Origin: Chryseobacterium caseinilyticum
GTDB lineage: Bacteria > Bacteroidota > Bacteroidia > Flavobacteriales > Weeksellaceae
DNA: 64,000 bases
Assembly: GCF_014837145.1 (NCBI RefSeq)
Contig: NZ_JACYFS010000006.1
Coordinates: 62,001 to 126,000, forward strand
Direction of reading: 5' to 3'
A model generated the notes under the pieces. The model was not told the origin of the DNA, searched no databases, and saw nothing but the letters and a program-made list of their open reading frames with translations. Numbering within the stretch: the stretch's first letter is position 1; the number at the start of each line of letters is the position of its first letter. Positions 1 to 64,000 of the stretch are shown piece by piece. Position numbers and translations under genes: made by a program.

Positions 1-69
1 TGAGCCCGTCGAAGGATATGTTGTATATTGAAAATGTTTTGAAAAATTGACTGAAATTTCGATTTACAT

Positions 70-660
70 CTAAAACTGTGTCATCACATCATTGGTGTGT
101 TTCGCATGTAAGTATAGTTCCTGAAAGAAGTTGTCATAACATTCTTTCAGGAATTTTTTGTTATCTGAAAACGCTTCAAAAACAGGAATGTCTTTATCTA
201 AATATTTTGCTTTGTGTAAAACGTTTTTCATGCTGAACCCGATGCTGCGGTCTGTACGGTAATTGTACAGCCAGTCTTCACTTTCCATTCTTGAGAGCAT
301 CGTTTTGAAATTTTCAGGGAATAAATGGAGGTGCCGGTTCAAAATCTTGTAGACATTTTGCGAGTGTGATTTCCAGCCTTGTAATGAATTAACTGTTAAG
401 TCATTAGCTAAAAAATAATCCATAGAAACATCGACGAAAGCACCCGAATATAATCTCACCAGCGGACTGAAAACTTTCTTGGCTTCATGAATTGCAGGAT
501 GAGAATCTGTAAAAGTATCGATGGCGCGGTGCATCGTAATTCCGTTTTGGATGTCTTTCGGGAAAGAATATCGGTCTTTATTCCGGATATAATCTTCCAG
601 AAATTGCCCGACAATCTGTCCGTCGGAAAATGATAGAAAAGAGTGGGCGAGGAAGTTCAT
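70..660 (-). CDS. Acyl carrier protein phosphodiesterase (AcpH/DUF479 family)
   Basis: A protein of 196 residues resembling AcpH, which removes the 4'-phosphopantetheine arm from holo-acyl carrier protein in the cytoplasm. The N-terminus MNFLAHSFLS, the H-R-x-I-D-x-F-T-D-x-H-P segment near residues 44-54 and the all-helical composition match the family. I placed the start at the ATG giving MNFLAH; the reading frame stays open about 24 codons upstream, but that part looks like unrelated intergenic sequence. The box TATATTCG just upstream on the minus strand (7 of 8 matches to TAnnTTTG) fits a start here. It is a single gene. Family call fairly sure, substrate inferred. Confidence 0.85.
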   Translation of the reverse strand: MNFLAHSFLSFSDGQIVGQFLEDYIRNKDRYSFPKDIQNGITMHRAIDTFTDSHPAIHEAKKVFSPLVRLYSGAFVDVSMDYFLANDLTVNSLQGWKSHSQNVYKILNRHLHLFPENFKTMLSRMESEDWLYNYRTDRSIGFSMKNVLHKAKYLDKDIPVFEAFSDNKKFLKECYDNFFQELYLHAKHTNDVMTQF

Positions 661-1023
661 AAACGAATATAGAAATTTTTGAGCAAACTTTCGCCATTTA
701 AAATGGTTTCCACCCAAACTCCTTTTTCGCAATCGGTGTAATTGAATGAAATTTTTTGTAAATCTATCTTTTTATGAGAAATTATATTTAAAATCAATTC
801 ATCTTCAATTACTACAGCGTCAAACTGAACCGAAAATGAAAATGTATTTTGAATCTGAAGACTTATTTAATCAATCTTTTTTATTTGAAATCAATGTGCA
901 TAAAATTCATTCTCTCCGTGATTACTGCATCTAATATTCAAGACTACAGCAAAAATTTAAACAAGCATAAAAACAAATCCTCCAAATAAATCTATTCAGA
1001 TGATAGATATTTTTAAAACAAAA
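661..1023. other. Intergenic region, no convincing gene
   Basis: A 363-bp AT-rich gap between two minus-strand genes. A 62-codon open frame on the plus strand (746-934) has no recognisable motif, promoter or start context and I do not call it. No tRNA or strong terminator is visible. Confidence 0.5.
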
Positions 1024-2568
1024 CTATTTAATGATAAACTTTTTGCTTCCGATGAAGGAATTTTTGTCTGTAAAAACACTCAGAAAATAATCTCCGGAAG
1101 GCAATCCTCTCAGATCGATGGTTTTTTTGTCTGATGTTAAAACAATTTGCCCAACTACATTGATTATTTTGAAGGTATAGATTTCATCGTTTTTAATCCA
1201 GATATTGATTTCTTCTTTCGCAGGATTGGGATAAATTGTAAAATCTTTTATATTTTGATTTTTGATTTCAAAAGTACCCAGATTTGACGTAGGCATAAAC
1301 TGCGATACCACACAGGCAAAACGTGCAAAACCGAAGGCTTCGTCAGACGGATTTGGATTTCCTGAAGCAATTCCCGTGGGTTCGGAGTTGTAATTTACAG
1401 TTGGGTTTGCCCATCGGTTTATTCTGCTGCAGCTAAAACCGTTACCTGAGCACTCGTCGTTATATGCCATGATGGTTCTCCATCTTTGGGATGAAACACT
1501 TGCTGCTCCTAATATTATGGCAGTTCGGTTGACGTATCCGTGATGATTGCTGCATGGTGTAGTAGCTGTATCTACGAACCAGTCATGCCTCAATCCCATA
1601 TTGTGGCCCATTTCGTGAGCCATAGAGTAGTTTGAAACCACACAGCTGAAAACTGTTGCAGAAAATGCTGCATTTGCACTATAGTTTCCGGGTACTGTAT
1701 TTACATAACCCAATCCGCAGGTATTTGTAGGAGTAGAGGTTACCAAAGCACAAACATCTGCTCCATAAGTTGATCTTAAACTATGAACTTCATCCATAAA
1801 ACCATCATTGTTGTTTCTGAATCTCGGCAAATCTGTGCTTAGACTTCCGGATTCTGTATAGCCTATTTCTCCGGAATAAACCACATTAATTGTAGCATTG
1901 GATACTCCGGAATTTAGCAATGCATTATTAAAATTGGTAATTGCTGTTGCTATAAAAGAATTACTTTGTGCTGTGCCTCCCCAGGCAGTTTTTGCAGCAG
2001 TAGTGTAGACCACCAAAACGTCTATTCTGCTGGCTGTACATATTGGCGTAGATTGCAGACATACATCCGCATTGAGTTTTTGCTGTATTGAAGACTCATT
2101 AAGGATAAAATCATTTTTTGAATCCTGAGTAATCAGGTTGGCTTCATTGACTAAAGAAACTGCGAATAAATTACTTTTAATCTGATGGAAAATTACTTTT
2201 TCACCCAAATTTGAAGAGTACATTCCGGTCACTACATCATCGTAAGTTGATAAAACCAATTCAGATTTAGGCTCGTTTTCAACGGTATAAGAATACGATT
2301 TGCTTTTGTTGGTGTAGATAAATGTTTTTGAAAGCTTTGCCTTGATATTTCTGCCGTCAGGAAGGGGAATTTCCAAATCAGACTTAAGATCAAACAAGCC
2401 CTGCTGATAATATTTTGACTTAACGTAAGTAGAAGCTAAAAGCGGATTGATTTTTTCCTCCAAATTGAGATTGATTTCACTTATGGGATTTTGAAATATC
2501 AAGTTTTGAGCGAAAAATATTGAGCTGCAAAACAGCATCAATAAACAGGTTTTTAGTTTTGTAATCAT
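1024..2568 (-). CDS. Secreted reprolysin-like zinc metalloprotease with T9SS sorting domain
   Basis: A protein of 514 residues, predicted to be exported and then carried across the outer membrane by the type IX system. Residues 1-20 form a signal peptide ending FFA. A pro-region runs to about 180, followed by a metzincin catalytic domain with the zinc motif HEMGHNMGLRH at 318-328 and the Met-turn IMAY at 366-369. The last 75 or so residues are a type A T9SS C-terminal domain beginning around FTIYPNPA, with the typical ending FIGSKKFIIK. Many cysteines in the catalytic domain suggest disulfides. The substrate is unknown. A minus-strand TACATTTA box lies shortly upstream. A second unrelated-in-detail T9SS metalloprotease lies at 61621-63816. 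Confidence 0.9.
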   Translation of the reverse strand: MITKLKTCLLMLFCSSIFFAQNLIFQNPISEINLNLEEKINPLLASTYVKSKYYQQGLFDLKSDLEIPLPDGRNIKAKLSKTFIYTNKSKSYSYTVENEPKSELVLSTYDDVVTGMYSSNLGEKVIFHQIKSNLFAVSLVNEANLITQDSKNDFILNESSIQQKLNADVCLQSTPICTASRIDVLVVYTTAAKTAWGGTAQSNSFIATAITNFNNALLNSGVSNATINVVYSGEIGYTESGSLSTDLPRFRNNNDGFMDEVHSLRSTYGADVCALVTSTPTNTCGLGYVNTVPGNYSANAAFSATVFSCVVSNYSMAHEMGHNMGLRHDWFVDTATTPCSNHHGYVNRTAIILGAASVSSQRWRTIMAYNDECSGNGFSCSRINRWANPTVNYNSEPTGIASGNPNPSDEAFGFARFACVVSQFMPTSNLGTFEIKNQNIKDFTIYPNPAKEEINIWIKNDEIYTFKIINVVGQIVLTSDKKTIDLRGLPSGDYFLSVFTDKNSFIGSKKFIIK

Positions 2569-2634
2569 CTGGGTGTAATAGTTTTATCATGTAAATGTAA
2601 TATTTTTAAAACACAATTTCAAGATAAATTCTAT

Positions 2635-3984
2635 TTAAAACAGCCTTTCATGAAAATCTTCAACTTTGCTCACTTCTTCAATTTTAATCCCGAATTTTTT
2701 CTTTGGAAGTTTATTTAAATTTGAGATAAAAATCTTTTCGTAACCCAGTTTTTCTGCTTCCGTAATTCTCTGTTCGGCCTGAGCAATCGGACGGATTTCT
2801 CCGCTAAGACCAATCTCTCCCGCGAAACAGTAATGTTCTGAAATGGCAATATCTTCATTGGATGAAAGAATGGAAGCGACAACCGCTAAATCCAAAGCCG
2901 GATCGTCTGTTTTTATTCCGCCGGTTATGTTCAGGAAAACGTCTTTTGCACCCAACTGAAAGCCTGCTCTTTTTTCCAGAACCGCCAGAAGCATATTCAG
3001 TCTTTTAGAATCAAAACCTGTACAGCTTCTTTGCGGAGTTCCGTAAACAGCCGTACTTACCAGCGCCTGAATTTCCAGAAGCATCGGTCGGTTTCCCTCC
3101 AAAGTTACGGCCACTGAATTTCCGGAAAGTTCTTCAGATTTTTTGGTAATTAAGATTTCAGAAGGATTTTTAATCTCTTTTAAACCTTGTGAAACCATTT
3201 CATAAATACCAATTTCTGCCGTCGATCCAAAACGGTTTTTGTTGGCTCTCAACAATCTGAAAAGATGATTTCTGTCGCCATCGAAATTTAAGACTACGTC
3301 AACCATGTGCTCCAGAACTTTAGGTCCGGCAATCTGCCCGTCTTTTGTGATGTGACCCACTAAAAATACAGGAACATTGTTTTCTTTGGCATATTTTATA
3401 ATTTCATTGGAGCATTCTCTGATTTGTGAAACGGTTCCCGGCGAACTTTCAATCAGCTGAGACTGTAATGTCTGAATGGAATCAATAATCACAAAATCGG
3501 GTTCCAGTTTTTTGGCTTCATGAAGAATTTTCTCCAATGAAGTTTCGGTGTACAGAAAGCAGTTCGGGTTTTTGATTTCAGCCAAACGGTCGGCTCTCAT
3601 CTTGATCTGGGACGCACTCTCTTCACCTGAAACGTAGAAAATTTTCTTTTTCATCTTCAAGGCAAGTTGTAAGAGAAGAGTAGACTTGCCTATACCGGGT
3701 TCGCCACCGATCAAAGTGACTGAGCCTAAAACAATTCCTCCTCCCAAAACGCGGTTAAGCTCATCAGATGGTGTTTTTATCCTCGGTTCTTCCACGGCTT
3801 CAACTTCGATGATGTTGATGACGTGTTGCTTTGATTTCGAAAACGGTGGAGTTTTAGATGAGGTTTTTTCTACAATTTCTTCTACCAGAGTGTTCCATTC
3901 AAGACAGTTTTTACATTGACCTGTCCACTGTGGATATTGTGAGCCGCAGTTCTGACAGAAATATGCTGTTTTAAGTTTTGCCAT
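2635..3984 (-). CDS. radA: DNA repair protein RadA (Sms)
   Basis: A RecA-like ATPase of 449 residues involved in branch migration and processing of recombination intermediates. Residues 10-27 hold a four-cysteine zinc finger (C10, C13, C24, C27), the Walker A motif GEPGIGKS lies at 94-101, the RadA-specific KNRFG motif is at 249-253, and the C-terminal part resembles a Lon-type substrate-binding domain. Length is normal for the family. It is preceded by a gap of about 270 bp and is probably transcribed alone. All key motifs are intact. Confidence 0.97.
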   Translation of the reverse strand: MAKLKTAYFCQNCGSQYPQWTGQCKNCLEWNTLVEEIVEKTSSKTPPFSKSKQHVINIIEVEAVEEPRIKTPSDELNRVLGGGIVLGSVTLIGGEPGIGKSTLLLQLALKMKKKIFYVSGEESASQIKMRADRLAEIKNPNCFLYTETSLEKILHEAKKLEPDFVIIDSIQTLQSQLIESSPGTVSQIRECSNEIIKYAKENNVPVFLVGHITKDGQIAGPKVLEHMVDVVLNFDGDRNHLFRLLRANKNRFGSTAEIGIYEMVSQGLKEIKNPSEILITKKSEELSGNSVAVTLEGNRPMLLEIQALVSTAVYGTPQRSCTGFDSKRLNMLLAVLEKRAGFQLGAKDVFLNITGGIKTDDPALDLAVVASILSSNEDIAISEHYCFAGEIGLSGEIRPIAQAEQRITEAEKLGYEKIFISNLNKLPKKKFGIKIEEVSKVEDFHERLF

Positions 3985-4226
3985 ACTGCGAAGTTGAAGA
4001 TTTTTTTTGAAATTTTCTTAATTTTAGGAGATGAAAAATGTTTTGCTTAAAAGTGCCCAGGTTTTTGTCTCGATGTCCTTTTGGCAGGAGTGACGATTCT
4101 CAGGTCAGCTTACTTATCTATTTAAATTCTGTCATTGTATTGATTATGATTTATTTCGGAAACCGATTAATTTCATCTAAGAGAAAATCTTAACATAGGT
4201 CAATGATTCGTACTGAAACTTAATAG

Positions 4227-4234
4227 TACATTTG
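4227..4234 (+). promoter_or_regulatory. Putative -7 promoter box of yceI-family gene
   Basis: TACATTTG matches the Bacteroidota primary-sigma box TAnnTTTG, 19 bp before the ATG at 4254. No good -33 TTTG is visible. Confidence 0.5.
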
Positions 4235-4253
4235 TCGGTATAAATTTTTAAAA

Positions 4254-4823
4254 ATGAAAAAAATACTGTTAAGTTTTGCTTTTGCTTTGGTCAGCATGTT
4301 CACTTTTGCTCAGACAGGATGGACCGTAGATCCGATGCATTCATCTGTGAATTTTAATATCAAACACATGGGAATCAGTTTTGTACAGGGCCGGTTTGAT
4401 AAGTTTGACGGAAAAGTGACAACTGAAGGAAACAATTTGGATAATGCTCAGTTTAGCTTCACAGTGCATACAGCATCTGTGAATACCGGAGTAGAGCCGA
4501 GAGACAAGCATTTAAGAACTGCAGATTTTTTTGATGCAGACAAATTTCCGGAAATGACTTTTGAAAGTGCTTCGGTTACAAAAGGAAAAGATAATTCCTA
4601 CACACTGAGAGGTAAATTAACTATCAAAGATGTTTCAAAAGAAGTGAGTATTCCTGTAACTTTTGGAGGAATTACAAAAAATCAGCAGGGAAAAGAAGTT
4701 GCAGGTATTCAGGCAAAATTTAAAGTAAACCGTTTGGATTACAACATTAAATATGATCCTACCGGAGCCGGTGTTGCAAAAGAAGTTGAAGTAAATGCAT
4801 ACTTCGAATTAGTAAAAAAATAA
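4254..4823 (+). CDS. YceI family periplasmic lipid-binding-like protein
   Basis: A protein of 189 residues with a signal peptide (cleavage after about A19, FTFA|QT). The mature part begins with W-x-V-D-P-x-H-S-S-V-x-F-x-I-K-H, the hallmark of the YceI lipocalin-like barrel that binds polyisoprenoids or related lipids in known structures. Further family signatures are R-D-K-H-L-R and the D-F-F-D-A-D-K-F-P segment. The physiological ligand here is unknown. It is a single gene with its own promoter box upstream and a hairpin terminator downstream. Confidence 0.93.
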   Translation: MKKILLSFAFALVSMFTFAQTGWTVDPMHSSVNFNIKHMGISFVQGRFDKFDGKVTTEGNNLDNAQFSFTVHTASVNTGVEPRDKHLRTADFFDADKFPEMTFESASVTKGKDNSYTLRGKLTIKDVSKEVSIPVTFGGITKNQQGKEVAGIQAKFKVNRLDYNIKYDPTGAGVAKEVEVNAYFELVKK

Positions 4824-4854
4824 TAGTTTTCATATTATATAATTTGGTTTGGGT

Positions 4855-4889
4855 AAAGGTTTTCAATAGCAGTATTGGAAACCTTTTTT
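4855..4889 (+). terminator. Rho-independent terminator after yceI-family gene
   Basis: Arms AAAGGTTT and AAACCTTT, extended by partly paired TCAAT/ATTGG, are followed by a T run. Confidence 0.75.
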
Positions 4890-4920
4890 GTTTCATTTCG
4901 TATTTTAAAGTGTAACAAAA

Positions 4921-4951
4921 TTGCTTTGCTTTTCTTTTTGTCCTAACTTTG
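4921..4951 (+). promoter_or_regulatory. Promoter of pyrG
   Basis: TAACTTTG at 4944-4951 is a perfect TAnnTTTG box, with TTG at 4921-4923 placed 20 bp upstream. Transcription would start near 4958, which leaves a leader of about 10 nt before the ATG at 4967 and rules out the earlier in-frame TTG at 4949. Confidence 0.7.
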
Positions 4952-4966
4952 CACAAACCTAATCTA

Positions 4967-6574
4967 ATGAGTAAAAAGAATACAAAGTACATCTTTGTGA
5001 CAGGAGGTGTAACTTCATCTTTGGGAAAGGGAATCGTTTCAGCTTCTCTTGGTCTACTGCTAAAATCACGCGGCTTCAATGTAACAATTCAAAAGCTTGA
5101 TCCTTATATTAATATCGATCCAGGTACTTTGAATCCTTATGAGCACGGAGAATGTTACGTGACCGAAGATGGTGCAGAGACGGATCTGGATTTAGGTCAC
5201 TACGAGCGTTATCTTGACTCGCCGACTTCTCAGAACAACAACGTTACCACAGGGAAAATTTACCAGACTGTAATTGAAAAAGAAAGAAAAGGAGACTTCC
5301 TTGGGAAAACAGTTCAGGTAATTCCTCATATCACGAACGAAATCAAACGCAGAATTAAAATTCTTTCCAAGCAGAACTACGATATCATCATTACTGAAAT
5401 CGGCGGAACTGTTGGAGATATAGAGTCTTTGCCTTACATTGAAACTGTACGCCAGCTGAAATGGGAATTAGGTGAGAAAAATTCTATGGTGATTCACCTG
5501 ACTTTGCTGCCTTATCTGGCTTCAAGCGGAGAATTGAAAACAAAACCTTCTCAGCACTCTGTCCGTCAGCTGATGGAAAGCGGAATTATGGCTGACGTAT
5601 TGGTTTGCCGTACCGAGCATAAAATCCCTAAAGATCAGAGAGCAAAACTGGCTCAGTTCTGTAACGTACCTTTGGATAATGTGATCGAATGTAAAGATTT
5701 GGAAACGATTTACGAAGTTCCGATGTACCTTCAGAAACAGAACTTTGACGATGTAGTTCTTAAAGAATTAGATTTAAAAAGCGATAAAGAAGCAGATTTA
5801 AAAGACTGGAAAACGTTCCTTAAAAAATTCCAGAATCCTAAGAAAACTGTTGAGATTGCCTTGGTTGGAAAATATATTTCACTTCAGGATTCTTATATTT
5901 CAATTGCAGAAGCTTTCAAGCATGCAGGTGCTGATCTTGAAACAGAAGTGAAAATAAGATGGGTTTACAGTGGTGATTTGACGAAAGAAAACATCAAAGA
6001 CAGTTTAGATGGTGTATGCGGAATCCTTGTTGCACCTGGATTTGGTGACAGAGGTATTGAAGGTAAAATTCTTACCGCTCAGTATGCAAGAGAAAACAAA
6101 GTTCCGATGTTGGGAATTTGTCTCGGAATGCAGATTATGACTGTTGAGTTTGCAAGAAATGTTTTAGGTTATACAAAAGCCAATTCAATGGAATTTGATA
6201 CTTCTACAGAACATCCTGTAATTTCTTTGATGGAAGAACAGAAAAATGTTGTAGACAAAGGAGGTACAATGCGTCTTGGAGCATGGAAATGTTCATTGAA
6301 GAACGGTTCAAAATTAAATGAAATCTACGGAAGCAAACATATTTCTGAGAGACACCGCCACAGATATGAATTCAACAGTGATTATATCGCAGAATTTGAA
6401 GATAACGGTTTTGCAGCAACGGGCACAAACCCTGAAACAGGTCTGGTAGAAGCACTGGAAATGACTGATCACCCATTCTATGTTGGGGTACAGTATCACC
6501 CGGAATACAAGAGTACGGTGGCAAGTCCGCATCCTTTATTCAGAGCATTCATTAAAGCATGTGCTGCAAAATAA
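4967..6574 (+). CDS. pyrG: CTP synthase (glutamine hydrolysing)
   Basis: A protein of 535 residues that converts UTP to CTP with ATP and glutamine, the last step of pyrimidine nucleotide synthesis. The N-terminal synthetase domain starts MSKKNTKYIFVTGGV and carries the P-loop-like SSLGKG. The C-terminal class I glutamine amidotransferase domain has the nucleophile motif LGICLGMQ and the H-P-E catalytic pair in YHPEYKS. Length is standard. I chose the ATG at 4967 because the promoter box overlaps the earlier possible start. It lies upstream of yidC on the same strand, separated by 178 bp that contain a hairpin and a second promoter-like box. Confidence 0.98.
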   Translation: MSKKNTKYIFVTGGVTSSLGKGIVSASLGLLLKSRGFNVTIQKLDPYINIDPGTLNPYEHGECYVTEDGAETDLDLGHYERYLDSPTSQNNNVTTGKIYQTVIEKERKGDFLGKTVQVIPHITNEIKRRIKILSKQNYDIIITEIGGTVGDIESLPYIETVRQLKWELGEKNSMVIHLTLLPYLASSGELKTKPSQHSVRQLMESGIMADVLVCRTEHKIPKDQRAKLAQFCNVPLDNVIECKDLETIYEVPMYLQKQNFDDVVLKELDLKSDKEADLKDWKTFLKKFQNPKKTVEIALVGKYISLQDSYISIAEAFKHAGADLETEVKIRWVYSGDLTKENIKDSLDGVCGILVAPGFGDRGIEGKILTAQYARENKVPMLGICLGMQIMTVEFARNVLGYTKANSMEFDTSTEHPVISLMEEQKNVVDKGGTMRLGAWKCSLKNGSKLNEIYGSKHISERHRHRYEFNSDYIAEFEDNGFAATGTNPETGLVEALEMTDHPFYVGVQYHPEYKSTVASPHPLFRAFIKACAAK

Positions 6575-6601
6575 AGTAATTCTGAAATTACAGACGTCAT
6601 A

Positions 6602-6638
6602 GATAAACTCAGACTGATTATTCTCAGCCTGAGTTTAT
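6602..6638 (+). terminator. Hairpin after pyrG
   Basis: Inverted arms ATAAACTCAG and CTGAGTTTAT are separated by about 17 bp. There is no long T run, so this may be a weak terminator or a processing hairpin. Confidence 0.45.
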
Positions 6639-6682
6639 TATATAGTAACATATTATAGTATAGAGTTTTGATAAAAAAAGAG

Positions 6683-6690
6683 TATTTTTG
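6683..6690 (+). promoter_or_regulatory. Putative -7 promoter box of yidC
   Basis: TATTTTTG matches TAnnTTTG, 62 bp before the yidC ATG. A TTTG lies upstream but only 12 bp away, so the -33 assignment is uncertain. Confidence 0.45.
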
Positions 6691-6752
6691 TCGACTCTAA
6701 AAAGGGGCATATTTGCTTCTTCATTAAATTTAAAAATTTTAATCAATATAAA

Positions 6753-8552
6753 ATGCAACAGAACAAAGGACTCGATAAAAGTCAGATGATTAGTTTTTCT
6801 GTTTTATGTTTAATTCTTTTCGGTTTTATGTTTTATTTTCAAGACAAACAGCAGAAAGAAGAAACCGTAAAAGCTGAGCAGCAAAAAACCCAACAGGTAA
6901 AAAGCGCTGTGAAGCAGACTCAGGCAGCTCAAATTAATTCTAATGTAACTCCGGGAGCAATTCAAAGTGCAAATCTTGCCAATGATGAGCTTAAAATTGA
7001 ATTCTCAAGTCTGGGAGGTCAGGTTTCTAAAGTGGAGCTTGCAAAATTCAAGGCTTACAACCAAAAGACTGACGTTGCAGATCTTCCGCTTTATCTGATT
7101 ACAAAAAATAATTCAAACTATGGTTTTCAGTTTAAAGACAAAGCAGGGAAATTAATCAATACTAAAGATTTAGTTTTTACTCCTTCAGTTGCTGGCAATG
7201 TAGCAACGATGACCGCTAATCTAAACGGAGCCATTGTTCAGTTTGTTTATACGCTGTTGCCTAAATATACAGTAGATTTTAAAGTTAGAACTCAGGGTTT
7301 ATCTAAAATTTCTTCTGAGAACAAAGCAGATTTTATCTGGGACTACAATGTAAGAAATCTTGAAAAGGGTAGAGCACAGGAGCAGTCTCATTCAGAGTTT
7401 TCATACGCGTTTAATAATTACAAGGATTATGACTATGACGGGAGAACAGATATGTCTGAAGATGAAGAAACCCTTAACTGGATTGGTGTAAAGCAGCAGT
7501 TTTTCTCTTCCGTAATTGAATCTAAAACAGGTTTCACCAACAGCAAAGGAAATCAGGAAACCATCGACGAAGGAGAATATCTTAAAAAACTGAATTTTGA
7601 AGGTTTTGTAGCAATGAATGGTGGTGAATTGAATCAGGATTTTACTTGGTATTTTATGCCGTTGGATTTACCATTGTTAAAGTCTTACGACAAAAATTTT
7701 GATGAGATTTTACCTTTAGGATGGTCATTTATCGGAGCGATGAACCGTTATTTCTTCATGCCGATGTACAATTTCATCGCAGAGTGGGGATTGTCTGCTG
7801 GTTGGGTAATTTTCCTGATGACGATTATCGTAAAGCTGATCCTTTCTCCAATCATGTACAAGCAGCACAAGCTGAGTGCAATGATGAGAGTGATCCGTCC
7901 GGAAATCGACGAAGCAACTGCCAAACTGAAAGATGCGGACCCAATGAAAAAGCAGCAGGCAACAATGGAAATCTACAGAAAAGCCGGTGTAAACCAAATG
8001 GCGGGATGTCTTCCGGCGTTGGTTCAGATTCCGATTTTCTACGCGTTATTCCGTTTCTTCCCCAACTTTATTGATTTGAGAGGAAAAGGTTTCTGGTTTG
8101 CAAAAGACTTAACAGCTTACGACGATTTGATTAAATTGCCGTTCAATGTGCCATTATTAGGAGAACATATAAGTGTATTTGCTATCGCGTGTACAGTTGT
8201 GATCTTGATTTATACTGTAATGACTTCAGGTAACATGCAGCAGCCACAGCAGGAAGGTATGCCGAATATGAAAGTATTGATGTACATCTTCCCAATTACA
8301 TTCCTGTTCTTCCTTAACACATCTGCTTCAGGTTTATCATGGTACTATTTCGTATCCAATGCAATTAACATTTTAATTATTTTGGTGATTAAATACCTGA
8401 TTTTAGATGAAAAGAAAATTCATGCACAGATTCAGGCTAACAAGGAAAAGCCGAAAACCGAAAGCAAGTTTCAGAAAAGAATGAGGGAAATGATGGAGAA
8501 GGCTCAGGAGCAGCAAAAAGCTCAGGGTCAGCAGAAATCAAACAGAAAATAA
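6753..8552 (+). CDS. yidC: Membrane protein insertase YidC
   Basis: A protein of 599 residues that inserts and folds inner-membrane proteins, alone or with SecYEG. An N-terminal membrane anchor (about 13-29) is followed by a Q/K-rich linker, a large periplasmic domain (about 80-330) and the conserved core of five membrane helices that includes K-L-I-L-S-P and the G-C-L-P-A-L-V-Q-I-P-I-F-Y-A-L-F-R-F-F segment. The C-terminus is a basic, Q/K-rich tail that probably contacts ribosomes. Length fits Gram-negative YidC. It ends in a clear terminator. Confidence 0.97.
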   Translation: MQQNKGLDKSQMISFSVLCLILFGFMFYFQDKQQKEETVKAEQQKTQQVKSAVKQTQAAQINSNVTPGAIQSANLANDELKIEFSSLGGQVSKVELAKFKAYNQKTDVADLPLYLITKNNSNYGFQFKDKAGKLINTKDLVFTPSVAGNVATMTANLNGAIVQFVYTLLPKYTVDFKVRTQGLSKISSENKADFIWDYNVRNLEKGRAQEQSHSEFSYAFNNYKDYDYDGRTDMSEDEETLNWIGVKQQFFSSVIESKTGFTNSKGNQETIDEGEYLKKLNFEGFVAMNGGELNQDFTWYFMPLDLPLLKSYDKNFDEILPLGWSFIGAMNRYFFMPMYNFIAEWGLSAGWVIFLMTIIVKLILSPIMYKQHKLSAMMRVIRPEIDEATAKLKDADPMKKQQATMEIYRKAGVNQMAGCLPALVQIPIFYALFRFFPNFIDLRGKGFWFAKDLTAYDDLIKLPFNVPLLGEHISVFAIACTVVILIYTVMTSGNMQQPQQEGMPNMKVLMYIFPITFLFFLNTSASGLSWYYFVSNAINILIILVIKYLILDEKKIHAQIQANKEKPKTESKFQKRMREMMEKAQEQQKAQGQQKSNRK

Positions 8553-8576
8553 CAGTAATCTGGTACTGTAAAATAT

Positions 8577-8608
8577 AAAGGGAAGCATAGTAAATGCTTC
8601 CCTTTTTT
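8577..8608 (+). terminator. Terminator after yidC
   Basis: A perfect 12-bp stem, AAAGGGAAGCAT against ATGCTTCCCTTT, with a five-base loop and a T run. Confidence 0.85.
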
Positions 8609-8674
8609 ATTTAGATCAGTTTCAAATAATATTTTTTGGCTTAATAATTTGTTAATATTAAGTTCATATTAAAT

Positions 8675-9259
8675 TCAGTCATACTTCAACCTGAAAGACT
8701 GTCTGTGATGTATCGTGGGGCCATGCTGTACAAGTGCCTGCTGATGGTGTTTTGTAGCATATCCAAAGTTGGTATTCCAGCCGTATTCCGGAAATTCATG
8801 ATGTAGTTCCATCATCAGTCGGTCCCGGTAATTTTTTGCTAAAACAGATGCGGCAGCAATCGCCAGTATTTTTGAATCTCCTTTTACAATACATTCGTGC
8901 GGAATAAAGTTGTAGGGATGAAATCTATTGCCATCCACCAAAATAAACTCAGGTCTGATTGTTAATTTATCTAAAGCCCCATGCATGGCATGAATGCTGG
9001 AATTTAGAATGTTATATTCATCTATATGCGATGGAGGAAGTTCATGAATAGCGTAGCATTTTACATGATCCTTTATATAAGAATCAAGTTCAAGCCTTGT
9101 TTTAAAATTCAGCTTTTTAGAATCATCAATTAAATTCTGCTCGAAAGTATCATCAATGATCACTGCTGCAGCTACTACCGGTCCGCACAGGCAACCTCTT
9201 CCGACTTCATCGCAACCGGCTTCTACATATTGAGAATACTTTTTAATCAATTGATTCAT
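8675..9259 (-). CDS. rnhB: Ribonuclease HII
   Basis: A protein of 194 residues that cuts the RNA strand of RNA-DNA hybrids and removes misincorporated ribonucleotides. The catalytic motif DEVGRG lies at 17-22, and later acidic residues occur in FILVDGN and in GDSKILAIAAASVLAK. The start is the ATG at 9259; a GTG two codons upstream is possible. A perfect minus-strand TATATTTG box lies 22 bp before the ATG. It converges with yidC. Confidence 0.96.
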   Translation of the reverse strand: MNQLIKKYSQYVEAGCDEVGRGCLCGPVVAAAVIIDDTFEQNLIDDSKKLNFKTRLELDSYIKDHVKCYAIHELPPSHIDEYNILNSSIHAMHGALDKLTIRPEFILVDGNRFHPYNFIPHECIVKGDSKILAIAAASVLAKNYRDRLMMELHHEFPEYGWNTNFGYATKHHQQALVQHGPTIHHRQSFRLKYD

Positions 9260-9281
9260 TAACACAACTTTATTGTATGTG

Positions 9282-9289
9282 CAAATATA
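9282..9289 (-). promoter_or_regulatory. -7 promoter box of rnhB
   Basis: TATATTTG on the minus strand, 22 bp upstream of the ATG. No obvious -33 element. Confidence 0.5.
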
Positions 9290-9406
9290 TAATCAATTTC
9301 TTTATTATTAAAATCATAAAAATGATAACACTTTGACAGTATATTTGTAAAAAATTTGTAATTATTATAATATCTGCACGTTGTGTTAAATATTTTTAAC
9401 AAAACA

Positions 9407-9438
9407 TTTGTTTAATTTAAGAAAGTTTCACATATTTG
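9407..9438 (+). promoter_or_regulatory. Promoter of the susC-like gene
   Basis: TTTG at 9407-9410, a spacer of exactly 20 bp, then CATATTTG at 9431-9438 (7 of 8 matches to TAnnTTTG). The ATG follows 28 bp later. Confidence 0.65.
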
Positions 9439-9466
9439 CATTTAGTAAAAAATAATCAATTTAAAT

Positions 9467-12454
9467 ATGAAGAAATTAACAGCAAGTGTACTACTGGTAG
9501 TTTTATCATCTTCTTTAGCTTTAGTTAACGCTCAGCAAGGGACTAATGATACAATTCCAAAAGTAACAGAAATTGGTGAAGTAGTAATGACTGGAGCTAT
9601 GAACAGAAAGATGAAACTTGATGCTCAGACCTCAACAGCTACAGTTGTTGGTAAAGACAAGCTAGTTCAGGCAGCAGCACCGAATGCGATTGCAGCATTA
9701 GCAAGTAAAGTTCCAGGTCTTACAATCAATAAAACAAATAGTGGAGTTGATGGAACGTATGATATTAAAATCAGAGGTAGTAGAACATTAACGGGAGGTA
9801 CTTCACCATTAGTTGTTATTGACGGTGTTATATCAACACAGACCATACTTCAGTCATTACCTGCTGATATGATTGAATCAGTAACAACATTATTAGGTTT
9901 ACAAGGAGCAGCGCTTTATGGATCTCAAGGTGTGAATGGGGCTATTATTGTAACAACTAAAAAAGGTAGTGGTTCCAGAAAAGCAAGGGTGAATTTCAAC
10001 AGTAACGTTGAATTTGATAATGTATTATTTACCCCACATATTCAGAAACAATATGGACAAGGATGGTTCGGGGATAGAATTCACGTTGAGAACGGAGCTT
10101 GGGGGCCGGCTTTTTCGGATCCTGCATACGCTGGTCAGACGGTAGCTATTGGAGTACCTTTCTATGATGTTAATGGTGATGGAATTATATCTGTTAATCC
10201 TGATGGCGATGTGCCTGCACAGGATGCAGCAGCTTCTGTTTTTGCACCTTACTCTCCAAGAAAAAATAATGTAAAAGAGTTTTTCCAAACCGGATTAAAT
10301 CTTAACAATAGTTTAACAGTTACAGGTGGTAATTCAGATGCTTACGCAGGTTTGTCAATCAACCGTCAAGACAGAGAATTTATTGTTGCGGATGACAAAT
10401 TAAAGAAAACATCGGTTGCTGTGAACGGAGGGTTTAAAATGGGTAAACTATCTTTTGATGGATCAGTTACGTATATTAACCGCTCTGTTTCTACAACGTC
10501 TTCAGATCTTTACGGTGATGTACTTCAGACATCGAGTGAGATTCCTATTACTGAATTTGAAAACAGTCCTCAGGTATATGGATGGAGCAAATATTATAAG
10601 AATCCATACTGGACAATAAAAAATGTGAGAAACAGTTCAAAGATTGACATCATGAATGGTACGTTCTCACTTGGTTATAAATTTAACGAACATATTTCCA
10701 TTGTAAATAATGCATCTGCACAGTTAACTTCTACAGATGTGCTGAACTATAATAATGGATACGCTGCGAGTCTTGCAGTTCCTGTTATTACGCCAGCTGT
10801 TTCAGCCGTTACATCGTCATTGTCACAGTCAAATTCTGTAAACAGATACTTCTATAATGATTTAATGGCGAATATCAATTATGATCTTACAGATAATTTA
10901 GATTTTAAATTAACTGTGGGACATAACGTGCAACAGACTCAATCTAAAATCACTTCTGTAAGTGGTACAGGGCTTAGAATTCCGGGATTATACCAATATT
11001 GGAATCTTACGAACTTAACAATCCCTTATAACCTTAATAACAATAGGTTTATTGACAGAAGATATGCATTTTTTGCAAACTTAGATTTAGCTTATAAAGA
11101 TTATTTATTTGTAAATGCTACAGCAAGATATGAAAATTCTTCTAAACTTCTTCATTCAGATCAAAATATTGGAAGTAATCCTGACTATTTTTACTATTCA
11201 GGTGGTGTATCTTTCATGCCGTTAAAAGCTTTCAATGTTGAGAGTAATACAATCAGCAGATTTGTTGTGAAAGCTTCTCATACGCAGGTAGGTAACGATC
11301 CTGTAAATATCTTTGCAATTGAAAACACGGTAACTTTGGCTCCAGGGTTTCCATTCGGGGCTGCGGGACAATTAAGCTTTATTGATAACAGAACTCCTAC
11401 AGATACTAACATCAGACCGGAGATTGTGAGCAGTGAGGAAGTAAGTGTTGGATTAGGTTTCTTCAAAAACAGACTTACCCTTGATGCGAGCGCTTATTTG
11501 CAGACAACAAAAGATTTGATCACAAACCAAACCACATCTAGTGCTTCTGGTATAAGATTCACACCAGTTAACGTCGGTGATATCCGAAACAAAGGTATGG
11601 AAGTTACTCTTGGAGCTACTCCAATTAAATCGAGTGATTTTACATGGGATTTCAACCTTGCGTGGTCAATCAACAGAACAAAAGTATTGGAACTTGCTAA
11701 CGGTCAAGACGAGGTGAACCTTTCAACTGGTGGATACGCAGGGATTTTTGCTATAAAAGGTGAAGAATTTCCTATGCTGAAAGCTACTGCATACATGAGA
11801 GATGAGCAGGGTAGAATTATCATTAATCCTGATAACGGAAATCCTTACATTACTAATAACTATGTAAATTTCGGACGTGTAACACCAAATTATACTTTGA
11901 TGTTTAATACTAACTTTAAATATAAAAACTTCGGTTTATATGCTGTATTAGATTATAGAAATGGAGGTGTAATTTACTCAGGTGCAATGCAGAGTATGGC
12001 ATTTAGTGGACAGCTAGAGCAATCAGCATCTTATGACAGAACTCAAGGTGGATATATCATTCCAAATTCTGTTTATCTTGATGCTGCATCTGGTCAATAT
12101 GTTGCAAATACCTCAATAAAATCAGGAGGAGATTCTTACGAAGGTTTACCTGATTACTACGGAAGTGTATATTCAAGAGTAGGTGAAAACTTTATTCTTA
12201 GCGGTACTGCTTTCAGAGTAAGAGAATTGGGATTATCTTATGCGCTTAATGGTGATACTGCCAGATCAATCGGACTTACAGGTTTAAGCTTCAGTGTATA
12301 TGCAAGAAATCCATTCTATAAATTTGCAAAAGAAAATAAAGGTTATGCAGATCCGGAAGCATCTTTCACTACAGGAAATATCAGTGGATTGACAAACTCA
12401 AACCAATATCCATCAACGAGAACGGTAGGTTTTACTACGACAATTAATTTTTAA
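9467..12454 (+). CDS. SusC/RagA family TonB-dependent outer-membrane transporter
   Basis: A protein of 995 residues. After a signal peptide (cleavage after A22) a short linker leads directly to the TonB plug domain, with conserved segments SPLVVIDGV and the helix-strand G-A-A-L-Y-G-S-x-G-V-N-G-A-I-I-V-T-T-K-K-G. The rest is a large beta-barrel ending in the aromatic residue F (T-T-I-N-F). The carboxypeptidase-regulatory-like domain that many SusC proteins carry before the plug is absent. It would form a lidded importer with the SusD-like lipoprotein encoded 11 bp downstream. No glycoside hydrolase, peptidase or regulator adjoins the pair, so the substrate (glycan, peptide or other) cannot be inferred. 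Confidence 0.93.
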   Translation: MKKLTASVLLVVLSSSLALVNAQQGTNDTIPKVTEIGEVVMTGAMNRKMKLDAQTSTATVVGKDKLVQAAAPNAIAALASKVPGLTINKTNSGVDGTYDIKIRGSRTLTGGTSPLVVIDGVISTQTILQSLPADMIESVTTLLGLQGAALYGSQGVNGAIIVTTKKGSGSRKARVNFNSNVEFDNVLFTPHIQKQYGQGWFGDRIHVENGAWGPAFSDPAYAGQTVAIGVPFYDVNGDGIISVNPDGDVPAQDAAASVFAPYSPRKNNVKEFFQTGLNLNNSLTVTGGNSDAYAGLSINRQDREFIVADDKLKKTSVAVNGGFKMGKLSFDGSVTYINRSVSTTSSDLYGDVLQTSSEIPITEFENSPQVYGWSKYYKNPYWTIKNVRNSSKIDIMNGTFSLGYKFNEHISIVNNASAQLTSTDVLNYNNGYAASLAVPVITPAVSAVTSSLSQSNSVNRYFYNDLMANINYDLTDNLDFKLTVGHNVQQTQSKITSVSGTGLRIPGLYQYWNLTNLTIPYNLNNNRFIDRRYAFFANLDLAYKDYLFVNATARYENSSKLLHSDQNIGSNPDYFYYSGGVSFMPLKAFNVESNTISRFVVKASHTQVGNDPVNIFAIENTVTLAPGFPFGAAGQLSFIDNRTPTDTNIRPEIVSSEEVSVGLGFFKNRLTLDASAYLQTTKDLITNQTTSSASGIRFTPVNVGDIRNKGMEVTLGATPIKSSDFTWDFNLAWSINRTKVLELANGQDEVNLSTGGYAGIFAIKGEEFPMLKATAYMRDEQGRIIINPDNGNPYITNNYVNFGRVTPNYTLMFNTNFKYKNFGLYAVLDYRNGGVIYSGAMQSMAFSGQLEQSASYDRTQGGYIIPNSVYLDAASGQYVANTSIKSGGDSYEGLPDYYGSVYSRVGENFILSGTAFRVRELGLSYALNGDTARSIGLTGLSFSVYARNPFYKFAKENKGYADPEASFTTGNISGLTNSNQYPSTRTVGFTTTINF

Positions 12455-12465
12455 ATAAATCAATA

Positions 12466-14052
12466 ATGAAAAAGATATTAATACCAATTTTAGGAATGAC
12501 ATTGCTGACGTTTTTCAACTCTTGCAGCGATGAGTTCTTAGATGTTAATGAAAATGTCAATCAGCAGTATGCTGATCAGACTTCACCAAAAGATAGATTG
12601 GCTGCTGCAGAGCATGAGGTTTACAGAACATATTCTACTACAATGAACCGTTTTGGAAATCTTATGATGAACGCTTGGGGAGGTAATGTTTATTTCTACG
12701 CTTCTCCTTACGGTGACGAGTTCAAAATGAGAGCTGATACTCAGTTCTATGATGAAATCTGGGATAACTTATATTTGGGTGTAGCAAATTATCAGTCTAT
12801 TATTGATAATCCGAGAGCTGCGAGTTTCCCACATCATGTAGCGATTGCAAAGATTATGAAAGCATATTACATGCAAATGATTGTGGATCTTTATAATGAT
12901 GTTCCGTACAGCCAAGCATTTAAAGGACAGGTCTTAAAAAATCCTAAGTATGATAAAGGTAAGGATGTTTATAAAGGTTTACTGGCCGAATTAGATCAAG
13001 CAAAGGTTTTAATTGCGCAAACTCCTCAAAATTCAACTTTTGCTTTGGCTGCTGCTGAAGATCCAATCTTTAAGGCTACATCAGCTGATATGAGTAATTG
13101 GACAAAAATGGCAAATACAGTGAGACTTAAGATGTTAGTAAGACTTTCTAAGATTACAGATCCTGAGGTTATTTCTTGGAGAAATGCAGAATTACAGGCG
13201 ATGTCTTCATTGACTTCAAATGCTGCTAATTTTATTACTGCTGACGTAAGAATTGATCCTGGATATAATACTGGTGCTGCTTCACAAAGAAATCCATTCT
13301 ATCAGGCTTACGGTAGAGTTGATATTGATGTTAATGATTTAAATCCTACCTGGAGACAAACATTCGCTTCAGATCACATTATTAAAACATTAACCGGTCA
13401 AACACCTCTTACTGCCGGCGTTATTGACGGTAGAATTCAGAGATTGTTTATTGGTCAAGCTCTTAGTGCACCTTCCCAAGCTATAGGGTCATACAAAGGT
13501 CAGGTACAGGGAGCGCTTCAGGAAGCTGGTGCAGAAGAAGGTGATTTCGCAATGTTAGGTTTATTTATGTTGTACAACAGCTCGTCAGCTACTACTCCTG
13601 GTTATGTATTAACTTTATCTGAAGTTAGATTCTTACAGGCTGAAGCTGCTCTTGTATATCCTACTACAATGTTGTTTAATGCTCAGACTTCATTTAATGA
13701 CGGGATTACTCAGTCTTTCACAACATTTGGCAGTGCTGCTGGTCCTGCTTATCTTGCTGCAATTGCTGCTAAGCCAGGAATGGGTTGGGCTGCAACTACC
13801 AATAAGATAGAAGCTATTCAATATCAAAAATGGATTGCACTAACACATATTAATCCAACAGAAACTTTTATTAGTTACAACAAAACAGGATTCCCGCAAT
13901 TGCCAATGCCATTGGGAGCTTTTTATCCAAGAAGACCGAACAGGCTGATGTATGCTCAATCTGAGTATATTTCTAATACAGCGAATGTTCCAAATCCTAG
14001 TATTGATGATATGTATTCAGTTAATCAGTACTCTCCATTCTGGATGAAGTAA
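12466..14052 (+). CDS. SusD/RagB family nutrient-binding outer-membrane lipoprotein
   Basis: A lipoprotein of 528 residues, with a lipobox ending at C20 (T-F-F-N-S-C) followed by acidic residues S-D-E, as expected for outer-membrane lipoproteins. The helical body with TPR-like segments fits the SusD-like 2 subfamily (L-S-E-V-R-F-L-Q-A-E-A-A and Q-Y-Q-K-W-I-A-L motifs). It acts as the lid and ligand-binding partner of the SusC-like transporter just upstream and is surely in the same operon. The substrate is not evident. Confidence 0.92.
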   Translation: MKKILIPILGMTLLTFFNSCSDEFLDVNENVNQQYADQTSPKDRLAAAEHEVYRTYSTTMNRFGNLMMNAWGGNVYFYASPYGDEFKMRADTQFYDEIWDNLYLGVANYQSIIDNPRAASFPHHVAIAKIMKAYYMQMIVDLYNDVPYSQAFKGQVLKNPKYDKGKDVYKGLLAELDQAKVLIAQTPQNSTFALAAAEDPIFKATSADMSNWTKMANTVRLKMLVRLSKITDPEVISWRNAELQAMSSLTSNAANFITADVRIDPGYNTGAASQRNPFYQAYGRVDIDVNDLNPTWRQTFASDHIIKTLTGQTPLTAGVIDGRIQRLFIGQALSAPSQAIGSYKGQVQGALQEAGAEEGDFAMLGLFMLYNSSSATTPGYVLTLSEVRFLQAEAALVYPTTMLFNAQTSFNDGITQSFTTFGSAAGPAYLAAIAAKPGMGWAATTNKIEAIQYQKWIALTHINPTETFISYNKTGFPQLPMPLGAFYPRRPNRLMYAQSEYISNTANVPNPSIDDMYSVNQYSPFWMK

Positions 14053-14078
14053 TTTATAAATTTAAATTATTATACTAT

Positions 14079-14102
14079 AAACCGCCTTCGGGCGGTTTTT
14101 TT
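14079..14102 (+). terminator. Terminator of the SusCD operon
   Basis: ACCGCC-TTCG-GGCGGT hairpin with the stable TTCG tetraloop, followed by seven T. Confidence 0.92.
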
Positions 14103-14109
14103 ATTTCCG

Positions 14110-14117
14110 TATATTTG
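14110..14117 (+). promoter_or_regulatory. -7 promoter box of argS
   Basis: TATATTTG, a perfect TAnnTTTG, 18 bp before the ATG at 14136. It implies a leader of roughly 12 nt. Confidence 0.6.
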
Positions 14118-14135
14118 TATTTCAAACGATAAATA

Positions 14136-15896
14136 ATGAATATTAAAAATATCATAGAACAAAAGCTGGCAGAGGTAATTCTTAATGTCTATCAGCTAAA
14201 AGATATAAAACTTGAAATTCAGGAGAATAAAACTGAGTTTGAAGGTGATTTTACCATCGTTACTTTTCCTCTAGTGAAGCAACTGAAGAAAAGTCCGGAA
14301 GGTATTGGCGTTGAATTGGGTCAGGCATTAACCGAGCAGACTGAATTGCTGGAAAGCTTCAATGTGGTGAAGGGATTTTTAAATGTAAAAGTTAAAAATC
14401 AGTTTTTTATTGATCAGTTTAAGACCGTTTCAGACCAATTTTCGAATATTGAAAAGAAAAATGAAACTGTAATGGTTGAATATTCTTCACCGAATACCAA
14501 CAAGCCGCTTCACTTAGGGCATATCAGAAATAATCTGTTAGGTTTTTCTGTAGCTCAGATTCTTGAGGAAGCCGGTTACGATGTGATTAAAAGCCAGATT
14601 ATCAACGACAGAGGAATTCATATCTGCAAGTCGATGTTGGCTTGGGAGAAATTTGGTAAAGGCGAAACTCCGGAAACTGATCATGTGAAAGGAGATAAGT
14701 TTGTAGGAAACTATTATGTGAAATTTGATCAGGAATATAAAAAAGAGATTGCAGCTTTAGTTGAGCAGGGAGTTTCCGAAGATCAGGCTAAAAAAGATGC
14801 TCCTTTAATGAAAGAAGCTCAACGAATGCTTCTCGATTGGGAAAATGGAGACGAAAAAGTAAGAAATCTCTGGACCGAAATGAACTCGTGGGTTTATAAA
14901 GGTTTCGGTGAAACGTATAAAAGACTTGGGGTAGATTTTGATCAGGTTCAGTACGAAAGCAATACTTATATTTTAGGAAAAGATCTTATTCAGGAAGGCT
15001 TGGATAAAGGTGTTCTGTATCAGAAAGAAGATGGTTCGGTATGGTGTGATCTGACGGATGAAGGTTTAGATCAGAAATTGTTGCTTCGTTCAGACGGAAC
15101 TTCTGTGTACATGACTCAGGATTTGGGGACGGCTGTAGAACGTTTTAAAGAAAATAATCTTCAGAAATTAATTTATACGGTAGGAAACGAGCAGGATTAT
15201 CATTTCCAGGTTTTATTTAAAGTTTTAAAAAAGCTTGGATACGAATGGGCAGATCAGTTGTACCACTTATCGTATGGAATGGTCGAGCTACCGAACGGGA
15301 AAATGAAATCGCGTGAAGGAACTGTAGTTGACGCAGATGAATTGATGCAGGACATGTTTGATATTGCTAAATCTAAATCTGAAGAGTTAGGGAAACTTGA
15401 AAATTTTACAGAAGAGGAAAAGAATATCAATTACGAAAATATCGGGATGGGAGCACTGAAGTATTTCATGCTGAAGGTTGACCCAAAGAAAAAAATGCTT
15501 TTCAATCCTGAAGAAAGTATAGATTTTAACGGAAATACAGGGCCATTCATCTTATACACTTATGCCCGTATTCATTCACTGTTGATTAAAGCGAACTACA
15601 TGAACAAGACAGTTACTGATGTAGAATTAAATCAGCATGAAAAAGAATTAATTATGCAGTTGGCAAACTATAAACCTGTTGTTGAAAGAGCAGCTGAATC
15701 ATTAAGTCCGGCTTTGATTGCGAATTATCTTTACGATTTGGTGAAAACGTACAATTCATTTTATCAGAGCAATATTATTTTAAAGCTTGAAGATGAAAAT
15801 TTGAAACAGTTCCGTTTAAATTTATCCAATCTCACAGCATTAACCATAAAGAAATCTCTGTCACTTCTAGGAATAGAAACCGTTAACAGAATGTAA
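14136..15896 (+). CDS. argS: Arginyl-tRNA synthetase
   Basis: A class I aminoacyl-tRNA synthetase of 586 residues that charges tRNA-Arg. An N-terminal Add-1 domain (1-80) precedes the Rossmann core with the HIGH signature as HLGH at 126-129. The second signature is present as KMKSREG, a common ArgRS form of KMSKS. The C-terminal DALR anticodon-binding helical domain ends the protein. Length is standard and the gene has its own promoter and terminator. Confidence 0.98.
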   Translation: MNIKNIIEQKLAEVILNVYQLKDIKLEIQENKTEFEGDFTIVTFPLVKQLKKSPEGIGVELGQALTEQTELLESFNVVKGFLNVKVKNQFFIDQFKTVSDQFSNIEKKNETVMVEYSSPNTNKPLHLGHIRNNLLGFSVAQILEEAGYDVIKSQIINDRGIHICKSMLAWEKFGKGETPETDHVKGDKFVGNYYVKFDQEYKKEIAALVEQGVSEDQAKKDAPLMKEAQRMLLDWENGDEKVRNLWTEMNSWVYKGFGETYKRLGVDFDQVQYESNTYILGKDLIQEGLDKGVLYQKEDGSVWCDLTDEGLDQKLLLRSDGTSVYMTQDLGTAVERFKENNLQKLIYTVGNEQDYHFQVLFKVLKKLGYEWADQLYHLSYGMVELPNGKMKSREGTVVDADELMQDMFDIAKSKSEELGKLENFTEEEKNINYENIGMGALKYFMLKVDPKKKMLFNPEESIDFNGNTGPFILYTYARIHSLLIKANYMNKTVTDVELNQHEKELIMQLANYKPVVERAAESLSPALIANYLYDLVKTYNSFYQSNIILKLEDENLKQFRLNLSNLTALTIKKSLSLLGIETVNRM

Positions 15897-15900
15897 ACAA

Positions 15901-15931
15901 AAGCCTCTCAGGATTTCTGAGAGGCTTTTTT
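15901..15931. terminator. Bidirectional terminator between argS and the yihY-like gene
   Basis: A perfect 11-bp stem, AAGCCTCTCAG against CTGAGAGGCTT, with a five-base loop; T runs flank it on both strands. The two genes converge here. Confidence 0.88.
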
Positions 15932-15935
15932 ATGA

Positions 15936-16868
15936 TTAAACAGCTGGAGTTTCATTTTTGACTTGGCTGTCTTTATATAATTTTGCGCTGCTCCATTTGG
16001 CGTGTTTTGATGGAGCTATTCTGTAACCTTTTTTGTATGTATACACTTTTGTAAATTCAGCGCCGAAGAAAATCATAAGACAGGAATAATTGATCCAAAG
16101 CATTACCAAAATGACGGTTCCAGCGGTACCAAATGCTGAAGTTGGTTTAAATTCGCTGAAGTATAGACTCAGTAAGAATTTCCCTAAAGTAAACAATACA
16201 GAAGTCAACATAGCTCCTTTCCAAACTGATTTCCAGCTGATTTCTACGTCAGGTAACACTTTATACATCAATGCAAACAACAATGTCGTCACTCCAAAGC
16301 CTACTGTGAAGTTGATAATTTCGATAATATAGTACGTTTCCAAACCAATTGTTCTGGCAATAAAATCATTTAAGATACTGATTACTAAAGTTAGAACCAT
16401 AGTTATAACAAGCAAAAACCCTAAAATAAGAATCATTCCTAAAGAGTTCGCTCTGTCCAATAAAAATTTTACCAAGGCCTTTTTAGGCGCAGCTTCCACA
16501 TCCCAAAGATTATTTAATGATCTCTGTAACTGAAAAAATAATGTTGTTGCACCAAAAACCAACGATCCGATACCAACAATTTTCATAATAATATTTTCTT
16601 TATCGATAAGCGCTCCGGCAATCATTTCTTCCACGCTTTTTGCTGCGTCAGCACCCATCATTCCACTGATTTGAGTACTTATCTGCCCACGAATTGCATC
16701 TTCACCAAAGAAATATCCTGCAAGCCAAATGATAATAATCAACAATCCAGGAATTGAAAAAATAGCATAATAAGCCAAACTCGCTGAATCATTGGAAGCA
16801 GATGAACTATTGTACTCAGTAAATGTTTCTTTGACGGTTTCCCAGAAAAATTTTAGTTCTTTTAGCAT
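15936..16868 (-). CDS. YihY/BrkB family inner-membrane protein
   Basis: A protein of 310 residues with about six membrane helices. It begins MLKELKFFWETVKETFTEY and contains the family pattern N-D-S-A-S-L-A-Y-Y-A-I-F-S-I-P-G-L-L and the late A-x-F-G-T-A-G-T-V-I-L-V-M-L-W-I-N-Y segment. Older literature called the family ribonuclease BN, which is now known to be wrong; a transport or envelope role is suspected. I chose the ATG at 16868, since the upstream extension of 13 codons has only a non-ATG start. Confidence 0.9.
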   Translation of the reverse strand: MLKELKFFWETVKETFTEYNSSSASNDSASLAYYAIFSIPGLLIIIIWLAGYFFGEDAIRGQISTQISGMMGADAAKSVEEMIAGALIDKENIIMKIVGIGSLVFGATTLFFQLQRSLNNLWDVEAAPKKALVKFLLDRANSLGMILILGFLLVITMVLTLVISILNDFIARTIGLETYYIIEIINFTVGFGVTTLLFALMYKVLPDVEISWKSVWKGAMLTSVLFTLGKFLLSLYFSEFKPTSAFGTAGTVILVMLWINYSCLMIFFGAEFTKVYTYKKGYRIAPSKHAKWSSAKLYKDSQVKNETPAV

Positions 16869-17252
16869 AATTTGAATGTTTAAAAGTTTGATTTGGTTTA
16901 GAATCAAAATTTTCAGAATGAAAAAAAATGATCGGTATGATTAAGGCAAAGACTATTCCTTAAAGGAAATTCTTATTTTTTTCAGTGAAAATATTTTATG
17001 TAAATACAGTTTCAGCTCAGTTCATTCTTTTTCAACTTCAAGATTGAATATTTACTAAAATCTGATAAGATGAACAAAATAATTTGGTCACTATGACTCA
17101 ATTTTAAACATTATCTAAGTTGGTTTTGGCTAAAGCCTCCCAAATTCTAAATAAAAAAAACGGGCTAAAGCCCGTTCCTACTGATATTTTTAACATATTG
17201 AAGTTATATACAATCAAAAGACAATAGCCAATTGCTATCAGCCAAAAGCCAC
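16869..17252. other. Intergenic region with a hairpin doublet
   Basis: A 384-bp gap downstream of tamL and upstream of the yihY-like gene, both on the minus strand. It holds the GGCTAAAGCC doublet described separately. The rest is AT-rich with no gene I can support. Confidence 0.5.
17121..17182. repeat. Hairpin doublet with core GGCTAAAGCC
   Basis: The core GGCTAAAGCC occurs twice, at 17128-17137 and inside a perfect stem AACGGGCT-AA-AGCCCGTT at 17159-17176, with an A-rich spacer between. The layout resembles REP doublets mobilised by IS200-like REP transposases, but no transposase is in the window. The second hairpin may also terminate tamL. Confidence 0.7.
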
Positions 17253-19601
17253 TTAGAATGGATATCCGATCGCAATATTTAAAATTAAATTGTCTCTTCT
17301 CCAGCTTCCTTCGCCAAATTTCACCCTGTCTAAAACCCATCGGTCACCTTTTTCGTAATAAGGAACTCTCAATGGCATTGCCAGGTCGAGTCTTAAAATT
17401 AATATTGAAAAGTCTAATCTCAAACCGACTCCGGCTCCAACTGCAACTTCGCTGAGAAAATCCTTTGAGAATTTTCCACCTGGTCTAATGTTTTCTCCTG
17501 CTTCATTGAATTCATCGTTGATCAACCAGATATTTCCGGCATCCACAAATGCTGCAACATTTAAAAATTTATATAAATTGGCTCTGTATTCTGCATTCAT
17601 CTCCAATTTTATGTCACCTGCCTGATCAAAAACTGCTCTGGTATTATTAGCACCTCTCGGATCGAAACTTCCAGGGCCTAAAGTTCTTGCTCTGAAAGCT
17701 CTGATGCTGTTACTTCCGCCCACAAAAAACTGTTTTGAAAAAGGGATGTATTTCGAATTTCCGTAAGGAAGGGCAACTCCGGCAATAAGTCTTGTTGCCA
17801 GTGATGTTTTCTCAGTAAATTTATGGTAAAAACGGACATCGTTTTCAATTTTTGCGTACTGACTGAAAGGAACTCCAAAAATATTTTTCTGTTTTCCTTC
17901 TTTCTCATTGGCTCCCGTAATAAGACCTGTAATATTCCCAGCCAAATCAAGCATTCCTTTGTAATAGAAAGTGTTTCTTTGCGGAAGCATCGTGGTAGAA
18001 TAAGTGTAGGAGTATGTTGGTCCGAAAATAAGTTGTTGATCGGTAATTCTTTGAAGATACGGATTGTTCGCTTTAAGTGCCAAAAATTTCGGTGTTTCAT
18101 TTGCAGGGTCGATGTATGAAATATCAATCACATTAAGTTCGTGCTCTTTTCTTACATTTTCTTTCCACTGATATCCAAACGTTGCATTGAATGTGTTCAA
18201 AGTGTATAAAGTCGTTCGGTTTTGAAACTCATATCCCAGTTTAATATTGGTTCTCGGGACAAAGGCACTCGAAGAATTAAATCTAAATGGTGCCACAATT
18301 CTCGGAATTGAAAGCTGTGCGTTAGCTCCCGCTCTGAAAATGTTTTCGGCTTCTGCAGGTCCGCCGATCTGAACATCAAAAGCACCATAAACAGAAGCTT
18401 TAAACTGTTCTGCTCCACGGAAGAAATTTCTCTGAGTCCAGTTTAAATTCAGTTCGCTACCTGCATAATTGGCAGAGTTGGTTCTTCCCAGAGCTTCAAG
18501 ACGTAAAGACTGAAGTTCTCTCGGTGTTAAAACATAATATGCATCGAACTTATGATTTAAAGAATCTGAAACCACAAATTCATTTTTCACAAATTTAAAA
18601 ACACCCAAACTGATCAGTCGGTTGAGCGATAAATTGTGATCTTTTCTGTTGTAAATATCACCCTTGTCAAAATACAGGGCACGGTCAAACATTCTCGGTT
18701 TGAATTTCTTTTTAGGGTCTACGACATAAATATCATTGTACTCGTATCCTTTCAAAGAATCTTCGCTCATCGGAATATTGTACAATCCTTTTTTCGCATC
18801 TCGGAGATTATAATTCGGGAAAACCACCACTTTGTCAATAGTAAATTGCTCGGTCGCGAGTTTCGGAGTGTTGTCTTTTAACTTGACAATCATCTCTACT
18901 TTATGGTTTTTGCTGACGGTACTGTCGGCCTGAACGATAATGTTGTCAGGATTGAAGTAATAGAAACCTTTGTCTTTCAAACCGTCATCAATTCTCTGTC
19001 TTTCCGCTTTTATAACATCAAGGTCAAAAGGATTTCCGGCTTTCAGCAATGTTTTCTCCTTTAAAATCTGAATCTCGCGATTGATCAGACTTGAGTCGGC
19101 AGGGAATTTAACATTGCTGATTAAATATCTTCCACCGGGATTCAACGTGTAAATAACCTGAGCTTTCTTATTTTTTGAAACAGTATCGTACTTTGCTTTA
19201 GCATTAAAGTAGCCCTTGTTCTCGGAATAATTAACGATAATGTCTTTATTAAATTCACGGTCAACATCACCCAATAACACCGGTTCCTCTCCGAATTTAT
19301 ATTTAAGCCAGTATCTCAAACCTTTTTCTTTCTTCGGTTCTTTTGTAGCATTGTAAGCGTAAAGTTTTGGTCTTAAACCTAAAAAAGAGGAGTTCGGTTT
19401 TGGAGTAAGATTTTCTTCTAAAGCAGATTCCAGCGCAGATTTTTCCTTCTTGGTCAGCGAATCACTTTCTATCTTTACTTCTGCTCCTGTGTAAAGAAGC
19501 TGGCCGTCTTTTAGAAATTTGGTGTTGCTGCAGGAAACTATTGTCGCAGTCATTCCTGAAACCAAAAAATATTTACAGTATATATTGAGTTTGTTTTTCA
19601 T
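17253..19601 (-). CDS. tamL: TamL: lipidated BamA/TamA family outer-membrane assembly protein
   Basis: A protein of 782 residues in the Omp85 superfamily. It begins with a lipoprotein signal (lipobox ending at C24, T-I-V-S-C-S), unlike proteobacterial TamA. POTRA domains occupy about residues 30-370 and a D15-type 16-strand barrel the remainder, with the strand-16 motif near the end and terminal residue F. It lies 93 bp downstream of tamB on the same strand. In Bacteroidota this lipidated form paired with TamB is called TamL. It likely helps assemble outer-membrane or surface proteins, or move lipids between membranes. Confidence 0.9.
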   Translation of the reverse strand: MKNKLNIYCKYFLVSGMTATIVSCSNTKFLKDGQLLYTGAEVKIESDSLTKKEKSALESALEENLTPKPNSSFLGLRPKLYAYNATKEPKKEKGLRYWLKYKFGEEPVLLGDVDREFNKDIIVNYSENKGYFNAKAKYDTVSKNKKAQVIYTLNPGGRYLISNVKFPADSSLINREIQILKEKTLLKAGNPFDLDVIKAERQRIDDGLKDKGFYYFNPDNIIVQADSTVSKNHKVEMIVKLKDNTPKLATEQFTIDKVVVFPNYNLRDAKKGLYNIPMSEDSLKGYEYNDIYVVDPKKKFKPRMFDRALYFDKGDIYNRKDHNLSLNRLISLGVFKFVKNEFVVSDSLNHKFDAYYVLTPRELQSLRLEALGRTNSANYAGSELNLNWTQRNFFRGAEQFKASVYGAFDVQIGGPAEAENIFRAGANAQLSIPRIVAPFRFNSSSAFVPRTNIKLGYEFQNRTTLYTLNTFNATFGYQWKENVRKEHELNVIDISYIDPANETPKFLALKANNPYLQRITDQQLIFGPTYSYTYSTTMLPQRNTFYYKGMLDLAGNITGLITGANEKEGKQKNIFGVPFSQYAKIENDVRFYHKFTEKTSLATRLIAGVALPYGNSKYIPFSKQFFVGGSNSIRAFRARTLGPGSFDPRGANNTRAVFDQAGDIKLEMNAEYRANLYKFLNVAAFVDAGNIWLINDEFNEAGENIRPGGKFSKDFLSEVAVGAGVGLRLDFSILILRLDLAMPLRVPYYEKGDRWVLDRVKFGEGSWRRDNLILNIAIGYPF

Positions 19602-19694
19602 GTTTTAATACTTGTCTTTTCACAGGTCAATTTTTAAAAATTCTGTTTTGGATAAAATGTTTTTAAACGTTTTTCCAAGCTTAACAGTAAAAAA

Positions 19695-22600
19695 TTATTT
19701 GAATTCTACGACCTCTTTGTCTTTATTTCTTTTATTCTGAACGCCTTCCCGGTTACGGTTGTTTCTCGATTTTCTGAAAATGTCTCTGAATTTATCATAG
19801 TCTAACGTTATCACAAAACCAAGTCCCGTTTCCACGATTTGCCCCTGAAGCGCTACCTGATATTCGTTTTTACGGTATGCTCGCAGCGTATATCTTCCGT
19901 CTCTTGAAAGGGCGTAATCTATCTGTACATCTCCGGCGATATTCGTTGTGTTTTCATCCGGTCTTGCTTCACCTTCCACACCAAAATTACTTCCCACAGA
20001 AACTTTCAGTCGGTCGTTCAGTAATCTTTTGCTCAAACCAACATTCAGATCGGTTCTGGTATTCTGTGTACCAGTGGAGTAGTCTTCAGTTGATTCCAGA
20101 TCAAAATTCAGGTCAACTCCTTTGATTAAATCTCCGGCTAAATTATTCAGCTGCTGAGAAAGAATTTTACTCACACTCTGTCTTGCCATCGTCTCTGCAG
20201 AAACCCCTGAGTTGCTTTCGAAAGGATTCTCACCGATAAATCTGTTCAGTAGAAGCAAAGCAAAAACCTGCTTATTCATCTCATTCGGATCCTGTCTCAA
20301 TTGCGCCAGTTTTCCATCGATCGTTTGGGTTACTTCAGAAGAAACAGCATTATTCTTTTCATCTGTTGTAATATCGAATGAAATTTCAGGTTTCAACAAT
20401 TCACCTTTCAAAATCAATAAAGTATTGAAAGGAATTCTCTGTTTATACTGGTTCAGATTTGCCTGATCGACCTGTTGTTCCACCAGATCAATCGGTGCGG
20501 TCTGCGTTTTATAGATTGCCGTAATATCAAGATTGGCCGTGGTCGGTTCGCCGGTCCATGTAATTGTACTTCCCTTTTGGATGTCAAATTTTCTCTTCAA
20601 AACACTTACCGACATTTCGTAGCTTCCCTGTTCTACAGCATAAACACCGACCAAAGTTACCTTTCCTGATGGATCAATACCACCCGTCAGATCAGCTTCA
20701 CCCTGAAGTTTAACAAAATCTCCGGCCGCTTTGTCAATCACAATCGACATTTTTGCTTCCTTGCTCAGTTCAATATTTACGTTAACGTCCAAGCCTTTAA
20801 TCGGGCTTTCAGCTTTTACAGAATCTGCAGTAATGGTTTTGTTTAAAGCAATCTGATCCTGGTCAATAAACTCTACAATTCCGTCTCTTTCCTGCAAAGA
20901 AGGGCTTGATTGAGGAAGTACAAATGTGAAATCTGTTGTTTCTGAAACCGCCAGTCTTCCGTCAACTTTTGGTAAGTCTAGATTTCCTCTTACCTTCAAT
21001 GCCGCATCAATCGCTAAGATCCCGTACATCATTGCATCGTTGGATTTCTCTGAATTTACCACTTTGAAATCTTTAGCATCCAAATCAAGATTGAAAGCAA
21101 AATCTCTGTAGGTCTGTGTAAGAACCTGTCCGTCGATATTTAATGAATTGCCGTCTTTGTCTTTAATTTTGAAGTCGTCAAACTCAATGCCCCGGTTGGT
21201 AAATCCAATTTTATCATTAATTCCCCTGAAATCACTTCCTGTCTGGGCAATCATCAATCCGACATTATTCATTTTCACATCGCCCAAAATCTTTGGTGCA
21301 GTGGTCGTTCCGGTAATTTTTAAATCTCCCGAAAGATAACCTTCAGTATTTGTAATAGCGTTTGCCGTGAAACCCTGTAATGTTTTCATCTGAAGCTGAT
21401 TCATATTTAAATTCAAATCAAAACTGCTGGAAGAAGTATTGTAATTACCCAAGATTTTCACATCATTATTGTTTCCGGAAAGTGCAATATCAGCATTCAA
21501 AAGGTTTGCAGACTGGTTATTGACTTTAATATCTAAATTTCCAACCGGACTTCCGAAGACAAACAAATCTGTCACATCAATATCTGAAGTGAAGGTCATA
21601 TTTTTCGTTAAATCTCTCAGCTGAGCGGTTCCGTTAATGGTTCCTTTGGCTAAAAGAGAATCTTTTTTAATGATTTCCGTAATTGTTTCGATTTTAAAAT
21701 CCTTTAATGAAACATTCAGCGGACTGCTTGGAGAACTGCTTTCAGACTGTAAAGAAATTTCTGCTCCCGAATTGGAAAGGGTGAAATTATCCGCCACAAT
21801 TCCCTGACTGAAAATGGAAATTTTGTTATTTTCAGCAACCGTCCAATCCATATAATTCAGTTTTAAACCGTTTGGATTTAAGGAAATTTCAGTGATGTCG
21901 TTCATCGACTTCGCATTTCCGGCAATCAGGAACTGCGTTTCATCTTTATCATCTTTCGTTGTAATGTTATAATTGATCACATTTTCAGCAACATCGCCGT
22001 TGATATTGACTTTTTTCAGAGCAAAACTTTCGCTGGCTAATGATGCCACACTCAAATCATATTGTAATGCCTGATTTTCGTTAGTAATTTTTAAGCTTGT
22101 ATTTTCTAAAGTATTGGTTCCATATAAAATCTGCGGAATTTGCGCGTCCAAAAGGATTTGCTGAGAATCGGCATTGTAATTTCCGTTGATATTAATGGTC
22201 TCAAAACCTTTCAGTTCTGGAACAAATTTTCTGATCAGATCATCATTTTTAATTTTAGCATTAAAAGTAAAAAACTGTCCTGCGTCAACTTTCTGAGCAG
22301 CCGACGGTTTTTGAAACTGATAATACTGATTAATGGTCTGCGTTAATGCTCCAAAAATCTGTGTCAGTTTATATTTTCCGTTCAGTTCAACATCAGCAAT
22401 CTGAGAATTGAATTTAATTTGCGTAGAATCTGCTGTAGAAACCGCCAGTAAATTCACTTCCTGAATTGGATAAACTTCCTTCGTATCGGAGATTGCAAAA
22501 TCTTTTAAATTTAAATATCCATTCAGATTATCAGGATCTAAAGTTTTAAAATCACCGTCAATCGCTCCTGCAATAATCATTGGCGAGCTGTAGAATCCGA

Positions 22601-24764
22601 GTTTGTTTAAATCTAATTTGTTGATATTTCCATTTACTTTCACCGACGGATTGTCGTTGAAAACTCCTGAAGCCGCAAGATGTAAATTGGCATTAGGATC
22701 TTTTGAATTCAGGTCAATATCATAAACGCCACGGTTGATTTTTCCTTTCAAATTCATATTCTGATAGGTGTAGCCGTTGTAGCTCGCCGATCTCACATCG
22801 CCTGACAGAACCGCAGACATCGTTTTAGGATCAAAACCTTGTCCTTTGGCATTAATTTGCGCAGTGATGCTTCCCAAATCTTTATTCTGAATCAGTTTTC
22901 CAATCTGCAGACTTTGAAGATTGGCTTTTACATCAAAAGTTTCTCTGTTTTTTCTGCGTAAATCTGCTTTGGCGATAATTGCTGCGTTTCCTAAAGTGGA
23001 AGTCAGACGTAAATTGGTATCCACCAGTTGAGTCGTGCCCTTCGCAGTCCCACGAACCGTGAAGAAAGATGGCAGCGTAATATTATTTGGAATCGTATTC
23101 TTCGGAACTAAATTATAGATTGTTTTTGATGAAGAAGATAATTCCGCAACATTAAGATCATAATACAACTGATCCGGATTCATCGCATTTTTGATCTTCC
23201 CGGAAGCCAAAACTTTCAGCTGATCCAAACCTGAAACTTTCAGATTCTGAATCGCAAGATCATTTACAGTCCCTCTGATAAATGCGTTGACATTTAAAGT
23301 TGCATTCGGATATTTATTGAATGGCGCTGTATTTCTCAACGTCGGAACCAAATTTAAGATATCAGAAAAACCAATTTTAGAATCGCGGATATCGGTTGAA
23401 ATCTGTACTGCTCCCAAATTGGAAGATAACTGCTCAATTGAGTTATAATTTAAAACAACTTCATCTCTCAAGATCGTTTTCGGAGTCTGTAAATAGAGGT
23501 TTTTCAGGTAAGCCTGTTTTTCACCGTAGACAAAATCGGTATTGAATTTCTGTACATTTAGGCCTCGCGCTTCCTGTATTTCCGCTGATTTCACAGAGCC
23601 TGCAAAACCGTTGTTTTCCATTTTAAAATTGCGGACGTCAAGATTTAATTTAGCAAAATTTAAGTGGTTGAAGTCCATTCCAGATCGGGTAGGAGCGACT
23701 GCAGTGTTGTTGTATGCCACTTTCACATCATCCAAAAGGAGTTTTCCTAAAATCACTTTCATCGCTTTTTCCTTCACGGAAACTTTAGAAACTTCAGGTT
23801 GAGTATCCTTTTTTGCATTGGCATTTTCTGTTGGCAGGAATAGATTGGCATTAATGTTCGCCTGTCTCAGATAAATATTTCCAACATTGTAATCGTTATT
23901 TTCAAGGTCGATACTGTTTACTTTTGTGCTTAATTCTTTAAACAAAACTTTAGCAAAAGTCTTTGAATTATCATCACCATAATCGATATCGAAATTGGTC
24001 AGTTTGATTCCGTTCAAGCCCAATTTCATCGGCTTTTTCTGATTCAAAGAATCTACTTTTTCTTCAACATTTTTGGCCACTTCTTCTACCAGATCCTGTT
24101 TCAGTTTTAATTTTAAACCATCAAGATTAATGTCGTTAACGGCATAATTGTTATTCTGAAGATCAAATGTTTTTACTCTTGTGTCGAATGAATTAAAATA
24201 AACCTTGATATCATTTCGGGACTGCTGATCATTAAACGTTATCCCAATATCTTTTAATTTAATTTTATCTAATGAAATAATGAAAGGTTTTGAAGGCTTC
24301 TGCTCCTGTTCTTTATCAGAAGTTGCAAACGCATCAATAATATAGTCAAAATTGAATTTTCCTTTGGGATCTCTTACAACATTAGCGCGGACGCCTTCAA
24401 GATCAACGGATGTAATATCTGCTTTAGATTTGATCAATTGCCACATATCTAAGCCAACATCAAATTTTCTTACAGCCAGAAGAGTATCAATGTTTTGTCC
24501 CTTTAAATAAAGGTTTTCAATGACCAAACTGTTGGGGAAACCGACATAGACTCTGTCTAGGCTTACTTTGGTCTTTATTTTCTTCTCGAGATAAACGATT
24601 AGTTTGTCTTTTATGTAGTTTTGAACAGCCGGTAGTCTTAAACTCAACAGAAGTATTGTGATCAGTAAAATAATCGAAATAATGAATATTCCGATACGTT
24701 TGAAGAGTTTTCGGTAGTTTAATTTTAGTTTCAAAGGCGTGGGTTTAGGAGATTTAACACTCAA
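19695..24764 (-). CDS. tamB: Translocation and assembly module subunit TamB
   Basis: A protein of 1689 residues with one N-terminal membrane anchor (about 23-45), a very long AsmA-like beta-rich region that should form a periplasm-spanning groove, and the C-terminal DUF490/TamB domain (about the last 400 residues). Homologues bridge the membranes and move phospholipid or help barrel assembly. The only N-terminal start in this frame is TTG at 24764: an in-frame TAG lies seven codons upstream and the next ATG is more than 100 codons downstream, after the anchor. The start is therefore probably TTG. The gene heads the tamB-tamL operon. Confidence 0.92.
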   Translation of the reverse strand: MSVKSPKPTPLKLKLNYRKLFKRIGIFIISIILLITILLLSLRLPAVQNYIKDKLIVYLEKKIKTKVSLDRVYVGFPNSLVIENLYLKGQNIDTLLAVRKFDVGLDMWQLIKSKADITSVDLEGVRANVVRDPKGKFNFDYIIDAFATSDKEQEQKPSKPFIISLDKIKLKDIGITFNDQQSRNDIKVYFNSFDTRVKTFDLQNNNYAVNDINLDGLKLKLKQDLVEEVAKNVEEKVDSLNQKKPMKLGLNGIKLTNFDIDYGDDNSKTFAKVLFKELSTKVNSIDLENNDYNVGNIYLRQANINANLFLPTENANAKKDTQPEVSKVSVKEKAMKVILGKLLLDDVKVAYNNTAVAPTRSGMDFNHLNFAKLNLDVRNFKMENNGFAGSVKSAEIQEARGLNVQKFNTDFVYGEKQAYLKNLYLQTPKTILRDEVVLNYNSIEQLSSNLGAVQISTDIRDSKIGFSDILNLVPTLRNTAPFNKYPNATLNVNAFIRGTVNDLAIQNLKVSGLDQLKVLASGKIKNAMNPDQLYYDLNVAELSSSSKTIYNLVPKNTIPNNITLPSFFTVRGTAKGTTQLVDTNLRLTSTLGNAAIIAKADLRRKNRETFDVKANLQSLQIGKLIQNKDLGSITAQINAKGQGFDPKTMSAVLSGDVRSASYNGYTYQNMNLKGKINRGVYDIDLNSKDPNANLHLAASGVFNDNPSVKVNGNINKLDLNKLGFYSSPMIIAGAIDGDFKTLDPDNLNGYLNLKDFAISDTKEVYPIQEVNLLAVSTADSTQIKFNSQIADVELNGKYKLTQIFGALTQTINQYYQFQKPSAAQKVDAGQFFTFNAKIKNDDLIRKFVPELKGFETININGNYNADSQQILLDAQIPQILYGTNTLENTSLKITNENQALQYDLSVASLASESFALKKVNINGDVAENVINYNITTKDDKDETQFLIAGNAKSMNDITEISLNPNGLKLNYMDWTVAENNKISIFSQGIVADNFTLSNSGAEISLQSESSSPSSPLNVSLKDFKIETITEIIKKDSLLAKGTINGTAQLRDLTKNMTFTSDIDVTDLFVFGSPVGNLDIKVNNQSANLLNADIALSGNNNDVKILGNYNTSSSSFDLNLNMNQLQMKTLQGFTANAITNTEGYLSGDLKITGTTTAPKILGDVKMNNVGLMIAQTGSDFRGINDKIGFTNRGIEFDDFKIKDKDGNSLNIDGQVLTQTYRDFAFNLDLDAKDFKVVNSEKSNDAMMYGILAIDAALKVRGNLDLPKVDGRLAVSETTDFTFVLPQSSPSLQERDGIVEFIDQDQIALNKTITADSVKAESPIKGLDVNVNIELSKEAKMSIVIDKAAGDFVKLQGEADLTGGIDPSGKVTLVGVYAVEQGSYEMSVSVLKRKFDIQKGSTITWTGEPTTANLDITAIYKTQTAPIDLVEQQVDQANLNQYKQRIPFNTLLILKGELLKPEISFDITTDEKNNAVSSEVTQTIDGKLAQLRQDPNEMNKQVFALLLLNRFIGENPFESNSGVSAETMARQSVSKILSQQLNNLAGDLIKGVDLNFDLESTEDYSTGTQNTRTDLNVGLSKRLLNDRLKVSVGSNFGVEGEARPDENTTNIAGDVQIDYALSRDGRYTLRAYRKNEYQVALQGQIVETGLGFVITLDYDKFRDIFRKSRNNRNREGVQNKRNKDKEVVEFK

Positions 24765-25111
24765 AAATGTTATAGTTAATTCCTACTGCAATGATTACGC
24801 CATTTTAAATGAAAAAACCGTGAATTAACGATGGTTTAATCACAAAAATTGAGTGAAAATGAAATGTGGTACTTCAAAATTATTTTGAAGTTAGTCAAAG
24901 ATTTAGTGTTGGGGACTTGGAAATTCTTTAAATACTTCCAAAAATTACTGCCCATGGATAATCCATTAACAGAAAAGCAAACACAAGGCCGTAAAATGAA
25001 GTTGTAAGAATTAATTTTAATTTTGAAGATGACTTAAAAAGAAAACTGTAACTGCACTTTCGCAAAAATCGTGTCAATAATCCTCCTTTTTTCTTAGGTT
25101 AAATAAAACAA
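24765..25111. other. Intergenic region between tamB and tRNA-Gln
   Basis: About 350 bp of AT-rich sequence holding no open frame worth calling. I see only generic AT-rich sequence where the tamB promoter must lie. Confidence 0.4.
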
Positions 25112-25138
25112 AAACCACTCTTTGAGAAAGAGTGGTTT
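25112..25138 (-). terminator. Terminator of tRNA-Gln
   Basis: AAACCACTCTTT against AAAGAGTGGTTT with a short loop; on the minus strand it is followed by T-rich sequence, directly behind the tRNA. Confidence 0.85.
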
Positions 25139-25139
25139 G

Positions 25140-25210
25140 TAGACCCACAGGGATTCGAACCCCGAATGACGGTACCAAAAACCGGAGTGTTACCGTTACA
25201 CTATAGGTCT
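25140..25210 (-). tRNA. tRNA-Gln, anticodon TTG
   Basis: Read on the minus strand, the acceptor arms AGACCTA and TGGGTCT pair over seven bases with one G-T wobble. The D stem is GTGT/ACAC and the T arm contains GGTTCGAATCC with stem CGGGG/CCCTG. The anticodon loop TTTTGGT has TTG at 25178-25176. The anticodon stem CCGGT/ACCGT has a C-T mismatch at its base. CCA is not encoded. The tRNA stands alone with its own terminator. Confidence 0.93.
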
Positions 25211-25277
25211 GTTTTATTTTGGTGATGCAAATTTAAAACTTTTTTCGTTATCTGCAAATCATTTTTTTTATTTTTTT

Positions 25278-25285
25278 TAAATTTA
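25278..25285 (+). promoter_or_regulatory. Promoter-like box upstream of menE
   Basis: TAAATTTA, one base from TAnnTTTG, followed by CAGTA. The same string TAAATTTACAGTA occurs upstream of the protease gene at 61621, in both cases before the start codon. Confidence 0.35.
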
Positions 25286-25309
25286 CAGTAGATTTAAAAC
25301 GCCGGAACT

Positions 25310-26341
25310 ATGCTGATCAACTTCAATAATCTCGAAATTAATAAATTACACCCTCAAACAGAGTTTGAAAATAAAGTTATTTTTTTTATTAAAGAGTGGT
25401 TATCGTCTGCGGAAACTGTAAAAGTGCAGACTTCCGGTTCTACAGGTGTTCCGAAAGTTTTTGAAATTGAAAAGCAGAAGATGCTCAATTCGGCGAAAAT
25501 GACCTGCGATTTTTTGAATTTAAAACAGGGTGATTCAGCTTTGATCTGCCTGCCTGTAGAGTATATTTCCGGTAAAATGATGGTGGTGAGGGCTTTTCAG
25601 AGAAAATTAAATTTGAATATTAAAAATCCTTCCATAACACCTCTGGAAGATTTAAGCGAAGAAACCGGTTTTTGCGCAATGACTCCTTTACAGGTTGAAA
25701 ATTCTTTAGATAAAATTCATTTCATCAGAAATCTTATTATTGGTGGTGCTGCGGTTTCTGAAAGTTTAAAAAACAAACTCTGTCAAACTCTTAAATCCTC
25801 CAACTCCCAAACAAAAATTTACGAAACTTACGGAATGTCTGAAACGCTTTCCCACATTGCTTTGAAGGAAATTTTTCCGAAACAAAATGAGTATTTTACT
25901 GTTTTGGATGGTGTAGAAATTTCAGTGGATGACAGAAACTGTCTGAAAATATTGGCGCCGAAATTAAATTCTGAACTTTTGCAGACCAATGATCTTGTGG
26001 AAATTTTTAACGGTCATCAGTTTAAATATTTAGGAAGAATTGACAACGTAATCAATTCCGGCGGAGCAAAGATTTTCCCCGAACAATTAGAATCTTTAGT
26101 AAAAAAAGAAATTCCCAACGAAGCGGTTTTTCTTGGAATTCCGGATGATATTTTGGGACAGAAATTAGTTTTGGTAATTGAGGGTTTTCAGGATGAAGAG
26201 GTCAAATCTCAAATCTCAAATCTCAAATTTAAAAAATCTTTCCATAAGCCGAAAGAGACGATCTTTGTTAAGAAAATTCCCAGAACGCCCAACGGGAAAG
26301 TAAACCGTAAAGAATTACTAAATTTGATAAGCGGCATTTAA
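25310..26341 (+). CDS. menE: o-Succinylbenzoate-CoA ligase (short flavobacterial MenE)
   Basis: An AMP-forming adenylate enzyme of 343 residues, shorter than the usual 450-500 but typical of the Flavobacteriia form. Motifs: phosphate-binding TSGSTGVPK at 41-49, YETYGMSE at 171-178, the G-R-I-D-N-V-I-N-S-G-G hinge, and P-N-G-K near the C-terminus carrying the catalytic lysine. It would activate o-succinylbenzoate for menaquinone synthesis. Other men genes are not in the window, so another acyl-CoA ligase role is possible. Codons around residues 298-307 contain heptamer repeats, described separately. arfB follows after 33 bp. Confidence 0.82.
   Translation: MLINFNNLEINKLHPQTEFENKVIFFIKEWLSSAETVKVQTSGSTGVPKVFEIEKQKMLNSAKMTCDFLNLKQGDSALICLPVEYISGKMMVVRAFQRKLNLNIKNPSITPLEDLSEETGFCAMTPLQVENSLDKIHFIRNLIIGGAAVSESLKNKLCQTLKSSNSQTKIYETYGMSETLSHIALKEIFPKQNEYFTVLDGVEISVDDRNCLKILAPKLNSELLQTNDLVEIFNGHQFKYLGRIDNVINSGGAKIFPEQLESLVKKEIPNEAVFLGIPDDILGQKLVLVIEGFQDEEVKSQISNLKFKKSFHKPKETIFVKKIPRTPNGKVNRKELLNLISGI
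26203..26230 (+). repeat. Heptamer tandem repeat inside menE
   Basis: Three perfect copies of CAAATCT followed by CAAATTT. Three units make 21 bp, so the frame is kept now, but gain or loss of a single unit would shift it. The unit is the reverse complement (rotated) of the GAGATTT array at 44190-44266. Confidence 0.9.
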
Positions 26342-26343
26342 AA

Positions 26344-26371
26344 CTTCCAGCATCAAACATCCAGCATCCAA
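26344..26371. repeat. Degenerate heptamer array between menE and arfB
   Basis: Four period-7 units: CTTCCAG, CATCAAA, CATCCAG, CATCCAA. It fills nearly all of the 33-bp gap. The unit resembles the reverse complement of the GGAAGCT array at 29909-29943. Confidence 0.75.
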
Positions 26372-26374
26372 AGC

Positions 26375-26767
26375 ATGAAAGATTTTAGCAAAGAACTGAA
26401 TTTTAAAACTTCCCGAAGCAGTGGTGCGGGCGGACAAAACGTGAATAAAGTGGAAACTTCTGTTACTGTCACATGGAAAGTTTCAGATTCTGAGTTTTTC
26501 AATGAAAGACAAAAAGATTTAATCTCAGAAAAACTTAAAAACAGAATTAATCTGGAAGGATTTTTATTTTTAACGGTTTCTGAGAGTAGAACGCAGCTTC
26601 AAAATAAGAAAATCGCCATTGAGAAAATTCTGGAATTGGTAGACAAAGCTTTAATAATTCCAAAATTCAGGGCAAAGACAAAACCGACCAGATCTTCTGT
26701 GGAGAAACGTATTGAGCAGAAAAAACAGCATTCCAGCAAAAAAGAAAACAGACGGTTTAAATTTTAA
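26375..26767 (+). CDS. arfB: Peptidyl-tRNA hydrolase ArfB (ribosome rescue)
   Basis: A protein of 130 residues with the release-factor class I catalytic motif GGQ at 19-21 in the segment S-G-A-G-G-Q-N-V-N-K, and a lysine- and arginine-rich C-terminal tail that in ArfB/YaeJ threads into the empty mRNA channel. It frees stalled ribosomes lacking a stop codon. It has no codon-recognition domain, which separates it from RF1 and RF2. Likely cotranscribed with menE. Confidence 0.92.
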   Translation: MKDFSKELNFKTSRSSGAGGQNVNKVETSVTVTWKVSDSEFFNERQKDLISEKLKNRINLEGFLFLTVSESRTQLQNKKIAIEKILELVDKALIIPKFRAKTKPTRSSVEKRIEQKKQHSSKKENRRFKF

Positions 26768-26800
26768 TTATTAGTTAATTCTCTATTTAAGGAAAAGGTT

Positions 26801-26808
26801 TATTTTTG
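26801..26808 (+). promoter_or_regulatory. -7 promoter box of the beta-barrel gene
   Basis: TATTTTTG overlaps the earliest in-frame TTG, so translation must begin at the ATG at 26824. Confidence 0.55.
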
Positions 26809-26823
26809 CGGAAATATTCCATC

Positions 26824-27468
26824 ATGATTAAAAATTTATTGGTAACAGCTATGCTGTCGGTTTCCGCGCTTTCTTTCGCTCAGAAAATATCTTTAACTCC
26901 TTCTGTCGGCTATGCATGGAGAGTCAACAAAATTCCGGATAACTTCAGCCCTCAGGAAAAAGCTTACGCGAAAGGTCTGAAAAGTGGGATGAATTTCGAT
27001 GTTGCCTTGCGTTATGAAGTAAAAAACGGATTTAATATTGGGTTTAAATATTCAAATTACAGTGCTTCTCACAGCGGAAGACTTAGCGTAATCGACAATA
27101 TGGGAAATATTGCAAGTGCAAGCGTAACGACTAATGATGCAATCAATTTCTATGGACCTTTATTTTCAGTAACAAATTTTGAAGAAGGCACAAAACATAA
27201 ATTCATCTTGGATGCAGCGCTTGGAGCCATTACATACACCACAAAAACGGGAAATGTGAGAGGGAAAGGTGCAAGTTTGGGTGCGGAAGTTGATTTTGCA
27301 TACCAATATCAGATTCACAAGAATATTCTGATCGGGCCAAAAGTCGGTCTTTCTGGAGGAACTTTATCAAGCATGACATTCAACGGGCAAAAAATAACAT
27401 TTGAAGAAGACCAAAAAGAAGGATTGTCACGACTTTCTTTAAGTGCTGCCGCTACTTTCCGTTTTTAG
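26824..27468 (+). CDS. Small outer-membrane beta-barrel protein
   Basis: A protein of 214 residues with a signal peptide (cleavage after A19, A-L-S-F-A|Q). The mature part alternates polar and hydrophobic residues, is rich in G, Y and S, and ends S-L-S-A-A-A-T-F-R-F with the terminal aromatic typical of outer-membrane barrels. It resembles OmpA-like or PorT-like eight-stranded barrels. No function can be named. It sits between arfB and the deoxyhypusine-synthase-like gene, each with its own promoter. Confidence 0.75.
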   Translation: MIKNLLVTAMLSVSALSFAQKISLTPSVGYAWRVNKIPDNFSPQEKAYAKGLKSGMNFDVALRYEVKNGFNIGFKYSNYSASHSGRLSVIDNMGNIASASVTTNDAINFYGPLFSVTNFEEGTKHKFILDAALGAITYTTKTGNVRGKGASLGAEVDFAYQYQIHKNILIGPKVGLSGGTLSSMTFNGQKITFEEDQKEGLSRLSLSAAATFRF

Positions 27469-27471
27469 TTT

Positions 27472-27479
27472 TATCTTTG
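27472..27479 (+). promoter_or_regulatory. -7 promoter box of the deoxyhypusine-synthase-like gene
   Basis: TATCTTTG, a perfect TAnnTTTG, only 3 bp after the previous stop codon and 16 bp before the ATG. Confidence 0.6.
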
Positions 27480-27495
27480 CAAAAAATAAAAAATA

Positions 27496-28467
27496 ATGAG
27501 TAAGCCGATCACGGAATTTATAGAAAAATATTATCTGCACTTCAATGCAGCAGCTTTGGTAGACGCATCTAAAGGGTACGTTGCCCACCTGAAAGAAGGT
27601 GGAAAAATGATGATTACTTTGGCTGGAGCAATGTCTACGGCTGAATTGGGAAAGATTTTAGCTGAAATGATCCGTCAGGATAAAGTTGATTTTATTTCCT
27701 GTACAGGAGCAAATCTTGAAGAAGATCTGATGAATTTGGTGGCGCATTCTCACTACGAAAGAGTTCCTCATTACAGAGATTTGACGGCTCAGGATGAGTG
27801 GGATCTTTTGGAAAGAGGCTTAAACAGAGTTACAGATACCTGTATTCCTGAAGAAGAAGCCTTCAGAAGATTGCAGAAGCACATCGTAGAAATCTGGAAA
27901 GATGCTGAAGCAAAAGGTGAGAGATATTTTCCACATGAATTTATGTACAAAATGATTCTGTCAGGAGTTTTGGAGCAGTATTACGAAATTCCGAGAGAAA
28001 ATTCATGGATGATCGCTGCGGCTGAGAAAAACCTGCCGATTGTTGTACCGGGATGGGAAGATTCTACCATGGGTAATATTTTCGCTTCTTACTGTATCAA
28101 AGGTGAACTGACGGCTACGACGATGAAATCCGGTATCGAATACATGACGTATTTGGCAGACTGGTACACAAAAAATTCAGCTGGAAAAGGTGTTGGTTTC
28201 TTCCAGATTGGTGGAGGTATTGCCGGTGATTTCCCGATTTGTGTAGTGCCGATGTTGTATCAGGATATGGAAATGCACGACATTCCGTTCTGGTCATATT
28301 TCTGCCAGATTTCAGATTCAACGACTTCTTACGGTTCATATTCTGGGGCAGTTCCGAACGAGAAAATTACATGGGGAAAACTGGATATCACCACACCGAA
28401 ATTTATCGTTGAAAGTGATGCTACGATCTGTGCTCCATTGATGTTCTCTTACATTTTGGAAAATTAA
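27496..28467 (+). CDS. Deoxyhypusine synthase family protein (polyamine enzyme)
   Basis: A protein of 323 residues with the NAD-dependent deoxyhypusine synthase fold. The segment A-G-A-M-S-T-A-E-L and the late A-V-P-N-E-K-I-T-W-G-K-L-D, with K295 at the position of the catalytic lysine of the eukaryotic enzyme, are conserved. Bacteria lack hypusinated eIF5A, so the natural substrate must differ. Some bacterial homologues have been reported to make homospermidine or related polyamines from spermidine or putrescine, and such genes are often labelled speY. No arginine decarboxylase or agmatinase gene is in the window. Family secure, reaction inferred. Confidence 0.88.
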   Translation: MSKPITEFIEKYYLHFNAAALVDASKGYVAHLKEGGKMMITLAGAMSTAELGKILAEMIRQDKVDFISCTGANLEEDLMNLVAHSHYERVPHYRDLTAQDEWDLLERGLNRVTDTCIPEEEAFRRLQKHIVEIWKDAEAKGERYFPHEFMYKMILSGVLEQYYEIPRENSWMIAAAEKNLPIVVPGWEDSTMGNIFASYCIKGELTATTMKSGIEYMTYLADWYTKNSAGKGVGFFQIGGGIAGDFPICVVPMLYQDMEMHDIPFWSYFCQISDSTTSYGSYSGAVPNEKITWGKLDITTPKFIVESDATICAPLMFSYILEN

Positions 28468-28486
28468 TTTCAGAACTAAATTTAAT

Positions 28487-28494
28487 TATATTTG
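28487..28494 (+). promoter_or_regulatory. -7 promoter box upstream of the acyltransferase gene
   Basis: TATATTTG immediately before a 9-bp hairpin; the TTG start of the acyltransferase is at 28532. Confidence 0.45.
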
Positions 28495-28517
28495 AAAGGC
28501 TTAGCAATAAGCCTTTT
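28495..28517 (+). terminator. Terminator or attenuator hairpin
   Basis: AAAGGCTTA-GCAA-TAAGCCTTT, a perfect 9-bp stem followed by T-rich sequence. It terminates the deoxyhypusine-synthase-like gene and would lie in or at the very start of the next gene's leader. Confidence 0.75.
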
Positions 28518-28531
28518 GTTATTTTCAGACC

Positions 28532-29620
28532 TTGGAAACTCTTCAGAAAAATAAATTTGATGCTCTGACAGGAATGCGTGCTGTTGCTGCGATTATGGTA
28601 TTTGTCTATCATAACCGGAAATACTGGCGCAATGATCTTCCGTTTGAAATGATGCGTTTCATCAGCGAATGGCATGTTGGTGTTACCGTATTTTTTGTGC
28701 TGAGTGGATTTTTACTAGCATATCGTTATGAAGAGAAACCATTGGACTCTGGAAAATCATATTTAAAATATATTCTCCTGCGGATCGCAAGAATTTTTCC
28801 ACTGTACTGGATTTTGCTGAGTGCTTTTTTTCTCGATACTTCTTATTCTAAAGATGTAAAAACCTACTTTCTTCAATATTCCCTTTTTTATTCTTTGTTT
28901 GAAAAATATTCGGTTTCGGGAATTGTTCAGGCTTGGTCATTGACTGTAGAATTCTTCTTTTATTTATTGTCGCCGTTATTGTTTTTACTTTTAAAAAAGA
29001 GCTGGCGATATTGTATTCTGTTTCTAATCGGGTTTTTCCTTTTGGGATGGGGAATTGGTTATGGTCTTAAAGAATTAAACGGAAATCTGAATGGCTTTCT
29101 GTTTCCCTTAAAATTTATGGTTGGAAGCACGTTCTTCGGACGAAGTTCAGAGTTTTTCTTCGGAATGTTGCTTGCTTATTTAATGAAAAAAGAAAGCGGA
29201 ATTAAATTTTTACATAAGATTAAAAAACCAACACTTTGGGGTGGACTTGCCATTTTAATATTGATTTTCGCCATCAGATTTTTCGCCAGAAACAATTTCG
29301 TACACGGTGTCGAACGGTGGGAAGGAAGGTTAATACATGAATTGTTTTTGCCTATTGGAATTGTTATTTTCTTTTGGGGTTTAATGAGTGAAAAAACATG
29401 GATCTCAAAAGTTCTTTCCACAAAATTCTTTGTTCTCCTGGGAAATGCTTCGTTTGTTTTTTATCTGATTCATCTCAGCTATTTCAACATGAAACTGAAA
29501 TCTTTCATTTATCTTCCCGACCGCAATTTCGTTTTACTTTGGATCTGTTCCATTATCATTTATCTTTTAATAGAGAAACCTCTGTACGAGCTTTGTAGAA
29601 AGGGTATTGCTAAGATTTAA
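28532..29620 (+). CDS. Acyltransferase 3 family membrane protein (OafA/YrhL-like)
   Basis: A protein of 362 residues with about ten membrane helices. The N-terminal pattern F-D-A-L-T-G-M-R-A-V-A-A-I-M-V-F-V-Y-H, with the conserved R and H, and the F-F-V-L-S-G-F motif define the family, which transfers acetyl or other acyl groups to surface glycans or small molecules. The conserved start of the domain lies before the first ATG, so translation probably begins at the TTG at 28532; an in-frame stop is eight codons upstream. There is no glycan cluster nearby, so the target is unknown. Confidence 0.88.
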   Translation: METLQKNKFDALTGMRAVAAIMVFVYHNRKYWRNDLPFEMMRFISEWHVGVTVFFVLSGFLLAYRYEEKPLDSGKSYLKYILLRIARIFPLYWILLSAFFLDTSYSKDVKTYFLQYSLFYSLFEKYSVSGIVQAWSLTVEFFFYLLSPLLFLLLKKSWRYCILFLIGFFLLGWGIGYGLKELNGNLNGFLFPLKFMVGSTFFGRSSEFFFGMLLAYLMKKESGIKFLHKIKKPTLWGGLAILILIFAIRFFARNNFVHGVERWEGRLIHELFLPIGIVIFFWGLMSEKTWISKVLSTKFFVLLGNASFVFYLIHLSYFNMKLKSFIYLPDRNFVLLWICSIIIYLLIEKPLYELCRKGIAKI

Positions 29621-29708
29621 TATTTTAAGAAGCACGGAGATTTTTTTTGATTTTAAATTAATTTAAATGGAACCAGCTTTTAAAAGCTGTTTGATTTCTT
29701 TAAAAATA

Positions 29709-29855
29709 TTAATCCATAGAGTTGATCAGAACAAAATATCTGTAAGCCAAAATTCCTTTCTGAAATTTAGTCAGTTTGGTTGGATCTTTATCACTCAGTT
29801 TCGGTAAAATTTTCTTGTTGATATTATTTAAAAATTTAAAAACAGACTTTTTCAT
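29709..29855 (-). CDS. Conserved small basic protein (48 residues)
   Basis: A short gene starting ATG (M-K-K-S-V-F-K-F-L-N) and ending Y-R-Y-F-V-L-I-N-S-M-D. It is rich in lysine and has the pattern L-P-K-L-S-x-K-D-P-x-K-L-T-K-F-Q-K. I recall very similar 48-50 residue proteins across Flavobacteriia, often mislabelled SsrA-binding protein, though the real SmpB is about 150 residues. The longer open frame upstream (to 30023) runs through heptamer repeats and is not coding. Function unknown. Confidence 0.6.
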   Translation of the reverse strand: MKKSVFKFLNNINKKILPKLSDKDPTKLTKFQKGILAYRYFVLINSMD

Positions 29856-29908
29856 TGGTAAAAACTTTTGAGATTGATTAAATAAAATCAAAAACTGTGC
29901 ATTTTTTG

Positions 29909-29943
29909 GGAAGCTGGAAGCTGGGCGATGGAAGCTGGAAGTT
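29909..29943. repeat. Heptamer array GGAAGCT
   Basis: Five period-7 units: GGAAGCT, GGAAGCT, GGGCGAT, GGAAGCT, GGAAGTT. It lies between the SDR gene and the 48-residue gene. Confidence 0.85.
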
Positions 29944-30024
29944 TGAGTTATCTGCAAACAAAAATTGTCCTCAAAAGTGAAGACAATTTTATAATTATAT
30001 CGGATACATAATATCCTCAACAAT

Positions 30025-30059
30025 TGATTACTGATTACTCATCACTCATTACCCATGAT
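30025..30059. repeat. Heptamer array TGATTAC abutting the SDR stop codon
   Basis: Five period-7 units: TGATTAC, TGATTAC, TCATCAC, TCATTAC, CCATGAT. The last base overlaps the stop codon of the minus-strand SDR gene. Confidence 0.8.
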
Positions 30060-30850
30060 TAAGGGTTTCCGTACATATTCGATTCTCCGCCGTCAATGGC
30101 AATCACCTGTCCTGAAACATATCCGTTTTCATCACTTAAGAGATATGCAACCAAATTCCCGACATCTTTTGGATCTCCTAATCTTCTGGTAGGATTTCTT
30201 GATGCGTATTCTTTTTCTGCCGCTTTCGGATCTGCAGGATTTACCTGATTGAATGCTTCTGCAACCATCGGCGTTAAAATCGCTCCCGGAGCAATGGCGT
30301 TAGTTAAAATATTATCCTTGCCATATTCCAAAGCTGCATTTTTGGTCATTCCGGCAACAGCATGTTTGGTGGCAACATAAGCTGTCTGATTTAAAACACC
30401 TCTGATTCCGCCTACAGATGCTACATTCACGATTCTTCCGCTGCCGTTTTTCTGCATTTCAGGGATTACATATTTCATTCCGTAGTAAACACCCAAAAGA
30501 TTGATGTCGATTACTTTTTTGAAAACTTCAATATCATAATCGATTAGTGGAGCTTGCTTTCCTTCTATACCTGCGTTGTTATATAATCCGTCTACTTTTC
30601 CGAACTCCTTGACGGTTTGATCGACATAATTTTTTACATTTTCTTCGACCGAAACATCGGCTGTCACAGTCAGGAATTTACTTTCCGGATATTTTGACTG
30701 TAAATCTGCTTTTGCTTTCTCTAAAGCTTCGCCGTTAAAATCTACTAATGTAAGATCAGCACCTTTAGAGGCTAATGCATCTGCTGCGGCCAATCCTAAT
30801 CCCATTGCAGCACCGGTCACGATCACTGCTTTTCCTTTAAAATTTGACAT
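30059..30850 (-). CDS. SDR family NAD(P)-dependent oxidoreductase
   Basis: A classical short-chain dehydrogenase of 263 residues. The cofactor loop T-G-A-A-M-G-L-G-L-A lies at 12-21, N-N-A-G near residue 91, and the catalytic Tyr-Lys in Y-V-A-T-K, preceded by the serine-containing N-V-A-S-V-G-G. The C-terminal S-D-E-N-G-Y-V-S-G-Q-V-I-A-I-D-G-G is typical of glucose 1-dehydrogenase-like or FabG-like members. The substrate cannot be deduced. An acidic residue after the second strand (V-D-F) favours NAD over NADP. Single gene. Confidence 0.9.
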   Translation of the reverse strand: MSNFKGKAVIVTGAAMGLGLAAADALASKGADLTLVDFNGEALEKAKADLQSKYPESKFLTVTADVSVEENVKNYVDQTVKEFGKVDGLYNNAGIEGKQAPLIDYDIEVFKKVIDINLLGVYYGMKYVIPEMQKNGSGRIVNVASVGGIRGVLNQTAYVATKHAVAGMTKNAALEYGKDNILTNAIAPGAILTPMVAEAFNQVNPADPKAAEKEYASRNPTRRLGDPKDVGNLVAYLLSDENGYVSGQVIAIDGGESNMYGNP

Positions 30851-31299
30851 AATTATATTTTTTTATTTAATGCTTCAATTTACAACAATGATGCCTATAT
30901 GGTATTGATGTATGGTAATATTTTGTTAAATTCAACAGGAAAGCTCATGTGGATTTTTTTCAATTTTAATGCCTCTAAACCTTGTTAGGATTAATATAGT
31001 TGCGAATATAAACTTGACATTAATCTTTAGGAAAAAAAAGACTCTTTAGAAAACATTAAGAAATTTGCTGCAAAAAACAGATACAGCTGAGTAAGAAATG
31101 ATTTTTGGATTTATTTAAAATACTTCATTTTCAAGAATATTTTTTAGCAGTTTAGAATTGCGTTCATAATTTTGATGAAACCCTTGCTTTCTCATGATTG
31201 CTCTCTTTTCGTTTGTCTTACCTCCGCACAAAAAAGCTGAAATCAAGTCGGGTAGAGAGCGGTTTTCTGCATGTATTGGAGAAAAAAAGTGGAGTATTT
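30851..31299. other. Intergenic region upstream of repeat copies
   Basis: Part of a 909-bp gap without a convincing gene. A minus-strand frame at 31115-31192 would encode a short K/N-rich peptide (M-R-K-Q-G-F-H-Q-N-Y-E-R-N), perhaps the end of a lost gene, but nothing supports it. Confidence 0.4.
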
Positions 31300-31386
31300 G
31301 GCGTGGAAGAGATAGCGCTCCTACGAAGCGCACGCCCATTTATTGCAAAATTTGTTTTCTACACAGATAATGCTCCTCTGGAGCAA
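31300..31386. repeat. Dispersed hairpin element, copy 1 (TCTACACAGAT family)
   Basis: Two hairpins, GCGCT...AGCGC and TGCTCC-TCT-GGAGCA, are joined by a spacer containing TCTACACAGAT. A second copy starts 199 bp later in the same orientation. Confidence 0.8.
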
Positions 31387-31498
31387 AATAATTGAAAGTA
31401 TTCCTTAGTACATGAATTTAATTTATATTGGATTTCAGATAATTCTTTGTAAAGAGAAAAAGAAAAGGTAAAAGAAGAAGATATCATTAAAATTATGT

Positions 31499-31587
31499 GG
31501 TGTGGAATAAATAACGCTCCTACATAGCGCCCTGCATTCGATTGTAAACAATTTATTGTCTACACAGATATCGCGCCTCTGGAGCAA
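31499..31587. repeat. Dispersed hairpin element, copy 2 (TCTACACAGAT family)
   Basis: It shares with copy 1 the start GTGGAA, CGCTCCTAC, TAGCGC/AAGCGC, TCTACACAGATA and CTCTGGAGCAA, with divergence in the spacer. The hairpin arms are less perfect. Confidence 0.8.
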
Positions 31588-31759
31588 TCATCTATCTAAA
31601 AACTTTAATTCTTCTGGTCAAATCAACCTTGTTGGTTTGTTTGGAATTTATGAACCCTTGAAAAAAATCTTATTACCAAGAAAAAGCTACATCTTCTCAA
31701 AAATTTGCAGGAGCAGAGGTAAAGTGATTTTTCATAAATTTATATTTTAAAAAAATCCA

Positions 31760-32056
31760 ATGAACGAACTTTTCAAACAACAGGTCTGGGAAATTTCAAA
31801 ACTGATTCCCAAAGGCAGAGTTTCTTCTTATGGCGCGATTGCAAAAGCTGTTGGTTTTCCAAATCATTCCCGACACGTTGGTAAAGCAATGGGTGACTGC
31901 CCGAAAGATGTGCCGGCGCATCGGGTAATTTCGAGCTCGGGAACTTTGTCGGTTCCGGAATTTCAGGAACGACTTGAAGCAGAAGGAATTGAGGTGAAGA
32001 ATTTTAAAATTAAAAATTTCAAAGAGTTGTTTTGGAATCCTTTAGAAGAACTTTAG
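31760..32056 (+). CDS. Alkyltransferase-like protein (ATL, MGMT family without catalytic Cys)
   Basis: A protein of 98 residues matching the DNA-binding domain of O6-alkylguanine-DNA alkyltransferase. The active-site motif P-C-H-R-V is here P-A-H-R-V with A53 in place of the acceptor cysteine, so it cannot repair alkyl groups itself. Known ATL proteins (E. coli Atl, S. pombe Atl1) bind alkylated guanine and hand it to nucleotide excision repair. The arginine finger region R-V-S-S-Y-G and the wing S-S-S-G-T-L-S-V-P are kept. C47 is close by but not at the catalytic place. Confidence 0.9.
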   Translation: MNELFKQQVWEISKLIPKGRVSSYGAIAKAVGFPNHSRHVGKAMGDCPKDVPAHRVISSSGTLSVPEFQERLEAEGIEVKNFKIKNFKELFWNPLEEL

Positions 32057-32170
32057 TTGGCTTATAGCGGATTACGATTTGCTTTTAACGTTATTTTTTT
32101 TAAATATTAGGATTTCTGGACGTAATCTGTTGTCGATTTGAGCATTATGTTGTTTGTAATACGAGTTCCC

Positions 32171-32280
32171 TAGCCCCGATAGCAGCGACATCCTTTTTTG
32201 CTTTTTCGGAGATTTTCTACTGATAAAACAATTTCTAAAGCAAAAAAGATATAGCGGATAGCGGGAAATAGCTCCTGATC
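32171..32280. repeat. Dispersed element copy A (TAGCCCCGAT...AGCTCCTGA family)
   Basis: About 110 bp. It starts TAGCCCCGAT and ends TAGCTCCTGAT, with a perfect 12-bp inverted repeat CTTTTTTGCTTT/AAAGCAAAAAAG inside. Copy B is at 42819-42910. Confidence 0.85.
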
Positions 32281-32308
32281 ATGAGTAATATGTAATGAGT
32301 AAGAGTAA
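32281..32308. repeat. Heptamer array ATGAGTA
   Basis: ATGAGTA, ATATGTA, ATGAGTA, AGAGTAA in a row. The reverse complement belongs to the same TTACTCA-type family as the array at 30025-30059. It directly follows the dispersed element. Confidence 0.65.
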
Positions 32309-32331
32309 TCTTCGATAAATAAGTTTTCAGC

Positions 32332-32361
32332 AAAAAAAACGGCGAAGTTAAAAACTCCGCC
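32332..32361 (-). terminator. Terminator of htpG
   Basis: GGCGAAGTT against AACTCCGCC (one mismatch); on the minus strand it is followed by eight T. Confidence 0.8.
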
Positions 32362-32403
32362 GCTCATCTATTTATTTAAAACCCTGAAGGTTTTGTAGAA
32401 AAA

Positions 32404-34296
32404 CTATTTCTCCAACTGCTTATAGCTTCTCTGGATGAAGTCGGTAAGCTCTTTTCCTTTCAGTAAATTCTGAGATAGTTTTGCCAAATCTAAAGCGTAT
32501 TTAATCTGTGTACTTTTCTCGTCAGCATTTTCATTTGCTAAAATTTTAGTTGCAAATTCGCTGTTCGAGTTTACGACCAAGTTGTACATTTCAGGGAAAC
32601 CGCCCATACCGAACATACCGCCACCGCCGGTTGCCTGCATATCTTTCATACGACGCATAAATTCCGGTTGGGTAATGGTAAACGGAGCGTCAGTGCTGTC
32701 TAAATCTTCTAACTGAACCGTAAATTTCTTATCATTAATCGACTCTTCAACATTCTTCTTCAGCGTTTCCTTTTCAGTTTCGTTTAATTTAGAAATTGCA
32801 GGTTCGTCTTTTTTAATCAGATTATTCACGTGATCTGCATCAACTCTTGCGAAGGAAATTTTCTCTTTTGAAGTTTCCAGTTTCTGAATCAGATGCGGAA
32901 CAATGGGTGAATCTAAAAGAATAACTTCGTAACCTTTATCTTTCGCAGACTGAATATAAGAGTGCTGTTCATCGGCGTTTGTCGCATAAAGAATCACTAA
33001 ATTACCTTCTTTGTCGGTTTGATTAAGTTTAATTTTTTCCTCTAACTCATTCCAAAGGAAATATTTTCCGTCGGTAGTCGGGTAGAGTGCAAATTTGTCA
33101 GATTTTTCGAAAAATTTATCTTCGGAAATCATTCCATATTCAATCACGATTTTAATGTCATTCCATTTTTTGTCGTAATCTTCGCGGTTTTCATTGATCA
33201 GAGAAACCATTTTGTCGGCTACTTTTTTCGTGATGTAAGAAGAAATTTTCTTCACAGCACCGTCTGCCTGTAAGTAAGAACGCGAAACATTCAACGGGAT
33301 ATCCGGAGAATCGATCACTCCACGAAGCAACATCAAGAAGTCAGGAACAATTCCTTTTACCTCATCGGTTACGAAAACCTGATTTTGGTAGAGTTGGATT
33401 TTATCTTTTTCGATGTTTAAATTATTCGCCAGTTTCGGGAAGTACAAAACTCCTGTTAAATTGAAAGGATAATCAACATTCAAATGAATATTAAATAAAG
33501 GCTCCTCAAACTGCATCGGATACAGTTCGTGGTAGAAAGATTTATAATCTTCATCTTTCAACTCACTTGGAGATTTTGTCCATGCCGGAGTCGGGTTGTT
33601 TACGATGTTGTCTACCTCAACCGTTTCGGCAACGGCATCTTCGGCAGCGCCTTCAGGTAAAGGAAGTGTCTCAGTTTTTGTTCCGAATTTGATAGGAACA
33701 GGCATGAATTTATTGTATTTCGTCAGCAACTCACGGATTCTGTTTTCTTCCAAAAATTCTGTAGAATCTTCTGCGATGTGAAGAATGATCTCTGTTCCTC
33801 TGTCGGTTTTTGCTGTGGTTTCTTCTAAGGTAAATTCCGGACTTCCGTCGCAAGTCCAGTGAACTGCTGGCTCGTCTTTATAAGATTTGGAGATAATTTC
33901 CACTTTTTCCGCAACCATGAAAGCCGAATAGAAACCCAAACCAAAGTGTCCGATAATTCCTGAATCTTTTGCGGAATCTTTGTATTTATCTAAAAACTCT
34001 TCAGCTCCGGAGAATGCTACCTGGTTGATGTATTTTTCAATTTCCTCGCCAGTCATTCCCAATCCCTGGTCGATGATATGAAGTTTTTTGTTTTCCTTAT
34101 CGATTTTCACCTCGATTTTCGGATTTCCGTAATCTACTTTGGCTTCGCCGATGTTGGTAAGATGTTTTAATTTTAAAGTTGCATCAGTTGCATTTGAAAT
34201 TAATTCTCTTAAAAATATTTCGTGATCGCTGTACAAAAACTTTTTGATCAATGGAAAAATATTTTCCACCGAAACATTGATATTTCCTTTTGTCAT
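32404..34296 (-). CDS. htpG: Molecular chaperone HtpG (Hsp90)
   Basis: An ATP-dependent dimeric chaperone of 630 residues. The N-terminal GHKL ATPase domain has F-L-R-E-L-I-S-N-A-T-D-A, D-Q-G-L-G-M-T and G-H-F-G-L-G-F-Y-S-A-F. The middle domain has the catalytic arginine in L-N-V-S-R-S-Y-L-Q. A C-terminal dimerisation domain follows. In the usual bacterial motif the N-terminal asparagine helix reads SNASDA; here SNATDA, a conservative change. Length is normal and the gene stands alone. Confidence 0.97.
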   Translation of the reverse strand: MTKGNINVSVENIFPLIKKFLYSDHEIFLRELISNATDATLKLKHLTNIGEAKVDYGNPKIEVKIDKENKKLHIIDQGLGMTGEEIEKYINQVAFSGAEEFLDKYKDSAKDSGIIGHFGLGFYSAFMVAEKVEIISKSYKDEPAVHWTCDGSPEFTLEETTAKTDRGTEIILHIAEDSTEFLEENRIRELLTKYNKFMPVPIKFGTKTETLPLPEGAAEDAVAETVEVDNIVNNPTPAWTKSPSELKDEDYKSFYHELYPMQFEEPLFNIHLNVDYPFNLTGVLYFPKLANNLNIEKDKIQLYQNQVFVTDEVKGIVPDFLMLLRGVIDSPDIPLNVSRSYLQADGAVKKISSYITKKVADKMVSLINENREDYDKKWNDIKIVIEYGMISEDKFFEKSDKFALYPTTDGKYFLWNELEEKIKLNQTDKEGNLVILYATNADEQHSYIQSAKDKGYEVILLDSPIVPHLIQKLETSKEKISFARVDADHVNNLIKKDEPAISKLNETEKETLKKNVEESINDKKFTVQLEDLDSTDAPFTITQPEFMRRMKDMQATGGGGMFGMGGFPEMYNLVVNSNSEFATKILANENADEKSTQIKYALDLAKLSQNLLKGKELTDFIQRSYKQLEK

Positions 34297-34690
34297 TTTT
34301 TTGGATTTTTAAATTTGATTATCAATTCTCAAAAGAAATACCATTGAACGGAAAGTGACAGATTGTCTTAATTGATTTAAAATTGATTAAGTCATCATGA
34401 ATGATTTACATTTATTGTTTTTCCATTTAATCAATCAAAATGTTGTTAGTGTACTGTGAATTATTTTTTTTATCACAGAATAGGGGGTAATTTTTATGAA
34501 ATCAGCTTTTTAATGTCAATTTTAATTGGCCTGCTGATATTTTTTGACTTTTTTTTCTGTCTTTGTTTCATGTTGAAAAAATGTTTATTAATCGGTGTTT
34601 TGGGTGATAATTGTTCATTTATTTATGAGAATTTAAGAAATTTAAGCAACTGTTTTTGTTATAGGATTAATTTTATCTTAAATATTGTGC
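34297..34690. other. Intergenic region upstream of the surface-protein locus
   Basis: About 390 bp, very AT-rich. A plus-strand frame at 34456-34740 is hydrophobic from T-rich sequence and overlaps the promoter of the next gene, so I do not call it. Confidence 0.45.
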
Positions 34691-34698
34691 TACTTTTG
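34691..34698 (+). promoter_or_regulatory. -7 promoter box of the surface-protein locus
   Basis: TACTTTTG, a perfect TAnnTTTG, upstream of the first of three exported-protein genes. Confidence 0.55.
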
Positions 34699-34744
34699 CA
34701 GAATAAAAACACAGTTGCAGAGGGTCAAGAAACATATTAACAAT

Positions 34745-35347
34745 GTGGTATCTTTACTGGATTTAATTTTAAAATCTGGATTTTGGCGTCGTGCATTTAC
34801 AACAGTATTTATTATTTTTTGTGCAAATTCATTTGCACAAGCACAAATTTATGTAGAAGGTGGTGCTACGATTGTAAACCGGGAGCAGATCTGCTCAAAC
34901 ATTAAAATTACTGAAAAGGGAGAGAATTCTTCTGCTGTTATTTCTGTAAACGGGGAAGGATATTTAGTCAGTTCAGGCGAATCTGTTGTTTTTAAGGTTG
35001 AGAAGAAGAATAATGCACAGGTTGTTATTAAGAAAAAAGTTTTAAAAACTGCTTTAGCTTTCAAAGAAAAACCATCAAACCGGAATCAAGTTCTTCCTCT
35101 GAAGAAAAGTACAGTTCATTACAAGCCAATTGATAATCCGGATCAGTTCACCGGGGTTAAACATACACATAAAACGCTTAATCTTCCCACGGAACATTCG
35201 TACAAAGTATTAGGAATTGCAGAGCATCAGTCGCTCTCAGTAAGAAACTTTTCCTTAGAAAAGACAAGGATTCTCACAGCGCAATTCTTTAATGCTCATA
35301 TATTTTCATCAGCATTTTACACACGCCCTCCACCTTTTAGAGTTTGA
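34745..35347 (+). CDS. Exported protein of unknown function, first gene of adhesin locus
   Basis: About 200 residues. The start is uncertain: no ATG lies in frame near the promoter; GTG at 34745 or TTG at 34715 would both precede the signal-peptide core A-F-T-T-V-F-I-I-F-C-A-N-S-F-A. The mature part starts A-Q-I-Y-V-E-G-G-A and ends in the proline-rich Y-T-R-P-P-P-F-R-V. I do not recognise a domain. It lies 34 bp upstream of the large surface-protein gene and is probably its partner in one transcript. Confidence 0.65.
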   Translation: MVSLLDLILKSGFWRRAFTTVFIIFCANSFAQAQIYVEGGATIVNREQICSNIKITEKGENSSAVISVNGEGYLVSSGESVVFKVEKKNNAQVVIKKKVLKTALAFKEKPSNRNQVLPLKKSTVHYKPIDNPDQFTGVKHTHKTLNLPTEHSYKVLGIAEHQSLSVRNFSLEKTRILTAQFFNAHIFSSAFYTRPPPFRV

Positions 35348-35381
35348 TTTTTTAATGCATTTCAAACTTTAAACTAAAAAT

Positions 35382-38300
35382 ATGATTTTAAAACAATTTT
35401 TTAAAGTGCAATTACTATTGGTTTTTGTACTCATATCGCAGTTTTTTTCTGCGTAGTGTCCGACAGGTATATCATTTCTTAGCACTCAAGCTAATGCCGT
35501 CACACACATCAATTCAAATAACTATAGAATAGGAAGTTCCAAACTTGGTATATCTTATTCTTATGCGGGTGCACCTTTTACTTATACCAGTGAGATTACC
35601 ACCAATCATCAGACAGCTCTCGGTATTTACACCGACCACAGTGTAAACGGAGGGATTTCCGATGCAAATCATTTAAAACAGAATTTAACTTTTTCGAATC
35701 CAATTTATAATTTAAATTTTGATATTAATGATGTTGATAATGGTGATGTCGTGAGGGTTTTTGCCTTTGATCAAAATGGTAGTCCTGTAACTTTTGGCTC
35801 ATCTAACTACACTCTCTATGCTTCTTCTGTAATTAGTTTTAACGGAGTAAACCAATTTTCTTCTCCAGCATCATCATCTACTAGTGCAAATGAATCAAGA
35901 GGAAGGGTTTCTATTAGATTTAATAATCAATATGTTTCAAGTGTTCGCATTGAATACTACGATATTGAAGATGGAGGAGCATATACAATAGCAAATATTG
36001 CCGGAGTTTCAATCTGTGCTCAAAATGATGCTCTGGGCAATGTATCGCAAGGTGGCTCGACAACAGCATCAGTTTTTGCAAATGATTTTTCTTCAACCGG
36101 AGTAGCTTCGTCTTCTGCCAATACAGATGTTTCTTTAACCAATCTCGGTGGTTTAACAGGAGCTACCATTAATGCAAATGGAACGATCAATATTCCTGCA
36201 AATGCTACACCGGGTTCCTATACTTTAACTTATAGAATATGTTCGCCTACTGGTCAAACCAGTTTTTGTACAACAGCAACAGCAAGCCTTACCGTACTGG
36301 CATGTCAGGCGGGCACTGCTGCTCCTTTCCTGATTGCTGGCGGATTTTATGATGCTACAAATTCGGCTTACAGAATTCCCTGCGGATCTACAACAGCCAA
36401 TTTAAGTACAATCTCATCAAATAATAAACCGACTCCTGCTACTGTTACTTTAACCTGGCACACGGGAACACCTGCTACTACTGCTAACAAAATTGCCTCA
36501 ACAATTGCATTAACAGGTACAACTAAATATTATGCTTCATTTTTCGACTCGGTAGCCAATTGCTATTCTCCTACTAAAGAGATTATGGTTTTTGCTCCTA
36601 TTTGTGGTAGAAATAATGATTTTACCAGCATATCGATTACGGCAGGTGTTGGAGGCACACTTCCTTCAATTTTTGCAAACGACAGCTATAATGGTCTTAT
36701 CATTACAGATATATCTACAATTACTGCAAAATATGACTATGAACTTTGGACTCCTTCCAATGCAATTATAAATAATAATGGAACTCTTACAATACCTGCC
36801 GATGTGCTTCCAGGAATTTATACCTATTATTATAAATTGGTTGATACCGACCCGGATATTGGTATATTAATAAATCAGGCAAGCAATATTGAGGTGAAAT
36901 TCAGAGTATCGCCAAATACTGATGGTGATCCTTATAATGATTACACCGATTGGGATGATGATAATGACGGTATTCTCGATGCAGTAGAAAGTCCACCATG
37001 TTTTTATTCAAGCACTGAGGCTTCAATTATTGAAAATGTAACTTCACCGTTTGAAGGAGCTATGGGAGATCCTTTAGTTGGAGAAACCATTTCTACATTG
37101 TTTAATGGAAATTCTTCGGATGTAAATCCATTTAATTTTACGGGGCAAACAATTACATCGGGAAGTCCTATTTTTACAATCTCATACCCAGCTATGATTC
37201 GTTTGACTTCATTAAGCGTCAATCAGGCAGCGAGTGGGATGGCACCTGCAAACAGATTCGGTAGATTATTTGGGTCGAATGACGGGGTGAATTTTACCGC
37301 AATTTCTGCAGCAACAGGTGTTGCTTTAAATTCGGCCACTGTTACGTTTGCAGTAACTTCTACAACATCTTACCGTTTTTACGAGATAAGATATGTAGGA
37401 ACCGTAGCAGCGGGTAACTTAACTGATGGAACGTTGGGAACTGCAAATATTCAGGAAATTACAGCAGTCTATAATTTATTGGCGTACGAGCCATCAGCAA
37501 ATCCAAAGCCTATAACGTGTACCTTCAGTACAGATTCTGATGGAGTACCTAATCATTTAGATGTAGATTCTGATGGTGATAACTGTTTTGATGCTATCGA
37601 AGGTGATGAAAACGTCACTGCAGGAAATGTTGATGGAAACGGAAGAATTACAGGTGGTGTAGATGCTAACGGTGTCCCTAATTTGGTTAATTTATTAGGA
37701 GCTGCTGATACTGGAGGCGATGTTGGACAGGGAATAGGCTTTTCTCAAATTTCTACAATTACAGAATGTTTAGATACAGATGGGGATAGTATTCCTGATG
37801 CTTGTGATCTTGATGATGATAATGACGGTATTCTTGATCTCAATGAGAATAGTTGTGCACTTACCGGCCAAACAATTAGAATAGGATATATTCCTAATGC
37901 AAGAGATTTGGATACTGACAATGGATATACTTTTGATGGTGCTTATATGAATGGCTCAGGTGCTCTGAAACTCACAAATGCTGCTAATTTTGGACCATCA
38001 GGAATTGTAAATACAACTTTTGTATTAGTGAATATGGGAACTGCTCCAATTACAAAGACGCTTATTAATTCATTAAATCTTAATGTAATATTTTTAGGTG
38101 GAATCAATGATCTTACAACCTCTTATCTTACAACAGCAGAATTTGATGCAATTAAAGACTGGTCTGATGATTCTCTTAAAAATATTGTAGTGGCAACTCA
38201 ATTTCAAACCATACCTTGGGGTGCTGGCATCACAGCAGCGAACCTGAATCCAAATGTACCAACTGCATTGGGAGGTCAAACTTCTATATTCAATGGACCT

Positions 38301-40763
38301 TTCGGTAATGTTAATTCATTTACACAGGGAGGATCTTTCCAGGCTCATTTCTCAAGTATCAATTCAGTATGCAGTATTTCTCCGCTTGCGGTTGATGGTA
38401 ATAACAGAGCGGTAATTTATGTAGATGGTGCTTACAACGATATCATGATTGCTGATGTTGATATTCTTACAACCATTGGAAGTGTAACTTCCGGGAGTGC
38501 TATAACATCAAATAACGACAGAGTTTTTGCTAATTTCTGGGCATTTGTGGCTCAGCAGTCAGCTTGTGCAGATAAAGATACTGATGGCGATACAATTCCT
38601 GATCGCTTAGATCTTGATGCAGATAATGACGGCTGTCCTGATGCTATTGAAGGAAGCTCTACAACTATTACACCTGCCAACTTAGTTAATTCTGCAATAC
38701 CGGGAGGAAATACCGGTGCAACAAGTGGGGCTTACAATTTGCCTGTAATTCAGAATTTAGGTAACACTGTTAACACGAGTGTGACATCAGAAAGCTATGG
38801 TGTACCAACAATTGCAGGAACTGGTCAGGCTATAGGAACTTCTCAAACGGCCAATCCGGTATTAAATGCAGGTACCGCAGGTTCAAATCAAAGCATTATT
38901 TCCGGAAGTTCGCCTGCTGCATTAACGCTTACAGGTAGCTCTGGAGTAATTCAATGGCAGGTTTCTACAGATAATGTGACATTTAATAATATCCCGAGTG
39001 CTACAGCAGCAACTTATGCACCAGGAACATTAACTGCAACAAGATATTACAGAGCCATAATTACCAGTGTTGGTGGCTGTACATCAACTTCTAATGTGGT
39101 GACAATTACAGTCAACGCTTTTGACTGTATAGGAAAAATCTACAGCTTAGCAGGAGCTACAGGAGAAATCAGAGCATTTACCGATCCTGCTACCTCAGGG
39201 GCTCTTGGAACCGTTGTAAACACAACACCTTATCCACAGACACCTGCAAGTTCGGCAAATGGTGCAAATGCGATGGGATACAGCAATCTCACCAAAAAAT
39301 TCTATTATGTTCAGATTCAGGCTACTGCCCCTGGAAATAACACTTTTGTAAGCTATGACCCCGCAACAAATTTGTATGAAACTTTAGCAGGAACAACGGG
39401 AATTATTTATAGAGGTACGGTGACGACTGATGGTGCAGGTTATTACGCTATCACAAATGGTAATATTTTAAAGTATTACAGCATTGCAAATAATACATGG
39501 ACGACCATAACCAGTACTTATGTAGATCAGAACGGAGTCAGTCTAAACTCACTTCTCGGCAGCTATGCCGGTGGAGATATTGCTATGGACGGTAACGGAG
39601 ATTTATGGATTTTGGCTGGGCAGGGAGCCAGCCCAACAGCTTATGTTTTCAGAGCTAAAAGTACGGTTCCAACCACCAGTATGGGGTCAACACCCTTGGT
39701 TTTAGAGCAAATCGTAAAACAGGACATTGGAAGCAGTCCTAACGGTATTGCTTTCAGTCCGACAGGACAACTGTATATTACCAATGTTACCACCTTATTC
39801 AGAATGAATGACGACTTTACTATTTCGGCTATTGGCACAATATCGCCTGCTGGAGGTGGTGGAGATTTAGCAAGTTGCGCATTTCCAGTTAATCCTTTTG
39901 CGGTTTCAGATTTTGGAGATGCACCAGATACTTATAAAACATTCCTTGCATCGGATGGACCAAGGCATACCGCTTCTCAATATGATGCGACAACCAATAC
40001 TTCGTCACTGATGATCGGAAGTACAGTTGATTTAGAAACTGACGGAATTCCGAACGTAAACGCAAACGGTGATGATTTGAGTAATGTCAATGATGAAAAC
40101 AGCATCTCAATAACAACATTGTTTATCAATTCGACTTCTTACACAACTGCTGTTCCTGTAGTCAATAATACTGGAGGTAACGCAACTCTTAGAGGCTGGA
40201 TAGATTTTAATAAAAACGGAATTTTTGATTCATCTGAATCTGCAACAGTCACTGTTCCTAACGGTGCTACAAGTGCTTCATTGACCTGGACGGGATTATC
40301 AGGATTAACGGCAGGAGATACTTATTACCGATTAAGAATTGCAAAAAATGCAGCTGATATCACATTGCCTACTGGTTCTGTTTTTGGAGGAGAAGTGGAG
40401 GATGGAAAGCTGACAATACAAACTGTCTGTTACGAAGATCCCACATTGGTAGCCGGAGCAACCTATCCTGTGAAGCATGGTATCACTTTACTTGGAAGAG
40501 CCGGCAAGATCAATGTATCAGCACCGGTTTCTGCAAGTGACTGGCCTATGGTCAGAAATTCAGCTTACACGGCGTTAGAATCAAAAACCAAAGGTTTCGT
40601 TGTGACCAGAAACAGCAGTCCTGAAACTACGATCACAGTCCCTGTTGTTGGAATGATGGTATTTGATACGGATGAAAATGCAGGGGCAGGATGTCTGAAA
40701 ATCTATACAGGGGCGGGAGCTGGTGAAGGCTGGAAATGTTTCAGTACACAGGGTTGTCCTTAA
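35382..40763 (+). pseudogene. Giant secreted GEVED-domain surface protein with in-frame amber codon
   Basis: From the ATG at 35382 the frame encodes a signal peptide (M-I-L-K-Q-F-F ... S-Q-F-F-S-A), then TAG at 35454-35456, then C-P-T-G and an uninterrupted 1768 codons to 40763. The amber codon stands where Gln (CAG) would give the common cleavage context S-A-Q-C-P. The open part contains three acidic calcium-binding segments of the thrombospondin type 3 kind (near 36920, 37775 and 38580), an Ig-like segment (near 38900-39110), a repeat-containing propeller-like region (39120-39890) and a GEVED domain (39900-40430). No T9SS sorting domain is at the C-terminus. Without the signal peptide the downstream part could not be exported. 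It is a pseudogene, a sequencing error, or a read-through gene. Confidence 0.8.
35454..35456 (+). other. In-frame amber codon
   Basis: TAG as codon 25 of the frame starting at 35382. A single C-to-T change from CAG would explain it. Frame check: 35382, 35454 and the downstream GTG at 35751 are separated by multiples of three. Confidence 0.92.
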
Positions 40764-40884
40764 GCCGAAATATTTAGATTTAAATATTTAAGCACTTGAA
40801 AAATTTAAATAAAGTTCGGATTATTATTAGTTTAAATCAATCTTTAGGGTTTAAAAAGCCCTGAAGGTTTTAAATAAAAAAAAC

Positions 40885-41457
40885 ATGTATAAAACAGCAA
40901 TTATATTATCACTTACTATTTCCGCACTTGCTTTTTCGCAGGTGAGAATTGGGGCGACTAATTCAGTGGGAAATGTGACTAATACTTCCGTTTTACTGGA
41001 ATTCGGAACAGATAACAATAAGGGGATTATTCTTCCTTACGTAGAAACGGTGCCTACGGGTATCAATACAGCAAAAGGTGGAACTATTATTTTTGATGTT
41101 TCAGCAAATACGGAATATAAAATAAAAGTAAAGAACGAAAATGCAGGCTGGAAAGATCTGAGCGTTCAGTCAGGGTATTCATCTGCTGTTGAAGCGGTAG
41201 TGAAACCACCGCAAGCTTCACCTCTGGCAGATCAGTCTGGATCAAAAGTGGTGATTGGTGATGAGACTACCACCACCGATGGTGTTCTTGTTTTGGATTC
41301 TCCTACCAAAGCTATGGTTTTACCAGTCGTGTCAAATTTTACATCCATTCCAAATCCTTCACCGGGAAAGATGGCGTTTTTACAACATCCAACTGATTCT
41401 ACTAAACATCGTCTGATTGTTTTCAATGGTCAGAAATGGGCATTTTGGAAACCGTAA
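40885..41457 (+). CDS. Exported protein of unknown function, third gene of adhesin locus
   Basis: A protein of 190 residues with a signal peptide (cleavage after about F-S, S-A-L-A-F-S|Q). The mature part has two similar halves, each with a V-L-x-F/L-D/G segment followed by G-I-I-L-P or A-M-V-L-P and K-x-x-x-F/D-V, ending F-N-G-Q-K-W-A-F-W-K-P. It resembles the C-terminal part of the upstream giant protein, which also ends in M-M-V-F-D-T ... G-W-K-C-F. Probably cell-surface; function unknown. It lies 121 bp downstream and is followed by a terminator. Confidence 0.75.
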   Translation: MYKTAIILSLTISALAFSQVRIGATNSVGNVTNTSVLLEFGTDNNKGIILPYVETVPTGINTAKGGTIIFDVSANTEYKIKVKNENAGWKDLSVQSGYSSAVEAVVKPPQASPLADQSGSKVVIGDETTTTDGVLVLDSPTKAMVLPVVSNFTSIPNPSPGKMAFLQHPTDSTKHRLIVFNGQKWAFWKP

Positions 41458-41481
41458 TAAATTGGATTTAACCTAAATTTT

Positions 41482-41511
41482 AAAACCGCTTCTGAAAGGA
41501 GCGGTTTTTTA
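41482..41511 (+). terminator. Terminator of the surface-protein locus
   Basis: AAAACCGCT against AGCGGTTTT with a nine-base loop and a T run. Confidence 0.88.
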
Positions 41512-41560
41512 TACGATTAAATTAGATGTGGGAAATCAACTGCTTATTTCAGATTTAACC

Positions 41561-41588
41561 AAAAAAAGACAGCCTATCAGCTGTCTTT
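41561..41588 (-). terminator. Terminator of recA
   Basis: AAAGACAGC against GCTGTCTTT with a six-base loop; seven T follow on the minus strand. Confidence 0.88.
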
Positions 41589-41607
41589 GTATTTTCAATC
41601 AAAGAAA

Positions 41608-42615
41608 TTAGTTCTTTTTGTTGATGATTTCTTCTTTTACTTTGTTTTCAAGCTCTTCTGCCAGTTCAGGATTGTCTTTCAGTAAATCTCTTACTGCATC
41701 ACGACCCTGACCAAGTTTGGTTTCACCGTAACTGAACCAAGAACCGCTTTTCTTCACAATTCCCATATCTACTGCAGTATCCAGGATTTCACCGGTTTTA
41801 GAAACACCTTCTCCATACATAATGTCAAATTCAGCCATTTTGAAAGGTGGAGCTACTTTGTTTTTCACAATTTTCACTTTCACACGGCTACCGACAGCTT
41901 CATCACCGTTTTTAATTGGTGCAGATGCTTTTCTGATGTCTACTCTTACCGAAGCGTAGAATTTCAAAGCGTTACCACCTGTAGTTGTTTCAGGATTTCC
42001 GAACATTACACCGATTTTTTCTCTCAACTGGTTGATGAAAATTACGGTACATTTTGTTCTTGAAATGGTTGCCGTCAGTTTTCTTAAAGCCTGAGACATC
42101 AATCTTGCGTGAAGACCCATTTTAGAATCTCCCATTTCACCTTCGATCTCTGCTTTTGGAGTCAATGCTGCTACCGAGTCAATTACTACGATGTCAATTG
42201 CGCCTGAACGGATCAGGTTATCGGCAATTTCCAATGCCTGTTCACCGTTGTCTGGCTGAGAAATAATCAGGTTTTCAAGATCGATTCCCAGTTTACCTGC
42301 ATAACCTCTGTCGAAAGCGTGCTCGGCATCGATAAATGCTGCAATTCCGCCAGCCTTTTGAGCTTCTGCGATGGCGTGTAAAGTTAAAGTTGTTTTACCT
42401 GAAGATTCAGGACCGTAGATTTCAATAATTCTTCCTCTCGGATATCCGCCAACGCCCAAAGCGATGTCTAATCCTAAAGATCCGGAAGGAATAACTTCGA
42501 TGTTAGTGTCAATTGCACTGTCTCCCAAAGTCATTACAGTTCCTTTTCCGTATGTTTTATCTAGTTTATCAAGCACCAGCGCAAGTGCTTTTTTCTTATC
42601 ATCTATGTTGCTCAT
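41608..42615 (-). CDS. recA: Recombinase RecA
   Basis: A protein of 335 residues that forms filaments on single-stranded DNA, drives strand exchange and triggers LexA-type autocleavage. It shows the Walker A motif G-P-E-S-S-G-K-T-T, the conserved F-I-D-A-E-H-A-F-D, the Walker [13 protein letters not shown] and the loop 2 segment [15 protein letters not shown]. The acidic C-terminal tail is short and ends in K-K-N. A perfect TAATTTTG promoter box lies 20 bp upstream; I see no LexA-type palindrome there. Confidence 0.99.
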
Positions 42616-42635
42616 ATTGTATTAAAATAATTTAT

Positions 42636-42643
42636 CAAAATTA
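42636..42643 (-). promoter_or_regulatory. -7 promoter box of recA
   Basis: TAATTTTG on the minus strand, 20 bp before the ATG, with TTAG in place of TTTG 20 bp further upstream. Confidence 0.55.
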
Positions 42644-42818
42644 CGGAATTTTAAGATTAAAAGCTAATATATTTTGTTTGTGAAAATTGTTTTTAACGTT
42701 AAAAAATGATAAAGTTTTATTCGTCAATAAAGATGTAAATTTTGATTGCAGAATTACTCAGTATGTAATGTCTTCGTTTGAATGGGTAATTTAGTGAAGA
42801 TGAAAATGCTTTTGTTTT

Positions 42819-42910
42819 TAGCCCCGATTGGCGCGGCATCCTTTTTCTGAAATGGCTTGCAAAAAAGCGCTGGCGAAAAAGATACAGCAGAAAGCGGGAT
42901 CAGCTCCTGA
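42819..42910. repeat. Dispersed element copy B (TAGCCCCGAT...AGCTCCTGA family)
   Basis: It shares with copy A the ends TAGCCCCGAT and AGCTCCTGA and the blocks CATCCTTTTT, AAAAAGATA and AGCGGGA. The middle differs. It lies just downstream of the oxygenase gene. Confidence 0.85.
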
Positions 42911-42915
42911 AAAAA

Positions 42916-44112
42916 TCAATGAAAATTCGAATTCTGAGTTACTCTTAAATAATCCGTCAAAACTTTCATTTGATCCTTATTTCCTTTTTTAATTCTCGCG
43001 TCACGGCTTACTGTGGAATCATAAATTGTATTGATGATTTTTTTCGTCACCGGAAAGCCTTTTTTCAACGGAACATCCGGAATCTGCAGTCTTTTGCAGA
43101 CATCATAACCCAGTAGATACCATGTGCAGCAGATGTGCAGATACCTCAGATTTTTTCTCTGAAATTCATATTTTAAAATCGGATTTTCCAGAGATTCATT
43201 TAATAACGAGTGAGCAAGCAAAACCGAATCTTTATCCGATGAAGGCTGTACAGAAGTCCACAAATAAAAATATTCTGTTGCCTGTTTTTTGTTGTCGGGG
43301 AGGAGTTCTTCAGGAATTCCCAGTAAATAACCGACATATTTCCAAAGATGAAAATGCCCTTTCTCTTCCTCTTCAGAAATTGTGTTTCCCAATTTTTTCA
43401 GACTGTGCATAAATACCAGACTGAATCCAATGTAGGTTGCCATCATATCCCATGAATTGATGGGTTCGCCCCAGTTTTCGGTATCCCAGTTTTTGTAATG
43501 TTTTCTGATGGAAAGTCTCGCGTAGGAATGGATGAGTCTTGTTTTAATGGCAAACTCGTAACCTTTTTTGTGAACTTCCAGAGCGTCGTATCGCGTAACA
43601 TTTACCCAAAAATCCAAAGTTTCTGAAAGTCTTTTTACTGCACCTTTTTTCAGAGCTTCGGTAACGATCAGGGGTTTGTTGAGGTAAGCATAATCGTAGC
43701 CGCCGATCAGGCAGTAATCTCTGAGCGAAATCAAGGAATCGAGATTGCAGCGCATGCAGAGCTCGGCGCCGCTTCTTATCAGATTTAAATCAAGCCAGTC
43801 TGGAATAGTTTGGGTTTGGTTAAACAGTCTTTTTACGCTTTCCGGAACGTCATCATTTTCTGAAACGCCATTTCGGATGTATCCCTCAATTTCTCTTGAT
43901 GCTTCGGGATAGCTTTTTCTGAAGTACACTTCACGTACAACTTCATCCCCAATTTCATCCACATGATAAAAGTATTTTGAAAACTTTTCAAAATGATCAA
44001 AACTCACTTCAGCTCCGGAAAGATCAATCAGTTGCTTTCCGTTGCCTGTAGTCCAAAAGTCTTTAAAATGTTGAGAATCCTTAAATCTTGGCTGTAAAAT
44101 CTGCTTTTCCAT
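42916..44112 (-). CDS. MpaB/rubber-oxygenase-like DUF2236 protein
   Basis: A protein of 398 residues matching the ER-bound oxygenase MpaB / latex-clearing protein superfamily. Conserved pieces are T-R-L-I-H-S-Y-A-R-L-S-I-R-K-H, then W-G-E-P-I-N-S-W-D-M-M-A-T-Y-I-G-F-S and the helix K-Y-V-G-Y-L-L-G-I-P-E-E-L-L-P. The histidines in these segments may bind haem or another metal, as proposed for the family. It lacks a signal peptide, so it is likely cytoplasmic. The substrate is unknown. A long heptamer-repeat region separates it from the LuxR-family gene upstream. Confidence 0.8.
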   Translation of the reverse strand: MEKQILQPRFKDSQHFKDFWTTGNGKQLIDLSGAEVSFDHFEKFSKYFYHVDEIGDEVVREVYFRKSYPEASREIEGYIRNGVSENDDVPESVKRLFNQTQTIPDWLDLNLIRSGAELCMRCNLDSLISLRDYCLIGGYDYAYLNKPLIVTEALKKGAVKRLSETLDFWVNVTRYDALEVHKKGYEFAIKTRLIHSYARLSIRKHYKNWDTENWGEPINSWDMMATYIGFSLVFMHSLKKLGNTISEEEEKGHFHLWKYVGYLLGIPEELLPDNKKQATEYFYLWTSVQPSSDKDSVLLAHSLLNESLENPILKYEFQRKNLRYLHICCTWYLLGYDVCKRLQIPDVPLKKGFPVTKKIINTIYDSTVSRDARIKKGNKDQMKVLTDYLRVTQNSNFH

Positions 44113-44151
44113 TAAGGATAAAGTTAAGGAATTTTAAATAAAAGCCGCTGT

Positions 44152-44189
44152 GAGATTTGTCAGTTGATTTGAGATTTGTCAGTTGATTT
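44152..44189. repeat. 19-bp direct repeat, two copies
   Basis: A 19-bp unit starting GAGATTTGTCAG and ending TTGATTT occurs twice head to tail, leading directly into the GAGATTT heptamer array. Confidence 0.85.
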
Positions 44190-44266
44190 GAAATTTGAAA
44201 TTTGAGATTTGAGATTTGAAATTCGGGGTATGGGATTCGGGATTTGAGATTTGAGATTTGACTTGG
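44190..44266. repeat. Heptamer array GAGATTT
   Basis: Eleven period-7 units with consensus GAGATTT; variants include GAAATTT, GAAATTC, GGGATTC and GGGATTT. Confidence 0.9.
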
Positions 44267-44290
44267 GATTATTAATTAAATATTTATTTA

Positions 44291-44353
44291 TCAATTATCA
44301 ATTATCAATTATCAATTATCAATTATCAATTATCAATCATTATTCATTACCCA
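44291..44353. repeat. Heptamer array TCAATTA abutting the LuxR-family stop codon
   Basis: Six perfect copies of TCAATTA, then TCAATCA, TTATTCA and TTACCCA. The array ends exactly at the stop codon of the minus-strand regulator gene at 44354. Confidence 0.92.
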
Positions 44354-45127
44354 TCAAACCAGTCCCCATTCAAACGCTTTTCGGATGAGTTCTTTGCTGT
44401 TTCGGGAATTTGTTTTTTTTAAGATGTTTTTGCGGTGGCTACGGATGGTGTGCTCGGAAAGAATCAGCTGGTCTGAAATTTCTTTTCCTGAATATCCTTT
44501 GGCAATTAAAATTAAAATTTCAATTTCTCTCTTGGTAAGATTTGGCTGATCTGAGTTTTTTTTCTCATCTGTCGGCTGTACAGTGAACTGATGGAAATCT
44601 TTGCGCGGACTAATCCCTGTGATCAAAACAGTATAAGGATTTTGAGGTGTGATGTGCTGAATATTGGTATGAATATTAACAGACTGAAATAAACGGTGGT
44701 TTTCGTCCATCATGGTATGAACCGCCTGATGATGAAATAATTCATATTTTCCTTTTTTTGTTTTCATTCTGAAACAGTAGCTGGGTTTTAAGAACAGCTG
44801 ATGTTCAGTTCCGATCTGTTTTATTTTTTCTACCACTGCATGCTCGGCCTTCAACACAAATGGGATGTCGTCCGGATGAATGAGACTGAAGATCTCGCTG
44901 AGGTGCTTGGGATAATCTGAAAGACCATGGATTTTAAGAATGTTTTTGTGTTGATTTGAAATTGATGAATCTGCGAGATTAATTACATAATAGTAATAAT
45001 TTCCAATAGTGAACATTTCGCCTATTATTTTTTCTATAAAAGGCTTTGGTAGCGCTTGAGATTTATCTTCTGCGGCAAATCTTTCCCAGATCTGTGAAAG
45101 CAAATGTTTGTCTTCGGGATTTCCCAT
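44354..45127 (-). CDS. LuxR-family transcriptional regulator with PAS-like N-terminus
   Basis: A protein of 257 residues. The N-terminal two-thirds resembles a PAS sensor fold (Y-Y-Y-Y-V-I-N-L and L-I-H-P-D-D-I-P-F-V, then a K-K-G-K-Y-E-L-F-H-H-Q strand pair). The C-terminal 60 residues form a LuxR helix-turn-helix (L-T-K-R-E-I-E-I-L-I-L-I-A-K-G-Y-S-G-K-E-I and L-S-E-H-T-I-R-S-H-R-K-N-I). There is no receiver domain or phosphoacceptor. The signal and targets are unknown. A hairpin (45164-45189) and a TATTTTCG box lie upstream. Confidence 0.88.
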   Translation of the reverse strand: MGNPEDKHLLSQIWERFAAEDKSQALPKPFIEKIIGEMFTIGNYYYYVINLADSSISNQHKNILKIHGLSDYPKHLSEIFSLIHPDDIPFVLKAEHAVVEKIKQIGTEHQLFLKPSYCFRMKTKKGKYELFHHQAVHTMMDENHRLFQSVNIHTNIQHITPQNPYTVLITGISPRKDFHQFTVQPTDEKKNSDQPNLTKREIEILILIAKGYSGKEISDQLILSEHTIRSHRKNILKKTNSRNSKELIRKAFEWGLV

Positions 45128-45163
45128 TCTTAAGATTTAAAACGAAAATACTTAAAATTTGTT

Positions 45164-45189
45164 AAAAATACCCCAAAAGGGGTATTTTT
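45164..45189. terminator. Perfect hairpin upstream of the LuxR-family gene
   Basis: AAAAATACCCC-AAAA-GGGGTATTTTT, an 11-bp perfect stem with T runs on both strands. It lies 36 bp before the regulator's ATG, so it may attenuate that gene or act as an operator. Confidence 0.6.
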
Positions 45190-45345
45190 TTATGTTAAAT
45201 AATTTGCAATTTTTGCATTAACAATAATCATGAAAACTCATTTACAAAATGAAGTTATTTTAAAGTTTTATTATCCAGTAAAACTTTAAATGCGGGAAGG
45301 TAAAAGCACCGGTGATGAAAAAAAAGAAAAAAATCCTTAAAGCAG
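45190..45345 (+). other. Possible small plus-strand transcription unit
   Basis: Between two hairpins, the plus strand holds only tiny frames (18 codons from 45230, 15 from 45290, 13 from 45313), the last rich in lysine, and then a terminator. This could be a small RNA or leader peptide. No convincing promoter box is visible and no known RNA family is recognised. Confidence 0.3.
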
Positions 45346-45374
45346 CCACTGTATAAAGATCAGTGGTTTTTTTT
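45346..45374 (+). terminator. Plus-strand terminator
   Basis: CCACTG against CAGTGG with a nine-base loop and eight T, although no plus-strand gene lies just upstream. Confidence 0.75.
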
Positions 45375-45385
45375 ATGCACAAAAA

Positions 45386-45409
45386 AAACCTTCCAAAAGC
45401 GGAAGGTTT
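45386..45409 (-). terminator. Terminator of the pfkA-gap operon
   Basis: AAACCTTCC against GGAAGGTTT; on the minus strand it is followed by a run of T. Confidence 0.85.
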
Positions 45410-45432
45410 CATTTATTATAAGCGATTGCTTT

Positions 45433-46455
<1,023 letters not shown>

Positions 46456-46474
46456 TTATTTAAATTATATAATA

Positions 46475-47461
46475 TTAGATTGCTAAAATTTCTGAGATCA
46501 GCAGAAGATCTTTGTTGATTTCGTTGTGCTTTTTGATGGCTTCTTCGATCGGTGTATAAACGATGTCATTAGAACGCATTCCTGCCATTACGTTGGTTTG
46601 GCCTTCCATTAAACCTACTACCGCACCGAAACCGAGTCTGCTTGCCAAAACCCTGTCTGCACAGCTTGGCGAGCCACCTCTCTGGATGTGTCCCAAAATC
46701 GCAACACGGATGTCATATTCCGGGAATTCTTTTTTTGTTTTCTCAGAAAGTTCATAAATGTTTGCCAGCTCTTCGCCTTCTGCCACCACCACGATACTTG
46801 AAGATTTTCCTGTTTTCTCCGCTTTTCTGAAATTTGCAAACAGATCTTCGATACTGTCTTTTTTCTCAGGAATTAAGATGTCCAGAGCTCCGGTTGCCAA
46901 ACCACTGTTTAATGCAATAAATCCAGCATCACGGCCCATCACTTCCACAAAGAAAACCCTGTTGTGGGAAGTTGCCGTATCACGGATTTTATCAATCGCA
47001 TCCATTGCAGTATTTAACGCTGTATCGTAACCAATTGTGTTGTCTGTGCCGAAAATGTCATTGTCGATCGTTCCCGGTACGCCGATGGTTCTGATTCCGA
47101 ATTCTTCGTTGAAAATTTTTGCTCCTGTGAAAGTTCCGTCTCCGCCGATGCACACCAAAGCCTCAATTCCGTGTTTTACGCAATTGTCATAGGCTTTCTG
47201 GCGACCTTCTTTGGTCATAAACTCTTTGGAACGGGCAGATTTTAAAATAGTTCCACCCTGGTTGATTATATTTTTTACGGAACGGGGACCCATTTTCAGG
47301 AAATCATCGTGGATAAGACCATTGTAGCCTTCTCTCACTCCGTAACATTCGATGTTATAATAATTTGCAGTTCTTACAACCGCTCTTAATGCTGCGTTCA
47401 TCCCCGGAGAATCTCCTCCTGAGGTTAAAACTGCAATTTTTTTTACAGCACTTTCTTTCAT
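46475..47461 (-). CDS. pfkA: ATP-dependent 6-phosphofructokinase
   Basis: A protein of 328 residues that phosphorylates fructose 6-phosphate. It has the nucleotide motif L-T-S-G-G-D-S-P-G-M-N, the ATP-type signature G-G-D-G-T at 107-111 (glycine at the position that is aspartate in PPi-dependent enzymes) and the catalytic D133 in T-I-D-N-D. It begins the operon with gap. A perfect TAAATTTG promoter box lies 20 bp upstream. Confidence 0.98.
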   Translation of the reverse strand: MKESAVKKIAVLTSGGDSPGMNAALRAVVRTANYYNIECYGVREGYNGLIHDDFLKMGPRSVKNIINQGGTILKSARSKEFMTKEGRQKAYDNCVKHGIEALVCIGGDGTFTGAKIFNEEFGIRTIGVPGTIDNDIFGTDNTIGYDTALNTAMDAIDKIRDTATSHNRVFFVEVMGRDAGFIALNSGLATGALDILIPEKKDSIEDLFANFRKAEKTGKSSSIVVVAEGEELANIYELSEKTKKEFPEYDIRVAILGHIQRGGSPSCADRVLASRLGFGAVVGLMEGQTNVMAGMRSNDIVYTPIEEAIKKHNEINKDLLLISEILAI

Positions 47462-47481
47462 TTAATAAAAAATTTCGAAAA

Positions 47482-47489
47482 CAAATTTA
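47482..47489 (-). promoter_or_regulatory. -7 promoter box of pfkA-gap
   Basis: TAAATTTG on the minus strand, 20 bp before the pfkA ATG. Confidence 0.55.
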
Positions 47490-47562
47490 CAAAAACAAGT
47501 TCAGATAACGGCAGTATCTTCACAATACTTTTCATCCTTTAGTATCCTGCTTTTTTTGAAGA

Positions 47563-47604
47563 ACCAAGTTTAAAGTAAAAAGAGCCAGGTGCAGGGTACA
47601 AGTA
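47563..47604. repeat. Degenerate heptamer array (consensus NNNARGT)
   Basis: Period-7 units ACCAAGT, TTAAAGT, AAAAAGA, GCCAGGT, GCAGGGT, ACAAGTA. The period is clear although the bases have drifted. Confidence 0.5.
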
Positions 47605-47701
47605 CAAAAAGAATATGGTAAAGGTTTGATTTACTGACAAGGTTGTGCAAATTTGATTTCTTCGTAGCTGAATTATTTTTTTTTAAATATTTTAATAAAA
47701 G

Positions 47702-47761
47702 ATCTGCAAAAATCTGCGGTATAATCCACTATTTAAAAATAAATCTGCGGAAATTCGCGGG
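47702..47761. repeat. AATCTGCGG repeats
   Basis: Near-direct copies ATCTGCAAA, AATCTGCGG, AAATCTGCGG and AAATTCGCGG immediately downstream of the TIGR03915-like gene. The unit matches one arm of the element at 54734-54793. Confidence 0.65.
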
Positions 47762-47766
47762 AAAAA

Positions 47767-48525
47767 TCACCACTTTTCTGTCAAATATTTCCAGTACCTC
47801 CTCGGAACGTGCTGAAGATGCAGTTTTAAATTTTTCCTTTCCACAATATTGGTTTTGAAAAAATACCGCTGCCACAGCTTTTGATACTGGTTTTCTTCAT
47901 CATGAAACTTCTCCTGATACTTTTTTAAATCGATTTTCTCATCGGGATAAAAAAAATCGCAGGTTTCCAGATCGTATAGAAGACCGTAGTTTCTCCGCAA
48001 ATCGTAGATCATCCATTTCTGATCCTGATAACGGTCATTAAAATGTTTTCTGATCAAAGGAAGTACATTAAAATCCGGATCAATTTTGGCGAAAAAAACT
48101 TCATCCTGCATTTTTTCAAACCGAACGAAAGCCGTCATCCGATGTCGTTCGCGACTTACAGATTTACAGATTTTAGCGATCCTTAAAATATCAGGATCTG
48201 CATAATTCTGCAGAATATTTTCTTTCGGATATTGAATCGACTGTTTTACCGCGGACAGAATAATTTGCTCTAAATCCGGTTCTTCCGACAAAAAAACTTT
48301 TACAAGTTCATGAATCCCTGACTTCCCGATGTTTTCTTCTAATTTATTTAAAACTCGTTCTGATTTTGTTTCCTGAGTGATCACTTCATGAATTTCGGCA
48401 AAAATATTCTCCTGATGAAATCTTTCTCTGCTCACAATTTCCACCTCTTTATACTTATATTCAAAAACCTCGAATATTGCCGTGAAAAGTCCGTCGAAGC
48501 TGCCGTCGTAGAGGAGGGTGGTCAT
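47767..48525 (-). CDS. TIGR03915/DUF4130-like putative DNA repair protein
   Basis: A protein of 252 residues starting M-T-T-L-L-Y-D-G-S-F-D-G-L-F-T-A-I-F-E, the characteristic start of this family. It contains the R-E-R-H-R-M-T-A-F-V-R-F segment and ends H-V-P-R-R-Y-W-K-Y-L-T-E. The C-terminal half is DUF4130, distantly related to uracil-DNA-glycosylase-like partners. Members are normally adjacent to a TIGR03916 radical SAM protein, as at 49362 here, but a toxin-antitoxin pair now lies between. The chemistry is unknown; a DNA lesion or modified base is the suspected substrate. Confidence 0.88.
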   Translation of the reverse strand: MTTLLYDGSFDGLFTAIFEVFEYKYKEVEIVSRERFHQENIFAEIHEVITQETKSERVLNKLEENIGKSGIHELVKVFLSEEPDLEQIILSAVKQSIQYPKENILQNYADPDILRIAKICKSVSRERHRMTAFVRFEKMQDEVFFAKIDPDFNVLPLIRKHFNDRYQDQKWMIYDLRRNYGLLYDLETCDFFYPDEKIDLKKYQEKFHDEENQYQKLWQRYFFKTNIVERKNLKLHLQHVPRRYWKYLTEKW

Positions 48526-48632
48526 TTTTTTAATTTGAAAATTTGGAAATGAGATAATTTGAAAATTATTTAAAACAATATAAAATTCATTTTTATTTGA
48601 ATTTCCGATTCCTCAAAGAATACTGTAAAATC

Positions 48633-48944
48633 TCAGGCGACCTTTTCGTCATTATTTTTTCTTATTCTTTGAATTCTTTTTACTTCATTTGATTTTTCAG
48701 ACATTTCATTTTCAATGTCATAATCGTCCTGAAGTCCTAACCAAAACTTTGCAGAATTTCCGAAATACGCACTTAATCTCACCGCGGTATCAGCAGAAAT
48801 TCTTCGGTTGCCTTTCACTATTTCGGAGATCCTGGTTTGGGGAATTTCTAAATCTTTGGATAATCTGTATTGTGATATCTCAAGAGGAATTAGAAACTCT
48901 TCCAATAAAATTTCTCCAGGTGTTATATTTTTTAATTTTTCCAT
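48633..48944 (-). CDS. higA: HigA family antitoxin
   Basis: A protein of 103 residues with an XRE-type helix-turn-helix (about 24-60, Q-Y-R-L-S-K-D-L-E-I-P-Q-T-R-I-S-E-I) and the HigA signature P-G-E-I-L-L-E-E-F-L near the N-terminus and N-S-A-K-F-W-L-G-L-Q-D-D-Y-D in the middle. It should bind and silence HigB and repress its own operon. It follows higB with 12 bp between them, the usual HigBA order with toxin first. Confidence 0.92.
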   Translation of the reverse strand: MEKLKNITPGEILLEEFLIPLEISQYRLSKDLEIPQTRISEIVKGNRRISADTAVRLSAYFGNSAKFWLGLQDDYDIENEMSEKSNEVKRIQRIRKNNDEKVA

Positions 48945-48956
48945 TTTCTTTACGTT

Positions 48957-49238
48957 CTAATGATAATCAATAATTTCAACGTTAAACGCATTTCCGCTTT
49001 CCCAATTAAAAATAATCCTCCATTGATTGTTAATTCTAATACTGTAGAATTCTTTTAAGTCTCCTTTTAACTTTTCAAGACGGTTGGCAGGTGGGATTCT
49101 TAAATCATTAATATCAATCGAGTTGTTAATCATTCTGAGTTTTCTTCTTGCTACTTCCTGAATTTCCCGTGGAAGTTTTTTGGAAACAACTCCTGTCCAA
49201 ACCTTTTCAGTTTCTTTATTTCCAAAATTAACGATCAT
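48957..49238 (-). CDS. higB: HigB family toxin (RelE-like mRNA interferase)
   Basis: A protein of 93 residues with the RelE/HigB fold. It contains R-L-E-K-L-K-G-D-L-K-E-F-Y-S-I-R-I-N-N-Q-W-R-I-I-F, whose aromatic and basic residues match HigB ribosome-dependent mRNA-cleaving toxins, and ends in V-E-I-I-D-Y-H. It lies upstream of higA. A perfect promoter box and an 11-bp palindrome lie just before the ATG. Confidence 0.92.
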   Translation of the reverse strand: MIVNFGNKETEKVWTGVVSKKLPREIQEVARRKLRMINNSIDINDLRIPPANRLEKLKGDLKEFYSIRINNQWRIIFNWESGNAFNVEIIDYH

Positions 49239-49246
49239 ACCTTTTG

Positions 49247-49257
49247 CGTTACTAACG
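49247..49257. promoter_or_regulatory. Candidate HigA operator palindrome
   Basis: CGTTA-C-TAACG, a perfect 11-bp palindrome between the -7 box and the higB start codon, where a bound repressor would block transcription. Confidence 0.55.
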
Positions 49258-49258
49258 T

Positions 49259-49266
49259 CAAAGATA
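49259..49266 (-). promoter_or_regulatory. -7 promoter box of higBA
   Basis: TATCTTTG on the minus strand, 20 bp before the higB ATG. Confidence 0.6.
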
Positions 49267-49361
49267 AGTAAAATTTTTCATTTTTGGATTTTCTATTGGT
49301 TGAAACTTTTGCTGATGCTATTTATGGAATTCGTAAAAAGTCGTGTAATTTGTGATTACAT

Positions 49362-50621
49362 TTAGAAAAGCGTCAACTGCTGCGAAAACTGATCCTGAAA
49401 TTTTGAAGTACTTCCGCTCACCAAAAGTTTTTTCAAATTTAAATCGGTCAAATGTCTCAGAAAAACATTTCCTGCATTAAAATCAATAAAATATTTCGCA
49501 CGGTTTACCGCGGCACCTAATTTCTGCAAATTTTCAATCGTCAACACCTGAAAACGTCTTGCTGAAACAATTTTCTTTGCCGTTTTCACCCCAATTCCCG
49601 GAATTCTGAGAATCATCTGATAATCTGCAGACTGAAGATTGACCGGAAATTGATCCAAATGTCTTAAAGCCCAGCTTAATTTGGGATCAACTTCCAAATC
49701 CAGAAACGGCATATGTGGATCTAAAATTTCATCAGCTTTAAAACCATAAAACCGCATCAGCCAATCCGACTGATACAGACGGTTTTCCCGAAGCATCGGA
49801 ACTGCCGTCGTCAATGCCGGCAATCTATTGTCCTCCAAAACAGGAACATATCCTGAATAATAAACTCTTTTTAAACTGTAATTTTTATAGAAATGATCCG
49901 CAACTTTGATGATCTGCAAATCGTTTTCATTGGTTGCGCCGACAATCATCTGGGTAGACTGGCCTGCCGGAGCGAACTTCGGAACTTTTCTGAAAATCTT
50001 CTTCTCTTCTTTATATTGGGAAATTCCACCTTGAATATATTTCATTGGACTGAGCATATCAGCGCGGTTTTTCTCCGGAGCTAACAATTTCAGACCACTT
50101 TCGGTGGGGATTTCAATATTGATGGAAAGTCGGTCTGCATACAAAGCCGCCTCCTGCATCAAAATATCACTCGCCCCCGGAATTGATTTTAAGTGAATGT
50201 ATCCGTTAAAATTTTCCTCAAGCCTAAGTTTTTTAGCCACACGCACTAATCTTTCCATTGTGGTGTCGGCATTTTTGAAAATACCTGAACTTAAAAATAA
50301 ACCTTCAATATAATTTCTACGGTAGAAATTAATAGTCAGATCCACTACTTCTTCTACCGTAAATGCGGCTCTTTTAATATCATTTGAACTTCGCGAAACA
50401 CAGTAAGCACAATCATAAATGCAGTGATTGGTTAAGAGTACTTTCAAAAGAGAAACACACCGCCCGTCTTCGGTATAGGTATGACAGATTCCACTTGCTG
50501 AACTGTCGCCCAAAGCACCTTTTTTATTTTTTCTGGAACCGCCACTGGATGAACATGATACGTCATATTTCGCAGCATCGGCAAGGATTTCCAGTTTTTC
50601 TTTAAGGCGGTCAAAATTCAT
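49362..50621 (-). CDS. TIGR03916-like radical SAM protein, putative DNA repair or modification
   Basis: A protein of 419 residues. The radical SAM iron-sulfur cysteines are C67, C71 and C74 in C-I-Y-D-C-A-Y-C. An N-terminal S/G-rich segment with further cysteines (C23, C46, C55) precedes them. The C-terminal part has a helix-hairpin-helix DNA-binding motif (L-R-I-P-G-I-G-V-K-T-A-K-K-I). Related helix-hairpin-helix radical SAM proteins suggest action on DNA. Its partner (47767-48525) lies 836 bp downstream beyond higBA. A TAGTTTTG promoter box is at 50666-50673. Confidence 0.9.
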   Translation of the reverse strand: MNFDRLKEKLEILADAAKYDVSCSSSGGSRKNKKGALGDSSASGICHTYTEDGRCVSLLKVLLTNHCIYDCAYCVSRSSNDIKRAAFTVEEVVDLTINFYRRNYIEGLFLSSGIFKNADTTMERLVRVAKKLRLEENFNGYIHLKSIPGASDILMQEAALYADRLSINIEIPTESGLKLLAPEKNRADMLSPMKYIQGGISQYKEEKKIFRKVPKFAPAGQSTQMIVGATNENDLQIIKVADHFYKNYSLKRVYYSGYVPVLEDNRLPALTTAVPMLRENRLYQSDWLMRFYGFKADEILDPHMPFLDLEVDPKLSWALRHLDQFPVNLQSADYQMILRIPGIGVKTAKKIVSARRFQVLTIENLQKLGAAVNRAKYFIDFNAGNVFLRHLTDLNLKKLLVSGSTSKFQDQFSQQLTLF

Positions 50622-50665
50622 TTAGGTTTACTTTAAAATCAGATTAAAAATTGCAGTTCTGTGTA

Positions 50666-50673
50666 CAAAACTA
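50666..50673 (-). promoter_or_regulatory. -7 promoter box of the radical SAM gene
   Basis: TAGTTTTG on the minus strand, 44 bp before the ATG. Confidence 0.5.
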
Positions 50674-50817
50674 AGTCCGAAATTGAGAAATGTCACTCTT
50701 TTTTAAAGCAACTTATCCACATTTGGGACTAACAAATTTACTATATTTACGGTCATTAATTTATGCGTGAAATCGTAAACGAACGATTGTCGTTTTTAAT
50801 AATTGAAATTTTACACT

Positions 50818-52149
50818 ATGAATCATAAACCCGTTGAAGGTTTTTCTAAACTGACAAAGCAAGGGAAAATCGATTGGCTTGTCAGCGAATATCTTGAAGG
50901 AAATACCGATTATCAAAATATACTCAATCAATACTGGAACGAAAATGCGGATCTTCAGAAACTTCATGATGAGTTTTCCGAAAATACGATTTCCAATTTC
51001 TACATGCCCTACGGAATTGCTCCAAACTTTCTGATCGACGGGAAATTGTTTGCCCTTCCGATGGCAGTTGAAGAGAGTTCAGTTGTAGCAGCAGCTTCCA
51101 AGGCAGCAAAGTTCTGGATTGATAAAGGTGGTTTTAAAACTACAATTATCAACACCGAAAAATTAGGTCACACTCATTTCATCATCGATGTGGAATCTCA
51201 TAAGCTTCAGCATTTTTTTAATTTTAATTTAAAGAAAAAACTTTTTGAGGCTACCGAAGACATCACAGCAAACATGCGAAACCGTGGCGGTGGAATTTTA
51301 GAAATAAAACTGATTGATAAAACTGCTGAAATGCCGAATTATTATCAGTTGAAAGCAAGTTTTGACACAGTAGATTCTATGGGTGCGAATTTTATCAATT
51401 CGTGTCTGGAACAGTTTGGCAAAACTTTAAAACAGGAAATCGCAGTGAGCGAAGATTTTTCTCAGGAAGAAAAAAACTCTCTGCAGGTGGTGATGAATAT
51501 TCTTTCCAATTTCACTCCCGATTGCATTGTGAGAGCGGAAGTTTCATGCAAAATTGAAGATTTAAAAGACGACAGCGGAATTTCGAACGAAGAATTTGCA
51601 AGGAAATTTAAACAGGCAGTGACGATTGCTGAGATCGAACCTTTTCGTGCAACGACGCATAATAAAGGAATTATGAATGGGGTAGACGCTGTAGTGATTG
51701 CCACCGGAAATGATTTCAGAGCGACGGAGGCATGTGCTCATGCCTATGCTGCAAAAGACGGAAGATATTCTTCACTCACACACTGCACAATCGATAATGG
51801 AATTTTCAGATTTTGGATTGATCTTCCGATTTCTGTTGGCGTTGTGGGAGGCTTAACGAATCTTCATCCTCTGGTTAAATTCTCTTTAGCTTTACTTGGA
51901 AAACCGTCTGCTCAGGAACTGATGAGCATTCTGGCGGTTTCAGGTTTGGCTCAGAATTTTGGAGCGTTAAGGTCTTTGGTGACTACAGGAATTCAGAAAG
52001 GTCATATGAAAATGCACTTGTTTAATATTTTAAATCAATTTGGAGCAACGGAACAGGAAAAGCAACATTTTGTGACGTATTTCAAAGATAAAACGGTGAG
52101 TCATCACGAGGTGATTGCGGAACTGGAGAAATTGAGAGCCAATAACTAA
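50818..52149 (+). CDS. mvaA: Hydroxymethylglutaryl-CoA reductase, class II
   Basis: A protein of 443 residues. The segment F-A-L-P-M-A-V-E-E-S-S-V-V-A-A-A-S-K supplies the active-site glutamate, H-N-K-G-I-M-N-G the lysine, G-N-D-F-R-A-T-E-A the aspartate, and the T-T-G-I-Q-K-G-H-M-K-M-H near the end the histidine. It makes mevalonate, the committed step of the mevalonate route to isoprenoids, which Flavobacteriia use. Its sequence is of the class II type often annotated as degradative, but here it is probably biosynthetic. An upstream in-frame TTG is ignored in favour of the ATG. Confidence 0.94.
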   Translation: MNHKPVEGFSKLTKQGKIDWLVSEYLEGNTDYQNILNQYWNENADLQKLHDEFSENTISNFYMPYGIAPNFLIDGKLFALPMAVEESSVVAAASKAAKFWIDKGGFKTTIINTEKLGHTHFIIDVESHKLQHFFNFNLKKKLFEATEDITANMRNRGGGILEIKLIDKTAEMPNYYQLKASFDTVDSMGANFINSCLEQFGKTLKQEIAVSEDFSQEEKNSLQVVMNILSNFTPDCIVRAEVSCKIEDLKDDSGISNEEFARKFKQAVTIAEIEPFRATTHNKGIMNGVDAVVIATGNDFRATEACAHAYAAKDGRYSSLTHCTIDNGIFRFWIDLPISVGVVGGLTNLHPLVKFSLALLGKPSAQELMSILAVSGLAQNFGALRSLVTTGIQKGHMKMHLFNILNQFGATEQEKQHFVTYFKDKTVSHHEVIAELEKLRANN

Positions 52150-52152
52150 AGT

Positions 52153-52815
52153 ATGAATTACAAAAAATATCTGATTGCTTTTGTGGTTTTCAGTTCTGCA
52201 ACAGTATTCGCTCAAAATACAAGGTTTACTTTACGGGAAAAAGTCGGTAAGATTTATTCAGATGTAAAAAATGAGTGTGGCAGAGACTATGGTTTGCTGG
52301 ATGCAAAATACAAAGAGATCGCTGCAAAATCACAGGACGGGAAACTTTCTAAAACTGAGGAAGAAGAATATTCAAAGCAGTTTGATGCCTTGAAAAGTTC
52401 TTATCTCGAGTGTCAGGATGAAAATAAACCGATAAGGATTGAAAAGTTAAAAGTTCTGCTGGCGCAGGTAGAGCTGGAAAATAAAAAGGAATACACGCCG
52501 CCAAAAAATACAATGCTGCCGGTTCCTGAGGTGTTTTCTCAGGATATGCTTCGCAGGAAATTATCCGAAAGGTTGGCTGGTCATCCGCTTTTCGAAAGTT
52601 TAGAAACTACTTTAAGACTCAGGCTGACATTTACTTTAGATACAGATGGTCAGACAAAAGAAGCTAAAATTACAGGAACAAATGATGAAGAAATAAAAAT
52701 GTTTATTCTTCTGAGTTTTTATTCGGTTTCAGATGTTTTTAAACCGAAAGAATCCGATGGGAAGGCAGTAAAAGAGACCTACACCATGCCGCTTGTTCTG
52801 ATGGGACTTGAATAA
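52153..52815 (+). CDS. Exported protein with TonB C-terminal-like domain
   Basis: A protein of 220 residues, starting 3 bp after the mvaA stop. A signal peptide (cleavage after about A20, A-T-V-F-A|Q) precedes a charged helical region (30-120). The last 85 residues resemble the TonB/TolA C-terminal fold (L-R-L-T-F-T-L-D-T-D-G-Q-T-K-E-A-K-I and V-F-K-P-K-E-S-D-G-K-A-V-K). There is no membrane anchor or proline-rich spacer, so it is not a normal TonB. Function unknown. Translation is probably coupled to mvaA. Confidence 0.78.
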   Translation: MNYKKYLIAFVVFSSATVFAQNTRFTLREKVGKIYSDVKNECGRDYGLLDAKYKEIAAKSQDGKLSKTEEEEYSKQFDALKSSYLECQDENKPIRIEKLKVLLAQVELENKKEYTPPKNTMLPVPEVFSQDMLRRKLSERLAGHPLFESLETTLRLRLTFTLDTDGQTKEAKITGTNDEEIKMFILLSFYSVSDVFKPKESDGKAVKETYTMPLVLMGLE

Positions 52816-52841
52816 GCAATAAAATTAATTTAAAATTAAAA

Positions 52842-53228
52842 ATGAAAACAATTACCCTCGTCTTCGGAGCCGCTTTCGGAATGTTATCCGTGATTTTAGG
52901 CGCTTTCGGAGCACACGCTTTAAAGAAAATTTTATCTGTTGAAAGACTGGAAAGTTTTGAAACTGGAGTAAGATATCAAATGTACGCCGCTTTCTTTCTG
53001 CTGATTGCCGGTTATATTTTAAAATTTGACACCTCATCTCAGAAATGGATCTCTATTTTAATGATTGGAGGAACAGTGCTGTTTTCTTTCAGCATTTACG
53101 GCTTAAGCTTGCAGGATCATTTTGGTCTAAACCTAAAATTTTTAGGTCCGATTACTCCGCTTGGAGGATTGTTTATGATTTTAGCTTGGTTGATGCTTAT
53201 TTTTTATTTTGTGAAAAATAAAATTTAA
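52842..53228 (+). CDS. DUF423 family small membrane protein
   Basis: A protein of 128 residues with four membrane helices. It begins M-K-T-I-T-L-V-F-G-A and has the family core G-A-F-G-A-H-A-L, followed by E-T-G-V-R-Y-Q-M-Y-A-A and the terminal T-P-L-G-G-L-F-M-I-L-A-W. Members (such as YgdD) have no assigned function. It lies 26 bp after the previous gene in the same direction. Confidence 0.9.
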   Translation: MKTITLVFGAAFGMLSVILGAFGAHALKKILSVERLESFETGVRYQMYAAFFLLIAGYILKFDTSSQKWISILMIGGTVLFSFSIYGLSLQDHFGLNLKFLGPITPLGGLFMILAWLMLIFYFVKNKI

Positions 53229-53239
53229 ATATAAAAAGT

Positions 53240-53311
53240 CTTCGACAGGCTCAGATTGACACGTCAATGGTAACGATTAATACTAAAGTTGTCATGCTGA
53301 GCCTGTCGAAG
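53240..53311. repeat. Inverted repeat CTTCGACAGGCTCAG
   Basis: Perfect 15-bp arms at 53240-53254 and 53297-53311, separated by 42 bp. A variant arm, TGAGCCCGTCGAAG, is at the left edge (1-14). Confidence 0.9.
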
Positions 53312-53397
53312 CATTTTTAAGTTTGGCGAAATGCCTTTTCGCTAAAAACAAAACACACTTTCAACAAATGATGATCGTAATTTTAAACTAAGTTAAA

Positions 53398-54675
53398 ATG
53401 AAAATCAACAGAAGACGTCGCTTAATACGAACCTTTAACCTTTTAGATCAGCCGATCAGGTTCAATCCTTTCGTATTCAGCCGTACTTTTTTTATGTGGG
53501 CAATCACCGGTTTGGTTGGCGGAATTATCGCCGGACTATACTGGATTGTTCTCGAACATTTCACAGAGTTTTTGCATCAGTTTCAAGGTTGGATGGTGAT
53601 TCCGACGATGGCAATTGCCGGACTTCTGGCTGGTTTGGTCATTCACTTTATTGGCGATCCGGGGGAAATTCATTTAATCGTCAACAACATCAGATTTAAT
53701 AAAGGAAAACTGGAGCCGAAAAATAATCCTTCCATGATTTTGTCGTCACTTTTCTGTGTGGCATCAGGCGGAAGTTTGGGTCCGGAAGCTCCTTTAGTAC
53801 AAGTGACAGGTTCTACAGGAACCTATTTGGGAAAACTGTTCAGATTGAAAGGTGAAGAATTGCGTTCTTTAAGTATTGCGGGAATGGCTTCAGGTTTTAC
53901 AGCACTTTTCGGTGCACCACTGGGCGGAAGTCTGTTTTCTCTGGAAATTCTTCATCACAAGCACGCGGTAGAATATTACAAGGCCATTATTCCTGCTTTG
54001 GTGGCAAGCTGTTTCAGTTACCTGATGTTTGCTTTGATTATTCATTTGGGAATTGGAGCAACATGGGATCTGAAAGCTTATCATTACACCGGAGTTTACG
54101 ATTTCCTCTACGCTACCCTTTTTGGAATTGTAGGAACATTATTTGGCTGGATTTTTATTTTTGTGGTTAAATTTTTCAAGAAAGCATTCGAATACAGAAA
54201 ATTTCCAATCTACATAAAAACGCTGACAGGTGGAATTTTATTAGGAATTATCGCCTTCTATTTTCCTCTGACAAGATATTTCGGGCATCATGAAGTGAAT
54301 GAACTCATCAATGGAAATTACAGTCTGTACTTTTTAATTATTATTTTAATTTTTAAAATTTTAGCGATTGCCATTACTGTAACTTCAGGCTGGAGAGGAG
54401 GTTTTATCATTCCGCTATTTTTTGTGGGCACTACCTTAGGGTTGATTATTCATCATTTATTCCCAACCGTTGACACGACTTTAGCGATTGTAAGCTGTAT
54501 GGCTGCAATTAATGCGTGCGTGACGAGAACGCCGATGAGCACCACTATTATTTTGGGAACTCTCACCGGTTTTACCTATTTCGTCCCAATAATTTTTGCG
54601 AGTTTAACAGGATATTTTCTGGCTCCGAAAATTCCGTTTATCGGTTCGCAGTCTGAGAAATTAGCTGAAGAGTAA
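53398..54675 (+). CDS. ClC family chloride channel or transporter
   Basis: A protein of 425 residues with about ten membrane helices. It has G-G-S-L-G-P-E-A-P-L at 124-133, G-A-P-L-G-G-S-L-F-S-L-E and T-S-G-W-R-G-G-F-I-I-P. In proton-coupled ClC exchangers the first motif reads G-R/K-E-G-P with the gating glutamate (E148 in the E. coli protein); L127 replaces it here, with a glutamate three residues on. The protein may be a channel or may gate differently. No regulatory CBS domain is present. Confidence 0.9.
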   Translation: MKINRRRRLIRTFNLLDQPIRFNPFVFSRTFFMWAITGLVGGIIAGLYWIVLEHFTEFLHQFQGWMVIPTMAIAGLLAGLVIHFIGDPGEIHLIVNNIRFNKGKLEPKNNPSMILSSLFCVASGGSLGPEAPLVQVTGSTGTYLGKLFRLKGEELRSLSIAGMASGFTALFGAPLGGSLFSLEILHHKHAVEYYKAIIPALVASCFSYLMFALIIHLGIGATWDLKAYHYTGVYDFLYATLFGIVGTLFGWIFIFVVKFFKKAFEYRKFPIYIKTLTGGILLGIIAFYFPLTRYFGHHEVNELINGNYSLYFLIIILIFKILAIAITVTSGWRGGFIIPLFFVGTTLGLIIHHLFPTVDTTLAIVSCMAAINACVTRTPMSTTIILGTLTGFTYFVPIIFASLTGYFLAPKIPFIGSQSEKLAEE

Positions 54676-54697
54676 ACGCATTTTAATAAAATAAAAA

Positions 54698-54724
54698 AAA
54701 GTCCAGGTTTTGCCTGAACTTTCT
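54698..54724 (+). terminator. Weak terminator after the clc-like gene
   Basis: AAAGTCCAGG against CCTGAACTTT (one mismatch) with a short T-rich tail. Confidence 0.55.
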
Positions 54725-54733
54725 TATTCTCCC

Positions 54734-54793
54734 GCAGATTTCGGAGATTATGCAGATTTTTTTATGATCTGCTCAATTTGCAAAATCTGCGTA
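54734..54793. repeat. Large hairpin of 9-bp repeats (GCAGATTNN)
   Basis: Three 9-bp units GCAGATTTC, GGAGATTAT, GCAGATTTT, then their approximate inverse ATCTGCTCA, ATTTGCAAA, ATCTGCGTA. They form an imperfect stem of about 24 bp. Confidence 0.8.
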
Positions 54794-54927
54794 ATATGGT
54801 AAGTTTACAATTAAAGTAAGATTGGTCAGGAAAAATCAATTAGAATTTTGAAGCAGACTTCTGAATGCTAACATAGCTTAACTCAACTTAAAAAAAATTG
54901 CTCAACTTAGTGTTTAATAAGCAAAGT

Positions 54928-56331
54928 TTATAGTGTGAAATTCTCCTTCATCCACTTAAGTTTATTAAAGCTTTTTAAAAACTTAGTACGGATTGAAATA
55001 AATTTTTCCTGAGCTTCAATCACTTTATTTTCCCTTGAATTGATCAGGAAAAGTGAACTTTCTCCGTTGCTGTACCGCATTTCTTCTGCATTCAGAAGTT
55101 TTCTGTAATTCTGAAGATTGTCTCTCGACAAATCGATCTGAGTGTAGTAATTCAGAATTTCGTTTTTGTAGGTTTCAATTTTTACATCCAGTTCCCTGAT
55201 CTTAATGTTGGTGTCGAGTTGGTTTTGATTTAATTTAATCTTCGCCATCTGATAATTTGCTCTTGCCTGCCGTTGGAAAACAGGAATCTCCAGTTTTAAA
55301 CCATACTGAAAATTATTATCAAACAAAGGGAGAAAATCTGTAGCGTAGTTTTCTTTATTGAAAAAATTGTAGGTAAAATCGAGTTTAGGAAGAAAACTCT
55401 GCCATTTTAAACGTCTCTCACTTTCAAGAATATTCTGTTTCTGATTGTAATATAAAACAGACAAATGGGAATTGATCTGCCGCGAATTGACATCATTAAT
55501 CAAAAATTCAAAATCAGAATAAGCCTGATGTTCCGCGAGATTATCTGACGGATAAATCATTTCCGAAAGCTCGTAAAACTGCTGGTTGTCTTTCCAGAGA
55601 TAGAGCTGAAGTTGCTGTGTACTTTTCACAAAACTTAAAAATGCATCTCTCTGCTGAAGTTCAAAACTTTGAAGTTGCGAAAGGGCTTCAATGGTATCAA
55701 TGGCCGGTTTTTCACCAAACTCAAAAGTTTTTCTTGTTAATTTTAATCTGTCTTTATTGATCTCAACAATTTCAGTTTTCAATTTATAGATTTCATAGTT
55801 CTGAACCCATTCCCAATACGTATTTTCAGCCTCTAAAAGCAGATCGTTGGTTAAAACTGCCTGTTCAGCTTCGGTCATTCTCAATCCAAATCTTGCCTGA
55901 TCGAGCATTGCTCTTCTTTGGTCATACAGCAGGTTTTTAGCTAAAGGAACCGTAATTCCGAATTGATATAAACCTCCGCGTGTATCGCTGTTGTTAAGTT
56001 TTTGTCCGTCAAGATGATTGTAGCTTCCGTGGAGATCAATTCCGTACCATGTAGGAATGCCAAGTTCTATGTTTTTCTGTTCGTAATACTTCGTTCCGTC
56101 GATATTTTTTTCGCCTAATTTTCCTGCCAGAACAGGGTCAAAATTGCCCCGTGCTCTTCTGATTTCTTCCTCTGCCAATCTGTTTTGAAGTTGGTATCTT
56201 AATGCTAAAGGATGATAGTTTTTAACAATATTGATGAATTCAGAAGCCGATATTTTCAGAGAATCCTGTGCGGAATGTAAACTGAACAGCAGGAGAAAAA
56301 CGAGAAGAAAAATTTTATTTTGTCTTTTCAT
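54928..56331 (-). CDS. TolC family outer-membrane efflux protein
   Basis: A protein of 467 residues with a signal peptide (M-K-R-Q-N-K-I-F-L-L-V ... L-H-S-A|Q) and two similar coiled-coil halves (about 180-260 and 370-440) typical of the outer-membrane factor. I chose the ATG at 56331; the ATG at 56349 would extend the overlap with hlyD. It overlaps the end of the HlyD gene by 17 bp. It is the exit channel of the export system encoded by the three genes upstream. Confidence 0.93.
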   Translation of the reverse strand: MKRQNKIFLLVFLLLFSLHSAQDSLKISASEFINIVKNYHPLALRYQLQNRLAEEEIRRARGNFDPVLAGKLGEKNIDGTKYYEQKNIELGIPTWYGIDLHGSYNHLDGQKLNNSDTRGGLYQFGITVPLAKNLLYDQRRAMLDQARFGLRMTEAEQAVLTNDLLLEAENTYWEWVQNYEIYKLKTEIVEINKDRLKLTRKTFEFGEKPAIDTIEALSQLQSFELQQRDAFLSFVKSTQQLQLYLWKDNQQFYELSEMIYPSDNLAEHQAYSDFEFLINDVNSRQINSHLSVLYYNQKQNILESERRLKWQSFLPKLDFTYNFFNKENYATDFLPLFDNNFQYGLKLEIPVFQRQARANYQMAKIKLNQNQLDTNIKIRELDVKIETYKNEILNYYTQIDLSRDNLQNYRKLLNAEEMRYSNGESSLFLINSRENKVIEAQEKFISIRTKFLKSFNKLKWMKENFTL

Positions 56332-57628
56332 CTTTAGCTGATTTTGCATTCGTTACTTCATAATAATCCGGTGGGAAGCCATTGATATTTCGCCACAACT
56401 CATACCAGATCGGAACATCATTCAAAATGGCAATTCCCTGAACTCCGGTGCCCATTTTGATCTTCGGAGGCCATCTTTTTTCGTTTTTATCTTCTACAAT
56501 CAATGCTTTAAACATTCCGTTTGCACTGATATTGCTTTCCACGGCAACTACTTTTCCTGCAAACGTTCCGTAGCTGGAATCCGGCCAGCCGGAAAATACA
56601 ATGGCAGGGAAACCATCAAAAATACTCATCACGCGCTGTCCTTCTTTGATCAAAGGCAAATCAACCGGTTTGATATAAATTTCCACAGCGTAATCAACTG
56701 TTGTAGGAACTACAGTTCCGATATTTTCACCGTCTTTCAGAACTTCACCAATTCCGGCTTTGTTAAGCTGAACAATCTGTCCGTCCTGAGAGGCTAATAT
56801 GAAATATAAACCCTGTCTCGCCTTGTAATTGGCAACCTGATTCTGAAGTTTGGCAATATCGCCGTCGCTTCCTTCAATCTGACCCATACTTTGGAAACGC
56901 TCACCTTCAATTTTGCTCAGTTTCTCATTGTAATCCTGAGTGACCGAGTTCTGCTCAATCTGCGTGTTGAGAATTTCCTGCTGGGTCTGAGCTACCTTAT
57001 TTTCGTAAGCAGTTTTTTTGGCAATTGAATTCTGATAAGAAATACTTCTCTGCTGAAACTGCGTAAGCGAAACAAGGCCTTCATCATACATTCTTTTCTG
57101 TCTTTCAAACTGGTCTTCAGAAAGTTTGAGTTCGTTTTTAGCCGCTTCCAGTTCTGCCTGTTCACCAACAAGTTTGCTGTTGAGCTGGATGATTTTTATT
57201 TTAACCTGATTTAATTTTAAATCCCTTGAAGCATTCAAAGCTTCGAGTTGGTTTTTTGCCGTTCCTACCTTGGCTTCGTAATAATCTCTCACCCCTTTTT
57301 TGGCATCTACCTGCTGCTCGGTTCTCTGTACCAAAAGCGGATCCATATAATCTTCCTTAATTTCAGAAAGCTGCAAAAGCGTATCGCCTTTTTTTACATA
57401 ATCTCCGTTTTTTACATTCCATTTTATAATTCTTCCGGGAATGGGTGAGTTCAGCTGCTGAGGTCTCTGAGACTGATACAGTGAAGAAACATTTCCTTTC
57501 ACCTTAATATTTTGCGTCCAGGGAAGAAAGAGCGTAATGATTCCTGCAATTAAAATAAAGAGGAACCAACTTTTAACCCTTGATTTTTTGTTGATATGAT
57601 ATATTTTTTCGTACGACTGTAGTTTCAT
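56315..57628 (-). CDS. HlyD family periplasmic adaptor
   Basis: A protein of 437 residues with one N-terminal membrane helix (about 18-36) and a lipoyl half-motif (L-N-S-P-I-P-G-R-I-I-K-W-N-V-K-N-G-D). A long coiled coil of about 85-250 and a second lipoyl half (S-Q-D-G-Q-I-V-Q-L-N-K-A-G-I-G-E-V) follow. It links the ABC protein to the TolC-like channel. It lies 13 bp after the ABC gene and overlaps the next gene. Confidence 0.92.
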   Translation of the reverse strand: MKLQSYEKIYHINKKSRVKSWFLFILIAGIITLFLPWTQNIKVKGNVSSLYQSQRPQQLNSPIPGRIIKWNVKNGDYVKKGDTLLQLSEIKEDYMDPLLVQRTEQQVDAKKGVRDYYEAKVGTAKNQLEALNASRDLKLNQVKIKIIQLNSKLVGEQAELEAAKNELKLSEDQFERQKRMYDEGLVSLTQFQQRSISYQNSIAKKTAYENKVAQTQQEILNTQIEQNSVTQDYNEKLSKIEGERFQSMGQIEGSDGDIAKLQNQVANYKARQGLYFILASQDGQIVQLNKAGIGEVLKDGENIGTVVPTTVDYAVEIYIKPVDLPLIKEGQRVMSIFDGFPAIVFSGWPDSSYGTFAGKVVAVESNISANGMFKALIVEDKNEKRWPPKIKMGTGVQGIAILNDVPIWYELWRNINGFPPDYYEVTNAKSAKDEKTK

Positions 57629-57641
57629 TTTGTGCTGAATT

Positions 57642-59309
57642 TTATGAAATAATACTTAAAGTTCCGTCTTCGAGGTGAATGTGCTGATCGGCATTGTAAA
57701 TCAGATTTTTATCCGGCGAAACAACAACGATGGTACACGTTTGCTTAAGCTCCTGAAGATATGCGCTGAGTTTTTCCTGAAAATTTTCAGACATTCCTGC
57801 CAGAGGATTTTCAAGTAAGACCAGTCTTTTCTCGCCCAGCAGAGAGCGGAGCATCAGAATTTTCTTTTTTGAGCTGAAGGTCAGTTCAGAATCTGTATCA
57901 CTTATTTCTGTAGTAAAACCATTGCTGAAACTGCTCGAAATGCTTTCTATACCAAGCTTTTCTGAAAGCTGAAGAATACTCTCCGTATTGCTGTCTGTGT
58001 TTCCCAGCAAAATATTCTGTAAAACATTCCCCTGAATCACTTTCATATTTTCAAGGTATAAACCGATATTGCTTCTGAAATCTGTTTTGTTTAAATTTTT
58101 AAGTGGAATTTTGTCAAAAAGAATCGTTCCTGAACTCGGCTCATAAAATCCTGCAAGCATATTGAGAAGTAGAGATTTTCCGGTACCCATTTTTCCGGTG
58201 ATCACCGTAAGGCTGTTTTCTTTTAATCTGAAATTGACGTCAGATAAAATCGCAGGCGTATCGTTAAAGGCGAAATCAACATCTTTAAATTCGATTTCAA
58301 TTCCTCTGTCTTTCTGAGAAAGTACGATGTCGCCGTCTGTTTCTTCTTTCAGTTCTGTCACTTTAGAGAGTTTGGCAAATGAGGCGATGAGGTCGTAGTA
58401 ACTTTCAAGGCTTACAATGAGTTTTTCAACTGCAGCCATGATCGTCAGAACCACGATTTCTGCTGCGATAAATGCACCGATATTCAATTGTTGATTAATC
58501 ATCAGGTAAGTTCCGATGGCTAAAATTGCCAGTGTGATAATGACTTTAAAGGCAATAATAGTTTTATACTGAAAAACCAGGATTTTAAAGTGTGAAGTCC
58601 TGTGATCCAGATACTCTACAACTCTGGAATCTGTACCCTGAAGATGCGTTTTTCTTCCGGAATGCATTTTGAAAGTTTTTACCGATGCTGCGATATCTTC
58701 AATCCACGCTGCGGTTTCGTACTTTTTATCACTTTCTTCGAGACTCGATTTAATTCCGCTTTCCATACTGTAAATGAAAATCAGAACTACGAGAATAATA
58801 ACCAAGGCACCGAATGCCAAAAACCAAGGATGATAGAAGGACAAAAGTAAAATTCCGAATACAATCTGAATTAACGCTGTTGGGATTTCCAGTAAAATTT
58901 TTGAAATTCCTTTCTGAAGATTCTGAACATCAAAAAAACGATTCACCAATTCAGGTAAATAGTATTTTCGTGTATCTGAAAGATTAATTCTCGGCAGTTT
59001 TTCTGCAAAAGCCATTGAAAATTCTACAAAAATTTTCTGCTGTATTTTTTCAATGATCTGGAAAACCTTGAGTCTGAAATGACCAACCAAAAAAGTTCCC
59101 AAAACCACAAAAAATATAAGTAAATAAATGGAAGTTGCCATCGTAGCTCCCATGACGAAGCTGATGATTGACTGAATTCCCAGCGGGATGCTCAGTGAAA
59201 CCAAACCATTGAGAATTGCGTAAAAATAAATGTTTGAAACGTCTTTTTTTTCTTTCGTGATGTAGCGAAACAGTTTTTTACTGTGATCGCTTGCTGATCG
59301 TAATGCCAT
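57642..59309 (-). CDS. ABC exporter with degenerate nucleotide-binding domain
   Basis: A protein of 555 residues: six membrane helices (about 25-300), then an ATPase domain. Walker A is intact (G-K-M-G-T-G-K-S). The Q-loop glutamine is E in L-Y-L-E-N, the LSGGQ signature is replaced by L-T-F-S-S-K-K-K, the Walker B pair D-E is E-N in L-V-L-L-E-N-P, and the H-loop histidine is missing in V-V-V-S-P-D-K-N. It lacks a peptidase domain. Order and spacing (5 bp after tetR, 13 bp before hlyD) show one operon. Whether it hydrolyses ATP is doubtful. Confidence 0.9.
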   Translation of the reverse strand: MALRSASDHSKKLFRYITKEKKDVSNIYFYAILNGLVSLSIPLGIQSIISFVMGATMATSIYLLIFFVVLGTFLVGHFRLKVFQIIEKIQQKIFVEFSMAFAEKLPRINLSDTRKYYLPELVNRFFDVQNLQKGISKILLEIPTALIQIVFGILLLSFYHPWFLAFGALVIILVVLIFIYSMESGIKSSLEESDKKYETAAWIEDIAASVKTFKMHSGRKTHLQGTDSRVVEYLDHRTSHFKILVFQYKTIIAFKVIITLAILAIGTYLMINQQLNIGAFIAAEIVVLTIMAAVEKLIVSLESYYDLIASFAKLSKVTELKEETDGDIVLSQKDRGIEIEFKDVDFAFNDTPAILSDVNFRLKENSLTVITGKMGTGKSLLLNMLAGFYEPSSGTILFDKIPLKNLNKTDFRSNIGLYLENMKVIQGNVLQNILLGNTDSNTESILQLSEKLGIESISSSFSNGFTTEISDTDSELTFSSKKKILMLRSLLGEKRLVLLENPLAGMSENFQEKLSAYLQELKQTCTIVVVSPDKNLIYNADQHIHLEDGTLSIIS

Positions 59310-59314
59310 TTTTC

Positions 59315-59989
59315 TTATTTAATAAGGTTAAATGTGATGTGTTTTAAATATCCGAGTACATAATTCGTATGCTCAGCGTTCTGATGATTGTCTGTAAGAT
59401 TCGGAAGGTGTTCGCTGAAAAAATGCTGATCGTGGGCTGTTTCCAGCAGCGTGCTTGCCATGGAAAGCGAGTAGGGGAAATCCGGTTTTGACTGTGCAAT
59501 AATCTTTGATATGCATTTGCAGAGACTTTCCAGAGGATTAAAAATCATTTCCTTGCTGATCTCGTCCACTTCTTTCACCAGATAAGATTTGCTGCTTTCT
59601 GAAATAACGATGGAATGCAGTTTACGAATGTCATAGTCATCTACCTCGTCACAGGAATTGTTGTGATGGGTGATGATTTCAAGGATTTTTTCCAGTTTCT
59701 CCAAAGGTTTTTTTATTTCGGAAGTTTTAAGTTCAGACATAAACTCAAGGTAAGACCAGTACCAGTTGAGAATATAGGTGAGCAGTTTGTATTTGGATGA
59801 AAAATAACGGTAAACCGTTGCTTCGGTCGAACTGATTTTCCCAGCCAGTTTTTTAAATGTAAAATGCTCAAAACCCATCTCAAAAATAAGCTCAATAGCG
59901 TTTTTGACAATGGATTTTCCGATCTCACTTTTTTCGGGATCTTTAAGGTAAAGTTTTTCGTTGACCTGGAATTTCAGCTGAAAATTCAT
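59315..59989 (-). CDS. TetR family regulator of the export operon
   Basis: A protein of 224 residues with the N-terminal TetR helix-turn-helix (I-G-K-S-I-V-K-N-A-I-E-L-I-F-E-M-G-F-E-H-F-T-F-K-K-L-A and E-A-T-V-Y-R-Y-F-S-S-K). The C-terminal ligand domain is not recognisable. I chose the ATG at 59989 since the promoter box TATTTTTG overlaps the earlier possible start. It heads the operon and probably represses it in response to the exported compound. Confidence 0.9.
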   Translation of the reverse strand: MNFQLKFQVNEKLYLKDPEKSEIGKSIVKNAIELIFEMGFEHFTFKKLAGKISSTEATVYRYFSSKYKLLTYILNWYWSYLEFMSELKTSEIKKPLEKLEKILEIITHHNNSCDEVDDYDIRKLHSIVISESSKSYLVKEVDEISKEMIFNPLESLCKCISKIIAQSKPDFPYSLSMASTLLETAHDQHFFSEHLPNLTDNHQNAEHTNYVLGYLKHITFNLIK

Positions 59990-60017
59990 GTATGTAATGT
60001 TGCAGTTTTTAACGCAA

Positions 60018-60025
60018 CAAAAATA
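60018..60025 (-). promoter_or_regulatory. -7 promoter box of tetR-abc-hlyD-tolC
   Basis: TATTTTTG on the minus strand, 28 bp before the tetR ATG. A GTTGC/GCAAC inverted repeat (60003-60017 region) lies immediately downstream of it. Confidence 0.6.
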
Positions 60026-60042
60026 CATAACTATTTTTAATG

Positions 60043-60055
60043 ATAGTATTACTAT
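60043..60055. promoter_or_regulatory. Candidate TetR operator palindrome
   Basis: ATAGTA-T-TACTAT, a perfect 13-bp palindrome at the -33 position, with a further ATAGTATTA at 60064-60072. Confidence 0.5.
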
Positions 60056-60225
60056 ACATTAAAATAGTATTAAAATGTGATTAGAAAATGATGTTTCAGG
60101 ATTTGAAAATCTTTTAATACCGATGAACAGCAACAATTATCTGTAAAATCAGAAAAAATTGATGGCAAAAGGATTAAATCATTTAAAAGTATCATAATTT
60201 ATTTTCCTTCCTTATTCATTTTTAT

Positions 60226-60233
60226 TAAATTTG
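60226..60233 (+). promoter_or_regulatory. -7 promoter box of sucC
   Basis: TAAATTTG, a perfect TAnnTTTG, 38 bp before the sucC ATG. Confidence 0.55.
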
Positions 60234-60271
60234 TCAACCTTTAAATATTAAAATAAAATAATAAAAATAAT

Positions 60272-61462
60272 ATGAATCTTCACGAGTATCAATCAAAAGA
60301 GATTTTATCAAAGTATGGAGTAGCTATCCAACGTGGTTTCGTTGCAAACAACGTAGATGAAGCTGTAGCAGCTGCAGAGAAATTGACTGCTGAAACCGGA
60401 GCTGAGGCTTGGGTTGTAAAAGCACAGATTCACGCAGGTGGCCGTGGTAAAGGTGGTGGTGTAAAGTTTTCTCCAAATATGGATAAACTTAAAGAAAACG
60501 CAGGAAACATCATCGGAATGCAGTTGATCACTCCACAAACTTCTGCTGAAGGTAAATTGGTAAACTCTGTATTGGTTGCAGAAGACGTTTATTATCCTGG
60601 AGAATCTGAGACTAAAGAATTTTATGTTTCTATTCTTTTAGACAGAGCTGAAGGTAAAAATACAATCGTATATTCTACAGAAGGTGGTATGGACATCGAG
60701 CACGTTGCTGAAGTAACGCCTCACTTAATACACAACGAATTAATTGATCCAACTTTGGGTCTTCAGGGTTTCCAGGCAAGAAAAATTGCTTTCAACCTTG
60801 GTCTTGAAGGAAATGCTTTCAAGGAATTCACAAAATTCATCTCTTCTTTATACAATGCTTATGTAGGAATTGATGCGTCTCTTTTCGAAATCAACCCGGT
60901 TTTGAAAACTTCTGATAACAAAATTATCGCTGTAGATGCTAAAGTAACTTTGGATGGTAACTCACTGTTCCGTCACAAAGATCTTGAAGCGTTGAGAGAT
61001 ACAAGAGAAGAGGATCCTTTGGACGTTGAAGCTGGTGAAGCTGGTCTTAACTTCGTAAAATTAGACGGTAACGTTGCATGTATGGTAAACGGAGCCGGTC
61101 TTGCAATGGCAACTATGGATATCATCAAATTATCTGGTGGTAACCCTGCAAACTTCCTTGACGTTGGAGGTACTGCTGATGCACAGAGAGTACAGACTGC
61201 TTTCGGAATTATCTTAAGAGATCCAAACGTAAAGGCTATTTTGATCAACATCTTCGGTGGTATCGTAAGATGTGACAGAGTTGCTCAGGGTGTTGTAGAT
61301 GCTTACCACGCAATGGGAAGCCTTCCGGTACCGTTGATCGTGAGATTACAGGGAACAAATGCTGTAGAAGCTAAAAAATTAATTGACGAAGCTGGATTAC
61401 CAATTCACTCTGCAATTACTTTGGAAGAAGCTGCAAACAAAGTAAAAGAAGTTTTAGCATAA
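60272..61462 (+). CDS. sucC: Succinyl-CoA synthetase beta subunit (ADP-forming)
   Basis: A protein of 396 residues that forms succinate and nucleoside triphosphate from succinyl-CoA in the TCA cycle, together with the alpha subunit. The N-terminus M-N-L-H-E-Y-Q-S-K-E, the ATP-grasp glycine-rich loop G-G-R-G-K-G-G-G and the C-terminal I-F-G-G-I-V-R-C-D are characteristic. sucD is not next to it, which is common in Bacteroidota. Confidence 0.97.
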   Translation: MNLHEYQSKEILSKYGVAIQRGFVANNVDEAVAAAEKLTAETGAEAWVVKAQIHAGGRGKGGGVKFSPNMDKLKENAGNIIGMQLITPQTSAEGKLVNSVLVAEDVYYPGESETKEFYVSILLDRAEGKNTIVYSTEGGMDIEHVAEVTPHLIHNELIDPTLGLQGFQARKIAFNLGLEGNAFKEFTKFISSLYNAYVGIDASLFEINPVLKTSDNKIIAVDAKVTLDGNSLFRHKDLEALRDTREEDPLDVEAGEAGLNFVKLDGNVACMVNGAGLAMATMDIIKLSGGNPANFLDVGGTADAQRVQTAFGIILRDPNVKAILINIFGGIVRCDRVAQGVVDAYHAMGSLPVPLIVRLQGTNAVEAKKLIDEAGLPIHSAITLEEAANKVKEVLA

Positions 61463-61486
61463 GCCTAAAATTTTTATAAATAATTT

Positions 61487-61517
61487 AAACCGTTTCAATT
61501 TTTGAAGCGGTTTTTTT
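61487..61517 (+). terminator. Terminator of sucC
   Basis: AAACCGTTTCAA against TTGAAGCGGTTT (one G-T pair) with a short loop and seven T. Confidence 0.88.
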
Positions 61518-61620
61518 GTTTAGATGATGTTAATTTTTATTAATTAATTCAAAAATTTATTAAATTTACAGTAATCCTTTGAAATATTTAAATTTAATAA
61601 TCACCAATAATAGAATAATT

Positions 61621-63816
61621 ATGAAATCAACATTTATCCTCTCCCTGTGCTTATTTGCCGGTACTTCGGTTCTTGCTCAGCAGAATCACTGGTCAAAATC
61701 CCGGACAGCGGATATTCCCAAGGAAGATCTTGCACCGCGGTGGGTAACGCCTAAGAGTTATGAGCTTTTTAATTTAAATATTGATCAGCTTAAAAAAAAT
61801 TTGGTAAATGCACCTCAGCGTTTTTCAAATAATGAAAATCTAATCATGAAATTTCCGGATTCTGAGGGAAATATCAAAAACTATGTTGTACAGGAGGCCT
61901 CAGTAATGGCGCCCGAACTTCAGGCAAAATTTCCAGAAATAAAATCTTATGTAGGTTGGGAGAAAAGCAATCCGCTGAATTCAATCAGGTTTAGTGTAAC
62001 ACCTTCTACGGGAATCAATATTATGTATTTCGAAGGAAATGAAGTGAGTTACTTAGATCCCTACACCAAAGATTTATCGACATTTATCCTGTACAAAAGA
62101 AAAGATCTTCCTCCAAACGACAGGCTTTTCGAATGTCATGTTGAAGACGAACTGGATAATCTTAAACAAAGTGATTCAGAAAAAAAGGCGGCACTTGTTG
62201 CGGACGGGCAATTCAGAAATTACCGTATTGCAGTATCAGCAACAGGTGAATATACAACCTTTCACGGCGGCACTGTTCCTTTGGCGATGGCAGCAATGGT
62301 AACTACAATGACGAGAGTAAATGGAATCTATGAAAAAACAATTTCCACTACGATGACTATGGTTGCCAATAATAATCTTATCGTATATACAAATGCATCT
62401 ACAGATCCTTTTACTAACGGTATGCCTGGTACGATGATCAATGAAAATCAAACCAACACAAACTCAGTCATCGGCACGGCTAATTACGATATTGGGCATG
62501 TTTTCGGTACCAACAGCGGGGGATTGGCTGGATTAGGAGTTGTCTGTGTTGCCGGGAATAAAGCAAGAGGTGTAACGGGATCCGGAGCACCAATTGGTGA
62601 TCCTTTCGATATTGATTATGTTGCTCATGAGTTGGGCCATCAGTTTGGTGCGGGGCATACATTTCGGGCAGCAACGGGTTCTTGTGCAGGTAATGCAAGT
62701 ACTCCTACTGCATACGAACCAGGAAGTGGAACAACGATTATGGCTTACGCCGGTATTTGTGGTGTCAATAATATCCAACCTAATAGTGATCCCTATTTTC
62801 ACGCTGCAAGTGTAGTTCAGATGTACGCTGTAATTACAAGATCAACCGACTGTTCCGCAAAAACTTCCAATAACAACGGAGTTCCTGTTGCAAACGCCGG
62901 TGCGGATTACATTATTCCGAAAGGCACAGCGTTTATGCTGACCGGAGTTGGTTCTGATCCAAATAACGATCCTATCACTTATCTTTGGGAACAATATGAT
63001 AATCAGTCCAGCACGCAGCCTCCTGTGAATGCATCTGCCACCGGTCCGCTTTATCGTTCTCTCACACCTTCTACTTCGCCTGTGCGGTATTTGCCGACAC
63101 TGGCCAGTGTAGTCGCTAATAATTTAACTCCGACATGGGAAGTCACCCCAAATGTTCTCAGAACAATGAATTTTTCATTGCTGGTAAATGATAATAGACC
63201 GACAGGTAATCAGGCTGCAAACGACGCAATGGTTGTAAGTGTTACCAACGACGGTCCTTTTACCGTGACATCTCAGGCTACAAATACTCAGAATAACTCT
63301 ACAAATCCACTCAACATCACATGGAATGTGGCCGGAACAAATACAGGATCGATCAATACTCAAACTGTAACGGTCTATCTTTCCAAAGATGGCGGATTGA
63401 ATTTTAATACTGTCTTAGCAACAGGTATCCCGAATAACGGTGCAGCGAGCGTCACGATTCCAAACGAAAATGTTGCAGCGGCGAGAATTATGGTGAAAGC
63501 GGATAATAATATCTATTATGCTCTCAATTCCTCCAATTTCAGCATTCAGAACGGACTTTCTACGTCTGAAACTGCAGTGAAGAATTACTCAATTTATCCA
63601 AATCCAGCTTCTGATTTTATTACTGTCTCACTAAAAAAACTGTCTCAGAAAGCAGATTACGAAATGTATGACGCTTCGGGAAGATTGATTTTGAAAGGAA
63701 ATTTTGCAGGAGAAACTAAAATTGATGTGAGAAGTTTAACCAATGGAAATTATGTTTTGACTATGATTTTAGATAACGGTGAGAAGATCTCAGAGAAATT
63801 TATTATTAAAAAATAA
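61621..63816 (+). CDS. Secreted reprolysin-family metalloprotease with T9SS sorting domain
   Basis: A protein of 731 residues. A signal peptide (cleavage after about A19) precedes a pro-region with T-P-S-T-G and a metzincin domain. The zinc motif HELGHQFGAGH lies at 336-346, followed by the Met-turn I-M-A-Y-A-G. A PKD-like segment (G-A-D-Y-I-I-P-K-G-T ... D-P-N-N-D-P-I-T-Y-L-W-E-Q) comes after. The last 80 residues are a type A T9SS domain starting Y-S-I-Y-P-N-P-A. I chose the ATG at 61621 because the upstream frame is AT-rich and not coding-like. Substrate unknown. Confidence 0.9.
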   Translation: MKSTFILSLCLFAGTSVLAQQNHWSKSRTADIPKEDLAPRWVTPKSYELFNLNIDQLKKNLVNAPQRFSNNENLIMKFPDSEGNIKNYVVQEASVMAPELQAKFPEIKSYVGWEKSNPLNSIRFSVTPSTGINIMYFEGNEVSYLDPYTKDLSTFILYKRKDLPPNDRLFECHVEDELDNLKQSDSEKKAALVADGQFRNYRIAVSATGEYTTFHGGTVPLAMAAMVTTMTRVNGIYEKTISTTMTMVANNNLIVYTNASTDPFTNGMPGTMINENQTNTNSVIGTANYDIGHVFGTNSGGLAGLGVVCVAGNKARGVTGSGAPIGDPFDIDYVAHELGHQFGAGHTFRAATGSCAGNASTPTAYEPGSGTTIMAYAGICGVNNIQPNSDPYFHAASVVQMYAVITRSTDCSAKTSNNNGVPVANAGADYIIPKGTAFMLTGVGSDPNNDPITYLWEQYDNQSSTQPPVNASATGPLYRSLTPSTSPVRYLPTLASVVANNLTPTWEVTPNVLRTMNFSLLVNDNRPTGNQAANDAMVVSVTNDGPFTVTSQATNTQNNSTNPLNITWNVAGTNTGSINTQTVTVYLSKDGGLNFNTVLATGIPNNGAASVTIPNENVAAARIMVKADNNIYYALNSSNFSIQNGLSTSETAVKNYSIYPNPASDFITVSLKKLSQKADYEMYDASGRLILKGNFAGETKIDVRSLTNGNYVLTMILDNGEKISEKFIIKK

Positions 63817-63832
63817 AAATTATACTCCATAA

Positions 63833-63864
63833 AAAAGCTCCGAAGAAAAAACTTCGGAGCTTTT
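63833..63864. terminator. Bidirectional terminator between protease gene and deoC
   Basis: A 13-bp perfect stem, AAAAGCTCCGAAG against CTTCGGAGCTTTT, with six A in the loop; usable from both sides. Confidence 0.88.
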
Positions 63865-63879
63865 ACGTTAAATGCTTTT

Positions 63880-64000
63880 TTAATATCCTTCACCGGATGA
63901 CTGATCTTCCAGTAAAGCCAAAGCGGAAGATGTTCCGATTCTTTTTACGCCGAGATTAATCATTTTCACGGCATCAGAGTGATTTCGTACGCCTCCTGCA
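63880..64000 (-). CDS. deoC: Deoxyribose-phosphate aldolase, 3' part (cut by window edge)
   Basis: Only the last 40 codons are present; the 5' part lies beyond the right edge. The peptide A-G-G-V-R-N-H-S-D-A-V-K-M-I and I-G-T-S-S-A match the C-terminal phosphate-binding strand of DeoC (A-G-G-I/V-R then R-I-G-T-S-S). The enzyme cleaves deoxyribose 5-phosphate to glyceraldehyde 3-phosphate and acetaldehyde. The stop TAA is at 63880. Confidence 0.85.
   Translation of the reverse strand, partial: AGGVRNHSDAVKMINLGVKRIGTSSALALLEDQSSGEGY

What the first reader, a model, noticed from the sequence alone, without database searches (positions are those of the whole stretch)
35382..40763. Lone amber codon just after the signal peptide of a 5.4-kb secreted-protein gene
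The frame from 35382 gives a good signal peptide, then TAG at codon 25, then about 1770 uninterrupted codons. The downstream part has no signal peptide and no ATG, GTG or TTG before 35751. A C-to-T change from CAG (Gln, the usual residue after a flavobacterial cleavage site) explains it. One stop in a gene this long implies a very recent loss, a sequence error, or deliberate suppression (phase-like on/off control or an amber suppressor).
Basis: partly seen in the sequence, partly recalled or inferred. Interest (0 to 1): 0.75.

Follow-up and report, generated by a model that had tools for sequence, protein, structure and literature searches.

The report
Surface-protein gene silenced at its leader
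A Chryseobacterium strain carries a very long, otherwise intact surface-protein gene that is switched off by one stop codon at the end of its export signal, and related genes in a few relatives are broken in the same short stretch by different mutations, which hints at repeated shut-off of this kind of protein.

Summary
ATG 35382 opens a 24-codon signal peptide, TAG lies at 35454-35456, and 1768 codons follow without a stop. In 7 relatives that can be aligned there, this codon is Gln directly before Cys. No CTA tRNA was found and RF1 is full-length, so amber suppression is unlikely. The gene is best read as a recent natural null allele.

(1) The body is mosaic: the 94% DNA match to Chryseobacterium sp. 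Leaf394 stops at 35437, the matched part of the body is about 79% identical, and identity resumes at 40413. (2) Leader lesions recur. Of 9 known proteins that begin with this N-terminal domain, 4 have a broken leader and an open body. In a survey of 93 family genes it was 4 of 6 against 0 of 87; without the window and one gene added knowingly it is 2 of 4 (p 0.0015). The lesions differ in kind. Bodies show purifying selection (dN/dS 0.15).

Repeated loss of export of one adhesin-like subfamily fits best. The sample is small, and reversible phase variation is not shown.

The parts
34685..35347 (+). Small secreted-protein gene upstream (listed as 220 aa from TTG; ends ...RPPPFRV). An RPPP-bearing frame is visible before all 7 members compared at this place.
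   Evidence: no Pfam family; 81% aa identity to Leaf394 and 42% to G065
35382..35453 (+). Signal peptide (24 codons) of the big gene
   Evidence: homologous leaders in relatives
35437..35437 (.). End of the 94%-identical upstream block shared with Leaf394: approximate left edge of the replaced body
35454..35456 (+). In-frame TAG where 7 relatives have Gln directly before Cys
35457..36041 (+). N-terminal domain that defines the subfamily (alignment A1); 43-45% identical to the syntenic Leaf394 and G065 proteins
35457..40763 (+). Open body, 1768 codons plus stop
   Evidence: dN/dS 0.15
39110..40413 (+). Segment without a listed DNA match (over 60 bases) in Leaf394 at this locus
40188..40403 (+). 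GEVED domain (PF20009), residues 1578-1649 counted after the TAG
40422..40760 (+). C-terminal domain shared by many paralogues, ending ...WKCFSTQGCP; identity to Leaf394 resumes at about 40413
40885..41457 (+). 190-aa secreted-protein gene; its relatives follow members of the big-gene family

Best explanation
The gene encodes a large modular secreted protein, probably an adhesin, in a locus whose body is exchanged by recombination between conserved flanks. In this strain it is a recent natural null allele: a nonsense codon in the last leader position ends translation after 24 residues, and no start with a signal peptide lies downstream, so no full-length exported product is expected. It is one of several independent leader lesions in the same subfamily, so loss of export of this protein type is probably selected again and again (inferred; phage, immune or cost pressure are possible agents), with the body still intact because each loss is young or is undone by recombination or slippage. 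Shown: the TAG, the open body, Gln at the aligned place in relatives, the mosaic edges, other leader lesions, no CTA tRNA found. Inferred: selection, adhesin function, any reversal.
For: TAG and open body. Gln before Cys in 7 relatives. Same locus, between an HSP90-like gene and recA, in Leaf394 and G065: G065 intact, Leaf394 with its leader out of frame with its body. N-domain-first members with broken leader: 4 of 9 (window, Leaf394, G011, G063; intact G065, G121, L083, G207, G239). Survey: 4 of 6 against 0 of 87, p 5e-6; without the window 3 of 5, p 8e-5; without the window and the knowingly added G063 gene 2 of 4, p 0.0015. Body frameshifts 0 of 6 against 2 of 87. Body dN/dS 0.15. dS 0.05-0.29 in 8 neighbour genes against 0.98 for the whole body and 0.24-2.7 in its 200-residue windows.
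Against: Few lesions, mostly draft genomes, and the window's own base could be an error. The lesions differ in kind, so there is no shared switch. Where the same domain lies further inside the protein, 3 of 4 leaders are intact (G252, and L175 and L204 in the survey), and the one broken case, G244, is a 73%-complete assembly; counting the domain anywhere the survey gives 4 of 8 against 0 of 85, and 2 of 6 without the window and the G063 gene (p 0.004). The branch to compare was chosen after the first cases were seen. No second strain of this species was available. dN/dS averages over the time when the gene was on and cannot show that the off state is temporary.
Confidence: 0.58

Rival explanations
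1. Plain one-off pseudogene: the gene has just been lost in this strain, and the other leader lesions are separate losses without a common cause.
For: A single nonsense codon is an ordinary way to lose a gene, and nothing in the window's sequence shows a switch. The protein type is patchy and so dispensable: 17 of 173 genus genomes match the first 458 residues.
Against: Leader lesions are concentrated in one branch: 3 of 5 other N-domain-first genes of the survey against 0 of 87 (p 8e-5), or 2 of 4 without the knowingly added gene (p 0.0015), with open bodies.
Confidence: 0.25
2. Contingency locus: export is switched off and on by leader mutations, some in short slip-prone runs, as in Helicobacter OipA.
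For: By eye, three of the five known leader lesions look like small frame slips in or beside short runs (A8 in G011, near AAAAGGG in G063, a T-C run in G244). Bodies stay open.
Against: The window's lesion is a substitution and Leaf394's is a deletion, neither of which reverts fast. No long repeat. No on/off pair within a species was available.
Confidence: 0.15
3. Sequencing or assembly error at 35454.
For: Draft genome of 25 contigs; a single base separates the two readings.
Against: The other 1768 codons are clean, and leader lesions in other assemblies suggest a biological cause.
Confidence: 0.08
4. Amber recoding: TAG is read as an amino acid by a suppressor tRNA.
For: TAG is uncommon as a stop (4 of 40 window genes) and the body is open.
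Against: No CTA anticodon read among the 56 tRNA matches; the pattern found two tRNA-Arg(tct) genes and eight places without a tRNA. RF1 full-length. Relatives use Gln codons, or have frameshifts that no suppressor would pass.
Confidence: 0.02

Closest known systems
Helicobacter pylori OipA (leader-level on/off outer-membrane protein)
   Same: A surface protein is turned off by changes within the signal-peptide codons (PMC10564699, abstract and passages seen).
   Different: OipA switches through a CT-dinucleotide tract. Here the window's lesion is a point nonsense change and no long repeat is present.
CshA-type fibrillar adhesins with a GEVED domain
   Same: GEVED domain (PF20009) in a very long, module-shuffled secreted protein (PMC10952558, passages seen).
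   Different: No NR2 match is listed in the Pfam scan; the N-terminal domain got no Pfam family.
Recent bacterial pseudogenes of surface proteins (recalled)
   Same: One disabling mutation in an otherwise open gene.
   Different: Lesions cluster in the leader of one subfamily and the locus is mosaic.

Membership tests
Amber-suppressed or recoded gene | tRNA with CTA anticodon, or loss of RF1 | tested here: not met
   the Rfam search scored 150 of 380 first-look candidates, so a weak tRNA could be missed
Repeat-driven phase-variable gene (OipA type) | Hypermutable repeat in the leader whose length sets the frame | tested here: not met
   Window leader: T6 and T7 runs only, and the lesion is a substitution. 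In the G011 member an A8 run lies at the frame break.
Repeat-driven phase-variable gene (OipA type) | On and off variants within one population | not testable with these tools
   One genome per species is held; no reads or strain series.
Pseudogene | Frame disabled so that no full-length product can be made | tested here: met
Pseudogene | Relaxed constraint or accumulating lesions | tested here: inconclusive
   No further lesion in 1768 codons and dN/dS 0.15, but both are also expected if the loss is very recent.
CshA-type fibrillar adhesin | NR2 ligand-binding domain upstream of GEVED | tested here: not met
   GEVED above cut-off, no NR2 listed up to E 0.1
Type IX secretion substrate | Recognised C-terminal sorting domain | tested here: not met
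   searches list none up to E 0.1; an unrecognised one is possible

The most novel reading that the evidence does not exclude
The N-domain subfamily is a contingency system without classic repeats: bodies are swapped as cassettes behind a conserved leader and small upstream gene, and display is turned off and on by any of several leader lesions, so that a silent but still selectable body is kept in store.
Probability: 0.16. Interest if true: 0.72.

Novelty: new variant of a known kind. Interest (0 to 1): 0.45.

Why it matters
If leader-restricted silencing is real, it points to a class of Chryseobacterium surface proteins under strong on/off selection, for example as phage receptors, and gives a simple marker (leader intact or broken) to follow in isolates. 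It also means that an automatic start call at an internal codon would hide the lesion.

Tried and rejected
Amber suppressor: Rfam tRNA search, ARAGORN on the window and on all 56 matches and a CTA-loop pattern; none found. One of the 56 was read only with a four-base anticodon (cggg). The Rfam search scored 150 of 380 first-look candidates.

Second copy of the 5' end as a donor in the same genome: besides itself only short weak matches, best E 0.01. Rejected.

Internal restart: first GTG at codon 124, first ATG at codon 402, no signal peptide after them by eye. Rejected as a source of exported protein.

Programmed frameshifting or readthrough as a common mechanism: short runs lie at three breaks, but not at those of the window and Leaf394. 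Rejected as a shared mechanism.

N-domain fold: low-confidence model (mean pLDDT 58); no PDB match at E up to 0.001. Not used as evidence.

Plasmid collection, 35000-38000: no match. Papers: searches pairing phase variation with Flavobacterium, Chryseobacterium or Bacteroidetes and signal peptide, frameshift, homopolymer, surface protein or phage, and GEVED, showed nothing in their listings that describes this locus; I saw listings only, except for the passages.

Survey caveats. The leader test is a home-made hydrophobicity rule. It flagged 7 of 93 genes: four N-domain genes, two that I judged by eye to have leaders (L262, L269), and one body frameshift (L246). One gene that passed (L200) is also a body frameshift. 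Genes that passed were not checked one by one beyond the printed leaders. Dropped before counting: 5 genes cut by the end of the stretch, 4 places with no big gene upstream, 1 stretch without a 190-aa match. The 93 come from all listed copies in five genomes (plus window, L081, L121) and 40 further stretches. The five genomes are the window's own and four chosen because they hold N-domain genes, and one of the 40 stretches (G063:C6, L274) was added knowing its broken leader; counts without it are given.

Full report
Observation. The frame from ATG 35382 reads a 24-residue signal peptide, TAG at 35454-35456, then 1768 codons to the stop at 40761-40763. The first in-frame GTG after the TAG is codon 124 and the first ATG is codon 402; neither is followed by a signal peptide by eye.

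What the gene is. The body carries a GEVED domain (PF20009, E 2.6e-11); thrombospondin type 3 and two other Pfam matches are below their cut-offs, and the two NCBIfam matches are far below theirs. GEVED was defined as the invariable downstream partner of the NR2 domain in fibrillar adhesins (PMC10952558, passages seen). The C-terminal domain recurs in many paralogues of the same genome and genus. Relatives of the 190-aa downstream gene are in 163 of 173 genus genomes and follow big genes of this family. A small secreted-protein gene ending in RPPP lies upstream, and an RPPP-bearing frame is visible before all 7 members compared there. A large modular surface protein is the likely product; this is inference.

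The genome. Its GTDB genus contains genomes that match named Chryseobacterium records: G130 is Chryseobacterium sp. Leaf394 (locus L081) and G011 is C. kimseyorum (L088), by 100% DNA identity.

The locus and its mosaic structure. In Leaf394 and G065 the same neighbours, an HSP90-like gene and recA, enclose a homologue. DNA identity to Leaf394 is 93.9% over the 8 kb up to 35437; no match is listed from there to 35980; it is 78.9% in 35980-39110; none is listed in 39110-40413; and it is 96.6% from 40413 to the end of the compared stretch at 48000 (matches over 60 bases). Eight neighbour genes have dS 0.05-0.29. The body has dS 0.98 overall, from 0.24 at its C-terminal end to 2.7 in the N-domain. 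The N-domain is 43-45% identical to those of Leaf394 and G065. So the body has been exchanged relative to its flanks, with the left edge within the leader, 17 bases before the TAG.

The leader in relatives. Gln (CAA or CAG) stands directly before Cys at the aligned place in G065, G121, L083, G011, G063, G207 and G239. Leaf394 lacks this stretch: its leader is in another frame than its body, apparently by a deletion at the junction. In G011 the leader start is out of frame, with an A8 run at the likely break; in G063 it is out of frame, with AAAAGGG near the likely break (the exact points are my reading). So 4 of 9 members that begin with the domain are broken (window, Leaf394, G011, G063) and 5 are intact (G065, G121, L083, G207, G239). 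In four further proteins the domain lies 340-480 residues inside: G244 has a frame break in the leader compared with its close relative G252, but it is a 73%-complete assembly; G252, L175 (G065) and L204 (G011) are intact. Weaker partial matches (E above 1e-12) were not examined.

Control. I took the big gene upstream of each 190-aa gene in five genomes and in 40 further stretches and tested for a leader: 93 distinct genes. Leader lesions: 4 of 6 domain-first members, 0 of 87 others (p 5e-6). Body frameshifts: 0 of 6 and 2 of 87. Without the window's gene it is 3 of 5 (p 8e-5); without the window and the G063 gene, which I added knowing its state, 2 of 4 (p 0.0015). Counting the domain anywhere: 4 of 8 against 0 of 85, and 2 of 6 without those two (p 0.004). 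If lesions fell uniformly, four in the first 30 codons would have a probability near 1e-7, and near 9e-6 without the window. These numbers argue against sequencing error and undirected decay as a full account, but the group was chosen after the first cases were seen and the sample is small.

Constraint. Body dN/dS is 0.151 for the window against Leaf394 (1325 codons) and 0.135 for G244 against G252 (706 codons). At 1% neutral divergence about 2 further stops would be expected in the window's body; none is present. The off state is therefore young.

Suppression. 56 tRNA matches gave no CTA anticodon. The pattern search found two tRNA-Arg(tct) genes and eight places without a tRNA. RF1 is full-length and above its family cut-off. 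TAG ends 4 of 40 window genes. Recoding is very unlikely.

Mechanism. I take the gene as a recent null allele in a locus of exchanged bodies. Why the leader is hit is not settled. Loss of export may be what is selected; recombination edges may fall there (window, Leaf394); or short runs in the leader may slip (G011, G063, G244). These can act together. A reversible switch as in OipA (PMC10564699, passages) is possible but not shown.

Noticed in passing
Own genome contig C12:15925-17084 (L124): An accessory tRNA array (His, Lys, Pro, Cys, Gln, then a 72-nt tRNA with anticodon TCA, which would read UGA) lies beside genes for two R2K ATP-grasp proteins and an RNase H-like protein. The Gln + last-tRNA stretch has matches in 159 of 173 genus genomes, many to one of the two tRNAs only; in the 11 other loci scanned the last tRNA has the ordinary Trp anticodon CCA. 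A possible opal suppressor, or an array no longer used for ordinary decoding.
   Followed up: partly
Locus L235 (G180:C1): A family member whose leader begins like the window's (MILKQFF) but whose body lacks the N-domain: the 5' end may be shared between different bodies.
   Followed up: no
L246 (G001:C48) and L200 (G011:C45): Two paralogues of the big gene with frameshifts inside the body.
   Followed up: partly
window 32168-32272 and 42816-42905: Two Flavo-1 RNA matches (RF01705) above the gathering score, on either side of the locus.
   Followed up: no
window 27496-28467: A gene matching deoxyhypusine synthase (PF01916), 100% identical in protein to Leaf394.
   Followed up: no
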